64,000 nucleotides of DNA from Sedimentisphaerales bacterium. GTDB lineage: Bacteria > Planctomycetota > Phycisphaerae > Sedimentisphaerales > SM23-30. Made by a program: the position numbers and the translations under genes. Every line of letters starts with the position of its first letter. Within the stretch, counting starts at the first letter, position 1. The notes under the pieces were generated by a model that saw only the letters and a list, made by a program, of their open reading frames with translations, was not told the origin of the DNA and made no database searches. The stretch covers positions 1 to 64,000 of the forward strand of contig JANQJS010000055.1 of the NCBI GenBank assembly GCA_028281535.1, in the 5' to 3' direction. This document shows, one piece after another, positions 1-64,000 of this stretch.

Positions 1-1
1 T

Positions 2-3000
2 ATCAACTGGGTGAGTGGTGAACTTCATTTTGATGCTTACCAGGGTCAGGCTGGTGGCGGCAGTTGCGGCAGTGGTATCGCTCCTCCGACACCTGATCCA
101 GCGACCTTGGCTTCAGCGCCTGCAGCAACCTCTAGCAGTGTGATTGCCATGACGGCAACGACGGGCAGCGATGCCAGTGGTCCAGTTGAATACTTATTTG
201 AAGAATCATCCGGTAATGCCGGTGGAACCAGCAGTAGCTGGCAGACTTCAACGAGTTATTCAGATACGGGGCTAACAGGCGGAACGGAATATACCTACAG
301 TGTCCAAATGCGTGACAGTGTTGGTAACACCACTGCCGTATCCGCTCGCTTCTCGGCGACCACAACCGGTGGTGGAGATGTTACGCCTCCGACTCCTAAT
401 CCAGCGACGTTTGCAGCAGCACCAAGTGCCGATAGCGATACCGCGATTAGTATGACGGCGACGACAGCAAGCGATCCAAGCTCACCTGTTGAATATAACT
501 TTGATAATGTCAGCGGTGGTGCCGGTGGCACCGATAGTGGCTGGCAAACCTCAACCAGTTACACTGATCTTGGTTTGAGTGCGTCAACCCAATACTGTTA
601 TACCGTTCAGTCGCGTGATAGCGTGGGTAACACGGGTACGGCTTCGGCTCAATCTTGTGCAACGACACAAGCGGCTCCGGATACCACACCGCCAACCCCG
701 AACCCAGCGACGTTTGCATCCGCTCCAGCGGCTAGCAGTGATACCGTTATTAATATGACAGCCACTACCGCTAGTGATCCGTCTGGTCCAGTGGAATATA
801 ACTTTAATCATGTGAGCGGTACACCTGGTGGTACCGATAGTGGCTGGCAAACGTCAACAAGCTATACGGACTCCGGTTTGGCTGGCAGTACGCAATACTG
901 CTACACGGTTCAGTCACGTGATAGTGTCGGTAATACAGGTACCGCATCGGCTCAATCTTGTGCAACAACGCAAGCGACGCCTGATACGACACCACCGACT
1001 CCGAACCCCGCCACGTTTGCAGCTGCTCCGGCTTCAACCGGAACGAGTTCAATTGCGATGACGGCAACGACTGGCTCTGATCCAAGTGGTCCTGTGGAGT
1101 ACTTCTTTACAGAAACCACCGCGAATCCGGGCGGTAGTAACAGTACCTGGCAAACCTCGACCAGCTACACGGATACGTTGCTCAGTCCAAGTACGCAATA
1201 TTGTTACACTGTTACATCGCGTGACAGTGTGGGTAATACCGGTAGTAGTTCAGCACAATCCTGTGCAACAACTGATGCTTTACCAGATATCACTCCGCCA
1301 ACGCCGAATCCAGCCACGTTTGCTTCAGTACCAAGTGCCGATAGCGATACCGCGATTAGCATGACGGCCACCACAGCGTCTGATCCATCGGGTCCAGTTG
1401 AATACAGCTTTGATGAAACGACTGCAGGTCCGGGTGCAACCGATAGTGGTTGGCAAACCTCAACCAGTTATACCGACAGTGGTTTAACCGCAAATACGCA
1501 ATATTGTTACACGGTTCAATCACGCGATAGTGTCGGTAATACCGGTACCGCATCATCTGCAGCTTGTGCTACCACACAAGATGTACCGAGTGATGTGTCG
1601 CTATTGACTGCTTGGGTGACAGGTACCACGCACGCAGATCCGGCGGGTAGCAATCGCGCTTTGGTCTTTACCGTGCATGCCGAAGATGATAACACCAATA
1701 TGAATGCCTCGGTCACCTATGGCGGTCAAGCCATGACCAAAGTCGTTGAACAAAATGTCGGTACTGGCTATCGAGCCTACACAGCTGCGTTTATTCTCAA
1801 TGATGCCGGTATTGCCGCCGCTTCGAATAGCACGTTCAATGTTACCTGGGCACAAACACCTTCGCGTACACCTGGTTTTGCCAGTGTCTTCCTAGCCGGT
1901 GTCGATCAGGCATCCTTAACCGGGGCGAGCAGCGGTAACGGTAATACATCAACCGCAACCGTTTCTTCGGCTGCGTTGACAACGGGTAGCGGTGACCTGG
2001 TGATTATTTCCGGTACTTGTGGTAACACAGGATCCTACACGGTAAATAATGGATTCACGGAAGGAACCGAAGTAACAGTCACCTCTGGTGATGGTGTAGC
2101 TGGTCATAAACTTGCAACCGGTGTGAATGAAACCCCGAGCTTGACGCATAGCAATGCCAACCGTCAAGTGGTCGTTGGTTTTGTTGTCAATGCCGGCGGC
2201 AGTGGCGGTGGCCCTGATACGACACCTCCGACACCGAATCCAGCAACGTTTTCTTCGGCTCCTGCGGCCAGCAGTGATACGGTTATTAATATGACCGCAA
2301 CCACAGCGAGCGATCCGTCCGGTCCGGTGGAATACAACTTTGATCAAACGCCCGCTGTTGGTGGTGGTACGGATAGTGGATGGCAAACCTCAACCAGTTA
2401 CACAGATATTGGTTTGAGTGCGTCAACGCAATACTGTTACACTGTTCAGTCGCGTGATAGTGTGGGTAACACAGGGTCAGCTTCAGCTGGATCTTGTGCC
2501 ACAACTCAAGCAGCGCCAGACACGACACCTCCGACGCCGAACCCGGCAACGTTTGCTTCAGCGCCAAGTGCGGATAGCTCGAGTGCTATTAGCATGACAG
2601 CAACGACGGCAAGCGATCCATCGGGACCTGTGGAATACAACTTTGCTAATACGAGTGGCGGCACCGGTGGTACGAGCAGTGGTTGGCAGACTTCTACCAG
2701 TTACACCGATACCGGGCTGCAGGCTTCTACATCGTATTGTTATACGGTTCAATCCCGTGATAGTGTTGGTAATACCGGTACGGCTTCATCTGCGGCTTGT
2801 GCCACCACACAAGCTGGCGGCGGATGCGGTAGTGGGCAACCATTCACGAACTTCTTAGGTGCCGGTAATACCACAGATATTACTGTTACGCAGAGTAGTG
2901 TGGATGATACGTCGACAGGCGTCAAAACGATCGATGGCAGTGGTCTTAGTGGCAATAACCATGGCACGAGTGAATTCGATGCCTGGCAGAGTCCATCAAC

Positions 3001-3343
3001 TGCGACCAATCCTGTTAAAGGTGGCAGCAGTCACTGGATCCAATATGACTTTGGCCATCTCTATACGTTGGGTGTACTTCATGTTTGGAATCATAATGAA
3101 ACCTGTTGTGCTAACCGTGGCTTGAACAGCGTGACCATTGATTACTCAGCAGATGGCACCAACTGGACCACGCTAGGTACCTTTACATTCCCACAAGCAC
3201 CCGGTAGTGGAAGTTACACAGGCTTTGATGCCGCGGACTTCGCGGGTGTATGTGCTCGTTATGTGATTCTAACGGGCAATAGTAACCATGGTGGTTCGTT
3301 TGCACATTCGCTATCGGAAGTGCAATTTAATTTAGTTCCTTAA
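2..3343 (+). CDS. Secreted multi-repeat FN3-like protein with C-terminal discoidin-like domain (5' end outside window)
   Basis: The reading frame is open from the first bases of the window (codons for I-N-W precede the GTG at 11), so the gene starts upstream and only its C-terminal 1,113 or so residues are here. It consists of five fibronectin-III-like repeats of about 101 residues, a different all-beta block of about 210 residues (nt 1589-2215), two more repeats, and a final segment (from about nt 2819) resembling an F5/8 type C/discoidin carbohydrate-binding domain, with WIQYDFG and later SLSEVQF. Each repeat opens with a TPPTPNPATF-like string and carries YCYTVQSRDSVGN. Composition is Thr/Ser/Gly-rich with few Lys, as in large secreted or surface proteins. 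No dockerin, sorting signal or catalytic motif is visible in this part. Likely role is surface adhesion or polysaccharide binding (inference). Confidence 0.85.
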   Translation: MNWVSGELHFDAYQGQAGGGSCGSGIAPPTPDPATLASAPAATSSSVIAMTATTGSDASGPVEYLFEESSGNAGGTSSSWQTSTSYSDTGLTGGTEYTYSVQMRDSVGNTTAVSARFSATTTGGGDVTPPTPNPATFAAAPSADSDTAISMTATTASDPSSPVEYNFDNVSGGAGGTDSGWQTSTSYTDLGLSASTQYCYTVQSRDSVGNTGTASAQSCATTQAAPDTTPPTPNPATFASAPAASSDTVINMTATTASDPSGPVEYNFNHVSGTPGGTDSGWQTSTSYTDSGLAGSTQYCYTVQSRDSVGNTGTASAQSCATTQATPDTTPPTPNPATFAAAPASTGTSSIAMTATTGSDPSGPVEYFFTETTANPGGSNSTWQTSTSYTDTLLSPSTQYCYTVTSRDSVGNTGSSSAQSCATTDALPDITPPTPNPATFASVPSADSDTAISMTATTASDPSGPVEYSFDETTAGPGATDSGWQTSTSYTDSGLTANTQYCYTVQSRDSVGNTGTASSAACATTQDVPSDVSLLTAWVTGTTHADPAGSNRALVFTVHAEDDNTNMNASVTYGGQAMTKVVEQNVGTGYRAYTAAFILNDAGIAAASNSTFNVTWAQTPSRTPGFASVFLAGVDQASLTGASSGNGNTSTATVSSAALTTGSGDLVIISGTCGNTGSYTVNNGFTEGTEVTVTSGDGVAGHKLATGVNETPSLTHSNANRQVVVGFVVNAGGSGGGPDTTPPTPNPATFSSAPAASSDTVINMTATTASDPSGPVEYNFDQTPAVGGGTDSGWQTSTSYTDIGLSASTQYCYTVQSRDSVGNTGSASAGSCATTQAAPDTTPPTPNPATFASAPSADSSSAISMTATTASDPSGPVEYNFANTSGGTGGTSSGWQTSTSYTDTGLQASTSYCYTVQSRDSVGNTGTASSAACATTQAGGGCGSGQPFTNFLGAGNTTDITVTQSSVDDTSTGVKTIDGSGLSGNNHGTSEFDAWQSPSTATNPVKGGSSHWIQYDFGHLYTLGVLHVWNHNETCCANRGLNSVTIDYSADGTNWTTLGTFTFPQAPGSGSYTGFDAADFAGVCARYVILTGNSNHGGSFAHSLSEVQFNLVP
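77..2818 (+). repeat. Seven in-gene tandem repeats of about 303 bp
   Basis: Repeat units begin near 77, 377, 680, 983, 1286, 2216 and 2519. Units 2 to 7 begin at a GAT/GAC codon followed by ACN-CCN-CC; wherever two units adjoin (377-1588 and 2216 onward) the spacing is exactly 303 bp (101 codons). The first unit is about 300 bp. The array is split by a non-repeat block at 1589-2215. Identity between units is high at protein level but synonymous positions differ, so these are not very recent duplications. Confidence 0.9.
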
Positions 3344-3366
3344 TTTAAAAATATACACACTTCTCT

Positions 3367-3404
3367 GATTAGCAAGGCCCTATTGATTTAGGGTCTTGTT
3401 AATC
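3367..3404. terminator. Long hairpin after the FN3-repeat gene
   Basis: A 16-bp stem (3367-3382 with 3389-3404, two G-T pairs) with a 6-nt loop lies 24 bp after the stop codon. There is no run of T after it on the plus strand, so it may act as a 3'-end stabiliser or a weak terminator. Confidence 0.5.
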
Positions 3405-3433
3405 AAAATAAAATTAGCATAAAAAATAAAGTT

Positions 3434-3586
3434 ATGGTTATTCTTGAGTTGTATAATCTTAAAAAAGATATTGGTGAAAAAAATAATCTGATAAATCAAT
3501 ATCCAACTATTGTTAATCGTTTACTGGAGAAAATGATTGCTTTTCGACAAAAAATAAAAAAGAAAGCGCGTCCAGCAGTGGAGTAA
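3434..3586 (+). pseudogene. C-terminal remnant of an arylsulfatase-family gene
   Basis: A 50-codon ORF beginning MVILELYNLKKDIGEKNNL and ending KARPAVE matches the usual C-terminal tail of planctomycete/bacteroidete arylsulfatase-A-type sulfatases (ELYNL-x-x-DIGE-x-NNL, then a helix and a short basic end). The frame is open only from about 3392, so the catalytic domain (FGly motif, metal ligands) is missing. I read it as a decayed fragment left by a deletion, not a functional gene. The intact sulfatase at 12079-13464 has a different tail (YDISKNPLEVDNLAD), so this is not a recent partial copy of it. Confidence 0.65.
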
Positions 3587-3872
3587 CAAACGATAAGTAA
3601 AAATTAAAGAGAATGAGTGAATTAATCGTTAGCCATTTTGATAGGTTTTAGTGGCATTGATATATCATTTCTGCACAATGGCAAAGTGTCTATTTTTGGA
3701 GTTCTATCATTAAAAGGTATTTACTCTTCGTGTTCATGAGTTTAGTTGCCTCATTGAATGTGATATGGTAATCACGTTGTTTTCTTTAGAAGATATTAAT
3801 GTTTGATATGAAAACAGAATAGCCAGTGTGTATTGAAGTTTTAAATGCTTTTGCAAGCAACACTTTAATTTT

Positions 3873-3906
3873 ACATGGCAGGATGTGTGTCCTGCCATGT
3901 TTTTTA
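3873..3906 (+). terminator. Strong rho-independent terminator
   Basis: An 11-bp perfect stem (3873-3883 pairing with 3890-3900), 6-nt loop, then a run of T from 3899. It would stop plus-strand transcription from the remnant region before the promoter at 3929. Confidence 0.85.
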
Positions 3907-3928
3907 TTGGTTTTCCAAGAGAATTCTT

Positions 3929-3956
3929 TTGACATTTCTTCTTGTTAAACTATAAT
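3929..3956 (+). promoter_or_regulatory. Full-consensus sigma-70 promoter with no ORF behind it
   Basis: TTGACA (3929-3934), 16-nt spacer, TATAAT (3951-3956). It lies directly after a strong terminator. The next recognisable coding region is glyS at 4316, which has its own nearer promoter, so this may drive a long leader or an unannotated RNA of up to about 250 nt. Confidence 0.7.
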
Positions 3957-4233
3957 GATTTTATGGTCGTGGGCTGAACCGACAAAACCTTGTCACTCCG
4001 AAACCCCTAAAAAAAATTAACACAGTTTTTCTATGCATGGGTATGGAAGGAGCGTTAATATGTCTGTCTATCATTTTAGGTGAATCTATCGTTTTGTTTC
4101 TAATTGTTAGCATTGATACTTTGAGCTAAGAAGCATCGTGCAAAAGTCATCTCGACTGAAGTCCGCCACTGGCAGACGCAATGGAGAGATCTCAAGACCT
4201 TCGTTAGGCCAAAAAAACCTCAAGAATAACAAC
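3957..4233 (+). other. Gene-free stretch, possible small RNA
   Basis: No ORF with coding character is visible. The segment contains a short inverted repeat soon after the promoter, an A-rich stretch near 4010, and the imperfect palindrome at 4149-4190. I compared it by eye with tmRNA, RNase P RNA, SRP RNA and 6S RNA and recognised none of them. Confidence 0.35.
4149..4190. repeat. Imperfect palindromic intergenic repeat
   Basis: Outer arms ATCTC/GAGAT and an inner stem GTCCGCC-ACT-GGCAGAC form one imperfect hairpin. The pattern (CATCTCGACTGAAG, a variable inner palindrome, then TGGAGAGATCTC) resembles short dispersed intergenic palindromes seen in many bacterial genomes. I see only this copy in the window. 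Confidence 0.5.
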
Positions 4234-4239
4234 TTGAGG
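4211..4239 (-). terminator. Minus-strand rho-independent terminator upstream of glyS
   Basis: On the minus strand, CCTCAAG/CTTGAGG arms (4218-4224 and 4233-4239) with an 8-nt loop are followed by seven T residues (4217 down to 4211). No minus-strand gene is seen upstream of it, so it may stop antisense transcription. One arm overlaps the -35 box of the glyS promoter. Confidence 0.55.
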
Positions 4240-4261
4240 CTCACCGTAAGCTGGGTATAAT
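4234..4261 (+). promoter_or_regulatory. Probable glyS promoter
   Basis: TTGAGG (4234-4239), 16-nt spacer, TATAAT (4256-4261), giving a leader of roughly 48 nt before the glyS ATG. No T-box is expected or seen. Confidence 0.65.
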
Positions 4262-4315
4262 GGGAGCTTTGATTTGGCACAAAAGTTTATAAAGTCTTGA
4301 TAATAAAGGAATATA

Positions 4316-5773
4316 ATGGCGGAGACGTTGGAAAAATTAGACGATTTGGTATCGCTGTGCAAGCGGCGTGGATTTATTTTTCAAAGTAGCGAAATTTATG
4401 GCGGCCTGGCTAGCTGCTACGACTACGGACCGCTCGGTGCCGAACTCAAACGTAACGTCAAAAACGCCTGGTGGAAATCCGTCGTCCAAATGCGTGACGA
4501 TATGGTCGGTTTGGATTGTAGCATTCTTATGCACCCACTCGTCTGGAAAGCCTCTGGCCACGTCGATAAATTTGCCGACCTGATCACGGAATGTAAAAAG
4601 TGTAATTCGCGATTCCGTGCCGATCATTTGGCTGATGAGAATGGCAACACGATGGAAGGGGCCAGTAAAGCGGAGCATCTCAAAGATAAAATTTGTCCAC
4701 ATCCCAAATGTAAGTGTGTGGGTGACTTTACTGATCCAATGCCATTCAGGCTCATGTTCGAAACGCAAATGGGCGCCAACGCCGATGATTCAATGACGGT
4801 TTATCTTCGACCTGAAACCGCCCAAGGTATTTTTGCCAATTATAAAAATGTCTTGGATTCAACCCGAATGAAAGTACCTTTTGGTATCGCTCAGATTGGT
4901 AAAAGTTTTCGTAATGAAGTGACGACCAAAGCCTTTATTTTCCGTACCCGTGAATTTGAGCAAATGGAAATCGAATTTTTCTGCGAACCAGGAACGGACG
5001 AGCAGTGGTACGAACATTGGAAAGAGCATCGTATGAAGTGGTATACCGATTTGGGTATCAATCCAGACAATCTTCGTATGCGTGATCATGCTTCGGATGA
5101 GTTGGCGCACTACGCCAAAGGGTGCGTCGATGTGGAATACAAATTCCCATTTGGTCAAGGCGACTGGCAGGAGCTGGAAGGCATTGCCAACCGAACCGAT
5201 TATGATCTGCGTCGCCATCAATGTGGTATGCGTAGCACCACAAGCTGGTTTGAAAATAATCGCGATACCGAAAAAACTACGATTGCTACGGAAAATGAAG
5301 ATTATCACAAAGGCCCGCTTAGCTTTTTTGATGATCAAGCAAAGAAGCGTTATATTCCATATGTCATCGAACCATCCGCCGGTGCGGATCGAGGTACATT
5401 GGCATTCTTAGTAGATGCCTATGCCGTAGAGCAATTGGAAAAAGACACGCGTAGTGTCTTTCGTTTTCATCCTAAACTGGCACCCGTAAAAGTCGCTGTC
5501 TTTCCTCTGGTGAAAAAAGATGGCATGCCAGAAAAAGCCAAAGAAATCTACGATGATCTGAAACCGCATTTTAATTGTAATTTTGACGTCAAAGGTGCCG
5601 TCGGTCGTCGCTACCGTCGCCAGGACGAAATCGGAACCCCATTCTGCGTTACAGTCGACGGCCAAACCGCCGAAGACCAAACCGTCACCGTACGTGAACG
5701 CGACAGCATGGAGCAAACCAGAATCTCAGTTGATAAAGTAAAAAGTTATTTACGCGAAAAATTAGATATGTAA
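4316..5773 (+). CDS. glyS: Glycine--tRNA ligase, single-chain dimeric type
   Basis: Charges tRNA-Gly with glycine in the cytoplasm. This is the one-subunit (eukaryote/archaeal-like) class II form of 485 residues, not the alpha/beta GlyQ/GlyS form. Visible features: the N-terminal YGGLASCYDYGPLG segment, a CxxC...CPHPKC zinc-like pair of motifs at about residues 95-140, VYLRPETAQGIF, motif 2 in GKSFRNEV, motif 3 in GADRGTLAF, and a C-terminal anticodon-binding domain from about residue 390 (KVAVFPLV...IGTPFCVTVD). The ATG follows AAAGGAA. asnS starts 21 bp after the stop, so the two synthetase genes probably form one transcript. Confidence 0.97.
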   Translation: MAETLEKLDDLVSLCKRRGFIFQSSEIYGGLASCYDYGPLGAELKRNVKNAWWKSVVQMRDDMVGLDCSILMHPLVWKASGHVDKFADLITECKKCNSRFRADHLADENGNTMEGASKAEHLKDKICPHPKCKCVGDFTDPMPFRLMFETQMGANADDSMTVYLRPETAQGIFANYKNVLDSTRMKVPFGIAQIGKSFRNEVTTKAFIFRTREFEQMEIEFFCEPGTDEQWYEHWKEHRMKWYTDLGINPDNLRMRDHASDELAHYAKGCVDVEYKFPFGQGDWQELEGIANRTDYDLRRHQCGMRSTTSWFENNRDTEKTTIATENEDYHKGPLSFFDDQAKKRYIPYVIEPSAGADRGTLAFLVDAYAVEQLEKDTRSVFRFHPKLAPVKVAVFPLVKKDGMPEKAKEIYDDLKPHFNCNFDVKGAVGRRYRRQDEIGTPFCVTVDGQTAEDQTVTVRERDSMEQTRISVDKVKSYLREKLDM

Positions 5774-5794
5774 ATCATATTTGAGGATAAACGC

Positions 5795-7303
5795 ATGGAA
5801 GCGAAACGGATTAAAATTTGTGAGATGAAGGATGTTGTGGGCCAGCGAGCTGAAGTGGCTGGATGGTTGTATCACGCTCGAGCAGGGGGTAAGGTTCAAT
5901 TTTTGATGGTGCGGGATGGCACAGGACTTGCTCAGGCGATTTTTGAAAAGACTGAATCTAATGAAGAGCTTTTTAAGGATGTAAAACATCTCGGCCAGGA
6001 ATCTTCATTGATTATTCGAGGCGAAGTTCGTGAAGATGAGCGTAGTGTGGGGGGGTATGAGATGGCGGTCGATGATGTGGAAATTGTTCACAAAACCGAA
6101 GGTTATCCGATTACTCCAAAATCGCATGGCAGCGATTTTCTTCTTCGGCATCGTCATTTGCATCTTCGTAGTCAACGTCAATGGGCGATTGCACGTATTC
6201 GCCATACCGTGATAGATGCGATTCGTACTTATTTTAATTCCAATGGGTTTACGTTAGTGGATACGCCAATTTTTTCACCTGCCGCGGGTGAAGGAGAGCA
6301 GAATTTATTTCAGGTCGATTATTTTGGTGAAGAGATTGGCCTGGCGCAAACAGGACAACTTTATCTTGAATCGGCAGCACTCAGTCTGGGCAAGGTCTAT
6401 TGTTTTGGCCCAACCTTTCGTGCAGAAAAAAGTAAGACGCGTCGCCATCTGACTGAATTCTGGATGGTCGAACCTGAAATGGCTTACATCGATTTTGAAG
6501 AATTACTCCATGTGGCAGAAACCTTCGTAACAAGTATTGCCCAAGCTGTCTTACATGATCGTAAAGTAGAGCTGGAAATTCTCCAGCGAGATGTCGCGGC
6601 ATTAGAAAAAATCCAAGGTCCTTTCGAGCGATTAAGTTACAGCGACGCCGTCGATTTACTGCATAGCGATAAAGTGAAAGATTACCTTGGCAATCAATTG
6701 GAAAGTAAGACTCAGGAATCTCATGATCTGGAAAATCAGATTAAACAATGGGAAGAGGAGAAAGAAACAGCCAAAAAGCAGTGGCAAAAAGATAAGCTAG
6801 ATAATCAAATCGCCGAAGCACGCGAACAGTTGGGCGAACTTCGAGAGCAAATTGAAAATATCCCCAAACATTTGGAGCTTGCACAAAATTTCCAATGGGG
6901 CAAAGACCTCGGCGGCAGCGACGAAACCATTATCGCATCCATGTTTGATAAGCCGGTATTTGTCCATCGCTATCCCAAAGAGGTCAAAGCATTTTACATG
7001 AAACCAGATCCAGACGATCCACGTGTGGTGCTTAATGTCGATTGCTTAGCGCCAGAAGGGTATGGTGAAATCATCGGTGGATCGATGCGCGAAGAAAATT
7101 ATGATGCACTACTCGGTCGAGTAAATGATCATAATTATAATGTCGAAGATTATCAATGGTACCTGGATCTACGTAAATATGGCAGCGTGCCTCACGGCGG
7201 ATTTGGTCTAGGCGTCGAAAGAACGGTTGCCTGGATGTGCGGTATCAAACACGTTCGCGAAACCATCGCCTACCCAAGAATGATGGGGAAAATATATCCA
7301 TAA
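5795..7303 (+). CDS. asnS: Asparagine--tRNA ligase with coiled-coil insertion
   Basis: Charges tRNA-Asn. An N-terminal OB-fold anticodon-binding domain (about residues 1-110) precedes a class II catalytic domain with motif 2 (FRAEKSKTRRHLTEF) and motif 3 (GFGLGVERTVAWM). At 502 residues it is longer than common bacterial AsnRS (about 430-470). The extra length is a charged, heptad-like stretch at roughly residues 290-362, rich in Glu/Lys/Gln, placed just before the FQWGKDLGGSDE substrate-site segment. EFWMVEPEMAY and the C-terminal catalytic residues are intact, so the enzyme should be active. It follows glyS by 21 bp. Confidence 0.96.
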   Translation: MEAKRIKICEMKDVVGQRAEVAGWLYHARAGGKVQFLMVRDGTGLAQAIFEKTESNEELFKDVKHLGQESSLIIRGEVREDERSVGGYEMAVDDVEIVHKTEGYPITPKSHGSDFLLRHRHLHLRSQRQWAIARIRHTVIDAIRTYFNSNGFTLVDTPIFSPAAGEGEQNLFQVDYFGEEIGLAQTGQLYLESAALSLGKVYCFGPTFRAEKSKTRRHLTEFWMVEPEMAYIDFEELLHVAETFVTSIAQAVLHDRKVELEILQRDVAALEKIQGPFERLSYSDAVDLLHSDKVKDYLGNQLESKTQESHDLENQIKQWEEEKETAKKQWQKDKLDNQIAEAREQLGELREQIENIPKHLELAQNFQWGKDLGGSDETIIASMFDKPVFVHRYPKEVKAFYMKPDPDDPRVVLNVDCLAPEGYGEIIGGSMREENYDALLGRVNDHNYNVEDYQWYLDLRKYGSVPHGGFGLGVERTVAWMCGIKHVRETIAYPRMMGKIYP

Positions 7304-7506
7304 AATTATCAAACTTACAATAGTTGGGATTGCGGTCATCACTTTGGAATTCATTTGATATTTTTGTTCATTTATATATAATATATAAATGAAATTAGGG
7401 AAATAAAGGGAGTTTTTCCTCGGTTGAGTAATGGGGTATTACGATGTTAACTCGTTCCCTTTTTTTTAAATAAAAATTAATCAATGTAATATTGGAAAAT
7501 GTATAC

Positions 7507-10137
7507 ATGCGCAAAGGAATTTATTTTTTCGCTTGTCTTTCGATTTATTTTGTAAGTATTTCGATGGTTTCTGCTGCAACAGTGACGAGTTTTACGTTAA
7601 TCAATGCAGATACAGATTTACCAATTTCTGGGCATGATCCTTTGGTTGATGGTTCATTGCTTGTTTTGGATGATCTTCCTACGACTAATTTAAATATCCG
7701 TGCCAATACCAGTCCCGCTGTTGTGTCGCAAGTTCGATTTGATTTCGATGGTCAACAGAACTTTCATTCTGAGTCTGCTGCACCATATGCTTTATTTGGT
7801 GATAGCAGTGGAGATTATAATAGTTGGAGTCCTGGCAATGGGAATTATGAACTCACGGCCAAAGCGATACAAGGTGGTACGACGAGTCCAGATTATACCA
7901 TTGATTTTACTATCGTTGCAACGCCAATTGAGGCTGTTGATACGTTTGGTTTTATTATGAGTCCCTGGATGACTAAGGTGCTTCCCGATGATTCTATAGC
8001 TTTAAATTTTGCTGGCGTCGATCCTGATAATTCACTTGATAGTTTTTTGTGGCGTCAAATTTCTGGGCCACAAGCGAATATCTCCGATCCAAACAACTCT
8101 TTTATCATGTTGGATGATTTATCCGCAGGGTTTTATGTTTTTGAATTAGAAATGACAGATATACATAGTAACTTAACAGCATTTGATCAATATGTTGTTC
8201 GGGTGTTCGATCCAAACAGTCCTGCAGCCAATCCTGTTATCACGGGAGAAAAGAAACAGTGGCACACTTTGACATTAACATTTGATGGACCAGCAGCGAG
8301 TGAAAATATTGATCCGAATGAACCAAATGCCTTGAATCCATTTTATGATATGCGACTTGATGTTTTGTTTACCAATGGAGACAAAAATTACTTGGTGCCT
8401 GGTTATTTTGCCGCTGATGGTCAAGCGGCTTATACGAGTGCGGAGGCTGGAAACAAATGGCGTGTAAAATTTACACCTGATAGCACTGGGAATTGGGATT
8501 ACTATACCTCATTTCGAATTGGATCATCGATTGCTATAGGACACGATCCTAATTGTTCTATTTCTGGTTCGTTGGATGGGCTAAAAGGGTCATTTGTTAT
8601 TGAAGAATCTGATAAAGTTAAGCCTGACTTTCGTAGTCAAGGACGATTAAATTATATTGGGGAACATTACATGCAATTTGAAGGTTCTAAGGAATATTTT
8701 CTCAAAGGTGGAGCGAATAGTCCTGAAAACTTCTTAGCATTTGAAGGATTTGATGGCACCTATGATACAACCATAAATGGTGATCTTTTTATACATGCAT
8801 ATGAACCTCACGCTCAAGATGTGAAACCTGATGATCCTAATTGGCAAGTAGGACGCAATCGAAATATTTTTGGAGCGGTCAATTATTTGGCAGAAAAAGG
8901 TATGAATGTTATTTATTTTATCACTTACAATATTGATGGAGGTGATGGAGAAGATGTATGGCCTTGGTCGTCACCAACTCAGCGATTTCGATTTGATTGT
9001 TCGAAATTAGATCAGTGGGAAATATTATTTTCACATATGGAAAAGCTGGGGATAATGATGCATGTTTTGACCCAGGAAACAGAGAATGATGATGGGCTGG
9101 ATTTAGGCCATTTAGGTGATTCGCGAAGATTATATTATCGAGAATTGATTGCCCGTTTTTCACATCATTTAGCGTTGCAATGGAATTTGGGAGAAGAGAA
9201 TACGAATACGGATATTCAAAGGCGATCTTTTGCTCGTTATTTTAAACAGTTTGATCCATATAAGCACCCCATTGTGATTCATACGTATCCATGGGAAGTT
9301 GATTTGGTTTATAATTCACTCCTTGGATTTGAAGATTTGGATGGGGCATCATTGCAAGTCAATTCCACTTATTTACATACCAATCGATGGACTAATAATT
9401 CTGCCGCGGCTGGCAAACCTTGGGTTGTGACGTTAGACGAAGTTGCTCAAGCCATTCATGGTGTTGTTCCGGATGATGAAGATCCAGAACATGACAATAT
9501 TCGTAAAAATTATTTGTGGGCAAATTTGATGGCAGGTGGGGCAGGCTGTGAGTGGTATTTTGGGTATGGTCATCCCAATATGGACATCGATTGTGAGGAT
9601 TGGCGAAGCCGAAATAATATGTGGGATCAAACTCGGTATGCTCTGAAGTTTTTTAAAAATAATCATATCCCATTCTGGAAAATGAATGATGATAATAGTT
9701 ATGTTACAAATGCCAGTGCCGATGCATTTGTAGATCCAGGGAATTATTATGTTGTTTATTTGCCCGATGGTGGTACGACTGATTTAGATCTACAGGCGTT
9801 TACTGAACCATTTTCCGTTTTATGGTATGATCCAAGGAATGGAGGAGAGTTACAATCGTCCAATGTATTGAGGGTTGAAGGACCTGGATTGCAATCATTA
9901 GGAAGTCCACCTAATGAAACATCAAAAGACTGGGTGGTTTTAGTAAAATCAAAATGTTTACTGGATACCAATCAAGATGATATCATTAATAAAATCGATT
10001 TATCATTTCTATTTTCTATTTGGATGAAATCTACACCTCAAGCCCTGCAGTATGATTGTAATGATGATGGACTTATTAATTTCCAGGAATTACAATTATA
10101 TGTACAGAATTGGTTGTCTGACCTGTCGTCCAATTAA
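7507..10137 (+). CDS. Secreted DUF5060-type putative glycoside hydrolase with dockerin-like C-terminus
   Basis: Predicted exported protein of 876 residues acting on polysaccharide. ATG 7507 was chosen over the in-frame TTG at 7492 because GGAA sits 9 nt before it and it gives a clean signal peptide (MRKGIYFFACLSIYFV...VSA). Order: Ig-like N-terminal segments (to about 240), DUF5060 beta domain (about 250-360; FYDMRLDV, WRVKFTPDSTGNWDYY), a TIM-barrel-like region with LQWNLGEEN and VVTLDE as candidate acid/base and nucleophile glutamates, a putative collagen-binding-type C-domain (VLWYDPRNGG), and a tail with two calcium-loop-like repeats (DTNQDDIINKIDL and DCNDDGLINFQEL) typical of planctomycete dockerin-like tails. 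Exact substrate is unknown. A T8 run at about 7460-7467 with a weak stem may end the asnS transcript upstream. Confidence 0.8.
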   Translation: MRKGIYFFACLSIYFVSISMVSAATVTSFTLINADTDLPISGHDPLVDGSLLVLDDLPTTNLNIRANTSPAVVSQVRFDFDGQQNFHSESAAPYALFGDSSGDYNSWSPGNGNYELTAKAIQGGTTSPDYTIDFTIVATPIEAVDTFGFIMSPWMTKVLPDDSIALNFAGVDPDNSLDSFLWRQISGPQANISDPNNSFIMLDDLSAGFYVFELEMTDIHSNLTAFDQYVVRVFDPNSPAANPVITGEKKQWHTLTLTFDGPAASENIDPNEPNALNPFYDMRLDVLFTNGDKNYLVPGYFAADGQAAYTSAEAGNKWRVKFTPDSTGNWDYYTSFRIGSSIAIGHDPNCSISGSLDGLKGSFVIEESDKVKPDFRSQGRLNYIGEHYMQFEGSKEYFLKGGANSPENFLAFEGFDGTYDTTINGDLFIHAYEPHAQDVKPDDPNWQVGRNRNIFGAVNYLAEKGMNVIYFITYNIDGGDGEDVWPWSSPTQRFRFDCSKLDQWEILFSHMEKLGIMMHVLTQETENDDGLDLGHLGDSRRLYYRELIARFSHHLALQWNLGEENTNTDIQRRSFARYFKQFDPYKHPIVIHTYPWEVDLVYNSLLGFEDLDGASLQVNSTYLHTNRWTNNSAAAGKPWVVTLDEVAQAIHGVVPDDEDPEHDNIRKNYLWANLMAGGAGCEWYFGYGHPNMDIDCEDWRSRNNMWDQTRYALKFFKNNHIPFWKMNDDNSYVTNASADAFVDPGNYYVVYLPDGGTTDLDLQAFTEPFSVLWYDPRNGGELQSSNVLRVEGPGLQSLGSPPNETSKDWVVLVKSKCLLDTNQDDIINKIDLSFLFSIWMKSTPQALQYDCNDDGLINFQELQLYVQNWLSDLSSN

Positions 10138-10154
10138 CAAGTTGATCTATTAAA

Positions 10155-10673
10155 ATGAAAATTATTATCGAAGAGTATTGCTCACAATGGCCAGAGATGT
10201 TTTTTGAGCAGAGAAAATGTTTGTTGGGCAAATTCGATCTGAATCAAATAGTTATTGAGCATATAGGTTCAACAGCTATTCCGGGATTAGCGGCTAAGCC
10301 GATTATTGATATAATGGTTGGGTTAATTGATTTTTCAAAAGTAGGTTCGCTAGTATCTAAATGTGTAGAACTTGGATATAATTATTTTCCGCAATATGAA
10401 GATGTGATGCCCGATCGTCGGTTTTTTAAAAAGACTAATGAAATGGATGTTGCAACACATCATATACATATGGTGCCGTTAGGTGGAGAGTTTTGGGATC
10501 GACATTTGCTGTTTCGAGATTATTTACGCTGTCACCCAGATATTGCAGCGGACTATGGGGCATTAAAAAAAGATTTGGCAAAACGCGAATGGAATGATCG
10601 TAATGAATATTCTGATGCAAAAACTGAATTTATAAAACAGGTTGAGATGTTAACGCGTCATTCGAATGGTTGA
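10155..10673 (+). CDS. GrpB/UPF0157 family protein
   Basis: A 172-residue cytoplasmic protein of the GrpB (UPF0157) family, which has a nucleotidyltransferase-like fold. The family hallmarks are visible: IEHIGSTAIPGLAAKPIIDIMV near residue 35-56, HHIHMVP around 97 and FRDYLR about 117. Biochemical function of the family is poorly defined; it is sometimes annotated as dephospho-CoA kinase-like. It starts 17 bp after the glycosidase-like gene but its function shows no obvious link to it. Confidence 0.85.
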   Translation: MKIIIEEYCSQWPEMFFEQRKCLLGKFDLNQIVIEHIGSTAIPGLAAKPIIDIMVGLIDFSKVGSLVSKCVELGYNYFPQYEDVMPDRRFFKKTNEMDVATHHIHMVPLGGEFWDRHLLFRDYLRCHPDIAADYGALKKDLAKREWNDRNEYSDAKTEFIKQVEMLTRHSNG

Positions 10674-10778
10674 TAGGGTTGTTTAAAACGTAATATTCTT
10701 AGTGAAATTATGTTTTATGTCTATTTATTTACTATATAATTTACTATAGTTCGGTCACAAAAAATAAAAAAGGAAATT

Positions 10779-11498
10779 ATGCGGTATTTTCTAATTTCTA
10801 TATTTCTATGTCTATTTGTGTGCTCTTGTGGTAAGACTCCCCAGGATGTAAATATTCCTGACAGGGAATTTCCATTAAGTAGCAAGGAGTTGTTAGGCAG
10901 AGGTTATAAAAAATATCAAGTTGAGTCTGGAAAAATAGAATATTTTACTGGGGATTTTGATTCACATAAAGATTTACCCTTTGATATGGAAATGACTTCA
11001 AAAATTGTAGTTTATTTTGATCGATGGGGGTTGCGACATAAAACTATTATGGAGATAAGTACTTTTGCCAGTCATGGTGAGCTGGCTACCATTCCTCGAA
11101 CGGAAACTCATGAATATTTAGTTGATGGAGATCTGACTTTTCACATTATAGATGATCTTCGCCAGATTAAACAAAGCTCAGATATTGAGCTTGATCCACA
11201 TATTGTTTTAGTTCACAACGAGGTTGAAAAAATTGATGGACTTGTGGCGAAGAATTTCCATGGCTCCTGGCATAAAGAAAAGATATTCTTAGGTCGTGAA
11301 TGTCAAATTCTCAAATCATCGTTAGAAGAACTGGAATTAGAAGAATGGCGTTGGAAAAGCATATCATTAAAATTTATTTCTGGTGTTTTTGATATGATTG
11401 CAATAGATGTTGATGTTGAATCACCGTTGCCAGAGGATATTTTTGTGCTTCCGGAAGATTATACAATTCAAGATAGAGGTAAAGGCGAGATTAAATGA
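10779..11498 (+). CDS. Putative lipoprotein of unknown function
   Basis: A 239-residue protein with a short hydrophobic leader (MRYFLISIFLCLFVCSCG) ending in a plausible lipobox at Cys17. The mature part is mixed alpha/beta with several charged beta-like strands and no motif I recognise; it loosely recalls periplasmic LolA/LolB- or DUF4412-like proteins, but I cannot assign it. The preceding AAAAGGA is a good ribosome site. Its TGA overlaps the ATG of the acetyltransferase (ATGA), so the two are translationally coupled. Confidence 0.7.
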   Translation: MRYFLISIFLCLFVCSCGKTPQDVNIPDREFPLSSKELLGRGYKKYQVESGKIEYFTGDFDSHKDLPFDMEMTSKIVVYFDRWGLRHKTIMEISTFASHGELATIPRTETHEYLVDGDLTFHIIDDLRQIKQSSDIELDPHIVLVHNEVEKIDGLVAKNFHGSWHKEKIFLGRECQILKSSLEELELEEWRWKSISLKFISGVFDMIAIDVDVESPLPEDIFVLPEDYTIQDRGKGEIK

Positions 11499-12046
11499 AA
11501 GGATTAAAAAGTGAATTGTTAGGAGATAGTATAAATTTACGGAAATTGAAATTATCTGATGCTCAAGATATGGTGGATTATATTACCAAACGAGGTTCAT
11601 CAAAGTGGACGTTGACGCAATTCAAGAATTATACGTTGGATGATGCAAAGGTTTTTATTCGTCGTTGTCAAAAAAACTTTCGTGAGAAAACAAGCTTGAA
11701 CTATGGTATCACGATGAGGGGGTCAGATCAAATTATTGGCACGGTCGGTTTAGTGAATATTAGTTGGACGCATCAATGTGCGGAGTTGGGTTATCTGGTG
11801 AATAAAGATTATTGGGGACAAGGCATTGCAACTGAGGCTAGTCGGCTTCTGGTGGCGTATGGGTTTGAGCAGCTCAAGCTTTATCGGGTTTATGCACTGG
11901 CGTTTGAGGCGAATCCTGCATCCATTCGTGTCATGGAAAAATGTGGTTTATCCTATGAAGGGATCATGCGAGAAGCTATAATGCGTTATCGAAAACGTCA
12001 GAGCCTGCTAACCTACGGAATTCTTAAGCCTGAATTCAATCAATAA
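11495..12046 (+). CDS. GNAT-family N-acetyltransferase, RimJ/RimL type
   Basis: A 183-residue acetyltransferase using acetyl-CoA. It shows the GNAT core: IIGTVGLVNI (strands 3-4), ELGYLVNKDYWGQGIATEA (motif A with the Q-x-G-x-G/A pyrophosphate loop, here WGQGIATEA) and VYALAFEANPASIRVMEKCG (motif B), characteristic of RimJ/RimL-like enzymes that modify protein N-termini or small amines. The substrate cannot be read from sequence. It overlaps the upstream lipoprotein gene by 4 bp. Confidence 0.88.
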   Translation: MKGLKSELLGDSINLRKLKLSDAQDMVDYITKRGSSKWTLTQFKNYTLDDAKVFIRRCQKNFREKTSLNYGITMRGSDQIIGTVGLVNISWTHQCAELGYLVNKDYWGQGIATEASRLLVAYGFEQLKLYRVYALAFEANPASIRVMEKCGLSYEGIMREAIMRYRKRQSLLTYGILKPEFNQ

Positions 12047-12078
12047 TTGCACCAAGTGCTAAGTATGGAGAAATTGCT

Positions 12079-13464
12079 ATGCGAATGATTGGTCAAAGAG
12101 TATTGTTAATGTTACTTTTTATGTCGAGTTTGGTTTGTGGTAAACAAAATGACGTGAAACCTCCTAATGTGATTTTTATTTTGGCTGATGATTGGGGCTG
12201 GGGCGATTTAGGCTGTCATGGCAACGAGGAAATTCAAACGCCTAATTTAGATCGCATGGCAGAAGAGGGAATTCGCTTTGATCAATTTTATGTGACTGCT
12301 GCGGTATGCTCGCCCAGTCGTGCTAGTTTTTTGACAGGCCTTTATACGGATCGTCATGGCATACATAGTCATCTCGATAGTATTGAATCGCAAAAAGAAA
12401 GAAACTTACCCTTATGTCTTGATCCAAAACTTCCGAACCTACCTCGCTTACTAAAGCAGGCCGGCTATGCTACGGCCCATTATGGCAAGTGGCATTTATC
12501 TACTTTTGATGATGAAAAAGCACCGTCGCCATCAGCTTATGGGTTTGATCATCATAAGTGCACGATTGGCAGTGGAAGTGGTATTCACCAGGCTGAGTAT
12601 GATACCAAAGGATGGAGCATTTGGGAAGGAGCTCGAGAAGGACCCAATTGGAAGGATTGGCGAGCTAAATCTAGCGAATATATTATTGATGAGACGATTA
12701 GTTTTGTCGAAAAGAATAAAGACAAGCCTTTTTATATTCAAGCCTGGCTTTATGATACGCATGCTGTGTTGACGCCGAATGAAAAGCAGCGTAAACCTTT
12801 TGAAGATTTACCTTCAACTTATCAAATTTATTATTCAGCAGTTTATGATTCCGATCGACATGTTGGACGGCTTTTGGATAAACTAGAAGAGCTTGGTCTA
12901 GCAGAAAATACCATCGTAATTTTTAGTAGCGACAATGGCCCGGAAGAAATTTCTTTATGGGAAGCGATGGAATTTGGTGTGGGTGATCAAGGTCCATTTC
13001 GCGGTCGCAAACGCAGCGGTTATGAAGGTGGTGTGCGTATGCCTTTTATTGTTCATTGGCCCAAAGCCGCTCCAGAAGGAAAAGTTGATAAAGAAACCAT
13101 ATTCAGTGCCGTTGATTTATTACCAACGATTTGCAGTTTAGCTGGTATAGAAAACTCTGCACTCAAAAATATCGATGGTCAGGATATGTCAGCAGCGATC
13201 AAAGGAAAACCACAAGAACGTAAAGAACCGATTCATTGGGCACTTCAAGAGGATGTTCTTGGCCCAAAAATTAATGTCAGCCCCAAACTCATCATTCGCG
13301 AAGGCCGCTGGAAGCTCATGATGAATTACGATGGAAGCGGGGTCGAACTATACGATATCTCAAAGAATCCTCTCGAAGTTGATAATCTGGCGGATACCAA
13401 CCAAGACATCGCTAAGCGTTTAAAGAGTAAGCGAATGGAAAGATACAAACAGTATGGTATTTAA
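12079..13464 (+). CDS. Sulfatase, arylsulfatase A family, exported
   Basis: Hydrolyses sulfate esters, probably on sulfated polysaccharides. An N-terminal signal (MRMIGQRVLLMLLFMSSLVCG) is followed by the metal-binding NVIFILADDWGWGDLG (Asp37/38) and the formylglycine motif CSPSRA with Cys77 as the residue that an FGE-type enzyme would oxidise. HYGKWHL, FSSDNGPE and the C-terminal WKLMMNYDG...ELYDISKNP are also in place. Length 461 is normal for the family. No maturase gene lies in the window. GGAGAA precedes the ATG. Confidence 0.93.
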   Translation: MRMIGQRVLLMLLFMSSLVCGKQNDVKPPNVIFILADDWGWGDLGCHGNEEIQTPNLDRMAEEGIRFDQFYVTAAVCSPSRASFLTGLYTDRHGIHSHLDSIESQKERNLPLCLDPKLPNLPRLLKQAGYATAHYGKWHLSTFDDEKAPSPSAYGFDHHKCTIGSGSGIHQAEYDTKGWSIWEGAREGPNWKDWRAKSSEYIIDETISFVEKNKDKPFYIQAWLYDTHAVLTPNEKQRKPFEDLPSTYQIYYSAVYDSDRHVGRLLDKLEELGLAENTIVIFSSDNGPEEISLWEAMEFGVGDQGPFRGRKRSGYEGGVRMPFIVHWPKAAPEGKVDKETIFSAVDLLPTICSLAGIENSALKNIDGQDMSAAIKGKPQERKEPIHWALQEDVLGPKINVSPKLIIREGRWKLMMNYDGSGVELYDISKNPLEVDNLADTNQDIAKRLKSKRMERYKQYGI

Positions 13465-13490
13465 TTTCTGAGATAAAAATTGAGGGTTTA

Positions 13491-13775
13491 ATGGAGAATG
13501 AAAATTACGTTAATGTAAAAAGATGGTATAATAATACTGTTTTAGGTTTTTTCTTAGCTGTAATTGCTTATGTTTTCTCCATCGTGATAATGAAAATATT
13601 TTCTACTAATGATCTTCAAGGTTTATTAGTTGTACTAATACCGCAAATTATTCTAATGTGCTTGGCGTTGATAACAAAAAGTATGAAGACGTTTTATGGT
13701 GTTTTTTGGGCGGTATTTATTTTTATTTTTTATCTTATATATTTAATGTATGCGTGGGCAAGTCATTATTACTAA
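13491..13775 (+). CDS. Small integral membrane protein
   Basis: A 94-residue protein with three hydrophobic spans (about residues 17-37, 43-62 and 68-90) and a polar N-terminus MENENYVNVKRW, probably cytoplasmic. GAGGG precedes the ATG. I do not recognise a family. It lies 26 bp after the sulfatase and converges with the UbiD gene, whose stop is 7 bp away. Confidence 0.6.
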   Translation: MENENYVNVKRWYNNTVLGFFLAVIAYVFSIVIMKIFSTNDLQGLLVVLIPQIILMCLALITKSMKTFYGVFWAVFIFIFYLIYLMYAWASHYY

Positions 13776-13782
13776 AATCCTA

Positions 13783-15618
13783 TTAAATGATACCATACAA
13801 AGGTTGTCCTTTTTCGGCTAATCCGTCGACGCATTTGGTGATTTTGGGATCTTCGATGAGTGGTGGTGCGTGATGGGGTTTGATTCGGGCGTCGATGATG
13901 AGGGGGCCTTTGCATCCGAAGTGTTTGTGGTGGAAAAAACCGTGGACGCCATGGATGTCGTGAGATGGATTGGATCTTGTGAAAGTGACCCAGAGGAAAT
14001 TATTGATCGATTCGCTGGTGAACTGGCTATCGTCGCAAAGAATGATCATTGCGATACCTTCCAGGTTTGGCCCATGTTCTAATTGGGTTGTCAGTCGTTT
14101 GATCGCATGTTCATCATGTTCGTATGATTCGAATTGTGGTCCTGCTATGGCTAACAAACCTGGCATGATAAATTTTGGGTTGGTGAATCCAGCTGGTAAA
14201 TTAAAATCTGCTGGGAGCTCTGCTTTGAGTTCGCGTCGTTTTTTGCCTGCTGCAGCGATAATGACTTTGGAGCCTTGGTTGATTCCTGTGCCTGAATAAT
14301 CCAATGTATCCATGGTTGTTCTGGTTTGGAATAAGCAATTGTTTTCCCAGTCTGCTCGCTCAAGTAAATGGGTGAAATACTTTTCGCAATTATGAATATC
14401 GAGATGGGGATTATCTTCGCCTGCTACGATGAATAAATATTTTGCTAAGCTAAGAGGACCATAGCCTAGCAGTGCGTTTGCTATTGTGAACAATTCCTGA
14501 GGTTTACGCTCTTTTTCATAAGGTGTATACCGTTCAGATCCAATGGCGAGCAGTAGCGGGTGTACGCCTGCAGCGTCAACGGCATGAACGGCTTTTACGC
14601 CAGGGATTTCTGCTGGGATCATTGGCCCGGCAATTTCCTGGATGAGTGAACCGAACGCCGTGTCTTCTTGAGGTGGCCGACCAACGATCGTAAAAGGCCA
14701 GATCGCATCATCGCGGTGGTACACATTTTCTACTTTCATCAGTGGGAATGGATGTGTCAAGCTGTAGTAGCCAAGATGGTCGCCGAATGGGCCTTCTGGT
14801 TTGGTAGAATGTGGTTCAACGATTCCGGTAATGCAAAAATCCGCTTCAGCAGAAATAGTAAATCCATTTCTTTGGGCGTAGCGAAAACGCCGTCCACCCA
14901 AGGCGCCTGCAAAGGCGGCTTCAGGTAATTTTTCTGGCAAATACATCACTGCGGAAAAGGCATGTGATGGCGGGCCGCCAACAAATATGCAAACGCGCAA
15001 TGGCTCATTTTTCTCGTGAGCTTTTGTGTGGTGAATACCAATGTCGCGGCGGATTTGGTAATGTAGACCGATTTCTTTATTTAATTCAAAATCATTGCCG
15101 CTAAGTTGGATGCGATACATGCCCATATTTGAGCCCATGATGCCAGGTCTGTCGATATCTTCTGTATAAACCTGGGGTAAGAGTACATAGGCCCCGCCAT
15201 CATCGGGCCAGCTTTTGATGAGTGGTAGTTGGTCGATCTGGGTGGTGTTGGCTAATGTTGGGCCGTTACGCACTTTTTTGGGCAGGGCTGAAAAGGCTAC
15301 CGAAGCAGACCCCATGGCCTTGAAGGGGGCTTTGAAAAATTTAGAGGGGTCGGCTTTGATAGCGAATAATTTTTTTAATTTTTCCAGTGTGCCCCGGAAA
15401 ATAAATCGGCTTCGGTCGATAGTGCCATAGAGATTGGAGACGGCGGGAAAGTGGGAGCCTTTGACGTTTTCGTAAAAAATTGCCGGGCCGTTTGCCTGGA
15501 AGACGCGGCGGTGAATTTCTGCCATCTCTAGATTTGGGTCTACCTCTTTTTGTATACGGATAAGGTGGCCATGTTTTTCCAGGTCATTGACGCAGTCTCG
15601 AAGGCTTTTATAGTTCAA
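13783..15618 (-). CDS. UbiD-family decarboxylase, candidate for futalosine-pathway menaquinone synthesis
   Basis: A prenylated-FMN-dependent carboxy-lyase of 611 residues. It contains the UbiD hallmark EGPFGDHLGYY (usually EGPFGE-x-TGYY), an N-terminal D-x-L-x-x-HGHLIRI segment, DIHNCEKYF and a long C-terminal part. The length near 600 and the GDH variant fit the menaquinone decarboxylase group (MqnL-like, TIGR03701 type) better than E. coli UbiD (about 500), but no other mqn genes are here to confirm it. The start is TTG at 15616-15618, supported by AGGAG 7 nt upstream. A UbiX-type flavin prenyltransferase is needed but not encoded in the window. Confidence 0.85.
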   Translation of the reverse strand: MNYKSLRDCVNDLEKHGHLIRIQKEVDPNLEMAEIHRRVFQANGPAIFYENVKGSHFPAVSNLYGTIDRSRFIFRGTLEKLKKLFAIKADPSKFFKAPFKAMGSASVAFSALPKKVRNGPTLANTTQIDQLPLIKSWPDDGGAYVLLPQVYTEDIDRPGIMGSNMGMYRIQLSGNDFELNKEIGLHYQIRRDIGIHHTKAHEKNEPLRVCIFVGGPPSHAFSAVMYLPEKLPEAAFAGALGGRRFRYAQRNGFTISAEADFCITGIVEPHSTKPEGPFGDHLGYYSLTHPFPLMKVENVYHRDDAIWPFTIVGRPPQEDTAFGSLIQEIAGPMIPAEIPGVKAVHAVDAAGVHPLLLAIGSERYTPYEKERKPQELFTIANALLGYGPLSLAKYLFIVAGEDNPHLDIHNCEKYFTHLLERADWENNCLFQTRTTMDTLDYSGTGINQGSKVIIAAAGKKRRELKAELPADFNLPAGFTNPKFIMPGLLAIAGPQFESYEHDEHAIKRLTTQLEHGPNLEGIAMIILCDDSQFTSESINNFLWVTFTRSNPSHDIHGVHGFFHHKHFGCKGPLIIDARIKPHHAPPLIEDPKITKCVDGLAEKGQPLYGII

Positions 15619-15850
15619 TTTTGGGCTCCTGAGCGGTTGTTAGTGCTATCTATTAGGGAATTTACCTTCAAAAGGTGCCTAAAATCAATCGTTAAAGTCG
15701 TTAAATCTTAACATTTTTTAAATTTTTTGCAGGTAACGAGTTATAAAAAGCGTGATCATAAGGTTTTTAATAATAGATGTTTATAGTAACTTATCTATTT
15801 TACTAACAATTGAATGTGTCGTAACTTGTTGTCCTGTAACGAGTTTTGAT
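15619..15850. other. Intergenic region between divergent UbiD gene and nrdR
   Basis: AT-rich with no ORF of coding character. It must hold the minus-strand promoter for the decarboxylase gene; I see no box pair there good enough to name. The nrdR promoter follows at 15851. Confidence 0.4.
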
Positions 15851-15879
15851 TTGACACGCCATATGTAGTTTGCTATCTT
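15851..15879 (+). promoter_or_regulatory. nrdR promoter
   Basis: TTGACA (15851-15856), 17-nt spacer, TATCTT (15874-15879). This predicts a leader of roughly 100 nt before nrdR, which includes the small ORF at 15904-16008. No clear NrdR-box pair is visible. Confidence 0.7.
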
Positions 15880-15903
15880 ACTCCTGAACAATATATGGCG
15901 GTG

Positions 15904-16008
15904 ATGGAGACCGATAAAATGAGTTCAACTTATAAAGGTCCGATAATGAATCAGAAACCTGTCACGAACCATTCTGGGGAGAAGCCAAGTGCGATGTCCT
16001 TTCTGTAA
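15904..16008 (+). CDS. Possible 34-codon leader ORF overlapping the nrdR start
   Basis: An ATG ORF in a different frame from nrdR begins soon after the predicted transcription start and ends with TAA 20 nt inside nrdR. The peptide (METDKMSSTYKG..., ending AMSFL) is not recognised. It could couple translation to the GTG start of nrdR, or be chance. Evidence is only position and overlap. Confidence 0.25.
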   Translation: METDKMSSTYKGPIMNQKPVTNHSGEKPSAMSFL

Positions 16009-16483
16009 AGAGGATAACGATAAAGTCATAGATTCGAGGTCCAGTGAGGCTGGGCGCGTCGTCAGGAGAAGACGAGAATGTTTAGAGTGTCATCGTCGTT
16101 TTACAACCTACGAGCGAATCGAGGAAACTGTTAAGTTGACCGTTGTCAAAAAGGATGGCAGTCGAGTGCCTTATCATAGAGATCATATCATCGCTGGAGT
16201 TCAGAAAGCTTGTTACAAGCGCCCCGTCTCTATGCAGAGTATGATCCAACTTTCTGAAGAGGTAGAAGAGGCCATTTTTCGTCAGCAAGGCCAAGAAGTT
16301 TCATCAAAATTTATTGGTTCTTGTGTTATGCGGCAACTCGAACAATTAGACAAAGTCGCTTATGTTCGTTTTGCGAGCGTCTATCGAGAGTTTCAAGGTG
16401 TAGGTGATTTTCTGGATGAAGTGAACGAAGTCATGCAGAAACCACAGGAGTCCCAGGGACAAAGTCGTCTCTTTGATGAGTAG
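15989..16483 (+). CDS. nrdR: Transcriptional repressor NrdR
   Basis: Nucleotide-sensing repressor of ribonucleotide reductase genes, 164 residues. It has the N-terminal zinc ribbon (MRCPFC...RRRRECLECHRRF, CxxC pairs) followed by an ATP-cone domain from about residue 49 (VVKKDGSRVPYHRDHIIAGV...YVRFASVYREF). The GTG start at 15989 is set by GGGGAG about 8 nt upstream and by the conserved MRCPFC. The next gene starts 13 bp after its stop. No nrd reductase gene lies in the window. Confidence 0.97.
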   Translation: MRCPFCKEDNDKVIDSRSSEAGRVVRRRRECLECHRRFTTYERIEETVKLTVVKKDGSRVPYHRDHIIAGVQKACYKRPVSMQSMIQLSEEVEEAIFRQQGQEVSSKFIGSCVMRQLEQLDKVAYVRFASVYREFQGVGDFLDEVNEVMQKPQESQGQSRLFDE

Positions 16484-16496
16484 CAGGAGTTGAACC

Positions 16497-17123
16497 ATGC
16501 AGCTAACGGTTGATAAATCGGATGGCACACGTGAAGTCTATCTGCACACGAAAGTGCTGGGAACCATTGCCATGGCAATGAGTGATTGTGATGTTTATGA
16601 TGGGATGCAAGCTAATAAACTTTCTGAGGCTGTTACGACATATCTCCGTCGTCAGTATGACAGTAGTTTGGTTGCATCAGATGAAATTCACGCAATGATT
16701 GTTGCGGTTTTAACTGACACGACCTATGAAACAGTTGCGCTTAGTTTGCATGATCATCGAATGCTTAGACATATTCGGCGTGGTCGTGTAGAAGTTTACT
16801 CTTCGAGCGAAATTAATGAACAACAATTGCTTTACTCTAATAGTGATACCGAATTTGATGATGAAAGTTCTGCTCAGCCGTGGAATAAATCCATCATTGT
16901 CAAGGATCTGGTTGGTGAGAGTGAGCTGGACGTACAAATGGCACGGGCGATTGCCAGTGCTGTTGAAGAGAAAGTCCTGAGACTAGAATGCTGCAGTGTG
17001 TCGTCATCTCTGGTAAAGGAACTGGTCTGCCATGAGATTTACCATATGAGAAAAGCCGAAAAGGCTTTGGCTGAGCAGGTTAAAATCGAGGCGGAGGATC
17101 ATCTGGTTGCTACCGTTTGTTAA
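16497..17123 (+). CDS. Stand-alone ATP-cone domain protein, NrdR partner
   Basis: A 208-residue protein without a zinc ribbon. Residues 1-100 look like an ATP-cone: LTVDKSDGTREVY, a helical middle, then LVASDEIHAMIVAVLTDT and a final RHIRRGRVEVY. A second half (from about residue 128) has WNKSIIVKDLVGESELD...SSSLVKELVCHEI, which resembles the helix set that follows ATP-cones in ribonucleotide reductases. There is no catalytic domain. AGGAG precedes the ATG and it is 13 bp from nrdR, so co-transcription is very likely. A regulatory role in nucleotide sensing with NrdR is inference. Confidence 0.7.
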   Translation: MQLTVDKSDGTREVYLHTKVLGTIAMAMSDCDVYDGMQANKLSEAVTTYLRRQYDSSLVASDEIHAMIVAVLTDTTYETVALSLHDHRMLRHIRRGRVEVYSSSEINEQQLLYSNSDTEFDDESSAQPWNKSIIVKDLVGESELDVQMARAIASAVEEKVLRLECCSVSSSLVKELVCHEIYHMRKAEKALAEQVKIEAEDHLVATVC

Positions 17124-17181
17124 GATGTCGGACAACTAAGATCCGGACGGTAGCAACTAAAATAGAAGACAATAGAGCTTT

Positions 17182-17359
17182 TGGTGTGAAGTACGCCACG
17201 GCCAGAAACTCTTTATTATCTTAGCTTTGGCAAGGATGATCAGAGCAAACAAAACAAGCACCATGAGGGTGCGACTAAACGTCAGCAAGGACGCTTGGTC
17301 AGGTGTAGGTGGCAAGGAAGCTGTCCCTGTACTGCGGTATTTTCAGGGCCGCACCTGAC
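17182..17359. ncRNA. Hairpin-rich intergenic segment, candidate structured RNA
   Basis: Four successive hairpins lie in the gap between two convergent genes: TGGTGT/ACGCCA (17182-17198), GCACC/GGTGC (17258-17272), CGTC/GACG (17280-17293) and a larger one whose outer stem GTCAGGTG/CACCTGAC (17298-17305 with 17352-17359) encloses CCCTG/CAGGG. Spacing is tight and no ORF with coding character covers it on the plus strand. I could not match it to RNase P, tmRNA, SRP RNA, 6S or a known riboswitch. Strand is uncertain. Confidence 0.4.
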
Positions 17360-17391
17360 TATTTAATCTTGTATGATGTTTGTAATTATAG

Positions 17392-17411
17392 CCCGGAAAT
17401 TTTATACCGGG
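17392..17411. terminator. Short hairpin after rnc
   Basis: CCCGG and CCGGG arms with a 10-nt AT-rich loop lie about 30 bp beyond the rnc stop on its strand. There is no good T run on either side, so termination is only a suggestion. Confidence 0.3.
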
Positions 17412-17439
17412 TCTTGCTGGGGGAAGTTGCGGGGATATT

Positions 17440-18192
17440 TTATTTTTCTTCAATAGACGATTCTGATTTCATGGAAGCGAAAAAAGGAGCGTCTTGCGCG
17501 ATGATGTTAAGTTCTTTTAGCGTGTTAAACGCTGCCGTTTGTTCAGCTTCTTTTTTACTGGGGCCCCAAGCGCTGTTGAATCTACGTTCGCCGATGACGA
17601 CGGATACTTCAAAGCACTTGCTGTGATCGGGTCCTTTTTCATCCAGAACTTCGTAAGTGGGGGTTGTGTCCAACATTTGCTGTGCATGCTGTTGGAGCAT
17701 GGACTTGTAGTTTTCCTGATGTTGATCAGCATCCGCTTCATCAAGAAGAGGACCAAAATTAGTGACAATGAATTCGCGAGACGCTTCATGTCCACCATCT
17801 TTGAATATGGCACCGATGATCGATTCCAATGCTGCGGCACGACAAGAAAGCGGTAGCTTTGACATCGTTCCCATGCCTTTGCCTACTCGAAGAAATTTTT
17901 CAAGTTCAAGCTTGTCAGCGATACGAGCACAGGTTCTTCGCGACACAAGCATGCTTTTAATTTTGGTTAACTGCCCTTCAAGGTAGTTGGGAAAACGACT
18001 ATATAGTTCATGGCAAATGACCATGCCAAGTACGGCATCGCCTAGGAATTCTAAGCGTTCATTGCTACTGAGTCGATCATCCGCAATCGAAGCATGGATG
18101 AGAGCGATTTTCAGAAGCTCAGGATTATTGAATTCATATCCAATGGCTTGCTGGCATAGATCCAGCGCATAGCTAGACTCGATTTGTGTCAT
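17440..18192 (-). CDS. rnc: Ribonuclease III
   Basis: Double-strand-specific endoribonuclease for rRNA and mRNA processing, 250 residues. The RNase III signature ERLEFLGDAVLG is present near residue 42, with the metal-binding Glu/Asp downstream (ALESIIGAIFKDGG), followed by a C-terminal dsRNA-binding domain from about residue 165 (NYKSMLQQHAQQ...FNSAWGPSKKEAEQTAA). The ATG follows AGAAGAAG. It converges with the nrdR operon across the hairpin-rich gap. Confidence 0.96.
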   Translation of the reverse strand: MTQIESSYALDLCQQAIGYEFNNPELLKIALIHASIADDRLSSNERLEFLGDAVLGMVICHELYSRFPNYLEGQLTKIKSMLVSRRTCARIADKLELEKFLRVGKGMGTMSKLPLSCRAAALESIIGAIFKDGGHEASREFIVTNFGPLLDEADADQHQENYKSMLQQHAQQMLDTTPTYEVLDEKGPDHSKCFEVSVVIGERRFNSAWGPSKKEAEQTAAFNTLKELNIIAQDAPFFASMKSESSIEEK

Positions 18193-18513
18193 TTTTTCTT
18201 CTTCTGGGGAACTAAGCCGAGGACGAAAAGGGCTTTGAAAATTGAACTGAAGCCATCTTCGTCGAAGGCTTGTGTTTCTCTTATTTTTAGAGAAATACTA
18301 CTTTTAATTATCTTTTAAGTATACTTTAAATCGACTTTTCAGTCAATATGAAATCATGCAATTATCCCCTATATCGGCAGATTCGCCGGTCATCATGATC
18401 TAAATTTATCACAATAAATAAACCCAAATTACTTGTTATTCACTCGATGGCCGATAAAATAATACGTATCAAAGATTAAGAAAACTTCTTAGCCCCACAA
18501 GAAAAGGTGAAAT
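18193..18513. other. Divergent promoter region between rnc and the S55 peptidase gene
   Basis: A strongly AT-rich 321-bp gap with no ORF of coding character. On the plus strand TTGTTA (18433-18438), 16 nt and TAAAAT (18455-18460) make a plausible promoter for the peptidase gene. The rnc promoter must lie on the minus strand in the same gap; I cannot name its boxes. Confidence 0.5.
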
Positions 18514-20379
18514 ATGCGTCTTCTACATTCTACGACTTGTCGATTATGGGTCATTGCTTTCCTATCTTACCAACTCTTTTTTACAACATTTGTGGCTGCG
18601 AGCCAATTTGATCCAGCTATACATATTGATCCCAGTGAAATTAAGCGAGGTATGCGAGGGTATGGATTAACGGTTTTTCAGGGCACCAAGATTGAACGGT
18701 TTGATGTTGAAGTGGTTTCTGTGATGAAAAATTTTCAGCCGGGTCGTGATGCGATTTTAATTATGTGTGATGATCCGAGATTTGATCTCGCTAAAGGTGT
18801 GCAGGGGGTGAGTGGTTCACCCGTATTTTTTAATGAGCGTCTTGCTGGCGCGATGGCATTTGGTTGGCCTTATGGTGTGCAGCCTCTGTATGGTGTTACA
18901 CCAATTCGCCAGATGTTGGATGTACAGAAGACGGGGATCGCATCAAAGAAATCTCTTGAATCAGATCGTCGAGCCTCTATGACGTTTGACAAATCCTATT
19001 ATGAAAATCTTATGCGGGAAACATTATTAACCAAAGAAGATCTAACGCGTGTTGCTAAAGCAGCTGGTTTGATCAAGTCTGATCTACATCTAAATCAATC
19101 CAAAGGGCCTGTATCATTGTTATCGCCATCGTTGACGGTTAATGGGTTGAATTCACAAGCCCTAGCGGTTTTTCAGGAAGCGATTCCCGGTTTATCTTTA
19201 GCAACAGGTTTGTCGGCAGGCAGCGGAGATGAAGGCAACTCTGAAGTTACTTTAGAGCGAGGTTCTGCGATTACTGTGCCGCTGATTACTGGCGATTTAA
19301 ATAGTGCTGTTTTGGGAACGGTTACGGAAGTGATTGATGGTAATGTGTATGCCTTTGGTCATGCCTGGAATAGTACTGGGCAATCGGCTTGGCCCATGGC
19401 AACGGGATATATCCATACCTTTGTGAACCGAAATAATATTTCATTTAAATTAGGCACTGCTATGAATGTCGTTGGCAGCTTATTAGCCGATGAGACCGCA
19501 GCGGTGTATGGGCAGGTGGGTGACAAGGTGGATATGACCCCTGTGACGATCGAAATGCGATGGGATTATATTGACACCGTTAAAACGTTTGAAATGCAGA
19601 TTGCCCAGGATGATTCAATCGGGGCAATGTTGGCGGCAGTATCTGTTGTGAATAGTCTTTTATATCGAGGGCAAATGCCTACTGTTCACTCATTAAAGTA
19701 TGAAGGGCGTGTTGAATTTGATCGAGGACCGGCTTTGACTTATTCTAATATGTCATCAGGTGCCGGGGTGCAAGATTTCGTGATTGATATGTTGCAGCCG
19801 CTAAGTATTATCAGTTTAAATCCATATGAAAAGGTTCGTATTACTAAAGTTGATTTTCGTGTGACGATGACCGATCAGGATTCCTTGCATTATATAAAAA
19901 ATATGGATTTAGCAAGACAGGTGTATGCTCCAGGTGAAACCATCCATGCAAAAATGACTTTGGAACCCTTGCGTGAACCTGAGTATGTTAAAACCTTTTC
20001 GTTGTCATTGCCGAAAGACTTGAAAGAGGGCAAATATAAAATTAATGTAGGTTCGTATTTAAATTATATGTCCGATTTGCAGAAAACTCAGCCACAAAAA
20101 TTTAGAGCCTATGATCTGGAAGGTATTCAGCGTGTGATGCAAGAACGATTAAATATTACACGAAATGGTCTTTATATGACTATGGCGTTGCCCAAAGATA
20201 GTATTATGATTGAGGGGGAAACGTTTAATCATCTGCCTCCAACGCGAGCGATGCTTTTGGATAACACCTCTCGAGCAAAAGATGGCGTGGTATTTGGCTC
20301 ACTACTAACGGCGCATCATCCTACCGATTACCTGGTAATGGGAAAAGCTACTTTTGATATAGTTGTGAAAGAGGATTAG
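18514..20379 (+). CDS. SpoIVB peptidase S55 domain protein
   Basis: A 621-residue exported or membrane-anchored protein with a signal/anchor segment at residues 11-28. The S55 region is recognisable: MRGYGLTVFQGT near the N-terminus, GVQGVSGSPVFF at about residue 92-105 with the presumed catalytic serine in SGSP, and GNVYAFGHAWN around 280. The C-terminal half (about 350-621) is beta-rich with a surface-exposed, domain-like pattern and has no known motif. In sporulating Firmicutes SpoIVB signals across membranes; here, in a non-sporulating context, an envelope signalling or processing role is inferred. AAAGGTG precedes the ATG. Confidence 0.82.
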   Translation: MRLLHSTTCRLWVIAFLSYQLFFTTFVAASQFDPAIHIDPSEIKRGMRGYGLTVFQGTKIERFDVEVVSVMKNFQPGRDAILIMCDDPRFDLAKGVQGVSGSPVFFNERLAGAMAFGWPYGVQPLYGVTPIRQMLDVQKTGIASKKSLESDRRASMTFDKSYYENLMRETLLTKEDLTRVAKAAGLIKSDLHLNQSKGPVSLLSPSLTVNGLNSQALAVFQEAIPGLSLATGLSAGSGDEGNSEVTLERGSAITVPLITGDLNSAVLGTVTEVIDGNVYAFGHAWNSTGQSAWPMATGYIHTFVNRNNISFKLGTAMNVVGSLLADETAAVYGQVGDKVDMTPVTIEMRWDYIDTVKTFEMQIAQDDSIGAMLAAVSVVNSLLYRGQMPTVHSLKYEGRVEFDRGPALTYSNMSSGAGVQDFVIDMLQPLSIISLNPYEKVRITKVDFRVTMTDQDSLHYIKNMDLARQVYAPGETIHAKMTLEPLREPEYVKTFSLSLPKDLKEGKYKINVGSYLNYMSDLQKTQPQKFRAYDLEGIQRVMQERLNITRNGLYMTMALPKDSIMIEGETFNHLPPTRAMLLDNTSRAKDGVVFGSLLTAHHPTDYLVMGKATFDIVVKED

Positions 20380-20390
20380 ACAATCTAGTC

Positions 20391-21554
20391 CTATTTCATC
20401 TGTTTAAGAAATGCTTTTAAATCTTTCAGGTTGGTATGTGTGTTTCGCCAAACAACGCCATTGCGATACAGAGTCATGAAAACACTTCGCCATATAATGT
20501 AAATTAATATACCGCTGGTCAAACAGAAAAATAAACCTAACCATGGTTTGATATTGTGTTCTCTGGCTAGCGTTGCGTAGGTCGTAATCTGCAGAGTAAT
20601 CACCGCCAAGTAGAACCATTGCCCCGGCTGGTTTAAGAACCATAACCCTATATATGGGAAAATGGATATGGTAAATATGGTGAAGCTTGCTAATAGAGCA
20701 AGCATAATACTATATCGTAAACCAGCAAAGCTATTTTTTGTTAATCCATGTATGCATTCACGCAACGAGCTGTACCATTCTAGTTTTATCAAGTCTTTGC
20801 CATAGGCGACTCTTTGGGTGAAGCCTTTGCTTTTAACGCGTTTGCCTAGTTTCATGTCATCGTCGCTGCAAAGGGCTATGGCTTGATGTGTTCCTATGGC
20901 TTGATACACGTCTGATTTAATCATGTTGAATGCGCCGACGCCAATGTGCCATCGACTTTTTGGGTTTGCTGCTCGCCAAGGCAGAGAAAATAATGAGAAA
21001 TAAACTAGAAATGTCCCAACAAACATTTCAAGCAATCGATTTGGGCAAGTGGCTATCGGGGTAATGGCAAGATGGTCACATTCTGTTGTTTCAAAATAGT
21101 GGGTCGATTTTTTTAATGTATCGGGTGACATAATGATGTCCGCATCGGTAAACAGGAGTATGTCACCTTGTGCTATTTTTGTTCCTTGGTAAAGACCATG
21201 TGTTTTTCCCAGCCATTGCTTGGGTAGTGTGTCAATATGAATGACCTGAAGGTGAGGGTGTTGGTCTGAAAGATTGTCTAAAATAGGTTTTGTTTGATCA
21301 CTGGAGCGATCATTGATCGCAATGACTTCGAAGTCCGGGTAGTCCTGGTTTAGCATGGACTCTACAGCTTTTTTGATATGTTTTTCTTCATCCCGCGCGG
21401 AAAAAACAATGCTGACTTTAGGATAGTTGGATGATTTTTCAGAGGTAAACTCTTTGAGTTGTTTAATGGTGCGAGAGCCAATCAGCATTTCGAGGGAGGT
21501 TAGCAGTTGTATAATAAATGTTCCGGCTGCCAAATAAAGCAGAGCTGTGTCCAT
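20391..21554 (-). CDS. Membrane glycosyltransferase, family 2
   Basis: A 387-residue GT2 enzyme using a nucleotide-sugar. An N-terminal membrane span precedes the GT-A domain with VSIVFSARDEE, VIAINDRSSD and ILLFTDADI (the DxD-type metal site), then CSDDDMKLGKRVK and RWHIGVGAFN, and C-terminal membrane spans. The organisation is like the hopanoid/carotenoid-type GT2 proteins (HpnB, CrtQ). Its ATG directly follows the TAA of the upstream fusion gene (TAAATG), so both are in one operon; a job in lipid glycosylation fits. Confidence 0.85.
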   Translation of the reverse strand: MDTALLYLAAGTFIIQLLTSLEMLIGSRTIKQLKEFTSEKSSNYPKVSIVFSARDEEKHIKKAVESMLNQDYPDFEVIAINDRSSDQTKPILDNLSDQHPHLQVIHIDTLPKQWLGKTHGLYQGTKIAQGDILLFTDADIIMSPDTLKKSTHYFETTECDHLAITPIATCPNRLLEMFVGTFLVYFSLFSLPWRAANPKSRWHIGVGAFNMIKSDVYQAIGTHQAIALCSDDDMKLGKRVKSKGFTQRVAYGKDLIKLEWYSSLRECIHGLTKNSFAGLRYSIMLALLASFTIFTISIFPYIGLWFLNQPGQWFYLAVITLQITTYATLAREHNIKPWLGLFFCLTSGILIYIIWRSVFMTLYRNGVVWRNTHTNLKDLKAFLKQMK

Positions 21555-24500
21555 TTAGGATTTATCCCCAGTTGATTTTTTGTCCAGAGCTATTTGGCGT
21601 AAGCCTTTGATGTCGAGTTTTCCTGAGCCGAGTAGTGGCATTTCATCAACAAGGAAATAGTTGTCTTTTCTGGGACGCGATAAATTTGATAAATTGCTTT
21701 GGTCAATCAATTGATAAAGTTGTTCAATCTCACCAGCTTCCTGGGTATATAGCACGATAAGTTGTTCGCCTTTTTTGTCATCAGGGACGGATGTTACTGC
21801 AACGACTTGTTGTTCGGTGTTTAGGCCACTGAGTAATACTTCTTCAATTGCTCCGTGAGGAATCATTTCGCCGCCAAGTTTACTGAATCGTGCCAAGCGG
21901 TCAGTAATCGTTATAAAACCATCTTCATCCAGTTTGGCAATATCGCCTGTGTGATACCAGCCATCCTGAATGGCTTGCTCTGTTCGGTCGATGTCATTGA
22001 TATATCCTTTCATGACATTTGGCCCCTTGATTAATAGCAGGCCTTCTTCATTCATGCCTAGTGTCTCAAGCGTGTTGGGGTCGACGACTTTTGGACATAC
22101 GCATGGGATAGGATGGCCAACAGAGCCTTCTTTTGTTCCGACCTGATAAAAGCCATCAAACTCTACATCGGCCAGGTTTAATGATACCAAAGGAGATAAT
22201 TCTGTTGCACCATAGCCTTCACGCGGCCTGACACCAAATCGCTTTTCAAACATATCAGCGATTCTGGATTTGAGTTTTTCTGCCCCTGCAATCACAATTC
22301 TGATATGCTTAAAACATTCAGGATCGACTTTTCGAATATACATCGTTAAGAATGTGGGGGTGGAGAGCAATGCGGTTGATTTATGTTTTTTAGCCATGTC
22401 GCCTATGGTTTCACTGTCCAAAGGATTGGCATGGTACACGACTGAAATGCCGACTATTAGTGGGAACCAGAAGGTAAAGACATAACCAAAGGAATGGAAG
22501 AATGGTAGCATGCCGCAAATATTTTCGTCTGGTTTAAAACGAATCACATCCTGGCCTGCATTGATATTTGAAATAATGTTATAATGGCTGAGCATGATAC
22601 CTTTGGGCCGTGCCGTAGAACCGGAAGAAAAAATAATGGTTGCAATCGCATCCGGGTCCGCGGTGAATTGTTTAGCGAGGATATATTTGGGGCAAAAGCG
22701 TGCCAGGAGAAATGCAATTACTTTATCTTGAGTGGTGATTTCAGGACGAACATCTTCCAGATAGATAAGTTTTTCTTCAGGTAAGTCTAAGTCGATTTTT
22801 TCAATGAACGCTCTGCTGGTAACAATGTAATTCAGTTCAGATTGTTCAATGGTTGAATAGAGTGCATCTTTGCTGAGTGTGAAATTTAAATTTACCGATG
22901 TGCGTTGCATGATTGCAATAGCCAGATTACAAATCGCAGTAGGGGATGCAGATGGCAGTGCTACGCCAATTTGTTTGTCCTCTTTAACAATGGTTTTAAG
23001 TTTTCTCGCCATTACAATGGAAGCGATTAAAGTTTTGCCATAGGTGAACGTTCTGTCGGATGAATCGCTGATGGCTTTTTTAAACCAATGGCGGCGAACT
23101 GTGCTGATAAATTTGTAACTGAGTGTATCTTTTTTAGTTTTACGACTTTCAATATAGTCCGTTGATAATTCCATGACCGCTTGGCGGGCTTGCCAGGCAG
23201 TTGTTTCTGTGGGCATCGGTTTTCCAAAGATGACTGAAACCGGATAGGGAATCTGTTTAGGAAAGAATGACATCAATTTGCCCCGGTAATGGCTCAAGAT
23301 ACTACCCCAAATACCTCCGATATAAACAGGGATAATGGGTGCGTCGGTGTTTTTGACAATTTTCTCAAATCCACTTTTAAAGCTTTGCATATTTCCGTTT
23401 TTGGTGAGTGCTCCTTCAGGGAAAATACAAACCAGTTCTCCATTTTCTAAAGCGGTTCTTGCCTGCTTGAGCGAATTTATGATTTCTTTGGGCGGGTCAT
23501 TGTTTGAAATGGGAATAACGCCCGCTAGTTTAGTTAAAGGCCTAAGGTACCACTTAAAGCAAAGTTCCCGTGCCATGAGAAAACGCACAAGTCGTTGTTG
23601 TGATATCACGATCATCACAGCATCGACCCAGGAGGCATGATTGCAGACAAGCAATGCCGGCCCTTTTTGTGGAACGTTTTCAAGCCCGCTCATTTTGACA
23701 CGGTAGAGTAGACGCGTAATAAATAAAAAGACGACTCGGGCAAAAAACTCTGGTAAGATTTTCAAAATGGAAATCGTAAGTATCAGGACGCAGAGGCCTA
23801 AAACTTTAAACGTTTCTTGTGATGTATAACCAAATACATCATTCAGCAGGTAGGTTACGACCCCAGAAAGGCAAACACCCACCCAGCCAATAAAATAGGA
23901 TGCTGCTAGAATTTCTCCCAGTTGTTTAGGTGGGCTGTAATATTGTACATAGGCGTGCAGGGGGACAATAAATAACCCACCACTGAGACCTAATGTGAAC
24001 ATGAATATTTCACAGATAATTTTAGGTGGATTATCAATACTCCCTAATGTAAAAAAGGAAATGGTTAATCCAACGGCACCTAAGGGGACCAATCCTAGCT
24101 CAACTCCGCGACCAGATATTTTTCCAGCTAACATCGATCCTAAGCCAATCCCTAATGCTGCGATGAGAAAGAGAAAACCTGATTCTTCTGCAGTCATATT
24201 AAGGACTTGTTGCCCGAATGGAACCACGCTGGTTTGAACAAATCCACCGATAAACATAAAACATGCCGATGCGTAAATCACAAGTACCATGGCTTTGTTT
24301 GAGCGGATTGATGACATCGTTTTATAAATATCTTTGATGAATATTAATGAGGCTTTGTGTTTACCACCGGCTGGAGGAGTTTTTTTTATAAAAAGGCTGA
24401 TGATGACACCAACCACAGCCGTGGCAACGCAAAAAAGAGTTGTTATTGCATAATGTTGTGATAGTGGATCTTCCGGATTATTAAGAGACATTTGTTTGGC

Positions 24501-25025
24501 AAAATCTGAAAGCTTTAATCCAAGCGTTGTCCCTGCAATAATTGCCAGATTGGTCACCATTTCCAAAAAACCATTGGCTTTGGAAATCGCTTCTTTATCG
24601 ACCAGTTCAGGTACGATGCCATATTTAGAAGGCCCAAAAAAGGCACTTTGCATTGCCATAAAAAAGAGCATTGCGTAAAGGAATATTTCATTACCACTTA
24701 AAAAAGCCAGGCATGCGATTGACATGACTAAAATTTCTGTGCATTTCACCGTGACCAAAATGTTTCGTTTACTAATTCGATCGGCGAGATTGCCAGCAAA
24801 TGCAGAAAAGATTAAAAATGGTAATACGAAAATGACTGTACCCAGTGATGTTACCATACTGGATGACATTGACGAACCTGATGCGTCAAGATTACCAATG
24901 AGAAATCCGATCAGAATCCATCGGAAAATATTATCATTGAATGCACCAAGAAATGCAGTTGCACTCATCCAATAAAGGGATGGTGTGAGTTTGCCCTGAT
25001 GTGATAGTGATTCGCCTTTTTCCAT
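21555..25025 (-). CDS. Three-domain MFS transporter / PlsC acyltransferase / acyl-ACP synthetase fusion
   Basis: An 1,156-residue protein joining three activities for recycling lysophospholipids: an LplT-like MFS permease (about residues 1-430, ten or more membrane spans), a PlsC-type acyltransferase (about 440-630; NHASWVDAV as the HX4D motif, FPEGALTKNG) and an acyl-ACP synthetase/AMP-ligase domain (about 640-1150; IFSSGSTARPKG P-loop, GYGATELSPLVS, YHTGDIAKLDEDGF). In E. coli the permease LplT and the bifunctional Aas are two proteins from adjacent genes; here all are in one chain, as in some other bacteria. The GT2 gene follows with no gap. Confidence 0.92.
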   Translation of the reverse strand: MEKGESLSHQGKLTPSLYWMSATAFLGAFNDNIFRWILIGFLIGNLDASGSSMSSSMVTSLGTVIFVLPFLIFSAFAGNLADRISKRNILVTVKCTEILVMSIACLAFLSGNEIFLYAMLFFMAMQSAFFGPSKYGIVPELVDKEAISKANGFLEMVTNLAIIAGTTLGLKLSDFAKQMSLNNPEDPLSQHYAITTLFCVATAVVGVIISLFIKKTPPAGGKHKASLIFIKDIYKTMSSIRSNKAMVLVIYASACFMFIGGFVQTSVVPFGQQVLNMTAEESGFLFLIAALGIGLGSMLAGKISGRGVELGLVPLGAVGLTISFFTLGSIDNPPKIICEIFMFTLGLSGGLFIVPLHAYVQYYSPPKQLGEILAASYFIGWVGVCLSGVVTYLLNDVFGYTSQETFKVLGLCVLILTISILKILPEFFARVVFLFITRLLYRVKMSGLENVPQKGPALLVCNHASWVDAVMIVISQQRLVRFLMARELCFKWYLRPLTKLAGVIPISNNDPPKEIINSLKQARTALENGELVCIFPEGALTKNGNMQSFKSGFEKIVKNTDAPIIPVYIGGIWGSILSHYRGKLMSFFPKQIPYPVSVIFGKPMPTETTAWQARQAVMELSTDYIESRKTKKDTLSYKFISTVRRHWFKKAISDSSDRTFTYGKTLIASIVMARKLKTIVKEDKQIGVALPSASPTAICNLAIAIMQRTSVNLNFTLSKDALYSTIEQSELNYIVTSRAFIEKIDLDLPEEKLIYLEDVRPEITTQDKVIAFLLARFCPKYILAKQFTADPDAIATIIFSSGSTARPKGIMLSHYNIISNINAGQDVIRFKPDENICGMLPFFHSFGYVFTFWFPLIVGISVVYHANPLDSETIGDMAKKHKSTALLSTPTFLTMYIRKVDPECFKHIRIVIAGAEKLKSRIADMFEKRFGVRPREGYGATELSPLVSLNLADVEFDGFYQVGTKEGSVGHPIPCVCPKVVDPNTLETLGMNEEGLLLIKGPNVMKGYINDIDRTEQAIQDGWYHTGDIAKLDEDGFITITDRLARFSKLGGEMIPHGAIEEVLLSGLNTEQQVVAVTSVPDDKKGEQLIVLYTQEAGEIEQLYQLIDQSNLSNLSRPRKDNYFLVDEMPLLGSGKLDIKGLRQIALDKKSTGDKS

Positions 25026-25176
25026 GTTTACTTTATACGTAAAAAGTTAGTTTGAATCAAGATAAGTTCTCAATTCATCATTATTTCTGATCAGACGCCA
25101 TAGTTGAGCTGTGGGTCGTATTAGAATCCTTTTGGTCCTGTTTCTAGGAGGCATTTGCAGGATGCCCTAATAATCA

Positions 25177-26661
25177 TTACGCAAACATCTTTCGATAATG
25201 CCGGTACCATTGACTTTGAAATGTTTCCTGTGGATCGATTTCTTTTTTTAACTTCAAAAATTGTGTCATCATGGGATAAGCTATTTCAACTTGATCTTGT
25301 CGTGCCCATCGATGATAGGTTAAATAATAACATCCCTTATATTTCAAAGCTAAATCAATGAGGCATTGGAAGTCCTGCTTGGCTTTCTCAATACCCCGGG
25401 CATGATGATCCACATGTAAATTAAAAATGATACATGCGAAATCCTCGCGAGCCCACGCTAGAAAGGATTCCTGTTCTTTTTGGATCATGCGAATGGTGCC
25501 ATAAATAATGGTGGAACGTTTGCCAAGAAATTCCTTTCGCACGTTGTGCATAAATTCGACAAGATTTTCTCGGGGTACATATATTTCAGTCATCATCTCA
25601 GATCCTGCTGTTGTGCATCCCATATGCTGGTCAATCATTGGATGATAATCTTCCGCATAGTCGCTTAGTTGTTGCGTGTCTGACCAGTAGAGTTGGCCTG
25701 ATGTTGATAAATAGTGTTTCGTGTAAATATCATAGGCTTTTTTTCGATCAGTATGTGCCAGCAGCAATAAATATTGTAAATCTTCTTTATTTAAGGTGAG
25801 TGGTTTTTCTGTAATAGGTTCATCTGTTTCCAGTGTTTTGTAGCAGGTGAAAATTCCTTCGCGAAGGTAGGCGTCGGTTGTTTCGTCGATGGAGAATTGA
25901 AAATCGCCAAAGGTAAACCCATTCTTTATGTTTGTGTGGATGCGGTCGATCAATGACTCAATTTTGATATAATCAACAATACGCTTAACTTTAAACCTGG
26001 GTACAAGACGCAATTGAACCGAATGTATCATGCCAAACAGTCCATATCCACCAATGCATAGTTGGAATAACTGAGAATTTTCTTTTCGGCTACATCGCAG
26101 TATGTTTCCTTGAGAATTGATTAAGGTAAAAGATTCAATATCCTGAATCAACGGTTGGTGAACCAGGCCGCGGCCATGAATATTGGCAGAGAGTGCACCG
26201 CCTAGCGATAGTCGGTCCGCACCAGTTTGTTTTTGACAAATACTCCATTGCGTTGATTGATTATTGGGGTGTTGATGTAAATATTGAATCAAGGCCGGCC
26301 ATTGGATTCCTGCTTGAACTTCTATCAATCCTTTTTCAGGATCAAAGTCGATGACCTGATCAAATGAACTGCTGTCAATATGCTGAGTCTGCTCTCCAAA
26401 TTGCTGGCCACCCATCGCATGGCGACCGCCGGCAATGCTAATCTTTTTGCCCGCCTGGGTCGCGTTTGCAATGCATGCTTGTAGTTCAGTTAAATTCTTC
26501 GGCTTGAATACATTTGCCACTTGGGTCGCATTTAGTTTTGAGTGAATATCATTAAGGACAATGGTCTTTTGGTTGTATTCCTGGTCAAAGCGTATGCAGC
26601 CTTGGAGAGTTGTCGTGGCCAGAGTCCATCCGCAAGTTTTTAAAAATGTTCGTCGTTTCAT
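25177..26661 (-). CDS. FAD-linked oxidase, exported lipoprotein
   Basis: A flavoprotein oxidoreductase of the FAD-binding PCMH/aldonolactone-oxidase type, 494 residues. The leader MKRRTFLKTCGWTLATTTLQGC combines a twin-arginine-like KRRTFLK motif with a lipobox (LQGC, Cys22), so the folded flavoprotein is probably exported by Tat and lipid-anchored. The FAD domain shows ISIAGGRHAMGG, VQAGIQWPALIQYL, SLGGALSANIHGRG and GGYGLFGMI. The covalent-flavin histidine could be the one in GGRH. The substrate is unknown, perhaps a sugar lactone or alcohol. Confidence 0.85.
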   Translation of the reverse strand: MKRRTFLKTCGWTLATTTLQGCIRFDQEYNQKTIVLNDIHSKLNATQVANVFKPKNLTELQACIANATQAGKKISIAGGRHAMGGQQFGEQTQHIDSSSFDQVIDFDPEKGLIEVQAGIQWPALIQYLHQHPNNQSTQWSICQKQTGADRLSLGGALSANIHGRGLVHQPLIQDIESFTLINSQGNILRCSRKENSQLFQLCIGGYGLFGMIHSVQLRLVPRFKVKRIVDYIKIESLIDRIHTNIKNGFTFGDFQFSIDETTDAYLREGIFTCYKTLETDEPITEKPLTLNKEDLQYLLLLAHTDRKKAYDIYTKHYLSTSGQLYWSDTQQLSDYAEDYHPMIDQHMGCTTAGSEMMTEIYVPRENLVEFMHNVRKEFLGKRSTIIYGTIRMIQKEQESFLAWAREDFACIIFNLHVDHHARGIEKAKQDFQCLIDLALKYKGCYYLTYHRWARQDQVEIAYPMMTQFLKLKKEIDPQETFQSQWYRHYRKMFA

Positions 26662-26712
26662 GTCTCGCTTTTCCTATCCATCCAAAAGGTTTTCATGTTA
26701 ATGTTTTATAAT

Positions 26713-26756
26713 GCTGCCTGCCAAGGTCCCAACCTTTCCTAGCTTTGGCAGGCAGC
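26713..26756. repeat. Long perfect palindrome in a divergent gap
   Basis: Twelve-base arms GCTGCCTGCCAA (26713-26724) and TTGGCAGGCAGC (26745-26756) pair perfectly, with further partial pairing inward. It sits between divergent genes, so a terminator role is unlikely. It may be a dispersed palindromic repeat or operator, or end an RNA not seen here. Confidence 0.6.
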
Positions 26757-26915
26757 GGTTTGTCTATTATTTTGTAATTGCAAAGAACGTGCCGAAGTTA
26801 TGATAGGTTGTTAATATATGTGAAATATACGTTTATGTGCTTTGTGGTTGTTGTGAGGGATTAATTGTAAAAAATGATGTGGACATAAAGTGTCTAGTGG
26901 GGGTACATTTCATGT

Positions 26916-28379
26916 ATGAAGCGTAAAATGAAAGCATCACACCGGAATTTCTTCGAGTCTGTAGCTCAGGCAGTTTATGTCAATCCCATGAGCCAGCTGC
27001 GAGAACCGCTTTATCAGAAAATCGCAGGAGAGCAACAGGTGGGTTCTGATAAAGAATTATTTGAAGCGGTGATGCGATCGGTCAGCTCACATATAGCCAT
27101 CTATGATGATCCACAATTGGCAAGGTTGTCAGATTTTGACGATGCGGATGTACCTTTGATGCGATATGTCTATCTTTTCGAGTGTTATAATACATTTATC
27201 TATCAATTTGATGAGCTGATTGAAAAAGAAAATAAACTCGGAGAATGTCAACAAGTCACATTCGCAGGTGATTTGATTAAGCGATTGAAACAACGCGGAT
27301 TTCAACCAGATGAAATTTCCTTTTGTATTTCCATGTTTTATCAGATACGGCGGGCATTTTATTTTATTGAACGCAGTTTGATTGGCCAAAGCCCCTGCAT
27401 GCAGAAATTGCGAATGGATCTTTGGAACAATATTTTTACCTTTGATATACGTTATTATGAAAAATTTCTTTGGAATCGTATGGAGGATTTTTCGACATTG
27501 TTGCTTGGGCCGACGGGATCAGGTAAAGGTGCGGCAGCGGCAGCCATCGGGCGCAGTGGCTATATTCCATTCGATGATAAGAAAAAGTGTTTCTCCGAAT
27601 GTTTTAAGCATAATTTCGTACCGATTAATTTGTCGGAATTTCCCGCCAGTCTTATTGAATCAGAATTATTTGGCCATAAAAAAGGTGCTTTTACAGGTGC
27701 CATTGAAGCTCATGATGGCGTTTTTGCCAAATGCAGCGAGCATGGCTCCATTTTTCTAGATGAAATTGGCGAAATTACTGAGCAGATACAAATCAAATTA
27801 TTGCGCGTACTTGAAGAACGGCAATATTCGCCGGTAGGAAGTTTTGATAAACGACGATTTAATGGACGAGTGATTGCTGCAACCCATCAGTCGGTCGACC
27901 AGCTTAGAGAAGATGGCCATTTTCGAGATGACTTTTTCTATCGGCTCTGTTCTGATGTTATTGTTATGCCTAGTCTGCACCAGCGGCTTGAGCAATGCCC
28001 CGAAGAGATGAACGACTTGTTGTCGTTAACTATTGAGCGAATTGTTGGCCATAAAAATGATGATTTGCTCGAGTTGGTAAGTCAGGCTATCCAAAAAAAT
28101 ATACCTGAAAATTATACTTGGCCTGGCAATGTGCGCGAGTTAGCACAATGTGTACGGCGCATCCTGCTCAAAAAAGAATATGAAGGTGACCAGGTCAAAA
28201 CCTCAAATGATCTGACAGGAGATCTGCAGCAGGGAATTCAAGCAGGTGATTTGACAGCCCAGTCTCTCATGGAAGGGTATTGCCGTTTACTATATGATCG
28301 CTGCGGTAATATTCAGGAAGTAGCGCGCCGAACCGGATTGGATCGGCGGACGGTTAAGAAATATTTACCCAGTTCTTAG
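26916..28379 (+). CDS. Sigma-54-dependent transcriptional activator without a receiver domain
   Basis: A 487-residue AAA+ bacterial enhancer-binding protein. The N-terminal 175 residues are helical and unrelated to receiver, GAF or PAS domains that I can recognise. The AAA+ core has Walker A GPTGSGKG (usually GESGTGKE), ESELFGHKKGAFTGA with the sigma-54-contacting GAFTGA loop, Walker B IFLDEIGE and DDFFYRL. The C-terminal Fis-type helix-turn-helix is GNIQEVARRTGLDRRTVKKYL-like. It should drive sigma-54 promoters such as the one at 45334-45349, though no link between them is shown. GTGGGGG lies about 12 nt before the ATG. Confidence 0.92.
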   Translation: MKRKMKASHRNFFESVAQAVYVNPMSQLREPLYQKIAGEQQVGSDKELFEAVMRSVSSHIAIYDDPQLARLSDFDDADVPLMRYVYLFECYNTFIYQFDELIEKENKLGECQQVTFAGDLIKRLKQRGFQPDEISFCISMFYQIRRAFYFIERSLIGQSPCMQKLRMDLWNNIFTFDIRYYEKFLWNRMEDFSTLLLGPTGSGKGAAAAAIGRSGYIPFDDKKKCFSECFKHNFVPINLSEFPASLIESELFGHKKGAFTGAIEAHDGVFAKCSEHGSIFLDEIGEITEQIQIKLLRVLEERQYSPVGSFDKRRFNGRVIAATHQSVDQLREDGHFRDDFFYRLCSDVIVMPSLHQRLEQCPEEMNDLLSLTIERIVGHKNDDLLELVSQAIQKNIPENYTWPGNVRELAQCVRRILLKKEYEGDQVKTSNDLTGDLQQGIQAGDLTAQSLMEGYCRLLYDRCGNIQEVARRTGLDRRTVKKYLPSS

Positions 28380-28561
28380 CAGGCTCGTGATGTCAGGGGG
28401 GCATATTGTTAATCCTTATTTATAAAGAGCTTATATAAAAGAATTCTGCTAATTTTAATAAGAGATAATTCTATCGAAAAAAATATTGATATATATCTCA
28501 ACAAACGGTTTAATACTCTGGGTAGGCTTTTCAAGTAAGGAACTTTCGCAGGAGATATTTT

Positions 28562-29023
28562 ATGCTTACAGTCAGGTCTGGTTATGCGATATTGGCACTG
28601 GCATGTTTACATGGTAACGCAGATCGCTGGGTGCTTGCCCAGGAGATTGCCGCACGTACCAATATTCCCAAACCTTATTTGCATAAAATTCTGCATGCTC
28701 TTGGTAAAGCAGGGGTCATTCAAACAAAACGAGGTTATCGAGGCGGAATTTCTCTGTCCAAACCAGCAGATGAATTTACCATTTTAGATTTAGTAAATGT
28801 CGTCGAAGGTACGAACTGGACCAAGCGTTGCCTGCTTGGTTTATCCGAATGCAGCGATGCTCGAGCTTGCCCAACCCATGAATTCTGGAAATGCACTCGA
28901 GTGACTATCGAAGATAAGCTCAATTCAATTACCTTAGCGGATGTGGCTGATTTTGAGAGTGGCAAAGAAGATGGCCGCTTGAAAAATGTCGCTGATATCG
29001 ATAAGAAACTTTGGTCATTATAA
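28562..29023 (+). CDS. Rrf2-family transcriptional regulator
   Basis: A 153-residue winged-helix regulator. The N-terminal MLTVRSGYAILAL, the HTH with LAQEIAARTNIPKPYLHKIL and the wing GYRGGISLSKPADE are typical. Three cysteines in RCLLGLSECSDARAC (C-x6-C-x5-C) match the Fe-S cluster ligands of the IscR/NsrR/RsrR family, so it probably senses redox state, NO or Fe-S status. AGGAG precedes the ATG. It is alone; no isc or suf genes are near. Confidence 0.93.
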   Translation: MLTVRSGYAILALACLHGNADRWVLAQEIAARTNIPKPYLHKILHALGKAGVIQTKRGYRGGISLSKPADEFTILDLVNVVEGTNWTKRCLLGLSECSDARACPTHEFWKCTRVTIEDKLNSITLADVADFESGKEDGRLKNVADIDKKLWSL

Positions 29024-29222
29024 ATCGCTAAAGCCTCGTCCTATAACATTTCCCATTTCATCGGATCTCTTTGAATTCTATTATTTTAGTATGAATTAAC
29101 GTTAGTTCGTTGAGTCTGACTTGCTATATCCCGATAAATTTGTAGGATGATGCATCTGTTTGGATGTAGCGGCAAAAAGAGGACAAAGACGTAAACAAAG
29201 AAGATCTATTGAGGCCAAAGTC

Positions 29223-30167
29223 ATGAGTGCAAATATCGGTGTGAGCTTACGGGAACATTTACTAAAGCATTGTGATCGTACCGAATTACGACGGATTATT
29301 TATCATATCGCAGAAACATGTAAATATATTTCGTCGATTTTGGGTGAATACAATCGTAAAGTTGCCCAGACGCATAATAGTTCTGGTGAGCAGCAGTTGG
29401 AAGTCGATATTCTTTCTAATGAAATCCTGATGGAACGACTCCGGCGTGACACCAGTTTTGGGATTAATGAATTTGCCTCAGAAGAACTTGATAAACTCGA
29501 GATCTTTAATACCAATAGCGGGCGTTATTCTGTTTCATGTGATCCGGTTGATGGTAGCAGTCTCGCTGATGTAAACTTGTCGATTGGTACGATCGTTGGG
29601 ATTTATGATGGCCCGATTCTGAATGATCGAGGCGGACGTGATAATATGGTCGCGGCATTGTATGTTCTTTATGGTCCGCTCACCACCTTGATGTATACCA
29701 CAAAAAGTGGCGTACATGAATTCGTACTTGATCCAACCGGTAATTATGTTCTGGCCACGGAAAATATTCGCCTAGAAGAAAAAGGAAGCATATACAGTCC
29801 GGGTGGATTGAAAAAAGATTGGACCCGCGAACATCGCGATTTTATTAAAACACTCGAAGAGCAAGGCCATAAATTGCGTTACAGCGGTGGCCTGGTTGCA
29901 GATGTGAATCAAATTCTTCTCAAAGGTGGTGGTATTTTTACGTATCCTGCTTTAGTCGATAAACCCGATGGCAAACTGCGTGTCTATTTTGAACTCCAAC
30001 AAATGGCACTGCTTGTTGAGCAGGCGGGTGGTTTAGCCACCAACGGTGAAGACCATATCCTCAATTTGTCACCCACTGATATTGATGCGCGTAGTCCCAT
30101 TTATCTCGGCAGCAAATACGAAGTCAACCTCGCACAACAATACCTGGAACACACCGTCGCCGTATAG
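29223..30167 (+). CDS. fbp: Class I fructose-1,6-bisphosphatase
   Basis: Removes the 1-phosphate from fructose-1,6-bisphosphate in gluconeogenesis; 314 residues from the chosen start. ATG 29223 is preferred to TTG 29160 because GAGG lies 8 nt before it and the protein then starts at the normal family position. Visible motifs: DPVDGSSLADVN (metal-binding, where DPLDGSSN is usual), YSGGLVADVNQILLKGGG and a C-terminal RVYFELQQMALLVEQAGG with the catalytic-site glutamate. The hairpin at 30166 overlaps its stop. Confidence 0.95.
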   Translation: MSANIGVSLREHLLKHCDRTELRRIIYHIAETCKYISSILGEYNRKVAQTHNSSGEQQLEVDILSNEILMERLRRDTSFGINEFASEELDKLEIFNTNSGRYSVSCDPVDGSSLADVNLSIGTIVGIYDGPILNDRGGRDNMVAALYVLYGPLTTLMYTTKSGVHEFVLDPTGNYVLATENIRLEEKGSIYSPGGLKKDWTREHRDFIKTLEEQGHKLRYSGGLVADVNQILLKGGGIFTYPALVDKPDGKLRVYFELQQMALLVEQAGGLATNGEDHILNLSPTDIDARSPIYLGSKYEVNLAQQYLEHTVAV

Positions 30168-30187
30168 CAGGCGTTCGCCTGCTTTAA
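30166..30187 (+). terminator. fbp terminator
   Basis: AGCAGGCG/CGCCTGCT arms with almost no loop, starting inside the TAG stop, followed by TTTA. The T run is short. Confidence 0.55.
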
Positions 30188-30460
30188 GTACGCCGCGATC
30201 GTTTTTCGGGGACCCGCTCTCGTTGTTCGCTGTATTTTAAGCGAGACATGTGCGATTTAATGGCCATGTCATTTGGGTGGTAGCGTCAAGCAAAGTTTGG
30301 TTATGGTGAATTAGTCTACGCTTCCATTTAGATCAACTCCTTCATTCAGAAATATTTATATTCCGCCTCATTGGACTTTTCCAGTTTTCACTCCTATAAT
30401 CAAATAGCGAAAACAAAGTAAAAGGCGAGATTTGGGAACCATTACATAAGGAGACTGACA

Positions 30461-30898
30461 ATGACTCTGCGCACATCTCCAGCAAAACGGTCTACTCAAA
30501 CCAGCCAATGGGTCTATGTGACCAGCGTACCTGATTTTGAAAAGAAAGGTTCGCTACTCATCCAAACCTCTGCTACAGAATCACTCAAAGCCTTTTCCGC
30601 GGCAATAGATGACATGTTTATCTATTCCTTCGGGCTCGATTATCAGCATTGGTGGACGCCTTTCGAATTGGGTAAACTCTACCAATATGACTCTCGTTAT
30701 TACCGTCAATTTAATTGTCTTTCCGCAAGTTTGATTGCGCGTTGTGGTATCAGCGTGGCCGGAAAATCTTTGCCCCGAAGTATGATCTTTACGGGTACCA
30801 ATCATGATAATAATCAAAGTGCGATGCTTTTAATTCAAGGGCATAGTTTTATTATCAATCCAAATATGATTACAGAATCCAGAAAACTTATGAATTAA
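30461..30898 (+). CDS. Hypothetical protein
   Basis: A 145-residue cytoplasmic protein of unknown function preceded by a strong AAGGAG site. It has no signal peptide, no membrane span and no motif I recognise. Tyr/Phe/Trp-rich central part (YSFGLDYQHWWTPFELGKLYQYDSRYYRQ region) is notable. It stands alone between fbp and the dehydrogenase gene. Confidence 0.6.
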   Translation: MTLRTSPAKRSTQTSQWVYVTSVPDFEKKGSLLIQTSATESLKAFSAAIDDMFIYSFGLDYQHWWTPFELGKLYQYDSRYYRQFNCLSASLIARCGISVAGKSLPRSMIFTGTNHDNNQSAMLLIQGHSFIINPNMITESRKLMN

Positions 30899-30965
30899 AC
30901 CCTCTTTCGTTCCTACCTAAAGTAACCGCTCTCGTTCTCGCCGAAAATGCCCACATTCTTGTGGC

Positions 30966-30994
30966 TTGACAGGGGCATTGCTAATAGTTAGCAT
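30966..30994 (+). promoter_or_regulatory. Probable promoter of the isocitrate-type dehydrogenase gene
   Basis: TTGACA (30966-30971), 17 nt, TAGCAT (30989-30994). A perfect TATAAT at 31014-31019 may be an alternative -10, but its -35 is poor. Confidence 0.5.
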
Positions 30995-31056
30995 TGGGAT
31001 TCTTTGTTAATTTTATAATGTCAAACCCCGTTAGATAGAATTCGGAGAGTGTTATT

Positions 31057-32130
31057 TTGCAGAAGGTTACGTTAATTCGAGGAGATGGAATTGGCCCGGA
31101 GATCGCCGATGCGATGCAGCGTTGTGTGGATGCCACGGGTGCAAGTATTGAATGGGATGTCGTCGAAGCTGGTGTCGATGTCATGGAAACCGAGGGAACA
31201 CCGCTGCCAGATAAGACTCTTGATGCGATTAAAGCGAACGAAGTATCGATCAAAGCGCCGATTACCACGCCGGTTGGCTCTGGTTTTCGCAGTGTGAATG
31301 TGCATTTTCGTCAGTTGTTTGACCTCTACGCATGCCTGCGTCCTTGCAAAAGCTACAAAGGTGTACGTAGTAAATTTGATGACATCGATTTGGTCGTGGT
31401 TCGTGAAAATACCGAAGATCTCTATGCTGGGGTTGAATATGAAAAAGGCAGCGACGATGTTGGCGGTTTGATCGATTGGATCAATGCTCATAGCGATCGC
31501 AAAATCACCGATGATTCGGGTGTAAGTATTAAGCCGATTTCTGTTGCCGGTACTGAACGCATTGTGAAATTTGCGTTTGATTATGCCAAAGCCAATGGCC
31601 GCAAAAAAGTGACCAGCGTTCACAAAGCAAACATCATGAAGTATACCGATGGTCTTTGGTTGGAAGTCAGTCGTGAAGTAGCCAAGAGCTATCCTGATAT
31701 CGAATTTGAAGATCGTATCGTTGATAATATGTGTATGCAGTTGGTGCAAAAACCTGAACTGTATGATGTCATCGTTCTGCCAAACCTCTATGGCGATATC
31801 GTCAGCGACTTATGTGCTGGTTTGATCGGTGGTTTGGGTATGGCGGGTGGTGCCAATATTGGTGAAGGTAAAGCGATTTTTGAAGCCACTCATGGCAGTG
31901 CACCAAAATACAAAGGCCTCAATAAAGTCAATCCTGTGGCTCTAATCCTCTCTTCAGTCATGATGCTCAATCATATGGGCTTCCGTGATGAAGCAACAAA
32001 ACTGGATAATGCTGTTGCAGCAGTCATCGCTGAAGGTAAAGATGTGACCTACGATATGAAACAAGATCGTAACGATCCATCTGCTGTGGGCACACAGGAA
32101 ATGGCAGACGCCATTATTGCAAAAATGTAA
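31057..32130 (+). CDS. NAD-dependent isocitrate dehydrogenase (IDH/IPMDH family)
   Basis: Beta-decarboxylating dehydrogenase of 357 residues, most like short NAD-type isocitrate dehydrogenases. Visible motifs: [25 protein letters not shown] (typical of the IDH branch), SVHKANIMK with the catalytic Lys, and [19 protein letters not shown]. Together with sucCD in this window it supports an oxidative TCA branch. The IDH/isopropylmalate/tartrate split is hard by eye, but the absence of leu genes favours IDH. The start is a TTG with GGAGAG upstream. Confidence 0.82.
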
Positions 32131-32151
32131 AAGCAGTATATCTGCTTTTTG
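32129..32151 (+). terminator. Terminator of the dehydrogenase gene
   Basis: AAAAGCAG (32129-32136), loop TATAT, CTGCTTTTT (32142-32150). It overlaps the TAA stop and separates this gene from the LPS operon. Confidence 0.8.
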
Positions 32152-32195
32152 AAGTTGGGTGTGTTTTTGCACCTGAAATCTTTGAGATCAATCTT

Positions 32196-33254
32196 ATGTG
32201 GTCCAGAGACATTATTAGCGGAAAACAAAAAGGAGCAGCAGCCTCATTGAGTAGGTTGCTGTTTTCTTTTTTATCTGTCGTTTATTCTTTGATCATTCGG
32301 TGTCGTAATTGCTGTTATGATTTGGGCATTTTCTCGTCTCAAAAAATCTCCATTCCTGTGATTAGTATTGGAAATATTACTGTTGGTGGTACCGGTAAAA
32401 CCCCCATGGTGATTTGGGTTTCTCGTCAACTTCAACGAATGGGGAAAAAAGTTGCCTTGGTCAGCCGCGGTTATAAATCTCAAGAAACTGGCGAGAATGA
32501 CGAAATGGTCATATTGAAGAATGCTTTGCCAAATATTATCTTAATTTCGAATTCCAATCGAGTTGAAGGTGGCAATGAGGCTATAAAGCAGGGGGCTGAT
32601 ATTGTAGTGCTCGATGATGGTATGCAACATCGACGCATATCCAGAGATCTAAATATTGTAATGTTAGATGCAACCTGTCCGTTTGGTTATGATTGGATTT
32701 TACCACGTGGTTTATTGCGAGAGCCATTGAGGGGATTAAAGCGATCTGATGCGATTGTGCTTTCGCGAAGCGATCTTGTTTCTGAAAATGACAAACAGTC
32801 TATCTATGATAAGATCAAATCACACATTTCAGATTCTTCTTTAGTGGTCGCTGAGAGTCAGCATCAGCCTGTTGGTTTGATAGATCAGCAGGGTGAAATA
32901 TTGGGTTTAGATGCGATTAACGGTAAAAATATTTTGGCTTTTTGTGGTATTGGGCACCCCGATGGATTTATTGAAACATTGAAAAAATATGGGGCCAATG
33001 TCATTGAATCACGCTATTTTGCCGATCATTATCATTATCGGACCTTGGATGTTGAACAGGTCAACCAGTTGTCGCGAGATCATCAGGTAGATTTCATCGT
33101 GACGACTGAGAAAGATTGGGTTAAAATAGAGCAACTGTCTGGAGTAGCTAGAGATAAGATTCTTTGGTTGAAAATTGAGTTAGACATATCCTCTGGACAG
33201 GAGCAATTATTGGAGCAAATAAACCATTTATGGCCAAACAGTATGACCCCATAA
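32196..33254 (+). CDS. lpxK: Tetraacyldisaccharide 4'-kinase
   Basis: Phosphorylates the 4'-position of the lipid A disaccharide at the inner membrane, 352 residues. The N-terminal hydrophobic segment is followed by Walker A GNITVGGTGKTP, DDGMQHRRISRDLNIVMLD and LPRGLLREP, all LpxK-characteristic. It opens the LPS-core operon and overlaps the next gene by 25 bp. Its presence means this organism makes lipid A. Confidence 0.95.
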   Translation: MWSRDIISGKQKGAAASLSRLLFSFLSVVYSLIIRCRNCCYDLGIFSSQKISIPVISIGNITVGGTGKTPMVIWVSRQLQRMGKKVALVSRGYKSQETGENDEMVILKNALPNIILISNSNRVEGGNEAIKQGADIVVLDDGMQHRRISRDLNIVMLDATCPFGYDWILPRGLLREPLRGLKRSDAIVLSRSDLVSENDKQSIYDKIKSHISDSSLVVAESQHQPVGLIDQQGEILGLDAINGKNILAFCGIGHPDGFIETLKKYGANVIESRYFADHYHYRTLDVEQVNQLSRDHQVDFIVTTEKDWVKIEQLSGVARDKILWLKIELDISSGQEQLLEQINHLWPNSMTP

Positions 33255-34174
33255 ATTTGGATGGGTTGAATACCTTTCCAACCCAACAGCGTCAGCATAA
33301 AGTTGATCTGTCGGCGGTTGCCAAGCTGCCGGAAAAAGATGCGTCGCTGGAAGAATTCTTTGCGAGTTTGCCACAGTTTCTTGGTGCTGAGCAGTTGCAT
33401 CAATTGGTAAAAGCTATGGCCAATGCGGTAAAGAAAAATCGTCCTATTATTTTTGCTATGGGTGCCCATGTGATCAAAGTGGGTTGTGCTCCGATCATTA
33501 ATGATCTTATTGCGCGTGGCATCATCCATGGGGTGGTATTTAATGGTGCGGGTGGCATTCACGATTTTGAGATGGCTTGGCATGGCCAGACCAGCGAAGA
33601 TGTGGGTGCCAATATTCACGATGGTCGATTTGGCATGACCCAGGAGGCCCCGGAAATTTTGTCCGCTGCTGCGAAATTAGGTAGTGAAAAAAGAATTGGT
33701 TTAGGTGCTGCTTTGGGTCAATTGATAAATGAACGTCAGTTACAAAATCGTGAGATGAGCATTCTGGCGACAGCGGATAAGTATAAGATCTTATCTGCTT
33801 TGCATGTGGCATTGGGAACTGATACCGTTCATATGCATGCTCAGACAAATGGTAAACTTATCGGTGATGCCTCGATGATAGATTTTCGTCGTGTATGCAA
33901 TGCCGTATCAGATTTAGGTGATGGTGGTGTTTGGGTGAATGTTGGCTCCGCCGTTGTATTACCTGAAGTTTTTCTGAAAGCGGTTTCAGTGGCAAGAAAT
34001 CTGGGAGCTAATTTGGATGACATGTATACTGCCAATCTCGATATGATACGTCATTATCGCGTTGAGCAAAATGTTCTATCTCGACCTGTGAAGCCGGGGC
34101 ATAGTTATTCTGTGATTGGGCATCATGAAATTTTGTTGCCACTGCTGCGAATGTGGCTTTTACAAAACATTTAG
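33230..34174 (+). CDS. Conserved protein in the LPS operon, deoxyhypusine synthase-like
   Basis: A 314-residue cytoplasmic protein with no signal or membrane span. Motifs AMGAHVIKVG, NGAGGIHDFEMAW, GQTSEDVGANIHDG and a long middle helix set loosely recall the NAD-binding deoxyhypusine synthase fold, but the catalytic-lysine region of true deoxyhypusine synthase is not evident to me. Bacteria lack eIF5A, so another reaction is expected. It overlaps lpxK by 25 bp and is 11 bp before hldE, which places it firmly in LPS-core or heptose metabolism. Function unknown. Confidence 0.6.
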   Translation: MAKQYDPINLDGLNTFPTQQRQHKVDLSAVAKLPEKDASLEEFFASLPQFLGAEQLHQLVKAMANAVKKNRPIIFAMGAHVIKVGCAPIINDLIARGIIHGVVFNGAGGIHDFEMAWHGQTSEDVGANIHDGRFGMTQEAPEILSAAAKLGSEKRIGLGAALGQLINERQLQNREMSILATADKYKILSALHVALGTDTVHMHAQTNGKLIGDASMIDFRRVCNAVSDLGDGGVWVNVGSAVVLPEVFLKAVSVARNLGANLDDMYTANLDMIRHYRVEQNVLSRPVKPGHSYSVIGHHEILLPLLRMWLLQNI

Positions 34175-34185
34175 GATCTGCTTTT

Positions 34186-35715
34186 ATGCATGAACGTTTA
34201 TTAAAAATCATCAAAGAGTTAGAAACACCTCGCGTTTTACTGGTGGGTGATTTTATGTTGGATCGCTATCTTTATGGCTATACCGATCGTATTTCACCTG
34301 AAGCACCTGTGATGGTACTCAATGTTTCTGAGCGTCAACAGCGACCTGGTGGTGCGGGTTCTGTTGCGATGGACTTAAGTGTCCTTGGAGCTCAAGTCTC
34401 CTGTTTAGGGGTTGTTGGCGAAGATGATGCAGGGGGAGAATTGCTAACCACTTTGTCAGATATTGGTGGTGTCGATATTGATGGGCTTATTACCGTCACT
34501 GATCGCAGTACAACATGCAAAGAACGTATCATTGGTTTGGCTCAGCATCGTCATCAGCAGCAACTCATGCGAATTGATGAAGAGAGCACACATGAATTAT
34601 CACCTGGTGATCAGAAACGTTTGAAGAAACGTATGGAAGAGATGCTGGATGATTGCGATGTGGTTTGTATAGAAGATTATAACAAAGGTGTACTGAAAGG
34701 TGGCTTTTGTAAAGAGGTCATCCAGCTAGCAAAATTGAAAGGCAAAAAAGTGATTGTCGATCCCGCTGCGGTGGATGATTATAGCCGTTATGAAGGTGCC
34801 TGGCTGGTGAAACCTAATCGTCGTGAGTTATCGTTGGCAACTGGTATTGCAATGGGCGATCAAGAAGGTTGGCAGAAAGCTTGCCAGCAAATCGCCGTTT
34901 CTTGCAAGATTGATAATGTGGTTGTGACCTTGGATAAGCAAGGAGCTTTTCTTTACGAAAGTTCGGGTGATCATCACCTTGTCCCTACACGTGCTCGTGA
35001 TGTTTACGATGTCACAGGTGCGGGTGATATGGTCCTCGCAACACTAGGTGTTTTTGTTGGCGGGAAAGTTTCTGGTTTTGATCCACCGACGTTACCTGAG
35101 GTTGTTTATTTAGCCAATGTTGCTGGTGGACTGGAAGTGGAACGGTATGGATGTGTGGGTATCAGCCGCGAAGAGATGATGGCAGAATTGGTGCGTGAAG
35201 GTCGCATCGAAACCGGCAAGCTTCGCAGTCTTGAGGCCTTATTGCAGGAAATTAACTGGCAGCGAAGTGATGATACCAACATTGTTTTTACCAATGGCTG
35301 TTTTGATATTTTACATTCGGGTCATATTGGTTTATTAAAATTTGCGAAAGAACAGGGCGATATTTTAATCGTAGCGATCAATAGTGATCGGTCTGTTACC
35401 GCTTTAAAAGGTCCCGGTCGTCCAATTAATAATGAACAGGAACGTGCAAATATTTTAGGTGCCCTTGAAGTGGTAGACTATGTCGTCATTTTTGATGAAG
35501 AAACGCCGCTTAAATTAATAGAGGCCATCACACCCAATACTTTGATTAAAGGTGCCGATTGGACTGGCAACGTCGTTGGTCAGGAATGGGTCGAATCGCA
35601 TGGTGGCCAGGTGGTGATGATGCCATTGGCTAAAGGTAAGAGTACCACAAATATTATTGAACGTGTGATAGAAAAGAGTCACAAGGAAAACGTCAAGTCA
35701 ACAGATCTGTCATGA
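34186..35715 (+). CDS. hldE: Bifunctional heptose 7-phosphate kinase / heptose 1-phosphate adenylyltransferase
   Basis: Makes ADP-heptose for the LPS core, 509 residues. The N-terminal PfkB/ribokinase-type kinase (about 1-320; RPGGAGSVAMDL, DVTGAGDMVLATLG with the catalytic Asp) is joined to a C-terminal nucleotidyltransferase (about 350-490; TNGCFDILHSGH with HSGH, and a KGKSTTNII end). ATG 34186 is used because AGGA lies 9 nt before it; the in-frame GTG at 34153 would overlap the previous gene. It overlaps the next gene by 4 bp (ATGA). Confidence 0.95.
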   Translation: MHERLLKIIKELETPRVLLVGDFMLDRYLYGYTDRISPEAPVMVLNVSERQQRPGGAGSVAMDLSVLGAQVSCLGVVGEDDAGGELLTTLSDIGGVDIDGLITVTDRSTTCKERIIGLAQHRHQQQLMRIDEESTHELSPGDQKRLKKRMEEMLDDCDVVCIEDYNKGVLKGGFCKEVIQLAKLKGKKVIVDPAAVDDYSRYEGAWLVKPNRRELSLATGIAMGDQEGWQKACQQIAVSCKIDNVVVTLDKQGAFLYESSGDHHLVPTRARDVYDVTGAGDMVLATLGVFVGGKVSGFDPPTLPEVVYLANVAGGLEVERYGCVGISREEMMAELVREGRIETGKLRSLEALLQEINWQRSDDTNIVFTNGCFDILHSGHIGLLKFAKEQGDILIVAINSDRSVTALKGPGRPINNEQERANILGALEVVDYVVIFDEETPLKLIEAITPNTLIKGADWTGNVVGQEWVESHGGQVVMMPLAKGKSTTNIIERVIEKSHKENVKSTDLS

Positions 35716-36776
35716 GTAAACCAGCTGTATTTTTAGATCGCGATGGAACGCTGATTGAGCATTATGAGTACCTGACTGATCCGTCAGATGTTCAGATGAT
35801 GCCCAGTGTTGCGCCTGCGATGAAATTATTACGCGATCGAGGATTTTTACTCGTCATGATTTCGAATCAATCCGCTGTGGCTCGTGGCATCATAACAGAA
35901 AAAAAACTCATTGAAATTCATGATACACTCAAAGTTCAGATGTCTGAACAGAATGTCTATTTGGATAAAATGTATTACTGTCCTTATCATCCTGAAGCGG
36001 CTGTCGAAAAATATCGTAAGGATAGCGAACTGCGTAAACCCAAGCCAGGGATGCTTCACTTGGCGGCCCAGGAATTGGATATCGATTTGTCACGTAGTTG
36101 GATGGTGGGAGATGATGATCGCGATGTATTAGCGGGTAAAGCTGCGAAGTGTCGTACGATTTTATTAGAGTCCTATGGCTCTGTTGGTGTGCAGCGCGGA
36201 AGTAGTGAACCTGATTTTAAAGCAGTCAATTTACAGGAGGCAGCGAATTTGATTGTTCGTTATACCACGTCTCGGCGAATTCCTCCTGCAGAACAGGAAG
36301 AAACATCCGAGGAGATTACGACACAATCTAATCATCAAGGGGCAGGGCCAATGGGTAATCATGAAAATACAGAACATACACTGTCGACGCATCGACAAGA
36401 ATTAGACACAGAGTCTTATGAAAATGAATCGTTGGTTGTGAATCGAGATGCTTCAGGAATAGATGAGGCTGAGGTCGATGAACCTATCGAGCTAAGGGAC
36501 CCAGAGCTTCAAGAAGAACTGTTAAATGAACGTCAGTTGCTTCAACAGATTTTACGAGAATTGAAAAGTGCCAATCGCGAGAGCAACTATTCAGATTTTT
36601 CCATTGCGAACTTGTTTGCAGGAATCATCCAGATCGTTGTCGTCTTTTTTATGGTACTGGCATTCATGTTTGGTAATGGTGCTGAGCCAAAGCCGGAATC
36701 TGTTCAAACCTGTTTGTTGTGGGCTGGTGTGTTTCAGCTATTAACCATGACGTTGCTATTAATTCATAAACAGTAG
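35712..36776 (+). CDS. GmhB-like D,D-heptose 1,7-bisphosphate phosphatase fused to a membrane tail
   Basis: A HAD phosphatase of the HisB/GmhB family (about residues 1-185; FLDRDGTLIEH nucleophile motif, ISNQSAVARG, GDDDRDVLAG) carrying an unusual extension of about 170 residues. The extension is acidic and Gln/Glu-rich, then ends in two membrane spans (about 300-320 and 334-350). The usual zinc site of GmhB (CPHH...CDCRKP) is altered: CPYHP remains, but the second Cys pair is replaced by DSELRKP. The operon position after hldE supports the heptose pathway. Anchoring to the membrane is inference. Confidence 0.82.
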   Translation: MSKPAVFLDRDGTLIEHYEYLTDPSDVQMMPSVAPAMKLLRDRGFLLVMISNQSAVARGIITEKKLIEIHDTLKVQMSEQNVYLDKMYYCPYHPEAAVEKYRKDSELRKPKPGMLHLAAQELDIDLSRSWMVGDDDRDVLAGKAAKCRTILLESYGSVGVQRGSSEPDFKAVNLQEAANLIVRYTTSRRIPPAEQEETSEEITTQSNHQGAGPMGNHENTEHTLSTHRQELDTESYENESLVVNRDASGIDEAEVDEPIELRDPELQEELLNERQLLQQILRELKSANRESNYSDFSIANLFAGIIQIVVVFFMVLAFMFGNGAEPKPESVQTCLLWAGVFQLLTMTLLLIHKQ

Positions 36777-36827
36777 AGCGAGTTGGGAGTTATATAAATC
36801 TATGAATGCGGGCAGGTTTAGCATTGA

Positions 36828-38798
36828 ATGAATGACATTCCCGGCAAACTTTTAGTCGTGCTGCCAAATCCTATGGGAGATGCTATTCTTTCAGGGCCTG
36901 CTCTAAAGCACCTTCGAGATCACTTGCCTGAGACGCATATCACACTTTTGGGAAATAAATCTAATCTGGAAATTCTTAAAGGTGCAGGTTTTTCAGATGA
37001 GATCATAGATTATGGTGATTACAAGCTCTCTGGCTTGAATATTATTAAGACTGCTAAATGGTTAAATGCATTTCAATTTGATGCTGTTGTATTGTTAACC
37101 AATTCTTTTCGCACTGCGATACTCGTAAAGTTAGCAAAAATCCCTCAACGTATTGGTTATAATCGTGATGGTCGCGGGTTCCTGCTAACACATGCTGTAA
37201 ATCCTATTAAGTTCGGAAAATCGTATGTGCCGATCTCTGCGTTGGATTACTACGGATTTTTAATGGATCAAACGTTAGGGTGTTATCATATTGAACATAC
37301 ATCTTTTTTCGATAAACCCAAAGCAATGTCACTGACAACATCTGATTTGGATAAGGAAAAGATAGATCAAGTTATTAAGGGGTGGGACCTATCTGAAAAT
37401 GATCGAATAATTGTTATGGTCCCTGGCGGCGCTTTTGGTCCTAGCAAGTTATGGCCCGCCGAACGTTTTTCTCAATTAGCAGATCGATTCGTTGCGGATG
37501 GAAATAAGGTGATTTTGTTATGTGCACCGAATGAACTGGAAAAAAGCATCTGCCATTCCATTATGTCAAAATCGCAATCCCCATTGTTGAACACATTAGA
37601 GGCCAATCTTAACTTGGGTGGTGTTAAAGAATTGATCCGTCGGAGTGCCTTGGTCGTGAGTAATGATACCGGGCCGTGTCATATTGCCGCGGCATTTGAT
37701 GTTCCGCTTGTGACGCTGTTTGGGCCAACGGATCCTCGCTGGACTGCGACAGGTTATTCGAAGGAAACTCGCCTTCGAGTTAATGTGGAATGCGGTCCTT
37801 GCCAAAAGCCGCAGTGTATTACGGATCATCGTTGTTTACAGAGAATTGATGTTGAAAGAGTTTATCAGGCCGCATGTGAGCGATTGCAAAATTCGGCTGG
37901 AAGTATGTCGGACGAATTGAATCCTTTTTATCAATCGTATGATGAGTCGTTTATTCCATTGCCTGATAATCAGGGGGTAATTCATAAATCATTTTACTCT
38001 TTATTAAAATCGAATGGTCTAACAACCGTAGAAGATGTTTTTAATTATCGTGAAGGAAAAGCACTGGTTAAGCCAGGGCTTGGATCGCGTGAAAGGCTTC
38101 GAGTCGATTTGTCCGAGCAAAGGGATGGAGCGGTTCTATTTTTGAAGCGTTATGGAACGCCAAAAATTTCAGCGTTATTAAAAACGCTTCTTAGACAGCG
38201 AACTCATTTAGCGACAGCAGTTTATGATTTTAAAGGTTGTCTGGACCTTGGTCAGAATCATATTTCGGCCGCCCGGCCTATCGCATTAGGGTGCGAATAT
38301 AAAGGCTTGGGTGAAAAACGTAGTTTTGTTATGATTGAGCAGCTTCCTGAGGCGCAATCATTAGAGCGATTATTGCCTGAATGGGAGAAGAATAAGCAGC
38401 ACTATGATTTGTTGCAAGATAAGAAAGTTTTAATAGAGAAAGTCGCAGATCTGGTTCGCCGATTCCATAGCCATGGTTTTTATCATCGCGATTTATATTT
38501 GGCTCATATTTTTGTGTGTAAATTATCTAGTGGTGACAATCAACTTAGTTTAATTGATCTGCAGCGGGTTTTTCAGCCGATATACTTTAAGAGACGCTGG
38601 CTTGTGAAAGATTTGGCACAGCTCTATTATTCGAGCAAAGCCCATTTCTCAAATGCAGATATGATGCGATTTTTGCATCATTATTATGGCCAGAGAAAAT
38701 TGACAAGCGATCATAAATCGATTGTGCGATCAATTTGGGCCAAAGCTCAGCGGATTCAGCGGCATGATCGTAAACGACAAAAACGATTTAACAGGTAG
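36828..38798 (+). CDS. ADP-heptose:LPS heptosyltransferase (GT9) fused to WaaP-like LPS kinase
   Basis: A 656-residue bifunctional protein. The N-terminal part (about 1-355) is a GT9 heptosyltransferase (LVVLPNPMGDAILSGPAL, VPGGAFGPSKLWPAERF, VSNDTGPCHIAAAF, LFGPTDPRWT). The C-terminal part (about 390-656) is a WaaP/RfaP-type kinase with an eukaryotic-like kinase core: VLFLKRYG, HSHGFYHRDLYLAHIFV catalytic loop, LIDLQRVFQP. This joins heptose addition and core phosphorylation, two steps that are separate genes (waaF/waaC, waaP) in Enterobacteria. ATG 36828 has AGG about 14 nt upstream. Confidence 0.92.
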   Translation: MNDIPGKLLVVLPNPMGDAILSGPALKHLRDHLPETHITLLGNKSNLEILKGAGFSDEIIDYGDYKLSGLNIIKTAKWLNAFQFDAVVLLTNSFRTAILVKLAKIPQRIGYNRDGRGFLLTHAVNPIKFGKSYVPISALDYYGFLMDQTLGCYHIEHTSFFDKPKAMSLTTSDLDKEKIDQVIKGWDLSENDRIIVMVPGGAFGPSKLWPAERFSQLADRFVADGNKVILLCAPNELEKSICHSIMSKSQSPLLNTLEANLNLGGVKELIRRSALVVSNDTGPCHIAAAFDVPLVTLFGPTDPRWTATGYSKETRLRVNVECGPCQKPQCITDHRCLQRIDVERVYQAACERLQNSAGSMSDELNPFYQSYDESFIPLPDNQGVIHKSFYSLLKSNGLTTVEDVFNYREGKALVKPGLGSRERLRVDLSEQRDGAVLFLKRYGTPKISALLKTLLRQRTHLATAVYDFKGCLDLGQNHISAARPIALGCEYKGLGEKRSFVMIEQLPEAQSLERLLPEWEKNKQHYDLLQDKKVLIEKVADLVRRFHSHGFYHRDLYLAHIFVCKLSSGDNQLSLIDLQRVFQPIYFKRRWLVKDLAQLYYSSKAHFSNADMMRFLHHYYGQRKLTSDHKSIVRSIWAKAQRIQRHDRKRQKRFNR

Positions 38799-38810
38799 AG
38801 ACAAACTGTC

Positions 38811-40025
38811 ATGAAAATTGCACTGGTTCTGGAATCATTCGATGTCGCTAAAGGTGGAGCAGAACGTTCAACCTTTGAAATGGCGCTTTGCTTGTCGCAG
38901 TTGGACATGGATGTGACCATTGTTGCTCGAAACGTGTCAGGTATTTCCAGTCGTGATTTTCCTTTTCATATTCATCCGATTCCAGTGTCTGCTCATAGCA
39001 AAAAAGGGCAATGGATGGCGTTTGAAAAAGCGTTGGAAGAGTTTTTTTCCTCCAATCGATTTGATATTATTCATAGTATGGTACCTATCAAATGTGCTGA
39101 TATTTATCAGCCGCGTGGGGGTAGTATTTTACATAGTCAGCAACGTCATTGGGCCTCTTTTGGTCAAGGGGCAAAAACCACGTTTAAAAAACTGACGAAT
39201 GGATTTAATCGTTCACGAGGACAACGCCTTCTTAATGAACGAGCCATTTGTGATTTACCAGATAAGCCAATTCTGGTAGCATTGAGTAACTATGTCCTCA
39301 ATCAATTTAAAACGTTGTATGGTGTTCCTGAAAAACGCCTTCACTTAGTATGTAATGGTGTTCATATTAATCGATTGAAAAATGATCAGGCTGTTGCTGA
39401 AGGTGAAAAACTGAAAAAACTTTATGATCCACAGGGTAATACATCTCTATTATTATTTGCCGCAGAAAATTTGAGGTTAAAAGGTTTAGATTATTTGATT
39501 GAAGCTGCTCGGATTGTTCGTGATCAGTTAAAAGGTACCGATAAAGAATTTCGGTTATTTGTCATGACGGGCAGTGATTGGAGCAGTTATTGGAAAAAAT
39601 CCAATGGATATCAACTGAATGAAAATATCCTTTTTATGGGATCGTCTGATCAAATGCCCGCTATGTTGAATATGTGTGATGCCGTTGTTCTTCCCACATT
39701 TAATGATGCGTGTTCTCGTGTTGTCCTCGAGGGGCTAGCGGTCAACAAGCCTGCTATAACAACTCAATATAATGGGGCAGTTGATTTTCTTGAAGATGGT
39801 GAATATGGTCAGGTGATTGATGAACCAACAAATGTTGACGCGTTATCAAAAGCGATACTTAAATATTGTGAAAAAGCGACAACGCAATTGATAAGTCAGC
39901 GTATTGAAGAAGATCATTTATTTGATCAGGTGTCGATGTTCAGACATGCTAAAGAGTTAATCCAGTTATATGGCAAACTGACTTTTGACGCCGAAGAAAA
40001 AACCGGCCAAAAAATCCCTATCTAG
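38811..40025 (+). CDS. Glycosyltransferase family 4 (WaaG-like)
   Basis: A 404-residue GT-B enzyme, the last gene of the LPS operon, 12 bp after the fusion gene. N-terminal KGGAERSTFEMALCL and the C-terminal Rossmann domain (from about residue 200) with AAENLRLKGLDYLIEA, FMGSSDQMPAMLNMCDAVVLPTFNDACSRVVLEGLA are typical of GT4 core transferases such as WaaG. It likely adds the first outer-core hexose. It ends one base before the convergent PDZ gene. Confidence 0.9.
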   Translation: MKIALVLESFDVAKGGAERSTFEMALCLSQLDMDVTIVARNVSGISSRDFPFHIHPIPVSAHSKKGQWMAFEKALEEFFSSNRFDIIHSMVPIKCADIYQPRGGSILHSQQRHWASFGQGAKTTFKKLTNGFNRSRGQRLLNERAICDLPDKPILVALSNYVLNQFKTLYGVPEKRLHLVCNGVHINRLKNDQAVAEGEKLKKLYDPQGNTSLLLFAAENLRLKGLDYLIEAARIVRDQLKGTDKEFRLFVMTGSDWSSYWKKSNGYQLNENILFMGSSDQMPAMLNMCDAVVLPTFNDACSRVVLEGLAVNKPAITTQYNGAVDFLEDGEYGQVIDEPTNVDALSKAILKYCEKATTQLISQRIEEDHLFDQVSMFRHAKELIQLYGKLTFDAEEKTGQKIPI

Positions 40026-40026
40026 T

Positions 40027-41109
40027 TTATTTTTGTTGTGATGATATTTCTTTAATTTGTTTTTGAAGTTGTTTGAGCATCATTTGTTGTTGTTTTTCCA
40101 TTTCCTGTAGACGTTGTTCCAGTTGTTGCAACCTGTTATTTGGTTGATTTGATTTTTTACGTTGTTCTGGGGGCGATTGGGGTGTTTTAAAGAATTGTTC
40201 ATTAAAACGATTGAAGTCCTTGTCAAATAAACCTAGGTCTTTTGGGATCATGTTTTGAAATGCGTCTCTACCATTAAAGGGATGATTAAATCCTTTGAAA
40301 AGGTCTGCTTGTGAACTCCATGGTGAGTAAGGTTTTGTTTGGGCTTGTTGCTGAAGCGATTTAATATAGAGGTTTACTTTTTCTTGATATTCTTCTGGTA
40401 GCTTATCCAAATCTTGGATAGTTGTCTCAAATGTTTTGTTCTCTGAGTTGACTGTTATTTTTGTTTTCGGCTCATTTGGATTGCCTTCAATGGTCAATTC
40501 AAATTTCGTTGTTCCATCGTCAAACATATATTCGTGATATTGTTCTGAGTTGAAAAATTGTTGAATATATTTATCCATATGTGGCACGTTTTGTGGAGGT
40601 ATCTTTTGCCATTGATTATTGTCAGGATCTAGTCGAAATGCGCGTCCTGGTCGAAAAGAATTTTGTGAAGATGGGTATTTCCACTGTGTTTGTGGGTTGT
40701 AGGATGCGAGCGTGAGGGTAACTTCTTTTTGCTCACCTTTTTTAATGATTGTCAAGTTAACGACATCGCCAATTTTTGAACTTCGGATTAAGTCCACAAA
40801 TTGTTCGTAACTGATAATCGTGATCCCTTGAAAAGCAATAATGATATCATCTTTCTCGAGGAGGGCTTTTTCTGCCGGGCTATTTTTTTGAATATTATCA
40901 ATTAATAGGCCTGCATCGGGTTCTAGTTTTAGGTGTTTTGCTAATAATTGGGGTAGTGGATTGGGGTCAATTCGCACACCAACAAAAGGTCGCAATGCGA
41001 TTTTTTCTATTTCTTGATTGTTAGCTTGATTATTCGATAGAACGGTTTGAGCGTTAATGGCTAATAATCCAAATAATAAAAGGAGCTTGTGGAAATGGGT
41101 AGTTTTCAT
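40027..41109 (-). CDS. Exported PDZ-domain protein
   Basis: A 360-residue envelope protein. The chosen start ATG (41109) has AAGGA 9 nt upstream and gives a clean signal peptide (MKTTHFHKLLLLFGLL...VLS); the upstream in-frame ATG at 41127 would overlap the anti-sigma stop. A PDZ domain (about 50-125; GVRIDPNPLPQLL, AGLLIDNIQKNSPAEKALLEKDDIII) precedes a low-complexity region and a Gln-rich coiled coil at the end (about 320-360). No protease domain is present. It is third in the sigma/anti-sigma operon and may signal envelope stress to it. Confidence 0.78.
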   Translation of the reverse strand: MKTTHFHKLLLLFGLLAINAQTVLSNNQANNQEIEKIALRPFVGVRIDPNPLPQLLAKHLKLEPDAGLLIDNIQKNSPAEKALLEKDDIIIAFQGITIISYEQFVDLIRSSKIGDVVNLTIIKKGEQKEVTLTLASYNPQTQWKYPSSQNSFRPGRAFRLDPDNNQWQKIPPQNVPHMDKYIQQFFNSEQYHEYMFDDGTTKFELTIEGNPNEPKTKITVNSENKTFETTIQDLDKLPEEYQEKVNLYIKSLQQQAQTKPYSPWSSQADLFKGFNHPFNGRDAFQNMIPKDLGLFDKDFNRFNEQFFKTPQSPPEQRKKSNQPNNRLQQLEQRLQEMEKQQQMMLKQLQKQIKEISSQQK

Positions 41110-41126
41110 GGCTCTTTTTCCTTTCA

Positions 41127-41720
41127 TTAAATACCATCTTGGTAAGAAGCTGTCGTGATATCGCTTGGTTGATTGCGATGAGTTTCATAAATATATTGTG
41201 TGCCCGAAGGCGTTGTAACAATGTACCAATCAATATATGGGCTGGTACGTTCTTTAGGTGTTAAGCGGGGTGGTAATGTTTTATCAACAATAACATTATT
41301 TTTTTGAGCAAAATTTATTGGTTGTTGTGATTGTTTCATCTGGGCATGTGTGGTTCCCACAGGTAGTTTTTTGATAGGTTTGGTTTGTATCATTTGAAAG
41401 ATACCCAACGCGATCAAAAAGCAGGCTGCGGCAGAAATAATCGTTTGTTGCCAGGCAGGAAAACGCAGCGTTGATGGATCCTGAGAATCATGATGTTCAC
41501 GCCAAGCATTGTCAAAGTGTTCGCGTGGAAAAGGGCTATCGCTATCGAGTGCATTTTGCAGTTCGTAGCTCGCTTGATCTTTAAGGGTTTGTAATTCCTG
41601 AAAAAGCTGTTTGGCCTCTGGATTGTTTTTGAGTTCAACATCCAGTAGACGTTGTTCGGCAGGTGTGATTTCACTGTCGATAGATTTTCCAATTAAAATT
41701 TCAAGCATTTCTTCGTTCAT
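41127..41720 (-). CDS. Single-span anti-sigma factor-like protein
   Basis: A 197-residue protein with a cytoplasmic N-terminal helical region (MNEEMLEILIGKSIDSEITPAEQ, typical of anti-sigma domains), one membrane span (about 93-110, IISAAACFLIALGIF) and a periplasmic tail. No zinc-binding HxxxCxxC motif is present, so it is not a ZAS type. It overlaps the ECF sigma gene by 4 bp, which strongly supports an anti-sigma role. Confidence 0.72.
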   Translation of the reverse strand: MNEEMLEILIGKSIDSEITPAEQRLLDVELKNNPEAKQLFQELQTLKDQASYELQNALDSDSPFPREHFDNAWREHHDSQDPSTLRFPAWQQTIISAAACFLIALGIFQMIQTKPIKKLPVGTTHAQMKQSQQPINFAQKNNVIVDKTLPPRLTPKERTSPYIDWYIVTTPSGTQYIYETHRNQPSDITTASYQDGI

Positions 41721-42301
41721 GTTCTTGGCACCTTCGTATTTGTTTTGCCAGCTAATCGGTTTTGAATCATTTTACGAGCTCGCACCAATCGAATTTGTAC
41801 CGTTGTAATAGTAATTTCCAATACATCGGCGATTTGGGCATAGCTCATATCATTTATATGTTTGAGGATAAATACCTCACGATATTTTTCTGGGAGCTCT
41901 TTGACGGCATCCAGAATCTCATGTTTTTTTTCTTTTCGTTCCAGTTGATCCAATGCTTTTTCGACATTGTCATCTTTTTTCTCTGCTGCCAAGAGTTCAT
42001 CCAATTGCATGGGGGCTCGGCTGAGTTTTTGGCGATAATCCAGAGCCGTGTTCCGAGCGACTGTTCCCAGCCAAGGTTTGAATCTCTCAGGCTCTCTCAA
42101 TTGCGAAATTTTCTGAATGACCACTACGCAGATATTTTGCAGGCAGTCATTGGTTGCGTCAGCGTCTTTTAACACATTGTAGACCAAGCCCTTAAGCCAG
42201 GGCCAGTTGGAATCTAACAACTTGGCCAGTGCGTCTTTACTGCCGTCTCGTGCCTGGCAAGCCAGGGCGGACTCATTTAATTGTTGTTGTGAGCTGCTCA
42301 T
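41717..42301 (-). CDS. ECF-type RNA polymerase sigma factor
   Basis: A 194-residue extracytoplasmic-function sigma factor. Region 2 is at about residues 25-95 (LVYNVLKDADATNDCLQNI, LGTVARNTALDYRQ) and region 4 at about 125-180 (VKELPEKYREVFILKHINDMSYAQIADVLEITITTVQIRLVRARK). The region 4 sequence is of the plain sigma-24-like class. It starts the minus-strand operon sigma-antisigma-PDZ. No ECF promoter could be named upstream. Confidence 0.9.
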   Translation of the reverse strand: MSSSQQQLNESALACQARDGSKDALAKLLDSNWPWLKGLVYNVLKDADATNDCLQNICVVVIQKISQLREPERFKPWLGTVARNTALDYRQKLSRAPMQLDELLAAEKKDDNVEKALDQLERKEKKHEILDAVKELPEKYREVFILKHINDMSYAQIADVLEITITTVQIRLVRARKMIQNRLAGKTNTKVPRT

Positions 42302-42488
42302 TGTTTTATCTATAATTATTGACCGCTTGAAAACTCGGTTTCATACACGAATTATCGCTCAAAAAACGCAATTTTTGCAGCAAAAATGATGGAATTTTGT
42401 CATTTTACTGCCATAATGGTCTACGTAAAGGATATCTGGGCTGTTCGCCGTCTGTCAGCCGCTTCACCTAGCAAGGATGTAGATCACC

Positions 42489-43280
42489 ATGAAAACTTAT
42501 CTGGACCTATTATATCACATACTTCACAATGGCACTGAGAAATCCGACCGTACGGGCACAGGGACATTGAGCACGTTTGGTTATCAGATGCGGTTTGATT
42601 TGAACCAGGGGTTTCCGGTTCTAACGACCAAGAAGTTGCATTTGCGTTCGATCATCCATGAGCTTTTATGGTTTCTCAAGGGTGATACTAATATTCAATA
42701 TCTCAAGGAAAATAATGTGACCATTTGGGATGAGTGGGCTGATGAGAATGGGGATTTGGGACCGGTCTATGGCTCGCAATGGCGCAAATGGACCAATGGC
42801 GAAAAGGTTATTGATCAAATCAGTAATGTTGTCGAAATGATCAAAACCAATCCTGACTCGAGGCGTTTAATTGTGAGTGCCTGGAAAGTGGATGAGATTG
42901 ATCAGATGGCGTTGCCGCCTTGTCATTGTCTTTTTCAATTTTATGTTGCCAATGGCAAATTGTCTTGTCAGTTGTATCAACGTAGCTGCGATGTCTTTTT
43001 GGGGGTACCATTTAATATTGCCAGTTATTCGCTCTTGACGTTAATGATCGCTCAGGTGACAGGTTTGGAGCCTGGGGAGTTTGTTCATACGCTCGGAGAT
43101 GCTCATTTGTATTTGAACCACTTGGATCAGACGCGTGAACAGTTGCAACGAGAACCGCGTGAATTGCCCGTCATGCGAATCAATCCAGAGGTGAAAGATA
43201 TCTTCGATTTTAAATTTGAAGATTTTACACTGGAAAATTATGATCCACATCCAACCATCAAAGCGCCGATTGCCGTATGA
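42489..43280 (+). CDS. thyA: Thymidylate synthase
   Basis: Makes dTMP from dUMP using methylene-tetrahydrofolate; 263 residues, the usual bacterial size. Visible: [27 protein letters not shown], the active-site [12 protein letters not shown] (catalytic Cys), [20 protein letters not shown], and the C-terminal PIAV. It overlaps folA by 4 bp (ATGA), so dTMP synthesis and dihydrofolate recycling are coupled. AAGGATG precedes the ATG. Confidence 0.98.
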
Positions 43281-43750
43281 AGATTTCCTTAATTTGGGCC
43301 ATGGCAAACGATCGAGCCATTGGTAAAGATAATCAATTGCTTTGGCATTTGCCTGACGATCTGCAGCGGTTTAAGACGATTACTATGGGGCATCCGATTA
43401 TCATGGGGCGAAAAACCTTTGAGTCGATTGGCAGGGTTTTGCCTGGGCGGCAAAATATCATTCTTACAAGTCAGAAAGAATTTCACGTAGATGGGGCAGA
43501 TATTTGCAGTTCGCCTGAAGATGCGTTGTCGATTTGTGCAGATGCATCAGATGTTTTTGTGATTGGGGGGCAGGCCGTTTATCAATATTTCTTACCTAAA
43601 GCCGATCGATTGTATATGACCATTGTTGACGGTGTTTACGAGGCAGATGCCTATTTTCCAGATTTTGATTTATCCGTTTTTGCGGAGATTGAGCGTGAAG
43701 AAATAGTAGGTCCGCCTTCGCATGTGCATACTATTTATGATCGAAAATAG
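43277..43750 (+). CDS. folA: Dihydrofolate reductase
   Basis: Reduces dihydrofolate with NADPH, 157 residues. [53 protein letters not shown] and VIGGQAVYQ are standard DHFR motifs, with Asp27-type carboxylate in LPDDL. Directly coupled to thyA. Confidence 0.97.
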
Positions 43751-44040
43751 TGTATTTATTGGACGCAGGTAAATTCTTTATCGGAAATTGAGGGGATGCA
43801 TTGATTTTATGTCATCCTAAAGTACTTAATTATACCTTTAAATAGCTATATCGAAAGCACACAGTGATTAATCGTTATTTATTCAATTGTTTTTCCAGTT
43901 CTTATTAAATTTATCTTATTAATTCGACGACCTTTATAGTGGGAATAAATAGCGGCAAGTGGGGCGCGATTTTCATGTAGAACCTGTCAGGTTATATATT
44001 CAGATAGAAAGTAAGTGGTACATTTTTAGGAGTTTACTAA

Positions 44041-44538
44041 ATGGGTGGCGATACTGAGCAAAAGATCAATCCGAAATTAACAGCAGCCTTTGTTGATTCA
44101 ACGACCAATGTTCTAAAAACCATGATGAATCTTGATTCCAAGATTGGTAAACCCAAAATTAAATCTAACGATGCGGCCACATTTAATGTGTCAGGTATCG
44201 TTGGTTTTCAAGGTGAAATTATTGGCAATGTAATTATCAGCTTTGAAGATCAAACGGCGATCAAGCTGATTAAAGATTTTGCAATGGAAGAGTATGCCTT
44301 GTCAGATGCTGATTTTGCTGATGCTATTGGCGAAGTTTGCAATATGATCGCTGGGAATGCTAAAAAGGATTTTGGGTTAAATGTAAGCTTGGGGATACCT
44401 ACCGTCATAATTGGCACCGCTCAAATTTCTCGTTTAGCGGATGTGCCTTGTGTGGTTATTCCCTGTGAATGTGATTACGGCAATTTTACTGTTGAGGTCA
44501 ACATCAAAAAATCGGAACCTATTTTTATTGGTGTGTAA
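44041..44538 (+). CDS. CheX-like chemotaxis phosphatase
   Basis: A 165-residue protein of the CheC/CheX family, which removes phosphate from CheY-P. The active-site helix is EVCNMIAGNAK (E-x2-N, one site, as in CheX). The central strand VNIKKSEPIFIGV and beta region fit. There is no other chemotaxis or flagellar gene in the window, so its response-regulator partner must be elsewhere, or one of the free receivers nearby. GGAG precedes the ATG. Confidence 0.82.
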   Translation: MGGDTEQKINPKLTAAFVDSTTNVLKTMMNLDSKIGKPKIKSNDAATFNVSGIVGFQGEIIGNVIISFEDQTAIKLIKDFAMEEYALSDADFADAIGEVCNMIAGNAKKDFGLNVSLGIPTVIIGTAQISRLADVPCVVIPCECDYGNFTVEVNIKKSEPIFIGV

Positions 44539-44653
44539 TTTTGCCTATTCTCCAATTGATTGATGACGCACCTATTTCAAGCCATAGCGTATAAGCTCAT
44601 ATCTTTATTCGTAATATTATATTCTTATTAGGGCTCTTGGTGCGCATAAAAAA

Positions 44654-44692
44654 ATGCTTACCAGTTCTCTGAGCAAACTGGCAAGCATTTAA
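44654..44692. terminator. Two-sided terminator
   Basis: ATGCTTACCAGTT (44654-44666) pairs with AACTGGCAAGCAT (44676-44688) with one mismatch; A-run before and TTT after. It can end the CheX transcript and the minus-strand small-gene transcript that converge here. Confidence 0.75.
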
Positions 44693-44818
44693 TAAAGGGG
44701 CAGATATTTTTTTCTATTTCATGGATCTCAGCAGAGCCAAATACTGTCCCGCGGAAAAAAAGTAATGAAAGGAAGTGGAGTATGTTGTATTGTTCATTAT
44801 ATTTAGTTCCTAAATATA

Positions 44819-45061
44819 TTAAGCGATCTTTCTATTAGATTTATTGATGTTATTCACAAATTCGGTTAATTTCTGGCAATTATTTCGCCAGCGACAGTTC
44901 AGTTCACCGCACTCAGGCAGGCTTCCAAAGCATTGAGCGTGATTCTCCAAATCTTGCAATGCCCAGACCAGATCAACATTACTCATCGTGCCAGTTTCAA
45001 TAGCCATTTGTACGGCGTAATGTTTGGTAGTCCTTTGATGACTGTCATTGATAGTTAACAT
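44819..45061 (-). CDS. Small four-cysteine protein, second gene of a sigma-54-driven pair
   Basis: An 80-residue protein. N-terminal HYAVQMAIETGTMSNVDLVWALQDLENH is helical; then CFGSLPECGELNCRWRNNC places four Cys within 19 residues, suggesting a zinc or Fe-S site or disulfides. No signal peptide is present, so a cytoplasmic metal site is more likely. I do not recognise a family. It begins 22 bp after the 57-residue gene on the same strand and would share its sigma-54 promoter. Confidence 0.6.
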   Translation of the reverse strand: MLTINDSHQRTTKHYAVQMAIETGTMSNVDLVWALQDLENHAQCFGSLPECGELNCRWRNNCQKLTEFVNNINKSNRKIA

Positions 45062-45083
45062 TGTTTTGTCTCTTTTCTCGATG

Positions 45084-45257
45084 TTACGAGGCTCTTACGT
45101 GAGCAAGTTTTGTTTCCAGTCCAGATTGCCCATCCGTGGTCATGGATTGATCCAAGGCCTTCTTTAGGTAGATTTCGATCATTTTTTCTTTCGCTTGTCG
45201 ATTTAACTCGGACAAATGTTTTTGATTTTCTTTGTTATTTCGTTTCATGGCTTTCAT
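45084..45257 (-). CDS. 57-residue basic protein, first gene of a sigma-54-driven pair
   Basis: An ORF of 57 codons starting at ATG 45257, preceded by a strong AAAGGAG site 6 nt upstream. The protein is charged and helical (MKAMKRNNKENQKHLSEL..., middle KEKMIEIYLKKAL) and ends KLAHVRAS. No family is recognised. Strong support comes from the ribosome site, the sigma-54 promoter 77 bp upstream and the tight spacing to the 80-residue gene. A second in-frame ATG lies three codons later. Confidence 0.65.
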   Translation of the reverse strand: MKAMKRNNKENQKHLSELNRQAKEKMIEIYLKKALDQSMTTDGQSGLETKLAHVRAS

Positions 45258-45333
45258 GATCAACTCCTTTCTACATCTCAGGATTCTTGGGTTTGTTTAC
45301 GTTATTAACTTTTTTGCTTCTGAAAAGATATAT

Positions 45334-45349
45334 TGCAAGTGGCGTGCCA
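45334..45349 (-). promoter_or_regulatory. Sigma-54 (RpoN) promoter for the small-gene pair
   Basis: On the minus strand TGGCACG (-24), four bases, TTGCA (-12): a complete match to the RpoN core with correct spacing. Predicted start is near 45322, giving a leader of about 65 nt to the 57-residue gene. An enhancer site for an activator is not identified. Confidence 0.8.
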
Positions 45350-45608
45350 TTGTCCTTGAAAAATAACTAAAAAGATGTAACTGTTTATTTTATATGGGAA
45401 TAAAATTATTTCTGATTTTCAGCAAGATTTGGCGGGTGGAATAAAAATCACAAAATGGTATCCCGTTAATACTTAAAATACCTTATGGTGGGAAATGGAC
45501 CTATTTTTTGCTGTTTAAAATGTTTTTGTTGACTTTGGGAGCAACTTATATTTTGATCGTAGTCTTATTTTTTAGATTTGATATTTTCTTTATTGTGGAA
45601 CCAATCAG
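45350..45608. other. AT-rich gap before the transporter operon
   Basis: No ORF of coding character. It must contain the enhancer for the minus-strand sigma-54 promoter, if one exists, and the plus-strand promoter of the transporter operon; no clear consensus box pair was found for the latter. Confidence 0.4.
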
Positions 45609-47030
45609 ATGGAACGCAGCAAGCTGATAAAATTATTTTTTGCCTTAACCGCCTTTTTTGTGGTGTTATTTTTGCCACTGGAATCCATACCGATCAATTC
45701 CATCACATTATTGCAACAGCGCGTCCTGGCGATATTTGTATTAGCTGTGTTGCTATGGGTTTGGGAGCCGATACCTATTTTTTCAACATCGGTTTTGATT
45801 ATTTTTTTAGAGCTATTGATGATCTCGGATAAGGGGTTATTTTTGTTTCGGACTCATTCCGATGCTGAAACATTTGGTCAGTTGATAAATTATAAATCGA
45901 TCATGGGAACCTTTGCTTCTCCGATCATTTTGTTATTTTTGGGTGGTTACTTTTTAGCGATGTCTGCCACTAAATATAAATTGGATCAAAACCTGGCACG
46001 CGTTTTATTGCGACCATTTGGTAATAATCCTAAAAATGTGATGTTTGGGTTGATGGTCATTACAGCCATTTTCTCAATGTTCATGAGTAATACGGCAACC
46101 ACGGCGATGATGCTGGCGATTCTAACTCCAGTGTTAGCTAAATTAGATGCCACAGATTTAGGCCGAAAAGCATTTGTGCTAGCGATTCCCTTTGCTGCAA
46201 ATGTGGGTGGTTTAGGCACGCCCATTGGTACGCCACCTAATGCGGTTGCGTTGAAATATCTCACAGGCGACATTGCGGTCTCATTTGGTGGTTGGATGCT
46301 GTTTGGAGTACCTTACATGATCATCATGTTGATTTTTGTTTGGTTTTTATTACTTAAAATTTATCCTGTTGCTTCAAAACAGTTGGATATACAGATTAAG
46401 GGAAAATTCTTAAAGCACTGGAAGGCATTAACGGTCTATGTTACTTTTGCATTAACGGTTGTACTATGGTTAACTGGAAAGCTGCATGGCATGAATTCTT
46501 ATGTTGTTGCAATGCTACCTGTCACGGTGTTTTCTGTTACCGGAATCATTACGGTTGCGGATTTAAAAACTTTGAGTTGGGATGTATTATGGCTGGTTTC
46601 GGGTGGTATTGCATTAGGGCTGGCGATGGAAAAAACGGGTTTGAGCGTCAATCTGATTGAAAGTATTCCATTTTCCAATTTTTCCCCTTATATTATTATT
46701 GCGTCCGCAACCGTATTGGCGGTATTGATGGCGACCTTCATGTCAAACACGGCGACAGCGAACTTATTGATGCCTATTATGGCAGCTTTAGGTGTAAGCT
46801 TGTCTTCTCTAGAGCCTTTGGGTGGTGTCAAAATGCTCATTATTGGTGTGGCATTTTCTTCTTCCTTGGCCATGTGTTTGCCGGTGAGTACGCCACCGAA
46901 TGCTATGGCTCACGCGACTGGTGCGATTGAAAGTCGTGATATGGTAAAACCTGGGATGATTATTGGGGGTGTTGGTTTAACACTTGTTTATGGTTTGTTG
47001 TTTATCTTGAAAAAGGTGCAGTTCTTTTGA
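45609..47030 (+). CDS. SLC13/DASS-family dicarboxylate transporter
   Basis: A 473-residue membrane symporter of the divalent-anion:sodium family, moving dicarboxylates such as succinate or malate, or sulfate-like anions. It has about 11 membrane spans and both family SNT motifs (MSNTATTAM at about residue 160 and MSNTATANL at about 380), each followed by a TPPNA-type loop (GTPIGTPPNA and VSTPPNAMA). It starts an operon with a histidine kinase and a receiver; its TGA overlaps the TTG of the kinase gene. Confidence 0.92.
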   Translation: MERSKLIKLFFALTAFFVVLFLPLESIPINSITLLQQRVLAIFVLAVLLWVWEPIPIFSTSVLIIFLELLMISDKGLFLFRTHSDAETFGQLINYKSIMGTFASPIILLFLGGYFLAMSATKYKLDQNLARVLLRPFGNNPKNVMFGLMVITAIFSMFMSNTATTAMMLAILTPVLAKLDATDLGRKAFVLAIPFAANVGGLGTPIGTPPNAVALKYLTGDIAVSFGGWMLFGVPYMIIMLIFVWFLLLKIYPVASKQLDIQIKGKFLKHWKALTVYVTFALTVVLWLTGKLHGMNSYVVAMLPVTVFSVTGIITVADLKTLSWDVLWLVSGGIALGLAMEKTGLSVNLIESIPFSNFSPYIIIASATVLAVLMATFMSNTATANLLMPIMAALGVSLSSLEPLGGVKMLIIGVAFSSSLAMCLPVSTPPNAMAHATGAIESRDMVKPGMIIGGVGLTLVYGLLFILKKVQFF

Positions 47031-48382
47031 CATCACACAATTCAGAAAAGAGTCAGCAGTGGTTTGTTAAAACCTATTTCAGCGATGAGAAAAAAATGAT
47101 TCGTTTGAAAGAGGGAGAAACGTTACTTGAAAAAGATCATAGAAATGACCGTTTGTTTTACCTGCATGATGGTGTCATGATTGGCTACGATGGTGAACTT
47201 GATATTCATGGCATGCCCGCGGAAAAATTACTATGCGAGCAAGGCGGATTCATAGGGCTACACAGCTTTTTTTCGAAACGAGCTGAGTCTATTTTTACTA
47301 TCGTGGCAAAAAACGATTGTTTGGTAAGTTACATTGATCGCGATCAACCAGTGATAACTGAAGTTGGTGCAACATCACTTGCCGAGCAATTTATGCCATT
47401 GGTGATTGAGCGATTGGCCTATCGCCAGGAAGTCATGTGCGAAACCATACGTCAGCAAGAGAAAGCGTCTGCCCAGGTTCAGGAGTATCAGCGGCTAGCG
47501 ACATTAGGTCAACTGTCTGCGGGGGTGGCACATGAATTAAATAATGCTCTGGCGGTTATTACGCGTGGAAGTGAGTGGCTTTCGTTTATTGGTGAGAAAC
47601 TGATCAGTCGGCGTGGAGAACGAGAAAAAGAATATTATAGGCTCGGTTTGGAAAAAGGCCATGCCGTTTCCAGTCGTGATGCCAGAAAACAGAAAAAACT
47701 GCTCAAAGAAAAATATTCCATTCATGAGCGTGATGCTCATGCTATCGCTACGATGGGGCTTACTGAGATCGATGATGATTTGGTAGAAAAATTGTCAGAG
47801 TATATTAAGGTATGGGAAATGGGAACGACGTTGCATGATTTGCGATTGGCTTCGGAGCATTGTGAACATGTGGTTTACTCGATGAAAACATTGGGTGCGA
47901 AACATGAATCAATGGAAGATCAAGTTCGCGTGAATGATTCAATTCGCCAAGCCTATATTTTAGTCGAGAATAAATTGCGAGCGGTGAAGGTCGAAATGGA
48001 TCTCCAGGCTGAAGGTACCATTCGAGGTAATCGAGGTGGATTGATTCAGATTTGGAGCAATTTGATGAAGAATGCATTGGAGGCATGTCAAGAAGATTGT
48101 AGCGATATCCCAGAAATTAAAATCATTAGCCAGGAAATTGATGAGCAAATCGAAGTTGCTATTATTGATAATGGTCCGGGGATACCGTCGGATCTATTGC
48201 CTAAAATCTTCCAACCAAATGTCACAACCAAAAAGAAAGGCTTGTCATTTGGTTTAGGATTAGGATTGACATTAGTGCAACGATTAATCGATGAACATTT
48301 GGGGCAAATTGAGGTGGATAGCCAACCCGGCAAAACGATCTTTAAGGTTCGTTTTCCCAAGACAGGAGTGAGTGATGAGTAA
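47027..48382 (+). CDS. Histidine kinase with cyclic-nucleotide-type sensor domain
   Basis: A 451-residue soluble sensor kinase. The N-terminal 130 residues resemble a cNMP-binding/CRP-type beta-barrel (KEGETLLEKDHRNDRLFYLHDGVMIGY). The H-box is LATLGQLSAGVAHELNNALAVI, with the phospho-His in AHELNN. An unusual charged insertion of about 80 residues splits the dimerisation domain (about 190-270). N, G1 and G2 boxes follow (NLMKNALEA, DNGPGIP, FGLGLGLTLVQ). The start is a TTG overlapping the transporter stop, with AAGGTG 8 nt upstream. It is coupled to the receiver gene. Confidence 0.88.
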   Translation: MTSHNSEKSQQWFVKTYFSDEKKMIRLKEGETLLEKDHRNDRLFYLHDGVMIGYDGELDIHGMPAEKLLCEQGGFIGLHSFFSKRAESIFTIVAKNDCLVSYIDRDQPVITEVGATSLAEQFMPLVIERLAYRQEVMCETIRQQEKASAQVQEYQRLATLGQLSAGVAHELNNALAVITRGSEWLSFIGEKLISRRGEREKEYYRLGLEKGHAVSSRDARKQKKLLKEKYSIHERDAHAIATMGLTEIDDDLVEKLSEYIKVWEMGTTLHDLRLASEHCEHVVYSMKTLGAKHESMEDQVRVNDSIRQAYILVENKLRAVKVEMDLQAEGTIRGNRGGLIQIWSNLMKNALEACQEDCSDIPEIKIISQEIDEQIEVAIIDNGPGIPSDLLPKIFQPNVTTKKKGLSFGLGLGLTLVQRLIDEHLGQIEVDSQPGKTIFKVRFPKTGVSDE

Positions 48383-48857
48383 GCCAATTATTATGTGTTT
48401 GGATGATCAGCGTGAAGTCCTTTCTGCATTGATGAAAGATCTGGAGGAGTTTGTCGATGCATTTGAAGTGATTGATTGTGAATCTGCTCAGGAAGCCTTG
48501 GAAGAACTAGAGACAATTGAGGATGAAGATGGCAATGTGCTTCTATTTGTTTGTGATCATATCATGCCCGAAAAAACAGGAGTAGAATTTTTATCTGAAT
48601 TGCGAGAAGAAAGTCGTTTTGAAACGGCACGGAAAATACTATTGACTGGATTAGCCACACATGAAGACACCATTGATGCCATTAATCGCGGTGATATCAA
48701 TTTTTACATTTCAAAACCGTGGAAGCAAGACAATTTGTTGAAAGTGATTCGCCAGCAGTTGACGCATGCACTGATTGATTCTGGCCAAGATCATACGCCC
48801 TACATGCAATGGCTTGATCAGGAAACACTCTATAAAATTCTTAGTAAACGTGTTTGA
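48375..48857 (+). CDS. Response regulator receiver protein
   Basis: A 160-residue receiver: CLDD acidic pair, phospho-Asp in FVCDHIMPEKTG, Thr in LLTGLA and Lys in SKPWK. The last about 35 residues are an extension without an output domain. ATG 48375 (AGGAG 6 nt upstream) is preferred over GTG 48372. It overlaps the kinase gene, so it is its probable partner. Confidence 0.88.
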   Translation: MSKPIIMCLDDQREVLSALMKDLEEFVDAFEVIDCESAQEALEELETIEDEDGNVLLFVCDHIMPEKTGVEFLSELREESRFETARKILLTGLATHEDTIDAINRGDINFYISKPWKQDNLLKVIRQQLTHALIDSGQDHTPYMQWLDQETLYKILSKRV

Positions 48858-48886
48858 TTAATAGGGGGGGCGGGTATAAAAAAGTT

Positions 48887-48915
48887 GAGGATCCATGAAG
48901 GGCTTATGGATCCTC
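48887..48915. terminator. Hairpin after the receiver gene
   Basis: Ten-base perfect arms GAGGATCCAT/ATGGATCCTC with a 9-nt loop, 30 bp after the receiver stop. The run of A on its left (48878-48883) makes a T tract on the minus strand, so it fits a minus-strand terminator better than a plus one. Confidence 0.55.
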
Positions 48916-49373
48916 GGGCTAAACACATTAGTAAGTAAGGGGTTTTGTGTGTTTGAGTCTTTGATATTTTTATTAGTAATAGAATCGGAATGAAAACGTT
49001 CAATGTTCATTTTTGCGTTGTTGAAAATACAAAAAAAAGAACGACGTGACAGGCGTGAACGTTTTTGGATACAATTAATTATTTAAACAATGACTTAACG
49101 TGAAAAGTGAACGTTTTTTGGGTTCAGGTAACTTAATCAAAAATATTTTTAATCGATTTTCATTTAACCAGTTAGTTATCGGAATATATTACAACTCTTT
49201 TTGAACAAATTGAACGACGTATAAGTTTTTTGGGAAAAATGAAAACCCAGGTATCGATCCCACCGAAGTATTTAATATGCATTGTTGTTGATTCTATCAA
49301 TAATGATGGTACATTCATTTGCAATCAATGAGTTTATGTAGTGTAATCGCAGTCTTTATGAAAGGGTAATCAG
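48916..49373. other. Long leader or control region before the glutamate dehydrogenase gene
   Basis: A 458-bp non-coding gap, AT-rich. It carries repeated GTGAACGTTTTT motifs at 49055-49066 and 49107-49118, and an inverted AAAACGTTCA at 48993-49002. These could be operators. No clear promoter boxes or riboswitch fold were recognised. Confidence 0.4.
48993..49121 (+). repeat. Repeated AACGTT-type motifs upstream of the dehydrogenase gene
   Basis: Two direct copies of GTGAACGTTTTT spaced 52 bp apart and one reverse half AAACGTTC, in a 130-bp span. Confidence 0.45.
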
Positions 49374-50717
49374 ATGACTTCAAGCAAATCGACCAAGGTC
49401 CGAAAAAAAGATGATAATACAACTGATTCTATTCCAGATTTGTTTGATGATGCGATTAAGCGTTTGGATGAAGCGTTCGAGTATGCCAATATTCATCCAG
49501 AAGCTTTGGAGCGGCTAAAACATCCAAAACGTACGATTCAGGTTTCGGTGCCTGTACGTATGGATGATGGTACATTGCGTGTTTTCGAAGGCTATCGAGT
49601 ACAGCATGATGATACGCGTGGACCAGGTAAGGGCGGTTTGCGTTACCATCCACAAGTAAACTTATCGGAAGTGAAGGCGTTGGCCTTTTGGATGACCTGT
49701 AAAACGGCTGTTGTCGGTTTGCCTTTTGGTGGTGCCAAAGGTGGGGTGATTGTTAACCCCAAAGAACTTTCGCATCTTGAACTGGAGCGATTAAGTCGTG
49801 GCTTTATCAAAGAGATTGCAGATTTTATTGGTCCCGAAGTTGATGTACCTGCACCTGATGTCTATACCAATTCCATGATTATGGGTTGGATGATGGATGA
49901 GTATTCAGATATCGTGCGTCGTCGTACACCTGCGATCATTACGGGTAAACCGATTCCATTAGGCGGCTCACTCGGTCGTGCTGATGCCACAGGTCGTGGT
50001 GCTTATTATTGTTTGAAGGAACTCGAACACAAACGTCATTGGAAACCGCAGGATATTCGCGTGGCGGTTCAAGGCTTTGGTAACGCCGGGCAACATGTGG
50101 CTCGTTTATTGCATGCTGATGGTTACAAGATTGTTGCAGTGAGTGATTCAAGTGGTGGTATTTATAAAGAAACTGGACTTGATGTACCGAGCGTTATTTA
50201 TGCTAAAGAGCAAACACGTCAAGTTAAAGCGGTCTATTGCGATGGTGCCATTTGTGAAATGGTCGAGGCAAAAAATATTACCAATGAAGAATTATTGGAA
50301 TTGGATGTGGATGTTTTAATTCCAGCAGCTTTGGAAAATCAAATTACCACAGACAATGTCAAAAATGTTGTCGCGCCTGTCATCGTTGAAGTCGCCAATG
50401 GCCCAACGACGAGTGATGCTGACAAAGCTCTTGTAAATAAAGATACGTTAGTGATCCCAGATATCCTAGCGAATGCAGGTGGTGTAACGGTGAGTTATTT
50501 TGAGTGGGTACAAAACAAAGCCGGCTACTATTGGGGTGTTGATGAAGTGAATCATAAGTTGCAAGAGATCATGGCACGTGAATTCCATGCGATCTACGAA
50601 GTGATGGATGAACATGATATCGACATGAGAACCGCTGCCTATGCACATGCTCTAAACCGAATCGGGCAGGCCATTGAATCGCAAGGAACGAGCAGTTACT
50701 TCAGCAATAACGACTAA
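49374..50717 (+). CDS. Glu/Leu/Phe/Val-type dehydrogenase, probable glutamate dehydrogenase
   Basis: Oxidises glutamate to 2-oxoglutarate and ammonium, or the reverse; 447 residues. It has [18 protein letters not shown] with the catalytic Lys, [23 protein letters not shown] and the NAD(P)-binding [15 protein letters not shown]. Substrate specificity is suggested by family resemblance only. It stands just before an ammonium-transporter-kinase gene, which supports a nitrogen role. AAAGGG precedes the ATG. Confidence 0.9.
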
Positions 50718-50897
50718 AATTCGTTCAATTCAGAGCCCGATAAAGTAGCATAAGCAATTATTTCTTGAATGAAAATTTCGGTGATAATCCCTTCATTGCC
50801 ATGGAGATATAGACGATATTCATTAAATGCCCAAGTGGGGAATTTTTGTGAATTTTTGGATATTACTCCTTGTCGATGAGCATGTAATCGTTTGTCT

Positions 50898-53792
50898 ATG
50901 ACGCATTCATTACAAGACATTTTGTGGATTATGACCTGTGCCGGGTTGGTCTTTGGCATGCAGGCCGGGTTTGCCTGTTTGGAAAGTGGTCTGACCCGAT
51001 CAAAAAATAGCATCAATGTCGCCGTCAAAAATCTAACCGACTTTGGCTTATCGGTCTTACTTTTTTGGCTTATCGGCTATGGCATTATGTTTGGTCGATC
51101 TGAAATGGGCTGGTGGGGAGTCAATCATTTTACACCTTTGTTCAATTCTAATAATGGCTATACCTCGGCTTTCTTTCTTTTTCAAGCCATGTTTTGCGCT
51201 ACGGCAGTGACCATCATTTCAGGTGCGGTAGCAGAACGTCTTCGATTTTCAGGATACATTGTCATTGCCATTATTATTTCTGGTTTTGTTTATCCTATGT
51301 TTGGCCATTGGACCTGGAACGGTCTGCAGCATGGGCAAGCGACTGGGTGGTTGGGACAACTTGGCTTTATCGATTTTGCAGGTTCGACCGTTGTGCATGG
51401 GATAGGTGGTTGGGCAGCCTTGGCTGTTGCGATTATCATTGGACCCCGATTAGGTCGTTTCCAACACGATAATCAACATGCCATCAAGATGCAGGGTAGC
51501 AACATTACTTTGGCCATTTTGGGTGCATTATTTTTATGGTTGGGATGGTTTGGATTTAACGGTGGTTCTGTTTTGGCTATGAATCATTCTGTGCCCTTGG
51601 TTATAACGAATACCATTATGGCCGGTGCTACTGGTGCCATCACCGGTTTGGGACTTGGTTATCTTATCGAAAAATTTGCAAAGATTGATTATCTGATTAA
51701 TGGTTCCTTGGCCGGATTGGTTGCGATCACGGCGGGCGTTCATGCCGTCACAACGATACAAGCCATTGCAATTGGTTGCATTGGTGCGAGTGTCATGGTT
51801 GTCTCAAAGATGTGGCTTGAGCGTGTAAAAATTGATGATGCAATTGATGCGATACCGGTTCATTTGTTTGCCGGTATTTGGGGAACATGTGCTGTTGCTA
51901 TTTTTTGCGATCCAGACATTCTTGGAACAGGGTTGTCGCGATGGGAGCAGTTCAAAGTTCAAGTTATGGGGATCTTAGCTTGTGGTGTTTTGGGTTTTGG
52001 TCTGCCATATATTTTCATTAAAGTCGTGAATCGTAAATATCATTTCCGTGTGACTCCAGAGCAGGAAAAGATTGGTTTGAATGTCACCGAGCATGGTGCC
52101 GCTTCCGATTTGGTCGATGCGGTAACCACAATGTCGCATCAAGCAAAATCCAAAGATTTGTCTCAAAGACTAGATGAAGATCTTTACACAGAAATCGGGC
52201 AAATTGCCATTTGTTATAACCAGGTTTTAGACTCTCTTGAAGCCGCAAGATCTTACGCACAAGAGGTGGTGAATGGATTAAAAGAAGGCTTAATTTCATT
52301 CGATCGACATGGAATGATTGTCGATATGAACCCTGCTTCGAAGCGGTTATTGGGCATTAATGATATGATGCAAGGTAAACCTATTGCTGATTTATTTTTG
52401 AAATCAGATTTGGATACAATGGAGAATGTAGATTTATTAAAATCCTATGCCAAAAAAGAACGGCTTAGTGTGGAACAAATGCGTGCGTTTCATGCTATTC
52501 ATAAATCAGGTCATTTGTTTCCAGTTGAAATGACGATCAGTATTAGCCATGACAGTGGCGAGCCGATTTATACGATGACATTTCATGATATATCCGAACT
52601 CGTTGAAATTGAAAATAAATTGAGACTGGCGGTACAGGATGCCCAAAGGGCGACTCGGGCCAAGAGTGAATTTCTTGCAAACATGAGCCATGAGATACGT
52701 ACTCCGATGAATGCGATTTTAGGATTTTCGGAAGAACTGTTGTCTACGGAATTAGATTTAGATCAGAAAGATGTTTTGCAGATTATTTATCGTAGTGGAA
52801 CTGCGCTGCTAAGGATTATTAACGACATACTAGATTTTTCTAAAATTGAAGCAGGGAAGATGGAGTTAGATCATCAGCCTTTTGTATTAAAACATTTGTT
52901 AGATGATGTTTCCGGGGTGTGCCTGGGTGCCATCAACGAAAAGAAAATCGACTATGTATGTATTAATGATTGTCATGAATCGACTCAGTTTATGGGTGAT
53001 GCACCTCGCCTGAGGCAAGTGCTAATTAATTTAATTGGTAATGCGACAAAATTTACTGAAGCGGGTGAGATCCGGGTGTCCGTAGAAGTCATTCGCCAGG
53101 ATTCGAATGAAGCGGTCTTGAAATTTTCTGTACAAGATACCGGGATTGGAATTCCAGAAGATAAACAAAAAGGGATTTTTGAAGAATTCGAACAAGCAGA
53201 TGGTTCCACCACACGTAAATATGGGGGGACCGGTTTGGGGCTTGCGATTTCCCGACGTATCATCCAACTCATGGCTGGGCAATTGAGTTTAAAGAGTCAG
53301 GAGAATGTGGGTAGTGAGTTTTATTTTTCTATCCGTCTGCCAAAAGTTGAATCCATGTCGAATGATGTGAGCTACGATATAGATTTAGAGCAACCTACTA
53401 TCGATTCGAGTGGCTGTCTTCACGTACTATTGGTTGAAGATAACATCATGAACCAAAAGCTTATTCTTAAGATTTTGCAAGCATTAAAACATGACGTATC
53501 TGTTGCCAACCATGGCCAGGAAGCTGTTCAAACTGTTCTTGATGATCCATCGATCGATTTAGTTTTTATGGATATTCAGATGCCAATTATGAATGGACTG
53601 GAAGCAACTCAGAAAATTCGAGCGGCTGGATATCATGATCTTCCCATTGTCGCATTAACGGCCAATGCCTTTGATGAGGATCGTGAAAACTGTCTGAATG
53701 CGGGCATGAATGAATTTTTAACCAAGCCCATTGATCGTCAAAAGCTTCTGGCGATGATTCAAAAATTTAGTGGTAAGCAAATCTCAAAATAG
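50898..53792 (+). CDS. Amt-type ammonium transporter fused to PAS-histidine kinase-receiver
   Basis: A 964-residue membrane sensor. The N-terminal 395 residues are an ammonium transporter of 11 spans (GFACLESGLTRSKN; IDFAGSTVVHGIGG with the first pore His; DAIDAIPVHLFAG with the second). After a linker follow a PAS domain (about 455-580), the kinase core (H-box EFLANMSHEIRTPMNAIL, N-box NLIGNATKF, GTGLGLAISRRI) and a C-terminal receiver (VEDNIMNQK, FMDIQMPIMNG). Amt-kinase fusions are known in anammox planctomycetes (Ks-Amt5) as ammonium sensors. ATG 50898 chosen over TTG 50892, with no strong ribosome site for either. Confidence 0.95.
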   Translation: MTHSLQDILWIMTCAGLVFGMQAGFACLESGLTRSKNSINVAVKNLTDFGLSVLLFWLIGYGIMFGRSEMGWWGVNHFTPLFNSNNGYTSAFFLFQAMFCATAVTIISGAVAERLRFSGYIVIAIIISGFVYPMFGHWTWNGLQHGQATGWLGQLGFIDFAGSTVVHGIGGWAALAVAIIIGPRLGRFQHDNQHAIKMQGSNITLAILGALFLWLGWFGFNGGSVLAMNHSVPLVITNTIMAGATGAITGLGLGYLIEKFAKIDYLINGSLAGLVAITAGVHAVTTIQAIAIGCIGASVMVVSKMWLERVKIDDAIDAIPVHLFAGIWGTCAVAIFCDPDILGTGLSRWEQFKVQVMGILACGVLGFGLPYIFIKVVNRKYHFRVTPEQEKIGLNVTEHGAASDLVDAVTTMSHQAKSKDLSQRLDEDLYTEIGQIAICYNQVLDSLEAARSYAQEVVNGLKEGLISFDRHGMIVDMNPASKRLLGINDMMQGKPIADLFLKSDLDTMENVDLLKSYAKKERLSVEQMRAFHAIHKSGHLFPVEMTISISHDSGEPIYTMTFHDISELVEIENKLRLAVQDAQRATRAKSEFLANMSHEIRTPMNAILGFSEELLSTELDLDQKDVLQIIYRSGTALLRIINDILDFSKIEAGKMELDHQPFVLKHLLDDVSGVCLGAINEKKIDYVCINDCHESTQFMGDAPRLRQVLINLIGNATKFTEAGEIRVSVEVIRQDSNEAVLKFSVQDTGIGIPEDKQKGIFEEFEQADGSTTRKYGGTGLGLAISRRIIQLMAGQLSLKSQENVGSEFYFSIRLPKVESMSNDVSYDIDLEQPTIDSSGCLHVLLVEDNIMNQKLILKILQALKHDVSVANHGQEAVQTVLDDPSIDLVFMDIQMPIMNGLEATQKIRAAGYHDLPIVALTANAFDEDRENCLNAGMNEFLTKPIDRQKLLAMIQKFSGKQISK

Positions 53793-53899
53793 ATCCAATA
53801 ATATGAGAATTTTGCTAAATTCCGGGATAATTAAAAGCATTTTTCATTGCTGGTCGATAGGGCTAGTGGAAATGAATAAACACTGTTGAAGGGTTAGCA

Positions 53900-54334
53900 A
53901 TGAATTCAGATTACAATATCGATTTGTCAACGTCTGATAACACACCTGCATCCGGAGCGACGAGCATTATGATTGTGGAAGATGATATCACCAATCAGAA
54001 GTTACTCTCGGAGCTGCTTGAACTATTGGATTATCATGTAGAAGTGGCATCAGACGGATCAGAAGCACTGGATAAGGTTAAACAGAATCGACGTTACGAT
54101 TTGATCTTCATGGACCTGATGATGCCGAATATGGATGGTCTCGAGGCCACTCAGGAGATTCGTAAAGCCGGTTTTCAGGATCTTCCTATTGTGGGGTTAA
54201 CTGGCAACAGTTCAGATCGTCAGCAATGCTTGGAAGCGGGCATGAATGATTATTTGAGTAAGCCTGTTAATCACAAAGCCATTTGCAAGATGATCGATGA
54301 GTGGACCAGCCCACAAGAAGCAAACGTATCTTAG
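53900..54334 (+). CDS. Free receiver-domain protein next to the Amt kinase
   Basis: A 144-residue single-domain response regulator: IMIVEDDITNQK, phospho-Asp in IFMDLMMPNMDG, LTGN, and SKPVN. A Ser/Thr-rich N-terminus of about 20 residues precedes it. It is highly like the receiver at the C-terminus of the Amt kinase (both D-x-M-MP-x-MDG/NG with LEATQ), suggesting duplication and phosphotransfer in the same pathway. GAAGGG precedes the ATG. No output domain exists. Confidence 0.9.
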   Translation: MNSDYNIDLSTSDNTPASGATSIMIVEDDITNQKLLSELLELLDYHVEVASDGSEALDKVKQNRRYDLIFMDLMMPNMDGLEATQEIRKAGFQDLPIVGLTGNSSDRQQCLEAGMNDYLSKPVNHKAICKMIDEWTSPQEANVS

Positions 54335-54400
54335 ACTTACTGATGGCTTTCCAAAGTTATCTCGAGGGTCGCCGAGAAGTTTAAAATCCTTGGAGCTTAA

Positions 54401-55771
54401 TCACCACTGTTTTAGCACATCTTCTTTCTTCGTCGCATTCGGTTTTTTCTCAATGCAATACAGATGATAGCCTGTCCGGACAAATAGATTCCCCTGGCTA
54501 ACGGCAACAGAAGAACGTACGTGATCGATCTCTTCTTCACCCATTTCAATTTTTCTGATCTGTTTGCCTGTTTTGCAATCCATTATGAAGACGGTACCTT
54601 CATGGTCCATGCAATAAATTTTTCCATCAGCAACGGTGGGAGAGGCTCGGAAAATTTCTCGCGTTTGCATCTTAGTTTGCCAATGAATTTTACCTGTCTT
54701 GGGTTCGATTTTTGCGAGTACTTTACTTTCGCCGCCTAAGACATAAAAATGTCCCTGGTAAAAAGCAGGTGTACAGACATCGCTACTAATATCACGATCT
54801 GTACTTCGCCAGAGAACGGCTTCTTGATCCGTTAAAACGCCGTTGCCGCCTAATCGAACGCCATAAACTGGATTGCCACGACGGGGTGCACAAATTAAAA
54901 CGACACCATCGCCCGTTACGGCGGATGGTACTAGTCGCCAGTTGCCTTCACGGCGTTTGTTCCAGGTACCCCAACGCCAATATTCCTGGCCAGTTGTTGG
55001 ATTATGTCCTGTGATACAATCACCGCCTAAGACAAGCAGCTCTTTGCGTCCTTGGTGATTGTAAGGAATGGCGGTTGTAAAAGCTTCAAGTGATTCAGCT
55101 TCAGCTTTAGATGGCCGTTCATAAGCAAAAATGCGTTTACCTGTATCGGGATTCAAACATAAAAAATAAGATGGAATTTCTTCGCCATCATCATGGCCTG
55201 TATCATCATGAACGGGTTCATCACGTTGCAATACTGGTAAGTAGAGTTTGCCATCTAATAATGTAGGCGTGCTGCTAAAGGTCCATTGAAACGCAAATGC
55301 GCCAATAGTATCGCAGATATTTCGTTGCCAGAGTTTCTTGCCATCTAGATTGAAACCTGCCATAGTGCCATTGCCATAGAAGAAAATCACACGTTTGCCA
55401 TCGGTCACGGGAGATGGCGAGGCTTTATTAACACGTCGGTTATCTGCTCTTGACCGATCCACTTGGTTTTGCCAAAGAATTTTACCTGATTGTCGATCCA
55501 GGCACATCGCCATGAGGCCATCGTTGGATTCGTTGGCACTGCTGACAAAGATTTTGTCTTTCCAAATAATGGGTGTCGCGGCACTCATGCCAGGTAGCTT
55601 CGCTGTCCACTTGACATTCAGTGATCGGGAAAAATTATCAGGCAGGTTTTTTTCGGCACTTGAGCCATTATAATTGGGGCCTCGCCAATTGGACCAGTTT
55701 TCTGCAAATAAATTGGTTGTTATCACAAACAAAAGTAAGGCGGTGATTGTCAAAAGAGCTTTGTTTTTCAT
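54401..55771 (-). CDS. Exported PQQ-like beta-propeller protein
   Basis: A 456-residue periplasmic protein with a signal peptide (MKNKALLTITALLLFVITTNLFA) and repeated WRGP, GKILWQN, GKKLWQR, GKIHWQT tryptophan-docking blades of the PQQ/outer-membrane-assembly propeller type. No PQQ-ligand signature is sure, so it may be a structural propeller (BamB-like) not an enzyme. Such proteins are abundant in Planctomycetota. Confidence 0.88.
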   Translation of the reverse strand: MKNKALLTITALLLFVITTNLFAENWSNWRGPNYNGSSAEKNLPDNFSRSLNVKWTAKLPGMSAATPIIWKDKIFVSSANESNDGLMAMCLDRQSGKILWQNQVDRSRADNRRVNKASPSPVTDGKRVIFFYGNGTMAGFNLDGKKLWQRNICDTIGAFAFQWTFSSTPTLLDGKLYLPVLQRDEPVHDDTGHDDGEEIPSYFLCLNPDTGKRIFAYERPSKAEAESLEAFTTAIPYNHQGRKELLVLGGDCITGHNPTTGQEYWRWGTWNKRREGNWRLVPSAVTGDGVVLICAPRRGNPVYGVRLGGNGVLTDQEAVLWRSTDRDISSDVCTPAFYQGHFYVLGGESKVLAKIEPKTGKIHWQTKMQTREIFRASPTVADGKIYCMDHEGTVFIMDCKTGKQIRKIEMGEEEIDHVRSSVAVSQGNLFVRTGYHLYCIEKKPNATKKEDVLKQW

Positions 55772-55929
55772 AGGTTACAATCCTTCTTTGGTTATAGCTT
55801 TGGGTAGCACTGAGATTTGTATTCTCTTACAAGAACACGCAGATTCAAGAAAATTATTACATTATTTTTTCGAATAATTATAATGGCTTCAGTGGCCCAA
55901 TTATTTACTTTCGATGAGGTTTTTAAATA

Positions 55930-56829
55930 ATGAAAAGAAGAACATTTCTTGGTCTAGGTTTATCAACACTTTGCTTTCCTTCAATGTCATGTGTGGTTGC
56001 CGAAGGTGGTAAAAAAATGTTGCCAAGTAATCCAAAAAAGACGTTTAAAATATCTTTAGCGCAGTGGTCACTCCATCGACATTTTTGGGGCGATCAGGGA
56101 GATGGGCTCGATAACCTGGAGTTTGCTGCAACGGCAAAGTCATTTGGTATCGATGCGATAGAATATGTAAATGTCTTTTTCAAAGATAAGGCAGAGAATA
56201 AAAACTACTTAATTCAAATGAAAAAGCGTGCAGCTGATCAGGGCGTTAAAAGTTTATTGATCATGTGTGACGGTGAAGGGCATTTGGGTGATCCGGATAA
56301 TAAAAAGCGAACCACCGCTATAGAAAATCATTTCAAGTGGGTCGAAGCCGCCAGGTTTTTAGGTTGTCATAGTATTCGAGTCAATGCTTATAGTGAAGGT
56401 TCCTTCAGTAATCAGTTAAATTATGCTGCCGATGGTTTAGCCAGGTTGAGTGATTTTGCTTTGGCTTATGATATTAATATCATCGTAGAAAATCATGGCG
56501 GTCTAAGTTCCAAGGCAAAGTGGCTCGTTGCTGTAATGGATAAGGTTGGTATGAAAAACTGTGGCACATTACCTGATTTTGGAAATTTTCCTGAAAGCGA
56601 AAACCGCTACCAAGCTGTAAAAATGATGATGCCTTACGCCAAAGCGGTTAGCGCCAAAAGCTACAACTTCAATAAAGCCGGTAGCGAAACAAAAATCGAT
56701 TACGCTAAAATGATGAACATTGTTTTAACCTCAGGCTATCATGGCTACGTAGGCATTGAATACGAAGGCGACCAACTCAACGAAAAAGAAGGCATCCTTG
56801 CCACAAAAAATCTTTTATTGTCCATTTAA
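55930..56829 (+). CDS. Tat-exported TIM-barrel sugar epimerase/isomerase-like protein
   Basis: A 299-residue protein of the xylose-isomerase-like TIM-barrel family. The leader MKRRTFLGLGLSTLCF has the twin-arginine pattern. The barrel shows SIRVNAY, IIVENHGGLSSKAKW, LPDFGNFPE and GYVGIEYEG, with Glu/Asp/His residues for a metal site. The substrate is unknown; planctomycetes have many such secreted epimerase-like proteins. Confidence 0.87.
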   Translation: MKRRTFLGLGLSTLCFPSMSCVVAEGGKKMLPSNPKKTFKISLAQWSLHRHFWGDQGDGLDNLEFAATAKSFGIDAIEYVNVFFKDKAENKNYLIQMKKRAADQGVKSLLIMCDGEGHLGDPDNKKRTTAIENHFKWVEAARFLGCHSIRVNAYSEGSFSNQLNYAADGLARLSDFALAYDINIIVENHGGLSSKAKWLVAVMDKVGMKNCGTLPDFGNFPESENRYQAVKMMMPYAKAVSAKSYNFNKAGSETKIDYAKMMNIVLTSGYHGYVGIEYEGDQLNEKEGILATKNLLLSI

Positions 56830-56855
56830 ATTAATCATTGGCTTGCATTTTGTAG

Positions 56856-56884
56856 GCCGGCCAGCCTCTGGCCGGCAATGTTTT
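56856..56884 (+). terminator. Terminator after the epimerase-like gene
   Basis: GCCGGCCAG/CTGGCCGGC arms (56856-56864 and 56868-56876) with a 3-nt loop, followed by AATGTTTT. Confidence 0.65.
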
Positions 56885-56911
56885 CTATCGAATAGGCATG
56901 GTGGGTAAAAC

Positions 56912-56941
56912 TTGCTCGTCCTACTTATTGTGTTGTATAAT
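56912..56941 (+). promoter_or_regulatory. Promoter very close to the permease ATG
   Basis: TTGCTC (56912-56917), 18 nt, TATAAT (56936-56941). The start would fall at or near the ATG at 56948, so the mRNA could be leaderless; no ribosome site is visible. Confidence 0.5.
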
Positions 56942-56947
56942 TCCACA

Positions 56948-57736
56948 ATGTTATCATATATCATTATAAGTGTTGTTTGTGTTACCGTTGCCTTTTTAAC
57001 ATTGTATTCCGGCTTTGGACTGGGGACGTTATTGATGCCGGTGTTTGCCCTGTTCTTTTCACTTGAAGCTGCTGTTGCTGCTACGGCGGTTGTGCATTGT
57101 GCTAATAATTTATTTAAGCTACTTGTCGTAGGTAAACATGCAGATCGGCAATTGGTAATGCGTTTTGGTTTACCAGCCATTATTGCAGCCATGGCAGGGG
57201 CATTCTGCTTAGGCTGGTTTGCCCAGTTTCATCAATCTTACGAATATTCAATTGGAACTCATGTTGCTGCAATCACACCTTTAAAATTGATCATGGCCAT
57301 CTTGATTTTCATATTCGCCTTATTTGAACTGCTGCCAAAATGGCGAGATAAAAAATTTGATCGAAAATATTTAGCCGTAGGGGGATTACTGTCGGGTTTT
57401 TTTGGCGGTCTATCCGGCCATCAAGGTGCTTTGCGATCCGCCTTTCTGGTAAAAGTAGGAATGACAAAAGAAACTTTCGTGGCGACCAATGCGATGATCG
57501 CCTGCTTCGTAGATATTGCACGCATGACAGCCTATCTTGGCCTGGTTCTTTTTTCGCAAGAAAACTTTTTAGAACTAAATCAATGGCCTCTAGTTGTGTG
57601 TGGTATGATCGCTGCCTTTATAGGCGTGATGATCGGTAAACGCTATCTAGAAAAAGTTACCATGACCATGATTCAAAAACTCACAGGGATCTTGCTCATA
57701 GCAATTGCAATGGCACTTGGGTTTGGTATAATTTAA
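56948..57736 (+). CDS. TauE/SafE-family permease
   Basis: A 262-residue membrane protein of the TauE/SafE (DUF81) family, which exports sulfite, sulfoacetate or related anions. It has about eight membrane spans, with family signatures SGFGLGTLLMP, HCANNLFKL, LSGFFGGLSGHQGALRSAFL and IGKRYLEKV. ATG 56948 is preferred to the upstream in-frame TTG at 56912 since a promoter overlaps that stretch. In a sulfatase-bearing organism sulfur-oxyanion export is plausible, but unproved. Confidence 0.85.
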   Translation: MLSYIIISVVCVTVAFLTLYSGFGLGTLLMPVFALFFSLEAAVAATAVVHCANNLFKLLVVGKHADRQLVMRFGLPAIIAAMAGAFCLGWFAQFHQSYEYSIGTHVAAITPLKLIMAILIFIFALFELLPKWRDKKFDRKYLAVGGLLSGFFGGLSGHQGALRSAFLVKVGMTKETFVATNAMIACFVDIARMTAYLGLVLFSQENFLELNQWPLVVCGMIAAFIGVMIGKRYLEKVTMTMIQKLTGILLIAIAMALGFGII

Positions 57737-58115
57737 TATTATATACTAAATTCGTCGTGGGTAAAACATTCTGATTTTTTGAGTGTGTGCAGGGAACGTT
57801 ATGTTCTTTCTTCTTATTTACATATTTTATTACGAGAATATCAGCTGCATTATTTGAATGTAAAGATTTCTAAAACAGAAATTCATAATAGCTTTGCTAT
57901 ATTACAAAGAACTCGAAAGAAAGCGTGAGCTAGTTATGAAACATGTAAGTACAATTAACAAAATGACAAGTACATTTTTTTGTCATGTCTATGCTTTGCC
58001 ATTGTTAACTTAAAACCATTTCGATAAAATACATTCCACTTGAATAGAAGAGTGTAAGTAGAATTCAAGAGACTTCTTTTTTATGGTCCGCACATTTTAA
58101 TGAGGGTTTGAACCT
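57737..58115. other. Gap before the cytochrome-porin gene
   Basis: A 379-bp AT-rich gap without a coding ORF. It holds an inverted repeat ATGACAA-N10-TTGTCAT (57963-57969 with 57980-57986), suitable as an operator. No clear sigma-70 pair could be named. Confidence 0.4.
57963..57986. promoter_or_regulatory. Operator-like inverted repeat
   Basis: ATGACAA and TTGTCAT half-sites, perfect 7-bp inverted repeats separated by 10 nt, 130 bp upstream of the cytochrome-porin start. The spacing fits a dimeric regulator. Confidence 0.4.
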
Positions 58116-59714
58116 ATGTCGCACGTCTCGCTATTTTTGTGCGTTTGTGTTGCTGCTGGATATTCATCGCTGCTGTATGCGCAAGAAAATCAAACGCATT
58201 CACCACCACAATTAGAAGAGATCCTGTTGCGATTGAAAAAAGCTGAAGATGAGGTGGTTTCTTTACGCAAGGAACTTACCGCCATGAAAGGTGAGAGAAA
58301 AAATACTGCTACCCATGAGGAATTTTCTCAACATTTTATAGATCGTGGTAAAAAAGCATTTGAAATTAATTGCACGCAATGCCATGATTCTTCCAGAGCT
58401 CTGAAAAAACAAAAAACATTTTCAATGTGGTTAAAAACCGTAAGGAAAATGTCACAAAAATTCAACGCGGACATCCCTGAGAAAGATCACAAGTCGATCG
58501 CAGCTTATTTAACGTCTCATCAAAAAAAAGCTTACACGAAAAGTGGAGGGGTAGAATATAGTCAAAAAGCTATTTCTGCTTTTAATCAAGAAATGCTCGA
58601 GCAATCACGACAAAATCAGTTTGGTAGCGAGGACATTAATTTTGACCTTACTATTTCTACCGTTTTTCGTGATAGCACTGATTCCAAAGCTGATTTACAA
58701 AACAACGGTTTTACACCTGATGTTTGGTTTGGTATGCAGTGGCATCCTCGCAATAGCCCATTGAGTGTTCGCGTGCAATCTTGCGTGACTTGTCATTCTG
58801 AAGGCAGTAAGGGCAGTCGCATTGAATTAGTAGAAGCTGTATCAGTTTTGGATTTGTTGTATAGCAATGAAAAAGAAGGCGTTAAAGCACATGTTCAAGC
58901 TGGTCGTTTTATTGTTCCATTTGGAGCCATTGCGTCAAAGGTGCATCCTGCAACGATGCAAACCGTCACTCGTCCATTGATGTATGATATGGGGCATGGT
59001 GTTCATCGTAATGAGATCGGTCCTTCCGTTTTACCAATGCCATATTCGGATGAAGGTGCAATGGTTCATTTTGCCACACCGATCATTGAAGAGGTGAATG
59101 CTACTTTCGATGCTTATCTTGTTAATGGCTTGCAGGGAGATAGTAGTGGTTTGGCATTTTTCTATGATAGTCGTGACTATGTCGATAATAATTCACAACC
59201 TGCATTCGGTGGTCGAGCAACCGTTGGCTCAAAAAGTATTCGTCTCGGTGGTTCTTACATGACAGGACAGTTTAATGATGCCGTTGGTTCTGGGCTAAGT
59301 GCGAAAGAATTAGATTATCAAATTATTGGTGCAGATCTCACTGTCAGGCATCAAGATCTCATTCGATTTCAAGCGGAGTTTGCCATGAGGTATTCAGATC
59401 GTATAGATTTTTCCCAGGCACTTGTTCGTGAGGATCACACACAAGGGATTAACCTGGAGACTCAAATACGTTTACTGGAAGATCCGCCGGTTTCATTGAT
59501 AGCACGTTATGATATGATTGAGCAAAAAGGAGATTTGCCACCCATTACAAGCTCTTTGTCTAAAAGTGAATTTAGTGTTGATCGCATGACTTGGGGGTTC
59601 AGTTTTGGTCTTCCTGGGGGAAGCGGTCTGATCCTCAGTCATGAACATTGGAAGATGCCAGGGAATTTAGAAGATGTAGATGTTTTTGGTGGTCGCTGGA
59701 CCGTATCATATTAA
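58116..59714 (+). CDS. Fusion of c-type cytochrome segments and an outer-membrane porin-like barrel
   Basis: A 532-residue exported protein with a signal peptide (MSHVSLFLCVCVAAGYSSLLYA), a coiled coil (about 30-60), a first heme motif CTQCH at about residue 88, a second CVTCH at about residue 226, and then a long beta-barrel-like region (about 235-532) with porin-like strands such as VQAGRFIVPFGAI and a terminal aromatic strand RWTVSY. The final residue Tyr is typical of outer-membrane barrels (Phe/Tyr end). It could pass electrons across or at the outer membrane. No distal heme ligands are sure. Confidence 0.7.
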   Translation: MSHVSLFLCVCVAAGYSSLLYAQENQTHSPPQLEEILLRLKKAEDEVVSLRKELTAMKGERKNTATHEEFSQHFIDRGKKAFEINCTQCHDSSRALKKQKTFSMWLKTVRKMSQKFNADIPEKDHKSIAAYLTSHQKKAYTKSGGVEYSQKAISAFNQEMLEQSRQNQFGSEDINFDLTISTVFRDSTDSKADLQNNGFTPDVWFGMQWHPRNSPLSVRVQSCVTCHSEGSKGSRIELVEAVSVLDLLYSNEKEGVKAHVQAGRFIVPFGAIASKVHPATMQTVTRPLMYDMGHGVHRNEIGPSVLPMPYSDEGAMVHFATPIIEEVNATFDAYLVNGLQGDSSGLAFFYDSRDYVDNNSQPAFGGRATVGSKSIRLGGSYMTGQFNDAVGSGLSAKELDYQIIGADLTVRHQDLIRFQAEFAMRYSDRIDFSQALVREDHTQGINLETQIRLLEDPPVSLIARYDMIEQKGDLPPITSSLSKSEFSVDRMTWGFSFGLPGGSGLILSHEHWKMPGNLEDVDVFGGRWTVSY

Positions 59715-59728
59715 TTTAAAATCAATTT

Positions 59729-61096
59729 TTAATCCACCGTTACAAACGACATGACCTGGTTGCCTTGAATCTCCTGTTGCAATCTGTGTCGTGCTGTCGC
59801 AAGGTTAAACCAATCTGGATAAGCAACGCCCACAATCAGATCGCTGACCATCTTTTCAGTTTCTGTAAGACTCCCAAGTGATTTAGTTTCATCTTCAATT
59901 GCTTCAAAAAGTGGAGCAAGTGTTTCGCCTGCTTTTTTACCTTCTTTGGTTGCAACGCCCGCCAGGCCGACGCTGGGTTGTCTTGCCCAGCCTGCCATGA
60001 AGATGTTGTTTTCACCTTTTAATAAGAAATCATTCTTACCATCGGATACAAAATAACCATTATCGTGATCCAGGCCAAGCTGCTCGTCGACAGATGACCC
60101 GACAGACATGATTATAGTATCGCAATCCAAGCGGCTTTCGGAGCTTTTATCGCCTACTAATTTCTGGGTGATCTCAATGCCTTTGATTTTGTCATCAGCC
60201 TGGTCGACCTTTTTGATCTGCGTTGCGAATTTAAAATCGACTCGTGTTTGTGATTCGTTCAAAGAATCTGGCATCTCGTTAAACATATCTATTTTTATTT
60301 TCAACGCTTTAAGAATAATCTCTAAATTATGCTGATAGCTGGCATTATCTTTTTCCCAATCAGCTTTTAGTTCTTTTTGCTCAGGGATATCCAGATCCGT
60401 TTCTATTAGGTAAGGCAGAATACGTTTGATTTCGGTTTCCAGCTTTGATTTATCGATGTACCCCAGAATCCACTTCATTTCTGCAGGTGCAATCTTGCTG
60501 GCAAAGGGCGTGCGACGCACTAATACGCTAATCTCACGTCCGCATCCTTCGCGGTTATCCAGCGTGGCAATATGCTTAATGGTATCGGCGACCACATTTC
60601 CCATTCCGACCATGGCAATTTTTTTGCCAACGTAAGGTCTTTCCAATGCTTCTTCCGCGGCAGGCCCCTTCGTGCGGCCCAGCAGCCATCGAGTGTTAAG
60701 TATGCGTACCAAAACATTGGCATCCCATACGCCTTCAGCGTCGGCACCATCAATGGGTAATTGCTTATGCCCGCGACTGCCACAGGTTAAAATGACTGGA
60801 GCTACTTGCTGCAAATCTTCAATCGTTACATCGCGATCTTCGCCAACTTCAATTCCACCAAAATATCGAAAGCGAGGATGGTTCAGCAGCTCGGCATGTT
60901 TTTTCAAAATACCTAATTTTAATTTGTCCTTATCCCAGAAAATGGAATCTCGCACACCGCCACCAATACCCTCATGGTTCGCGTCAATCATAATGATACT
61001 CATATGGTTATCTAAAAGAACCTTCGCTAAAGTCAGTCCGGTAGGTCCTGCGCCAATGATGATAATGGTATGTTTTTGGCAGTCAGCTTTTGCCAT
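59729..61096 (-). CDS. Ferredoxin-NADP reductase-like flavoprotein
   Basis: A 455-residue FAD/NAD(P) oxidoreductase of the adrenodoxin-reductase/FprA type. FAD site: IIIIGAGPTGLTLAKVL; pyridine-nucleotide site: VGMGNVVADTIKHIA; C-terminal AGWARQPSVGLAGVATKEGKKAGE. It may transfer electrons between NADPH and ferredoxin. It converges with the cytochrome-porin gene but no functional tie is certain. Confidence 0.85.
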   Translation of the reverse strand: MAKADCQKHTIIIIGAGPTGLTLAKVLLDNHMSIIMIDANHEGIGGGVRDSIFWDKDKLKLGILKKHAELLNHPRFRYFGGIEVGEDRDVTIEDLQQVAPVILTCGSRGHKQLPIDGADAEGVWDANVLVRILNTRWLLGRTKGPAAEEALERPYVGKKIAMVGMGNVVADTIKHIATLDNREGCGREISVLVRRTPFASKIAPAEMKWILGYIDKSKLETEIKRILPYLIETDLDIPEQKELKADWEKDNASYQHNLEIILKALKIKIDMFNEMPDSLNESQTRVDFKFATQIKKVDQADDKIKGIEITQKLVGDKSSESRLDCDTIIMSVGSSVDEQLGLDHDNGYFVSDGKNDFLLKGENNIFMAGWARQPSVGLAGVATKEGKKAGETLAPLFEAIEDETKSLGSLTETEKMVSDLIVGVAYPDWFNLATARHRLQQEIQGNQVMSFVTVD

Positions 61097-61413
61097 AAGG
61101 ATGATTCCTCGTTTCTGTATATATTCAAATTGATAAGTATTGGAAAATCATTCGACTATTTATGTCTTTTCAATAACTTATATCATAGAAATCTTGCTCA
61201 GGCAGTCAATGTTTATTGCGTGAAAAGCTGTTTAAAAATTTGTTACAATTACCTTTGACATTTGCTGATAAATAGCGAGAATCTGGCTAAAACCTACGTT
61301 AGAGCGAAATTGAAGTGACCTATAATTACCGCAAAAACCAACGAAGTTGTAGGTTGTATGTTAAAAAGTTACTATCCTGTTGTTTTTAGTTAGTAGACAA
61401 ACCGAGGAACCGC
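61097..61413. other. Divergent promoter region before sucC
   Basis: A 317-bp gap with no coding ORF. A TATAAT at 61321-61326 with a weak TTAGAG -35 (61299-61304) may be the sucC promoter. TTGACA occurs at 61255 but lacks a good -10. Confidence 0.45.
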
Positions 61414-62541
61414 ATGAAAATACATGAGTATCAGGCCAAGGGGTTATTTAAGGATTACAACATTCCTGTTTCAGATGGCATTTTAGCTGTCACGCCAGAC
61501 GAAGCAAAAGCTCACATGGAAACTTTGGGTGGTCGTTGTGCGATCAAAGCCCAGGTTCACACGGGCGGTCGAGGCAAAGCTGGTGGCATCAAGCTCGCCA
61601 GCACCCCCGATGAAGGTCAGCAGCTAGCATCCGAAATCCTAGGCATGAGTATTAAAGAGAATATTGTTAAAAAAGTATGGGTCGAAAAAGCAGCTGACAT
61701 TGCCAAGGAGGCTTACCTGGCGATTACGATGGATCGTAGCTCCAAGCAGGTCGTCTTTATCTGCAGTGCCGAGGGCGGCGTGGATATTGAAGAGGTGGCT
61801 GATAAAACCCCCGAGAAGATTTTGAAATTCTACACCAAATCACTCGACTTTCCTGCTGATCAGGCCAAAGAAGTCGCCGGAAAACTTTTTGATGACGAAT
61901 CAACTGCTGATGCGGTGTTGGATGTAATGGAAAAACTATTCAAGTTGACTGTCGAAAAAGATACAACCTTAAGCGAAATCAATCCTTTGGTTCTTACAAA
62001 CCAGGGGCAAGTCATAGCTTTAGATGGCAAAGTTAACTTTGACGATAATGCCTTACCTCGCCATCCTGATATGCTCGAACTTCGCGATATGGATGAAGAA
62101 AATCCCGCTGAAATCGAAGCCAAAGAAAAAGGCCTCAGCTTTGTTCAGCTAGATGGCAACATCGGCTGCATGGTCAATGGTGCAGGTTTGGCGATGGGTA
62201 CGATGGACATGATCACGCTCTTTGGTGGCAAGCCTGCCAATTTCCTGGATGTGGGTGGTAGCTCAAATCCTGAAAAAGTGGTTAATGCGTTCAATCTCAT
62301 CCTGGCAAACCCGGATGTCAAAGTCATTTTGGTCAATATTTTTGGTGGCATTACTCGTTGCGATGATATCGCCAAAGGGATTTTGGAATCTTATAATCGA
62401 ATTGATATCAACGTTCCAATCGTGGTTCGCTTGTGCGGTACCAACGAAAAAGAAGGATTAGCCTTACTGGAAGGAACTGATTTAATAGCAGCTGAAACAT
62501 TATCCGATGGCGTCAAAAAAGCTGTCGAAATTGCAAACTAA
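61414..62541 (+). CDS. sucC: Succinate--CoA ligase, beta subunit
   Basis: The nucleotide-binding subunit of succinyl-CoA synthetase (TCA cycle), 375 residues. MKIHEYQAKGLF, KAQVHTGGRGKAGGI, LSEINPLVL, ALDGKVNFDDNAL and GNIGCMVNGAGLAMGTMD are standard. sucD follows after 15 bp. Confidence 0.97.
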   Translation: MKIHEYQAKGLFKDYNIPVSDGILAVTPDEAKAHMETLGGRCAIKAQVHTGGRGKAGGIKLASTPDEGQQLASEILGMSIKENIVKKVWVEKAADIAKEAYLAITMDRSSKQVVFICSAEGGVDIEEVADKTPEKILKFYTKSLDFPADQAKEVAGKLFDDESTADAVLDVMEKLFKLTVEKDTTLSEINPLVLTNQGQVIALDGKVNFDDNALPRHPDMLELRDMDEENPAEIEAKEKGLSFVQLDGNIGCMVNGAGLAMGTMDMITLFGGKPANFLDVGGSSNPEKVVNAFNLILANPDVKVILVNIFGGITRCDDIAKGILESYNRIDINVPIVVRLCGTNEKEGLALLEGTDLIAAETLSDGVKKAVEIAN

Positions 62542-62556
62542 GGAGAACGTTGTTTC

Positions 62557-63426
62557 GTGAGTATTCTTGTAGATGAAAAAACACGTTTGATTGTTCAAGG
62601 TATTACCGGCCGCGATGGCTCTTTTCACGCTCAGCAAATGATTGAGTATGGCACCAATCTCGTTGGGGGTGTCACTCCCGGCAAAGGTGGCCAGGAAATC
62701 CATGGCGTGCCTGTATTCAATAGCGTTGTTGAAGCCAAAGAAGCTGTTCAGGCGAATGCGACTGTTATATATGTGCCAGCCAAATTTGCTGCTGGAGCAA
62801 TTCATGAGGCGGCCGACGCTGGACTGGAACTTATTATATGTATCACAGAAGGCATTCCGGTTCTCGATATGGTGGAAGCCTATCACAAATGTAAAGAAAA
62901 AGGCATTACGCTAATTGGCCCTAACTGTCCAGGTCTGATTTCGCCAGGGAAATGTAAAGTCGGTATTATGCCGGCTCAGATTCACAAGCCGGGTCGAGTG
63001 GGTGTGATTTCTCGTAGTGGTACATTGACTTACGAGATTGTGTACGCCCTGACAAATTTAGGTATTGGTCAGTCAACGTGTATCGGTATTGGCGGTGATC
63101 CTATTGTTGGCTCGAATTTCAGAGACCTACTTCCGAAATTTGAAGCCGATTCAGAGACAGATGCCATCATTCTTGTCGGTGAAATTGGGGGCGACGAAGA
63201 AGAAAAGACGGCTGAGTATATTGCGGAAAATATCAAAAAGCCTGTGTTTGCATTTATTGTTGGCCATGCAGCTCCTCCCGGAAAAACCATGGGCCACGCC
63301 GGAGCAATTATTTCAGGTTCTGCGGGTACCGCTTCATCTAAAACGGAAGCGTTTAACGCCGCGGGTGTTCCGGTTGCAAAGACTCTTGATGAATTAGCTC
63401 AGATGGTCAAAGACAAACTCGGCTAA
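62557..63426 (+). CDS. sucD: Succinate--CoA ligase, alpha subunit
   Basis: The CoA-binding, phospho-histidine subunit, 289 residues. [48 protein letters not shown] and the active-site [16 protein letters not shown] are all in place (His in MGHAGA). The GTG start follows AAGGAG. It forms the sucCD pair. Confidence 0.97.
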
Positions 63427-63577
63427 AGCTAATCTGATAGGTAGGTAACATGCTTTCACATAGGAGGTTGTGGGTATGTGCCGTTTAAAATCCGCTTAAA
63501 ATCATTCCTTTGAGCATGAGGTTTTCAGGAATTAATATAAAAAAATGACTTTATTTGATTATGTGGTCCGGCTTATG

Positions 63578-63606
63578 TTGACCCGGTCATCTTGATTACC
63601 TATAAT
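63578..63606 (+). promoter_or_regulatory. Promoter of the CBS-domain gene
   Basis: TTGACC (63578-63583), 17-nt spacer, TATAAT (63601-63606): near-consensus sigma-70 promoter. Predicted leader is about 50 nt. Confidence 0.75.
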
Positions 63607-63663
63607 CAAAGTTTTGTAGTAATTTGGTTGGAAACAACCGGCAATTTTTGATGGAGAAAAATC

Positions 63664-64000
63664 GTGGCAGATGCAAAGCCAAACCAGGATTTTTGGGACA
63701 CACCTGTTAAAGAATTACCCTTGCAAGATGCACTGATTGTACGTGAAGATGCTTCCGTTAAATCGACGATTGATGCAATGCAGGAGCGAAAAACAGGTTG
63801 TGCAGTTGTTCTAAATGAAAGTGATGAAATGACAGGTGTTTTCACTGAACGCGATGTTCTAGTGAAGTATGTCGGTACTGAATTGAGTGGCGATACACCG
63901 ATTCGCAAAGAAATGACGCCAAATGCTATCTATATTGAGCCTGACAAAACGGTTTCAGAGGCGATTAGCTTCTTTGGAAAAAATTCGGTGCGTCATTTGC
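63664..64000 (+). CDS. CBS-domain protein (3' end outside window)
   Basis: The frame from GTG 63664 (GGAGAAAA upstream) stays open to the window end, giving at least 112 residues. Two CBS-type elements are seen: ASVKSTIDAMQERKTGCAVVL...GVFTERDVLVKYV, and MTPNAIYIEPDKTVSEAI. CBS pairs bind adenosine nucleotides and regulate enzymes or channels. What follows is unknown. Confidence 0.85.
   Translation, partial: MADAKPNQDFWDTPVKELPLQDALIVREDASVKSTIDAMQERKTGCAVVLNESDEMTGVFTERDVLVKYVGTELSGDTPIRKEMTPNAIYIEPDKTVSEAISFFGKNSVRHL

Follow-up and report, generated by a model that had tools for sequence, protein, structure and literature searches.

A probable sigma-54 mini-operon with lineage-specific content in a Sedimentisphaerales genome

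In a Sedimentisphaerales bacterium (assembly GCA_028281535.1, contig JANQJS010000055.1), a consensus sigma-54 promoter element stands in a gene gap ahead of two very small genes, which raises the question of whether the element is a genuine activator-dependent switch and, if so, what it controls. The window analysed here is the stretch from position 1 to 64,000 of that contig. The preferred reading, to which a probability of roughly 0.6 is assigned, is that of a lineage-specific, strictly activator-dependent mini-operon making an orphan 57-aa protein together with a duplicated 80-aa protein.

The element, TGGCACGCCACTTGCA (45334-45349, minus strand), meets TGGCAC-N5-TTGCW exactly, including the GG-N10-GC spacing found in sigma-54 promoters, and its predicted +1 at about 45323 agrees with the start at 45322 proposed in an earlier, sequence-only reading of the locus. 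Within the window it is the sole exact match to TGGCACGN4TTGC. Pattern searches of the 4.44-Mb genome returned 7 exact TGGCACGN4TTGCW sites, compared with 0.65 (zero-order) or 1.5 (first-order) expected from the window's composition, and 48 sites with at most one mismatch, compared with 15 for a reversed-pattern control. The sigma-54 consensus appears to be used in this genome, which encodes RpoN, because other exact sites stand 48-65 bp upstream of hsp20, dnaK and clpB. Given the exact consensus and the excess of sites over expectation, the promoter that the sequence-only reading had proposed is graded as probable. No activator site was recognised in the approximately 260 bp upstream of the element, either as a known dyad type (NifA-type TGT-N10-ACA and NtrC-like GCAC dyads were absent) or as a shared motif scoring above shuffles, and the inverted repeats found there are short and AT-rich. 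Since activator sites vary with the activator, a site of another type may still be present at the mini-operon. Positions 45609-48857 of the window hold a divergent cluster encoding an SLC13/CitMHS-type transporter, a sensor kinase with a cNMP-binding-like domain and a response regulator.

On the minus strand, the element is followed by a 57-codon ORF (45084-45257), whose Shine-Dalgarno sequence AAAGGAG (45264-45270) lies 6 nt before the ATG, and, after a 22-bp gap, by an 80-codon ORF (44819-45061). The site, its spacing, both ORFs and the gap match the sequence exactly as had been described, while the interval originally given for the locus (45084-45349) omits the 80-codon gene (45061-44819). 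A local codon-usage model, trained on 35 long ORFs from the window, gives the 57-codon ORF 0.27 bits per codon, where real 57-codon pieces have a median of 0.28 and the 95th percentile for spurious ORFs is 0.156. The value for the 80-codon ORF, 0.119, falls in the lowest part of the range of real genes but exceeds that of most spurious ORFs, and homologues confirm this gene. The 57-aa protein has no convincing relative: neither 40 close relatives nor 294 Planctomycetota genomes yielded homologues beyond chance-level matches, and none was found beside other members of the 80-aa family. An AlphaFold2 (AF2) prediction gives it a long helix (residues 2-39) and a short one with a pLDDT of 85, which is weak evidence because it was made from a single sequence.

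Downstream, a scan called an intrinsic terminator at 44652-44690 on the minus strand, with a 16-bp stem and a T run (fold -21.7 kcal/mol, z -5.2), supporting the proposed two-gene transcription unit. The terminator had been described as two-sided; the hairpin and T run are present at 44690-44652, but the scan calls the minus strand only, leaving the second side unconfirmed. Rfam returned no match in the window at the gathering score, and its two matches at the terminator are sub-threshold and chance-like. Between the 80-codon gene and the terminator lies a possible, unproven 27-codon mini-ORF, MNNTTYSTSFHYFFSAGQYLALLRSMK (44714-44797, minus strand), proposed from an upstream AGGA and the sequence only. 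Overall, the locus is probably a sigma-54 mini-operon with lineage-specific content.

The sequence-only reading had recognised no family for either protein, which does not hold for the 80-aa protein: an alignment-based search found its family in 68 of 148 genomes from the order, the taxonomic family of the bacterium has homologues in 8 of its 12 other genomes, and the bacterium's own genome carries a paralogue. The family is widespread and uncurated, and its named relatives come from Sedimentisphaerales and Phycisphaerae metagenome-assembled genomes, which assigns the window to Planctomycetota. Seven positions are invariant in alignment A1 (A16, M26, Q36, C44, C51, C56 and C62), all of them present in the window protein. 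The AF2 model of this protein (pLDDT 82) consists of a helix at 6-23, a turn, a second helix at 29-38, a loop holding the four cysteines (Cys44, 51, 56 and 62) and a C-terminal helix. Of 19 members, six matched Rho_N; SAP was matched by three and LEM by one, and almost all of these scores stay under the cutoff. One sibling passes the Pfam Rho_N model (25.7 bits against a cutoff of 24.9), and the window protein itself has no Rho_N or SAP match in Pfam. The cysteine loop is not convincingly covered by any Pfam model, and none of the family members tested reaches an NCBIfam model. For the two window proteins, Pfam, NCBIfam, PHROGs and PADLOC gave nothing usable, the PDB gave nothing by sequence or by fold (the 80-aa model included), viral contigs held no relatives, and plasmids gave one weak match. 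The helix-extension-helix fold binds nucleic acid in several families. Judging from the alignment, the domain matches and the model, proteins of the 80-aa family probably combine a Rho_N/SAP-like helix pair with a loop whose four cysteines probably bind metal, and they seem capable of binding DNA or RNA.

The paralogue in the same genome (C60:128491) adjoins a gene for a membrane protein of about 300 aa, as do family members in four other genomes, and these membrane proteins are related by BLASTP. Because this pairing recurs in five genomes in total, the C60 copy is taken to be of the ancestral type and the window copy to be the extra one. Locus L021 provides a view of the ancestral-type arrangement, with the uncharacterised membrane protein and the four-cysteine gene side by side (4404-5366 and 5477-5725). 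The family tree gives the window copy, a second and fast-diverging paralogue, by far the longest branch (2.34) and does not place it with good support. At 20 plus 40 other family loci, where the nearest relatives available for comparison belong to other genera, no sigma-54 site as good as that at 45349-45334 was found, and the best sigma-54-like sites were about what so many tests would yield. Since these other family members lack a comparable site, promoter use gains no proof from conservation, and it is here that the case for a sigma-54 mini-operon is weakest. Conservation among relatives is therefore divided: the 80-aa protein is kept as a family, whereas relatives yielded neither the 57-aa ORF nor the pairing nor the promoter.

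The sequence-only reading had also suggested a stress module, and the genome's sigma-54 sites give this a specific form, in which the mini-operon would belong to the order's sigma-54 chaperone (heat-shock) regulon and share an activator with clpB and dnaK. With TGGCACGN4TTGCA followed by ATA, the mini-operon has a core promoter similar to those of the hsp20, dnaK and clpB genes, and chaperones are served by three of the genome's remaining exact sites. More broadly, intergenic sites lie 48-85 bp before the start codons of hsp20, dnaK, clpB, groEL (one mismatch) and others; further ones precede genes for a NarK-like transporter and an NMT1-type binding protein, and a carboxymuconolactone-decarboxylase-like gene beside an activator, some of these downstream proteins being named by recognition of their sequence. 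The pattern extends across the order: each of the 23 clpB genes of this genome and its relatives whose start was located automatically is preceded by a sigma-54-like site, and for 21 of them the upstream region also holds a dyad, TGYCA-N3-TGRCA, which often lies about 80 bp ahead of the -24 element. Of 26 dnaK loci, 24 show a strong sigma-54 site and 17 the exact dyad (clpB loci L111-L140, dnaK loci L178-L207; own-genome loci L097 at C45:82000-87500, L047 and L044). The dyad is a candidate activator-binding site of the sigma-54 chaperone regulon.

In this genome, the dyad stands upstream of hsp20, clpB/groEL and locus L055 and in near-exact form at dnaK, but the 400 bp examined at the mini-operon hold no match with up to two mismatches, nor was any other motif found in common with the chaperone promoters. 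The mini-operon therefore falls outside the chaperone regulon as tested by the dyad, membership is considered unlikely, and a stress module remains a guess, although the genome's chaperone genes do have sigma-54 sites. Two further sites were noted. The L055 site (C3:2574-2589) has two exact chaperone-type dyads with sequences identical to those in the groEL/clpB gap, and L055 encodes a 74-aa HTH-like protein (1201-1425, minus strand) followed on the same strand by small genes of 108 and 132 aa. At L046 (position 1501; C25:82132), an exact site, TGGCACGCTGGTTGCA, lies in a gap with no convincing downstream gene beyond, perhaps, a tiny ORF of some 30 codons, and it possibly serves a small RNA or a tiny protein.

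Chance offers another account, in which the two small genes would be read from a different promoter. About one exact site per genome is expected at random, one of the seven lies inside a gene (L049), and the mini-operon promoter shows no conservation. However, a random exact site would also have to be intergenic and correctly oriented, with an ORF starting 40-130 bp downstream, a combination put at a few per cent in a rough estimate based on 47 ORFs of at least 100 aa per 64 kb, and a scan found no sigma-70-like site on the minus strand. A chance match is accordingly judged quite improbable, and the sequence evidence suggests that 45349-45334 is very probably a genuine sigma-54 switch.

Nine proteins of the genome contain the sigma-54 activator domain in complete or almost complete form, with a GAFTGA-type loop (GSFTGA in one). 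The sequence-only reading had named one of them, encoded at 26916-28379, as the possible regulator, and this protein does carry GAFTGA and lies on the same contig as the mini-operon. However, it is present in just 10 of 40 relatives (the window's genome counted), and a sigma-54 site, CGGCACGTTCTTTGCA (26794-26779, minus strand), lies between it and its divergent neighbour; good opposite-strand sites recur just upstream of or at the called start of orthologues L144, L146, L147, L148 and L150. The activator's natural target is probably the neighbouring gene, because a site lies between the two and is repeated at orthologues, and the 26794-26779 promoter has no upstream motif in common with the mini-operon promoter above shuffles. 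Control of the mini-operon by this activator is therefore very unlikely. The divergent genes themselves differ among the orthologues, though similar sites recur. Among the nine activators, a response-regulator-type protein with the unusual GSFTGA loop (L080, G000:C55:36275-36775) is the only one with convincing relatives in each of the four genomes compared, at 43-71% identity, and is a candidate only for the chaperone-regulon activator.

A toxin-antitoxin-like or defence module, pairing a small helical protein with a small DNA-binding one, would suit two tiny adjacent genes of which one has a possible DNA-binding fold, but it is highly improbable, since neither protein matches PADLOC or PHROG, other four-cysteine family members are not accompanied by a relative of the 57-aa protein, and tight sigma-54 control is unusual for such pairs.

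In the preferred mini-operon reading, RNA polymerase carrying sigma-54 would wait at the -24/-12 element, a function suggested by its sequence, until one of the genome's AAA+ activators opened it. A transcript of about 670 nt would then run from approximately 45323 to the terminator at 44652 and would yield the orphan, putatively helical 57-aa protein and the 80-aa protein. The promoter would have captured a duplicate of the four-cysteine gene, so that a small, putatively nucleic-acid-binding protein would be made solely under one particular condition, with the 57-aa protein perhaps as its partner. In a more speculative and rather doubtful extension, the four-cysteine proteins would form an unrecognised Planctomycetota family of small metal- or redox-sensing nucleic-acid binders, and the duplicate, placed under a sigma-54 stress switch with a new 57-aa partner, would modulate transcription or the nucleoid in an inducible way.

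Combined, these results show that the sequence observation that drew attention to the locus is right and non-random, while its interpretation is partly right and its view of function is one we infer rather than observe. The locus would represent a case in which the gene for a small protein from a common, unnamed family was duplicated and the copy came under a strictly activator-dependent promoter. More useful than the mini-operon itself is that exact sigma-54 sites mark chaperone genes in this genome and its relatives, where the shared dyad offers a concrete handle on the activator running the order's sigma-54-dependent control of protein-folding stress. Sigma-54 control of Planctomycetota chaperone genes, less so in Phycisphaerae, has been predicted before (PMC12316311), and the main text of that paper holds nothing under "upstream activat"; as far as the searched literature goes, the chaperone dyad may be new.

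Compared with the sigma-54 promoters predicted in Planctomycetota, those of chaperones included (PMC12316311), the mini-operon shares the -24/-12 consensus with hsp20, dnaK, clpB and groEL of its own genome, but it contains no chaperone gene and no counterpart of the dyad found upstream at the chaperone promoters. Among known protein families, Rho_N (PF07498), SAP (PF02037) and LEM resemble the 80-aa family in the spacing and sequence of the helix pair; the window protein falls below detection, however, and the family differs in adding the invariant four-cysteine loop and in consisting of proteins of only about 60-160 aa without a Rho ATPase. The Nitrosomonas sp. sh817 plasmid protein WP_307934015.1 (annotated DUF2934) has a different N-terminal region, matches weakly (E 0.02) and, unlike the 80-codon gene, is encoded next to efflux genes, yet it likewise combines a similar helix pair with a four-cysteine segment, which ends in CKWRKEC.
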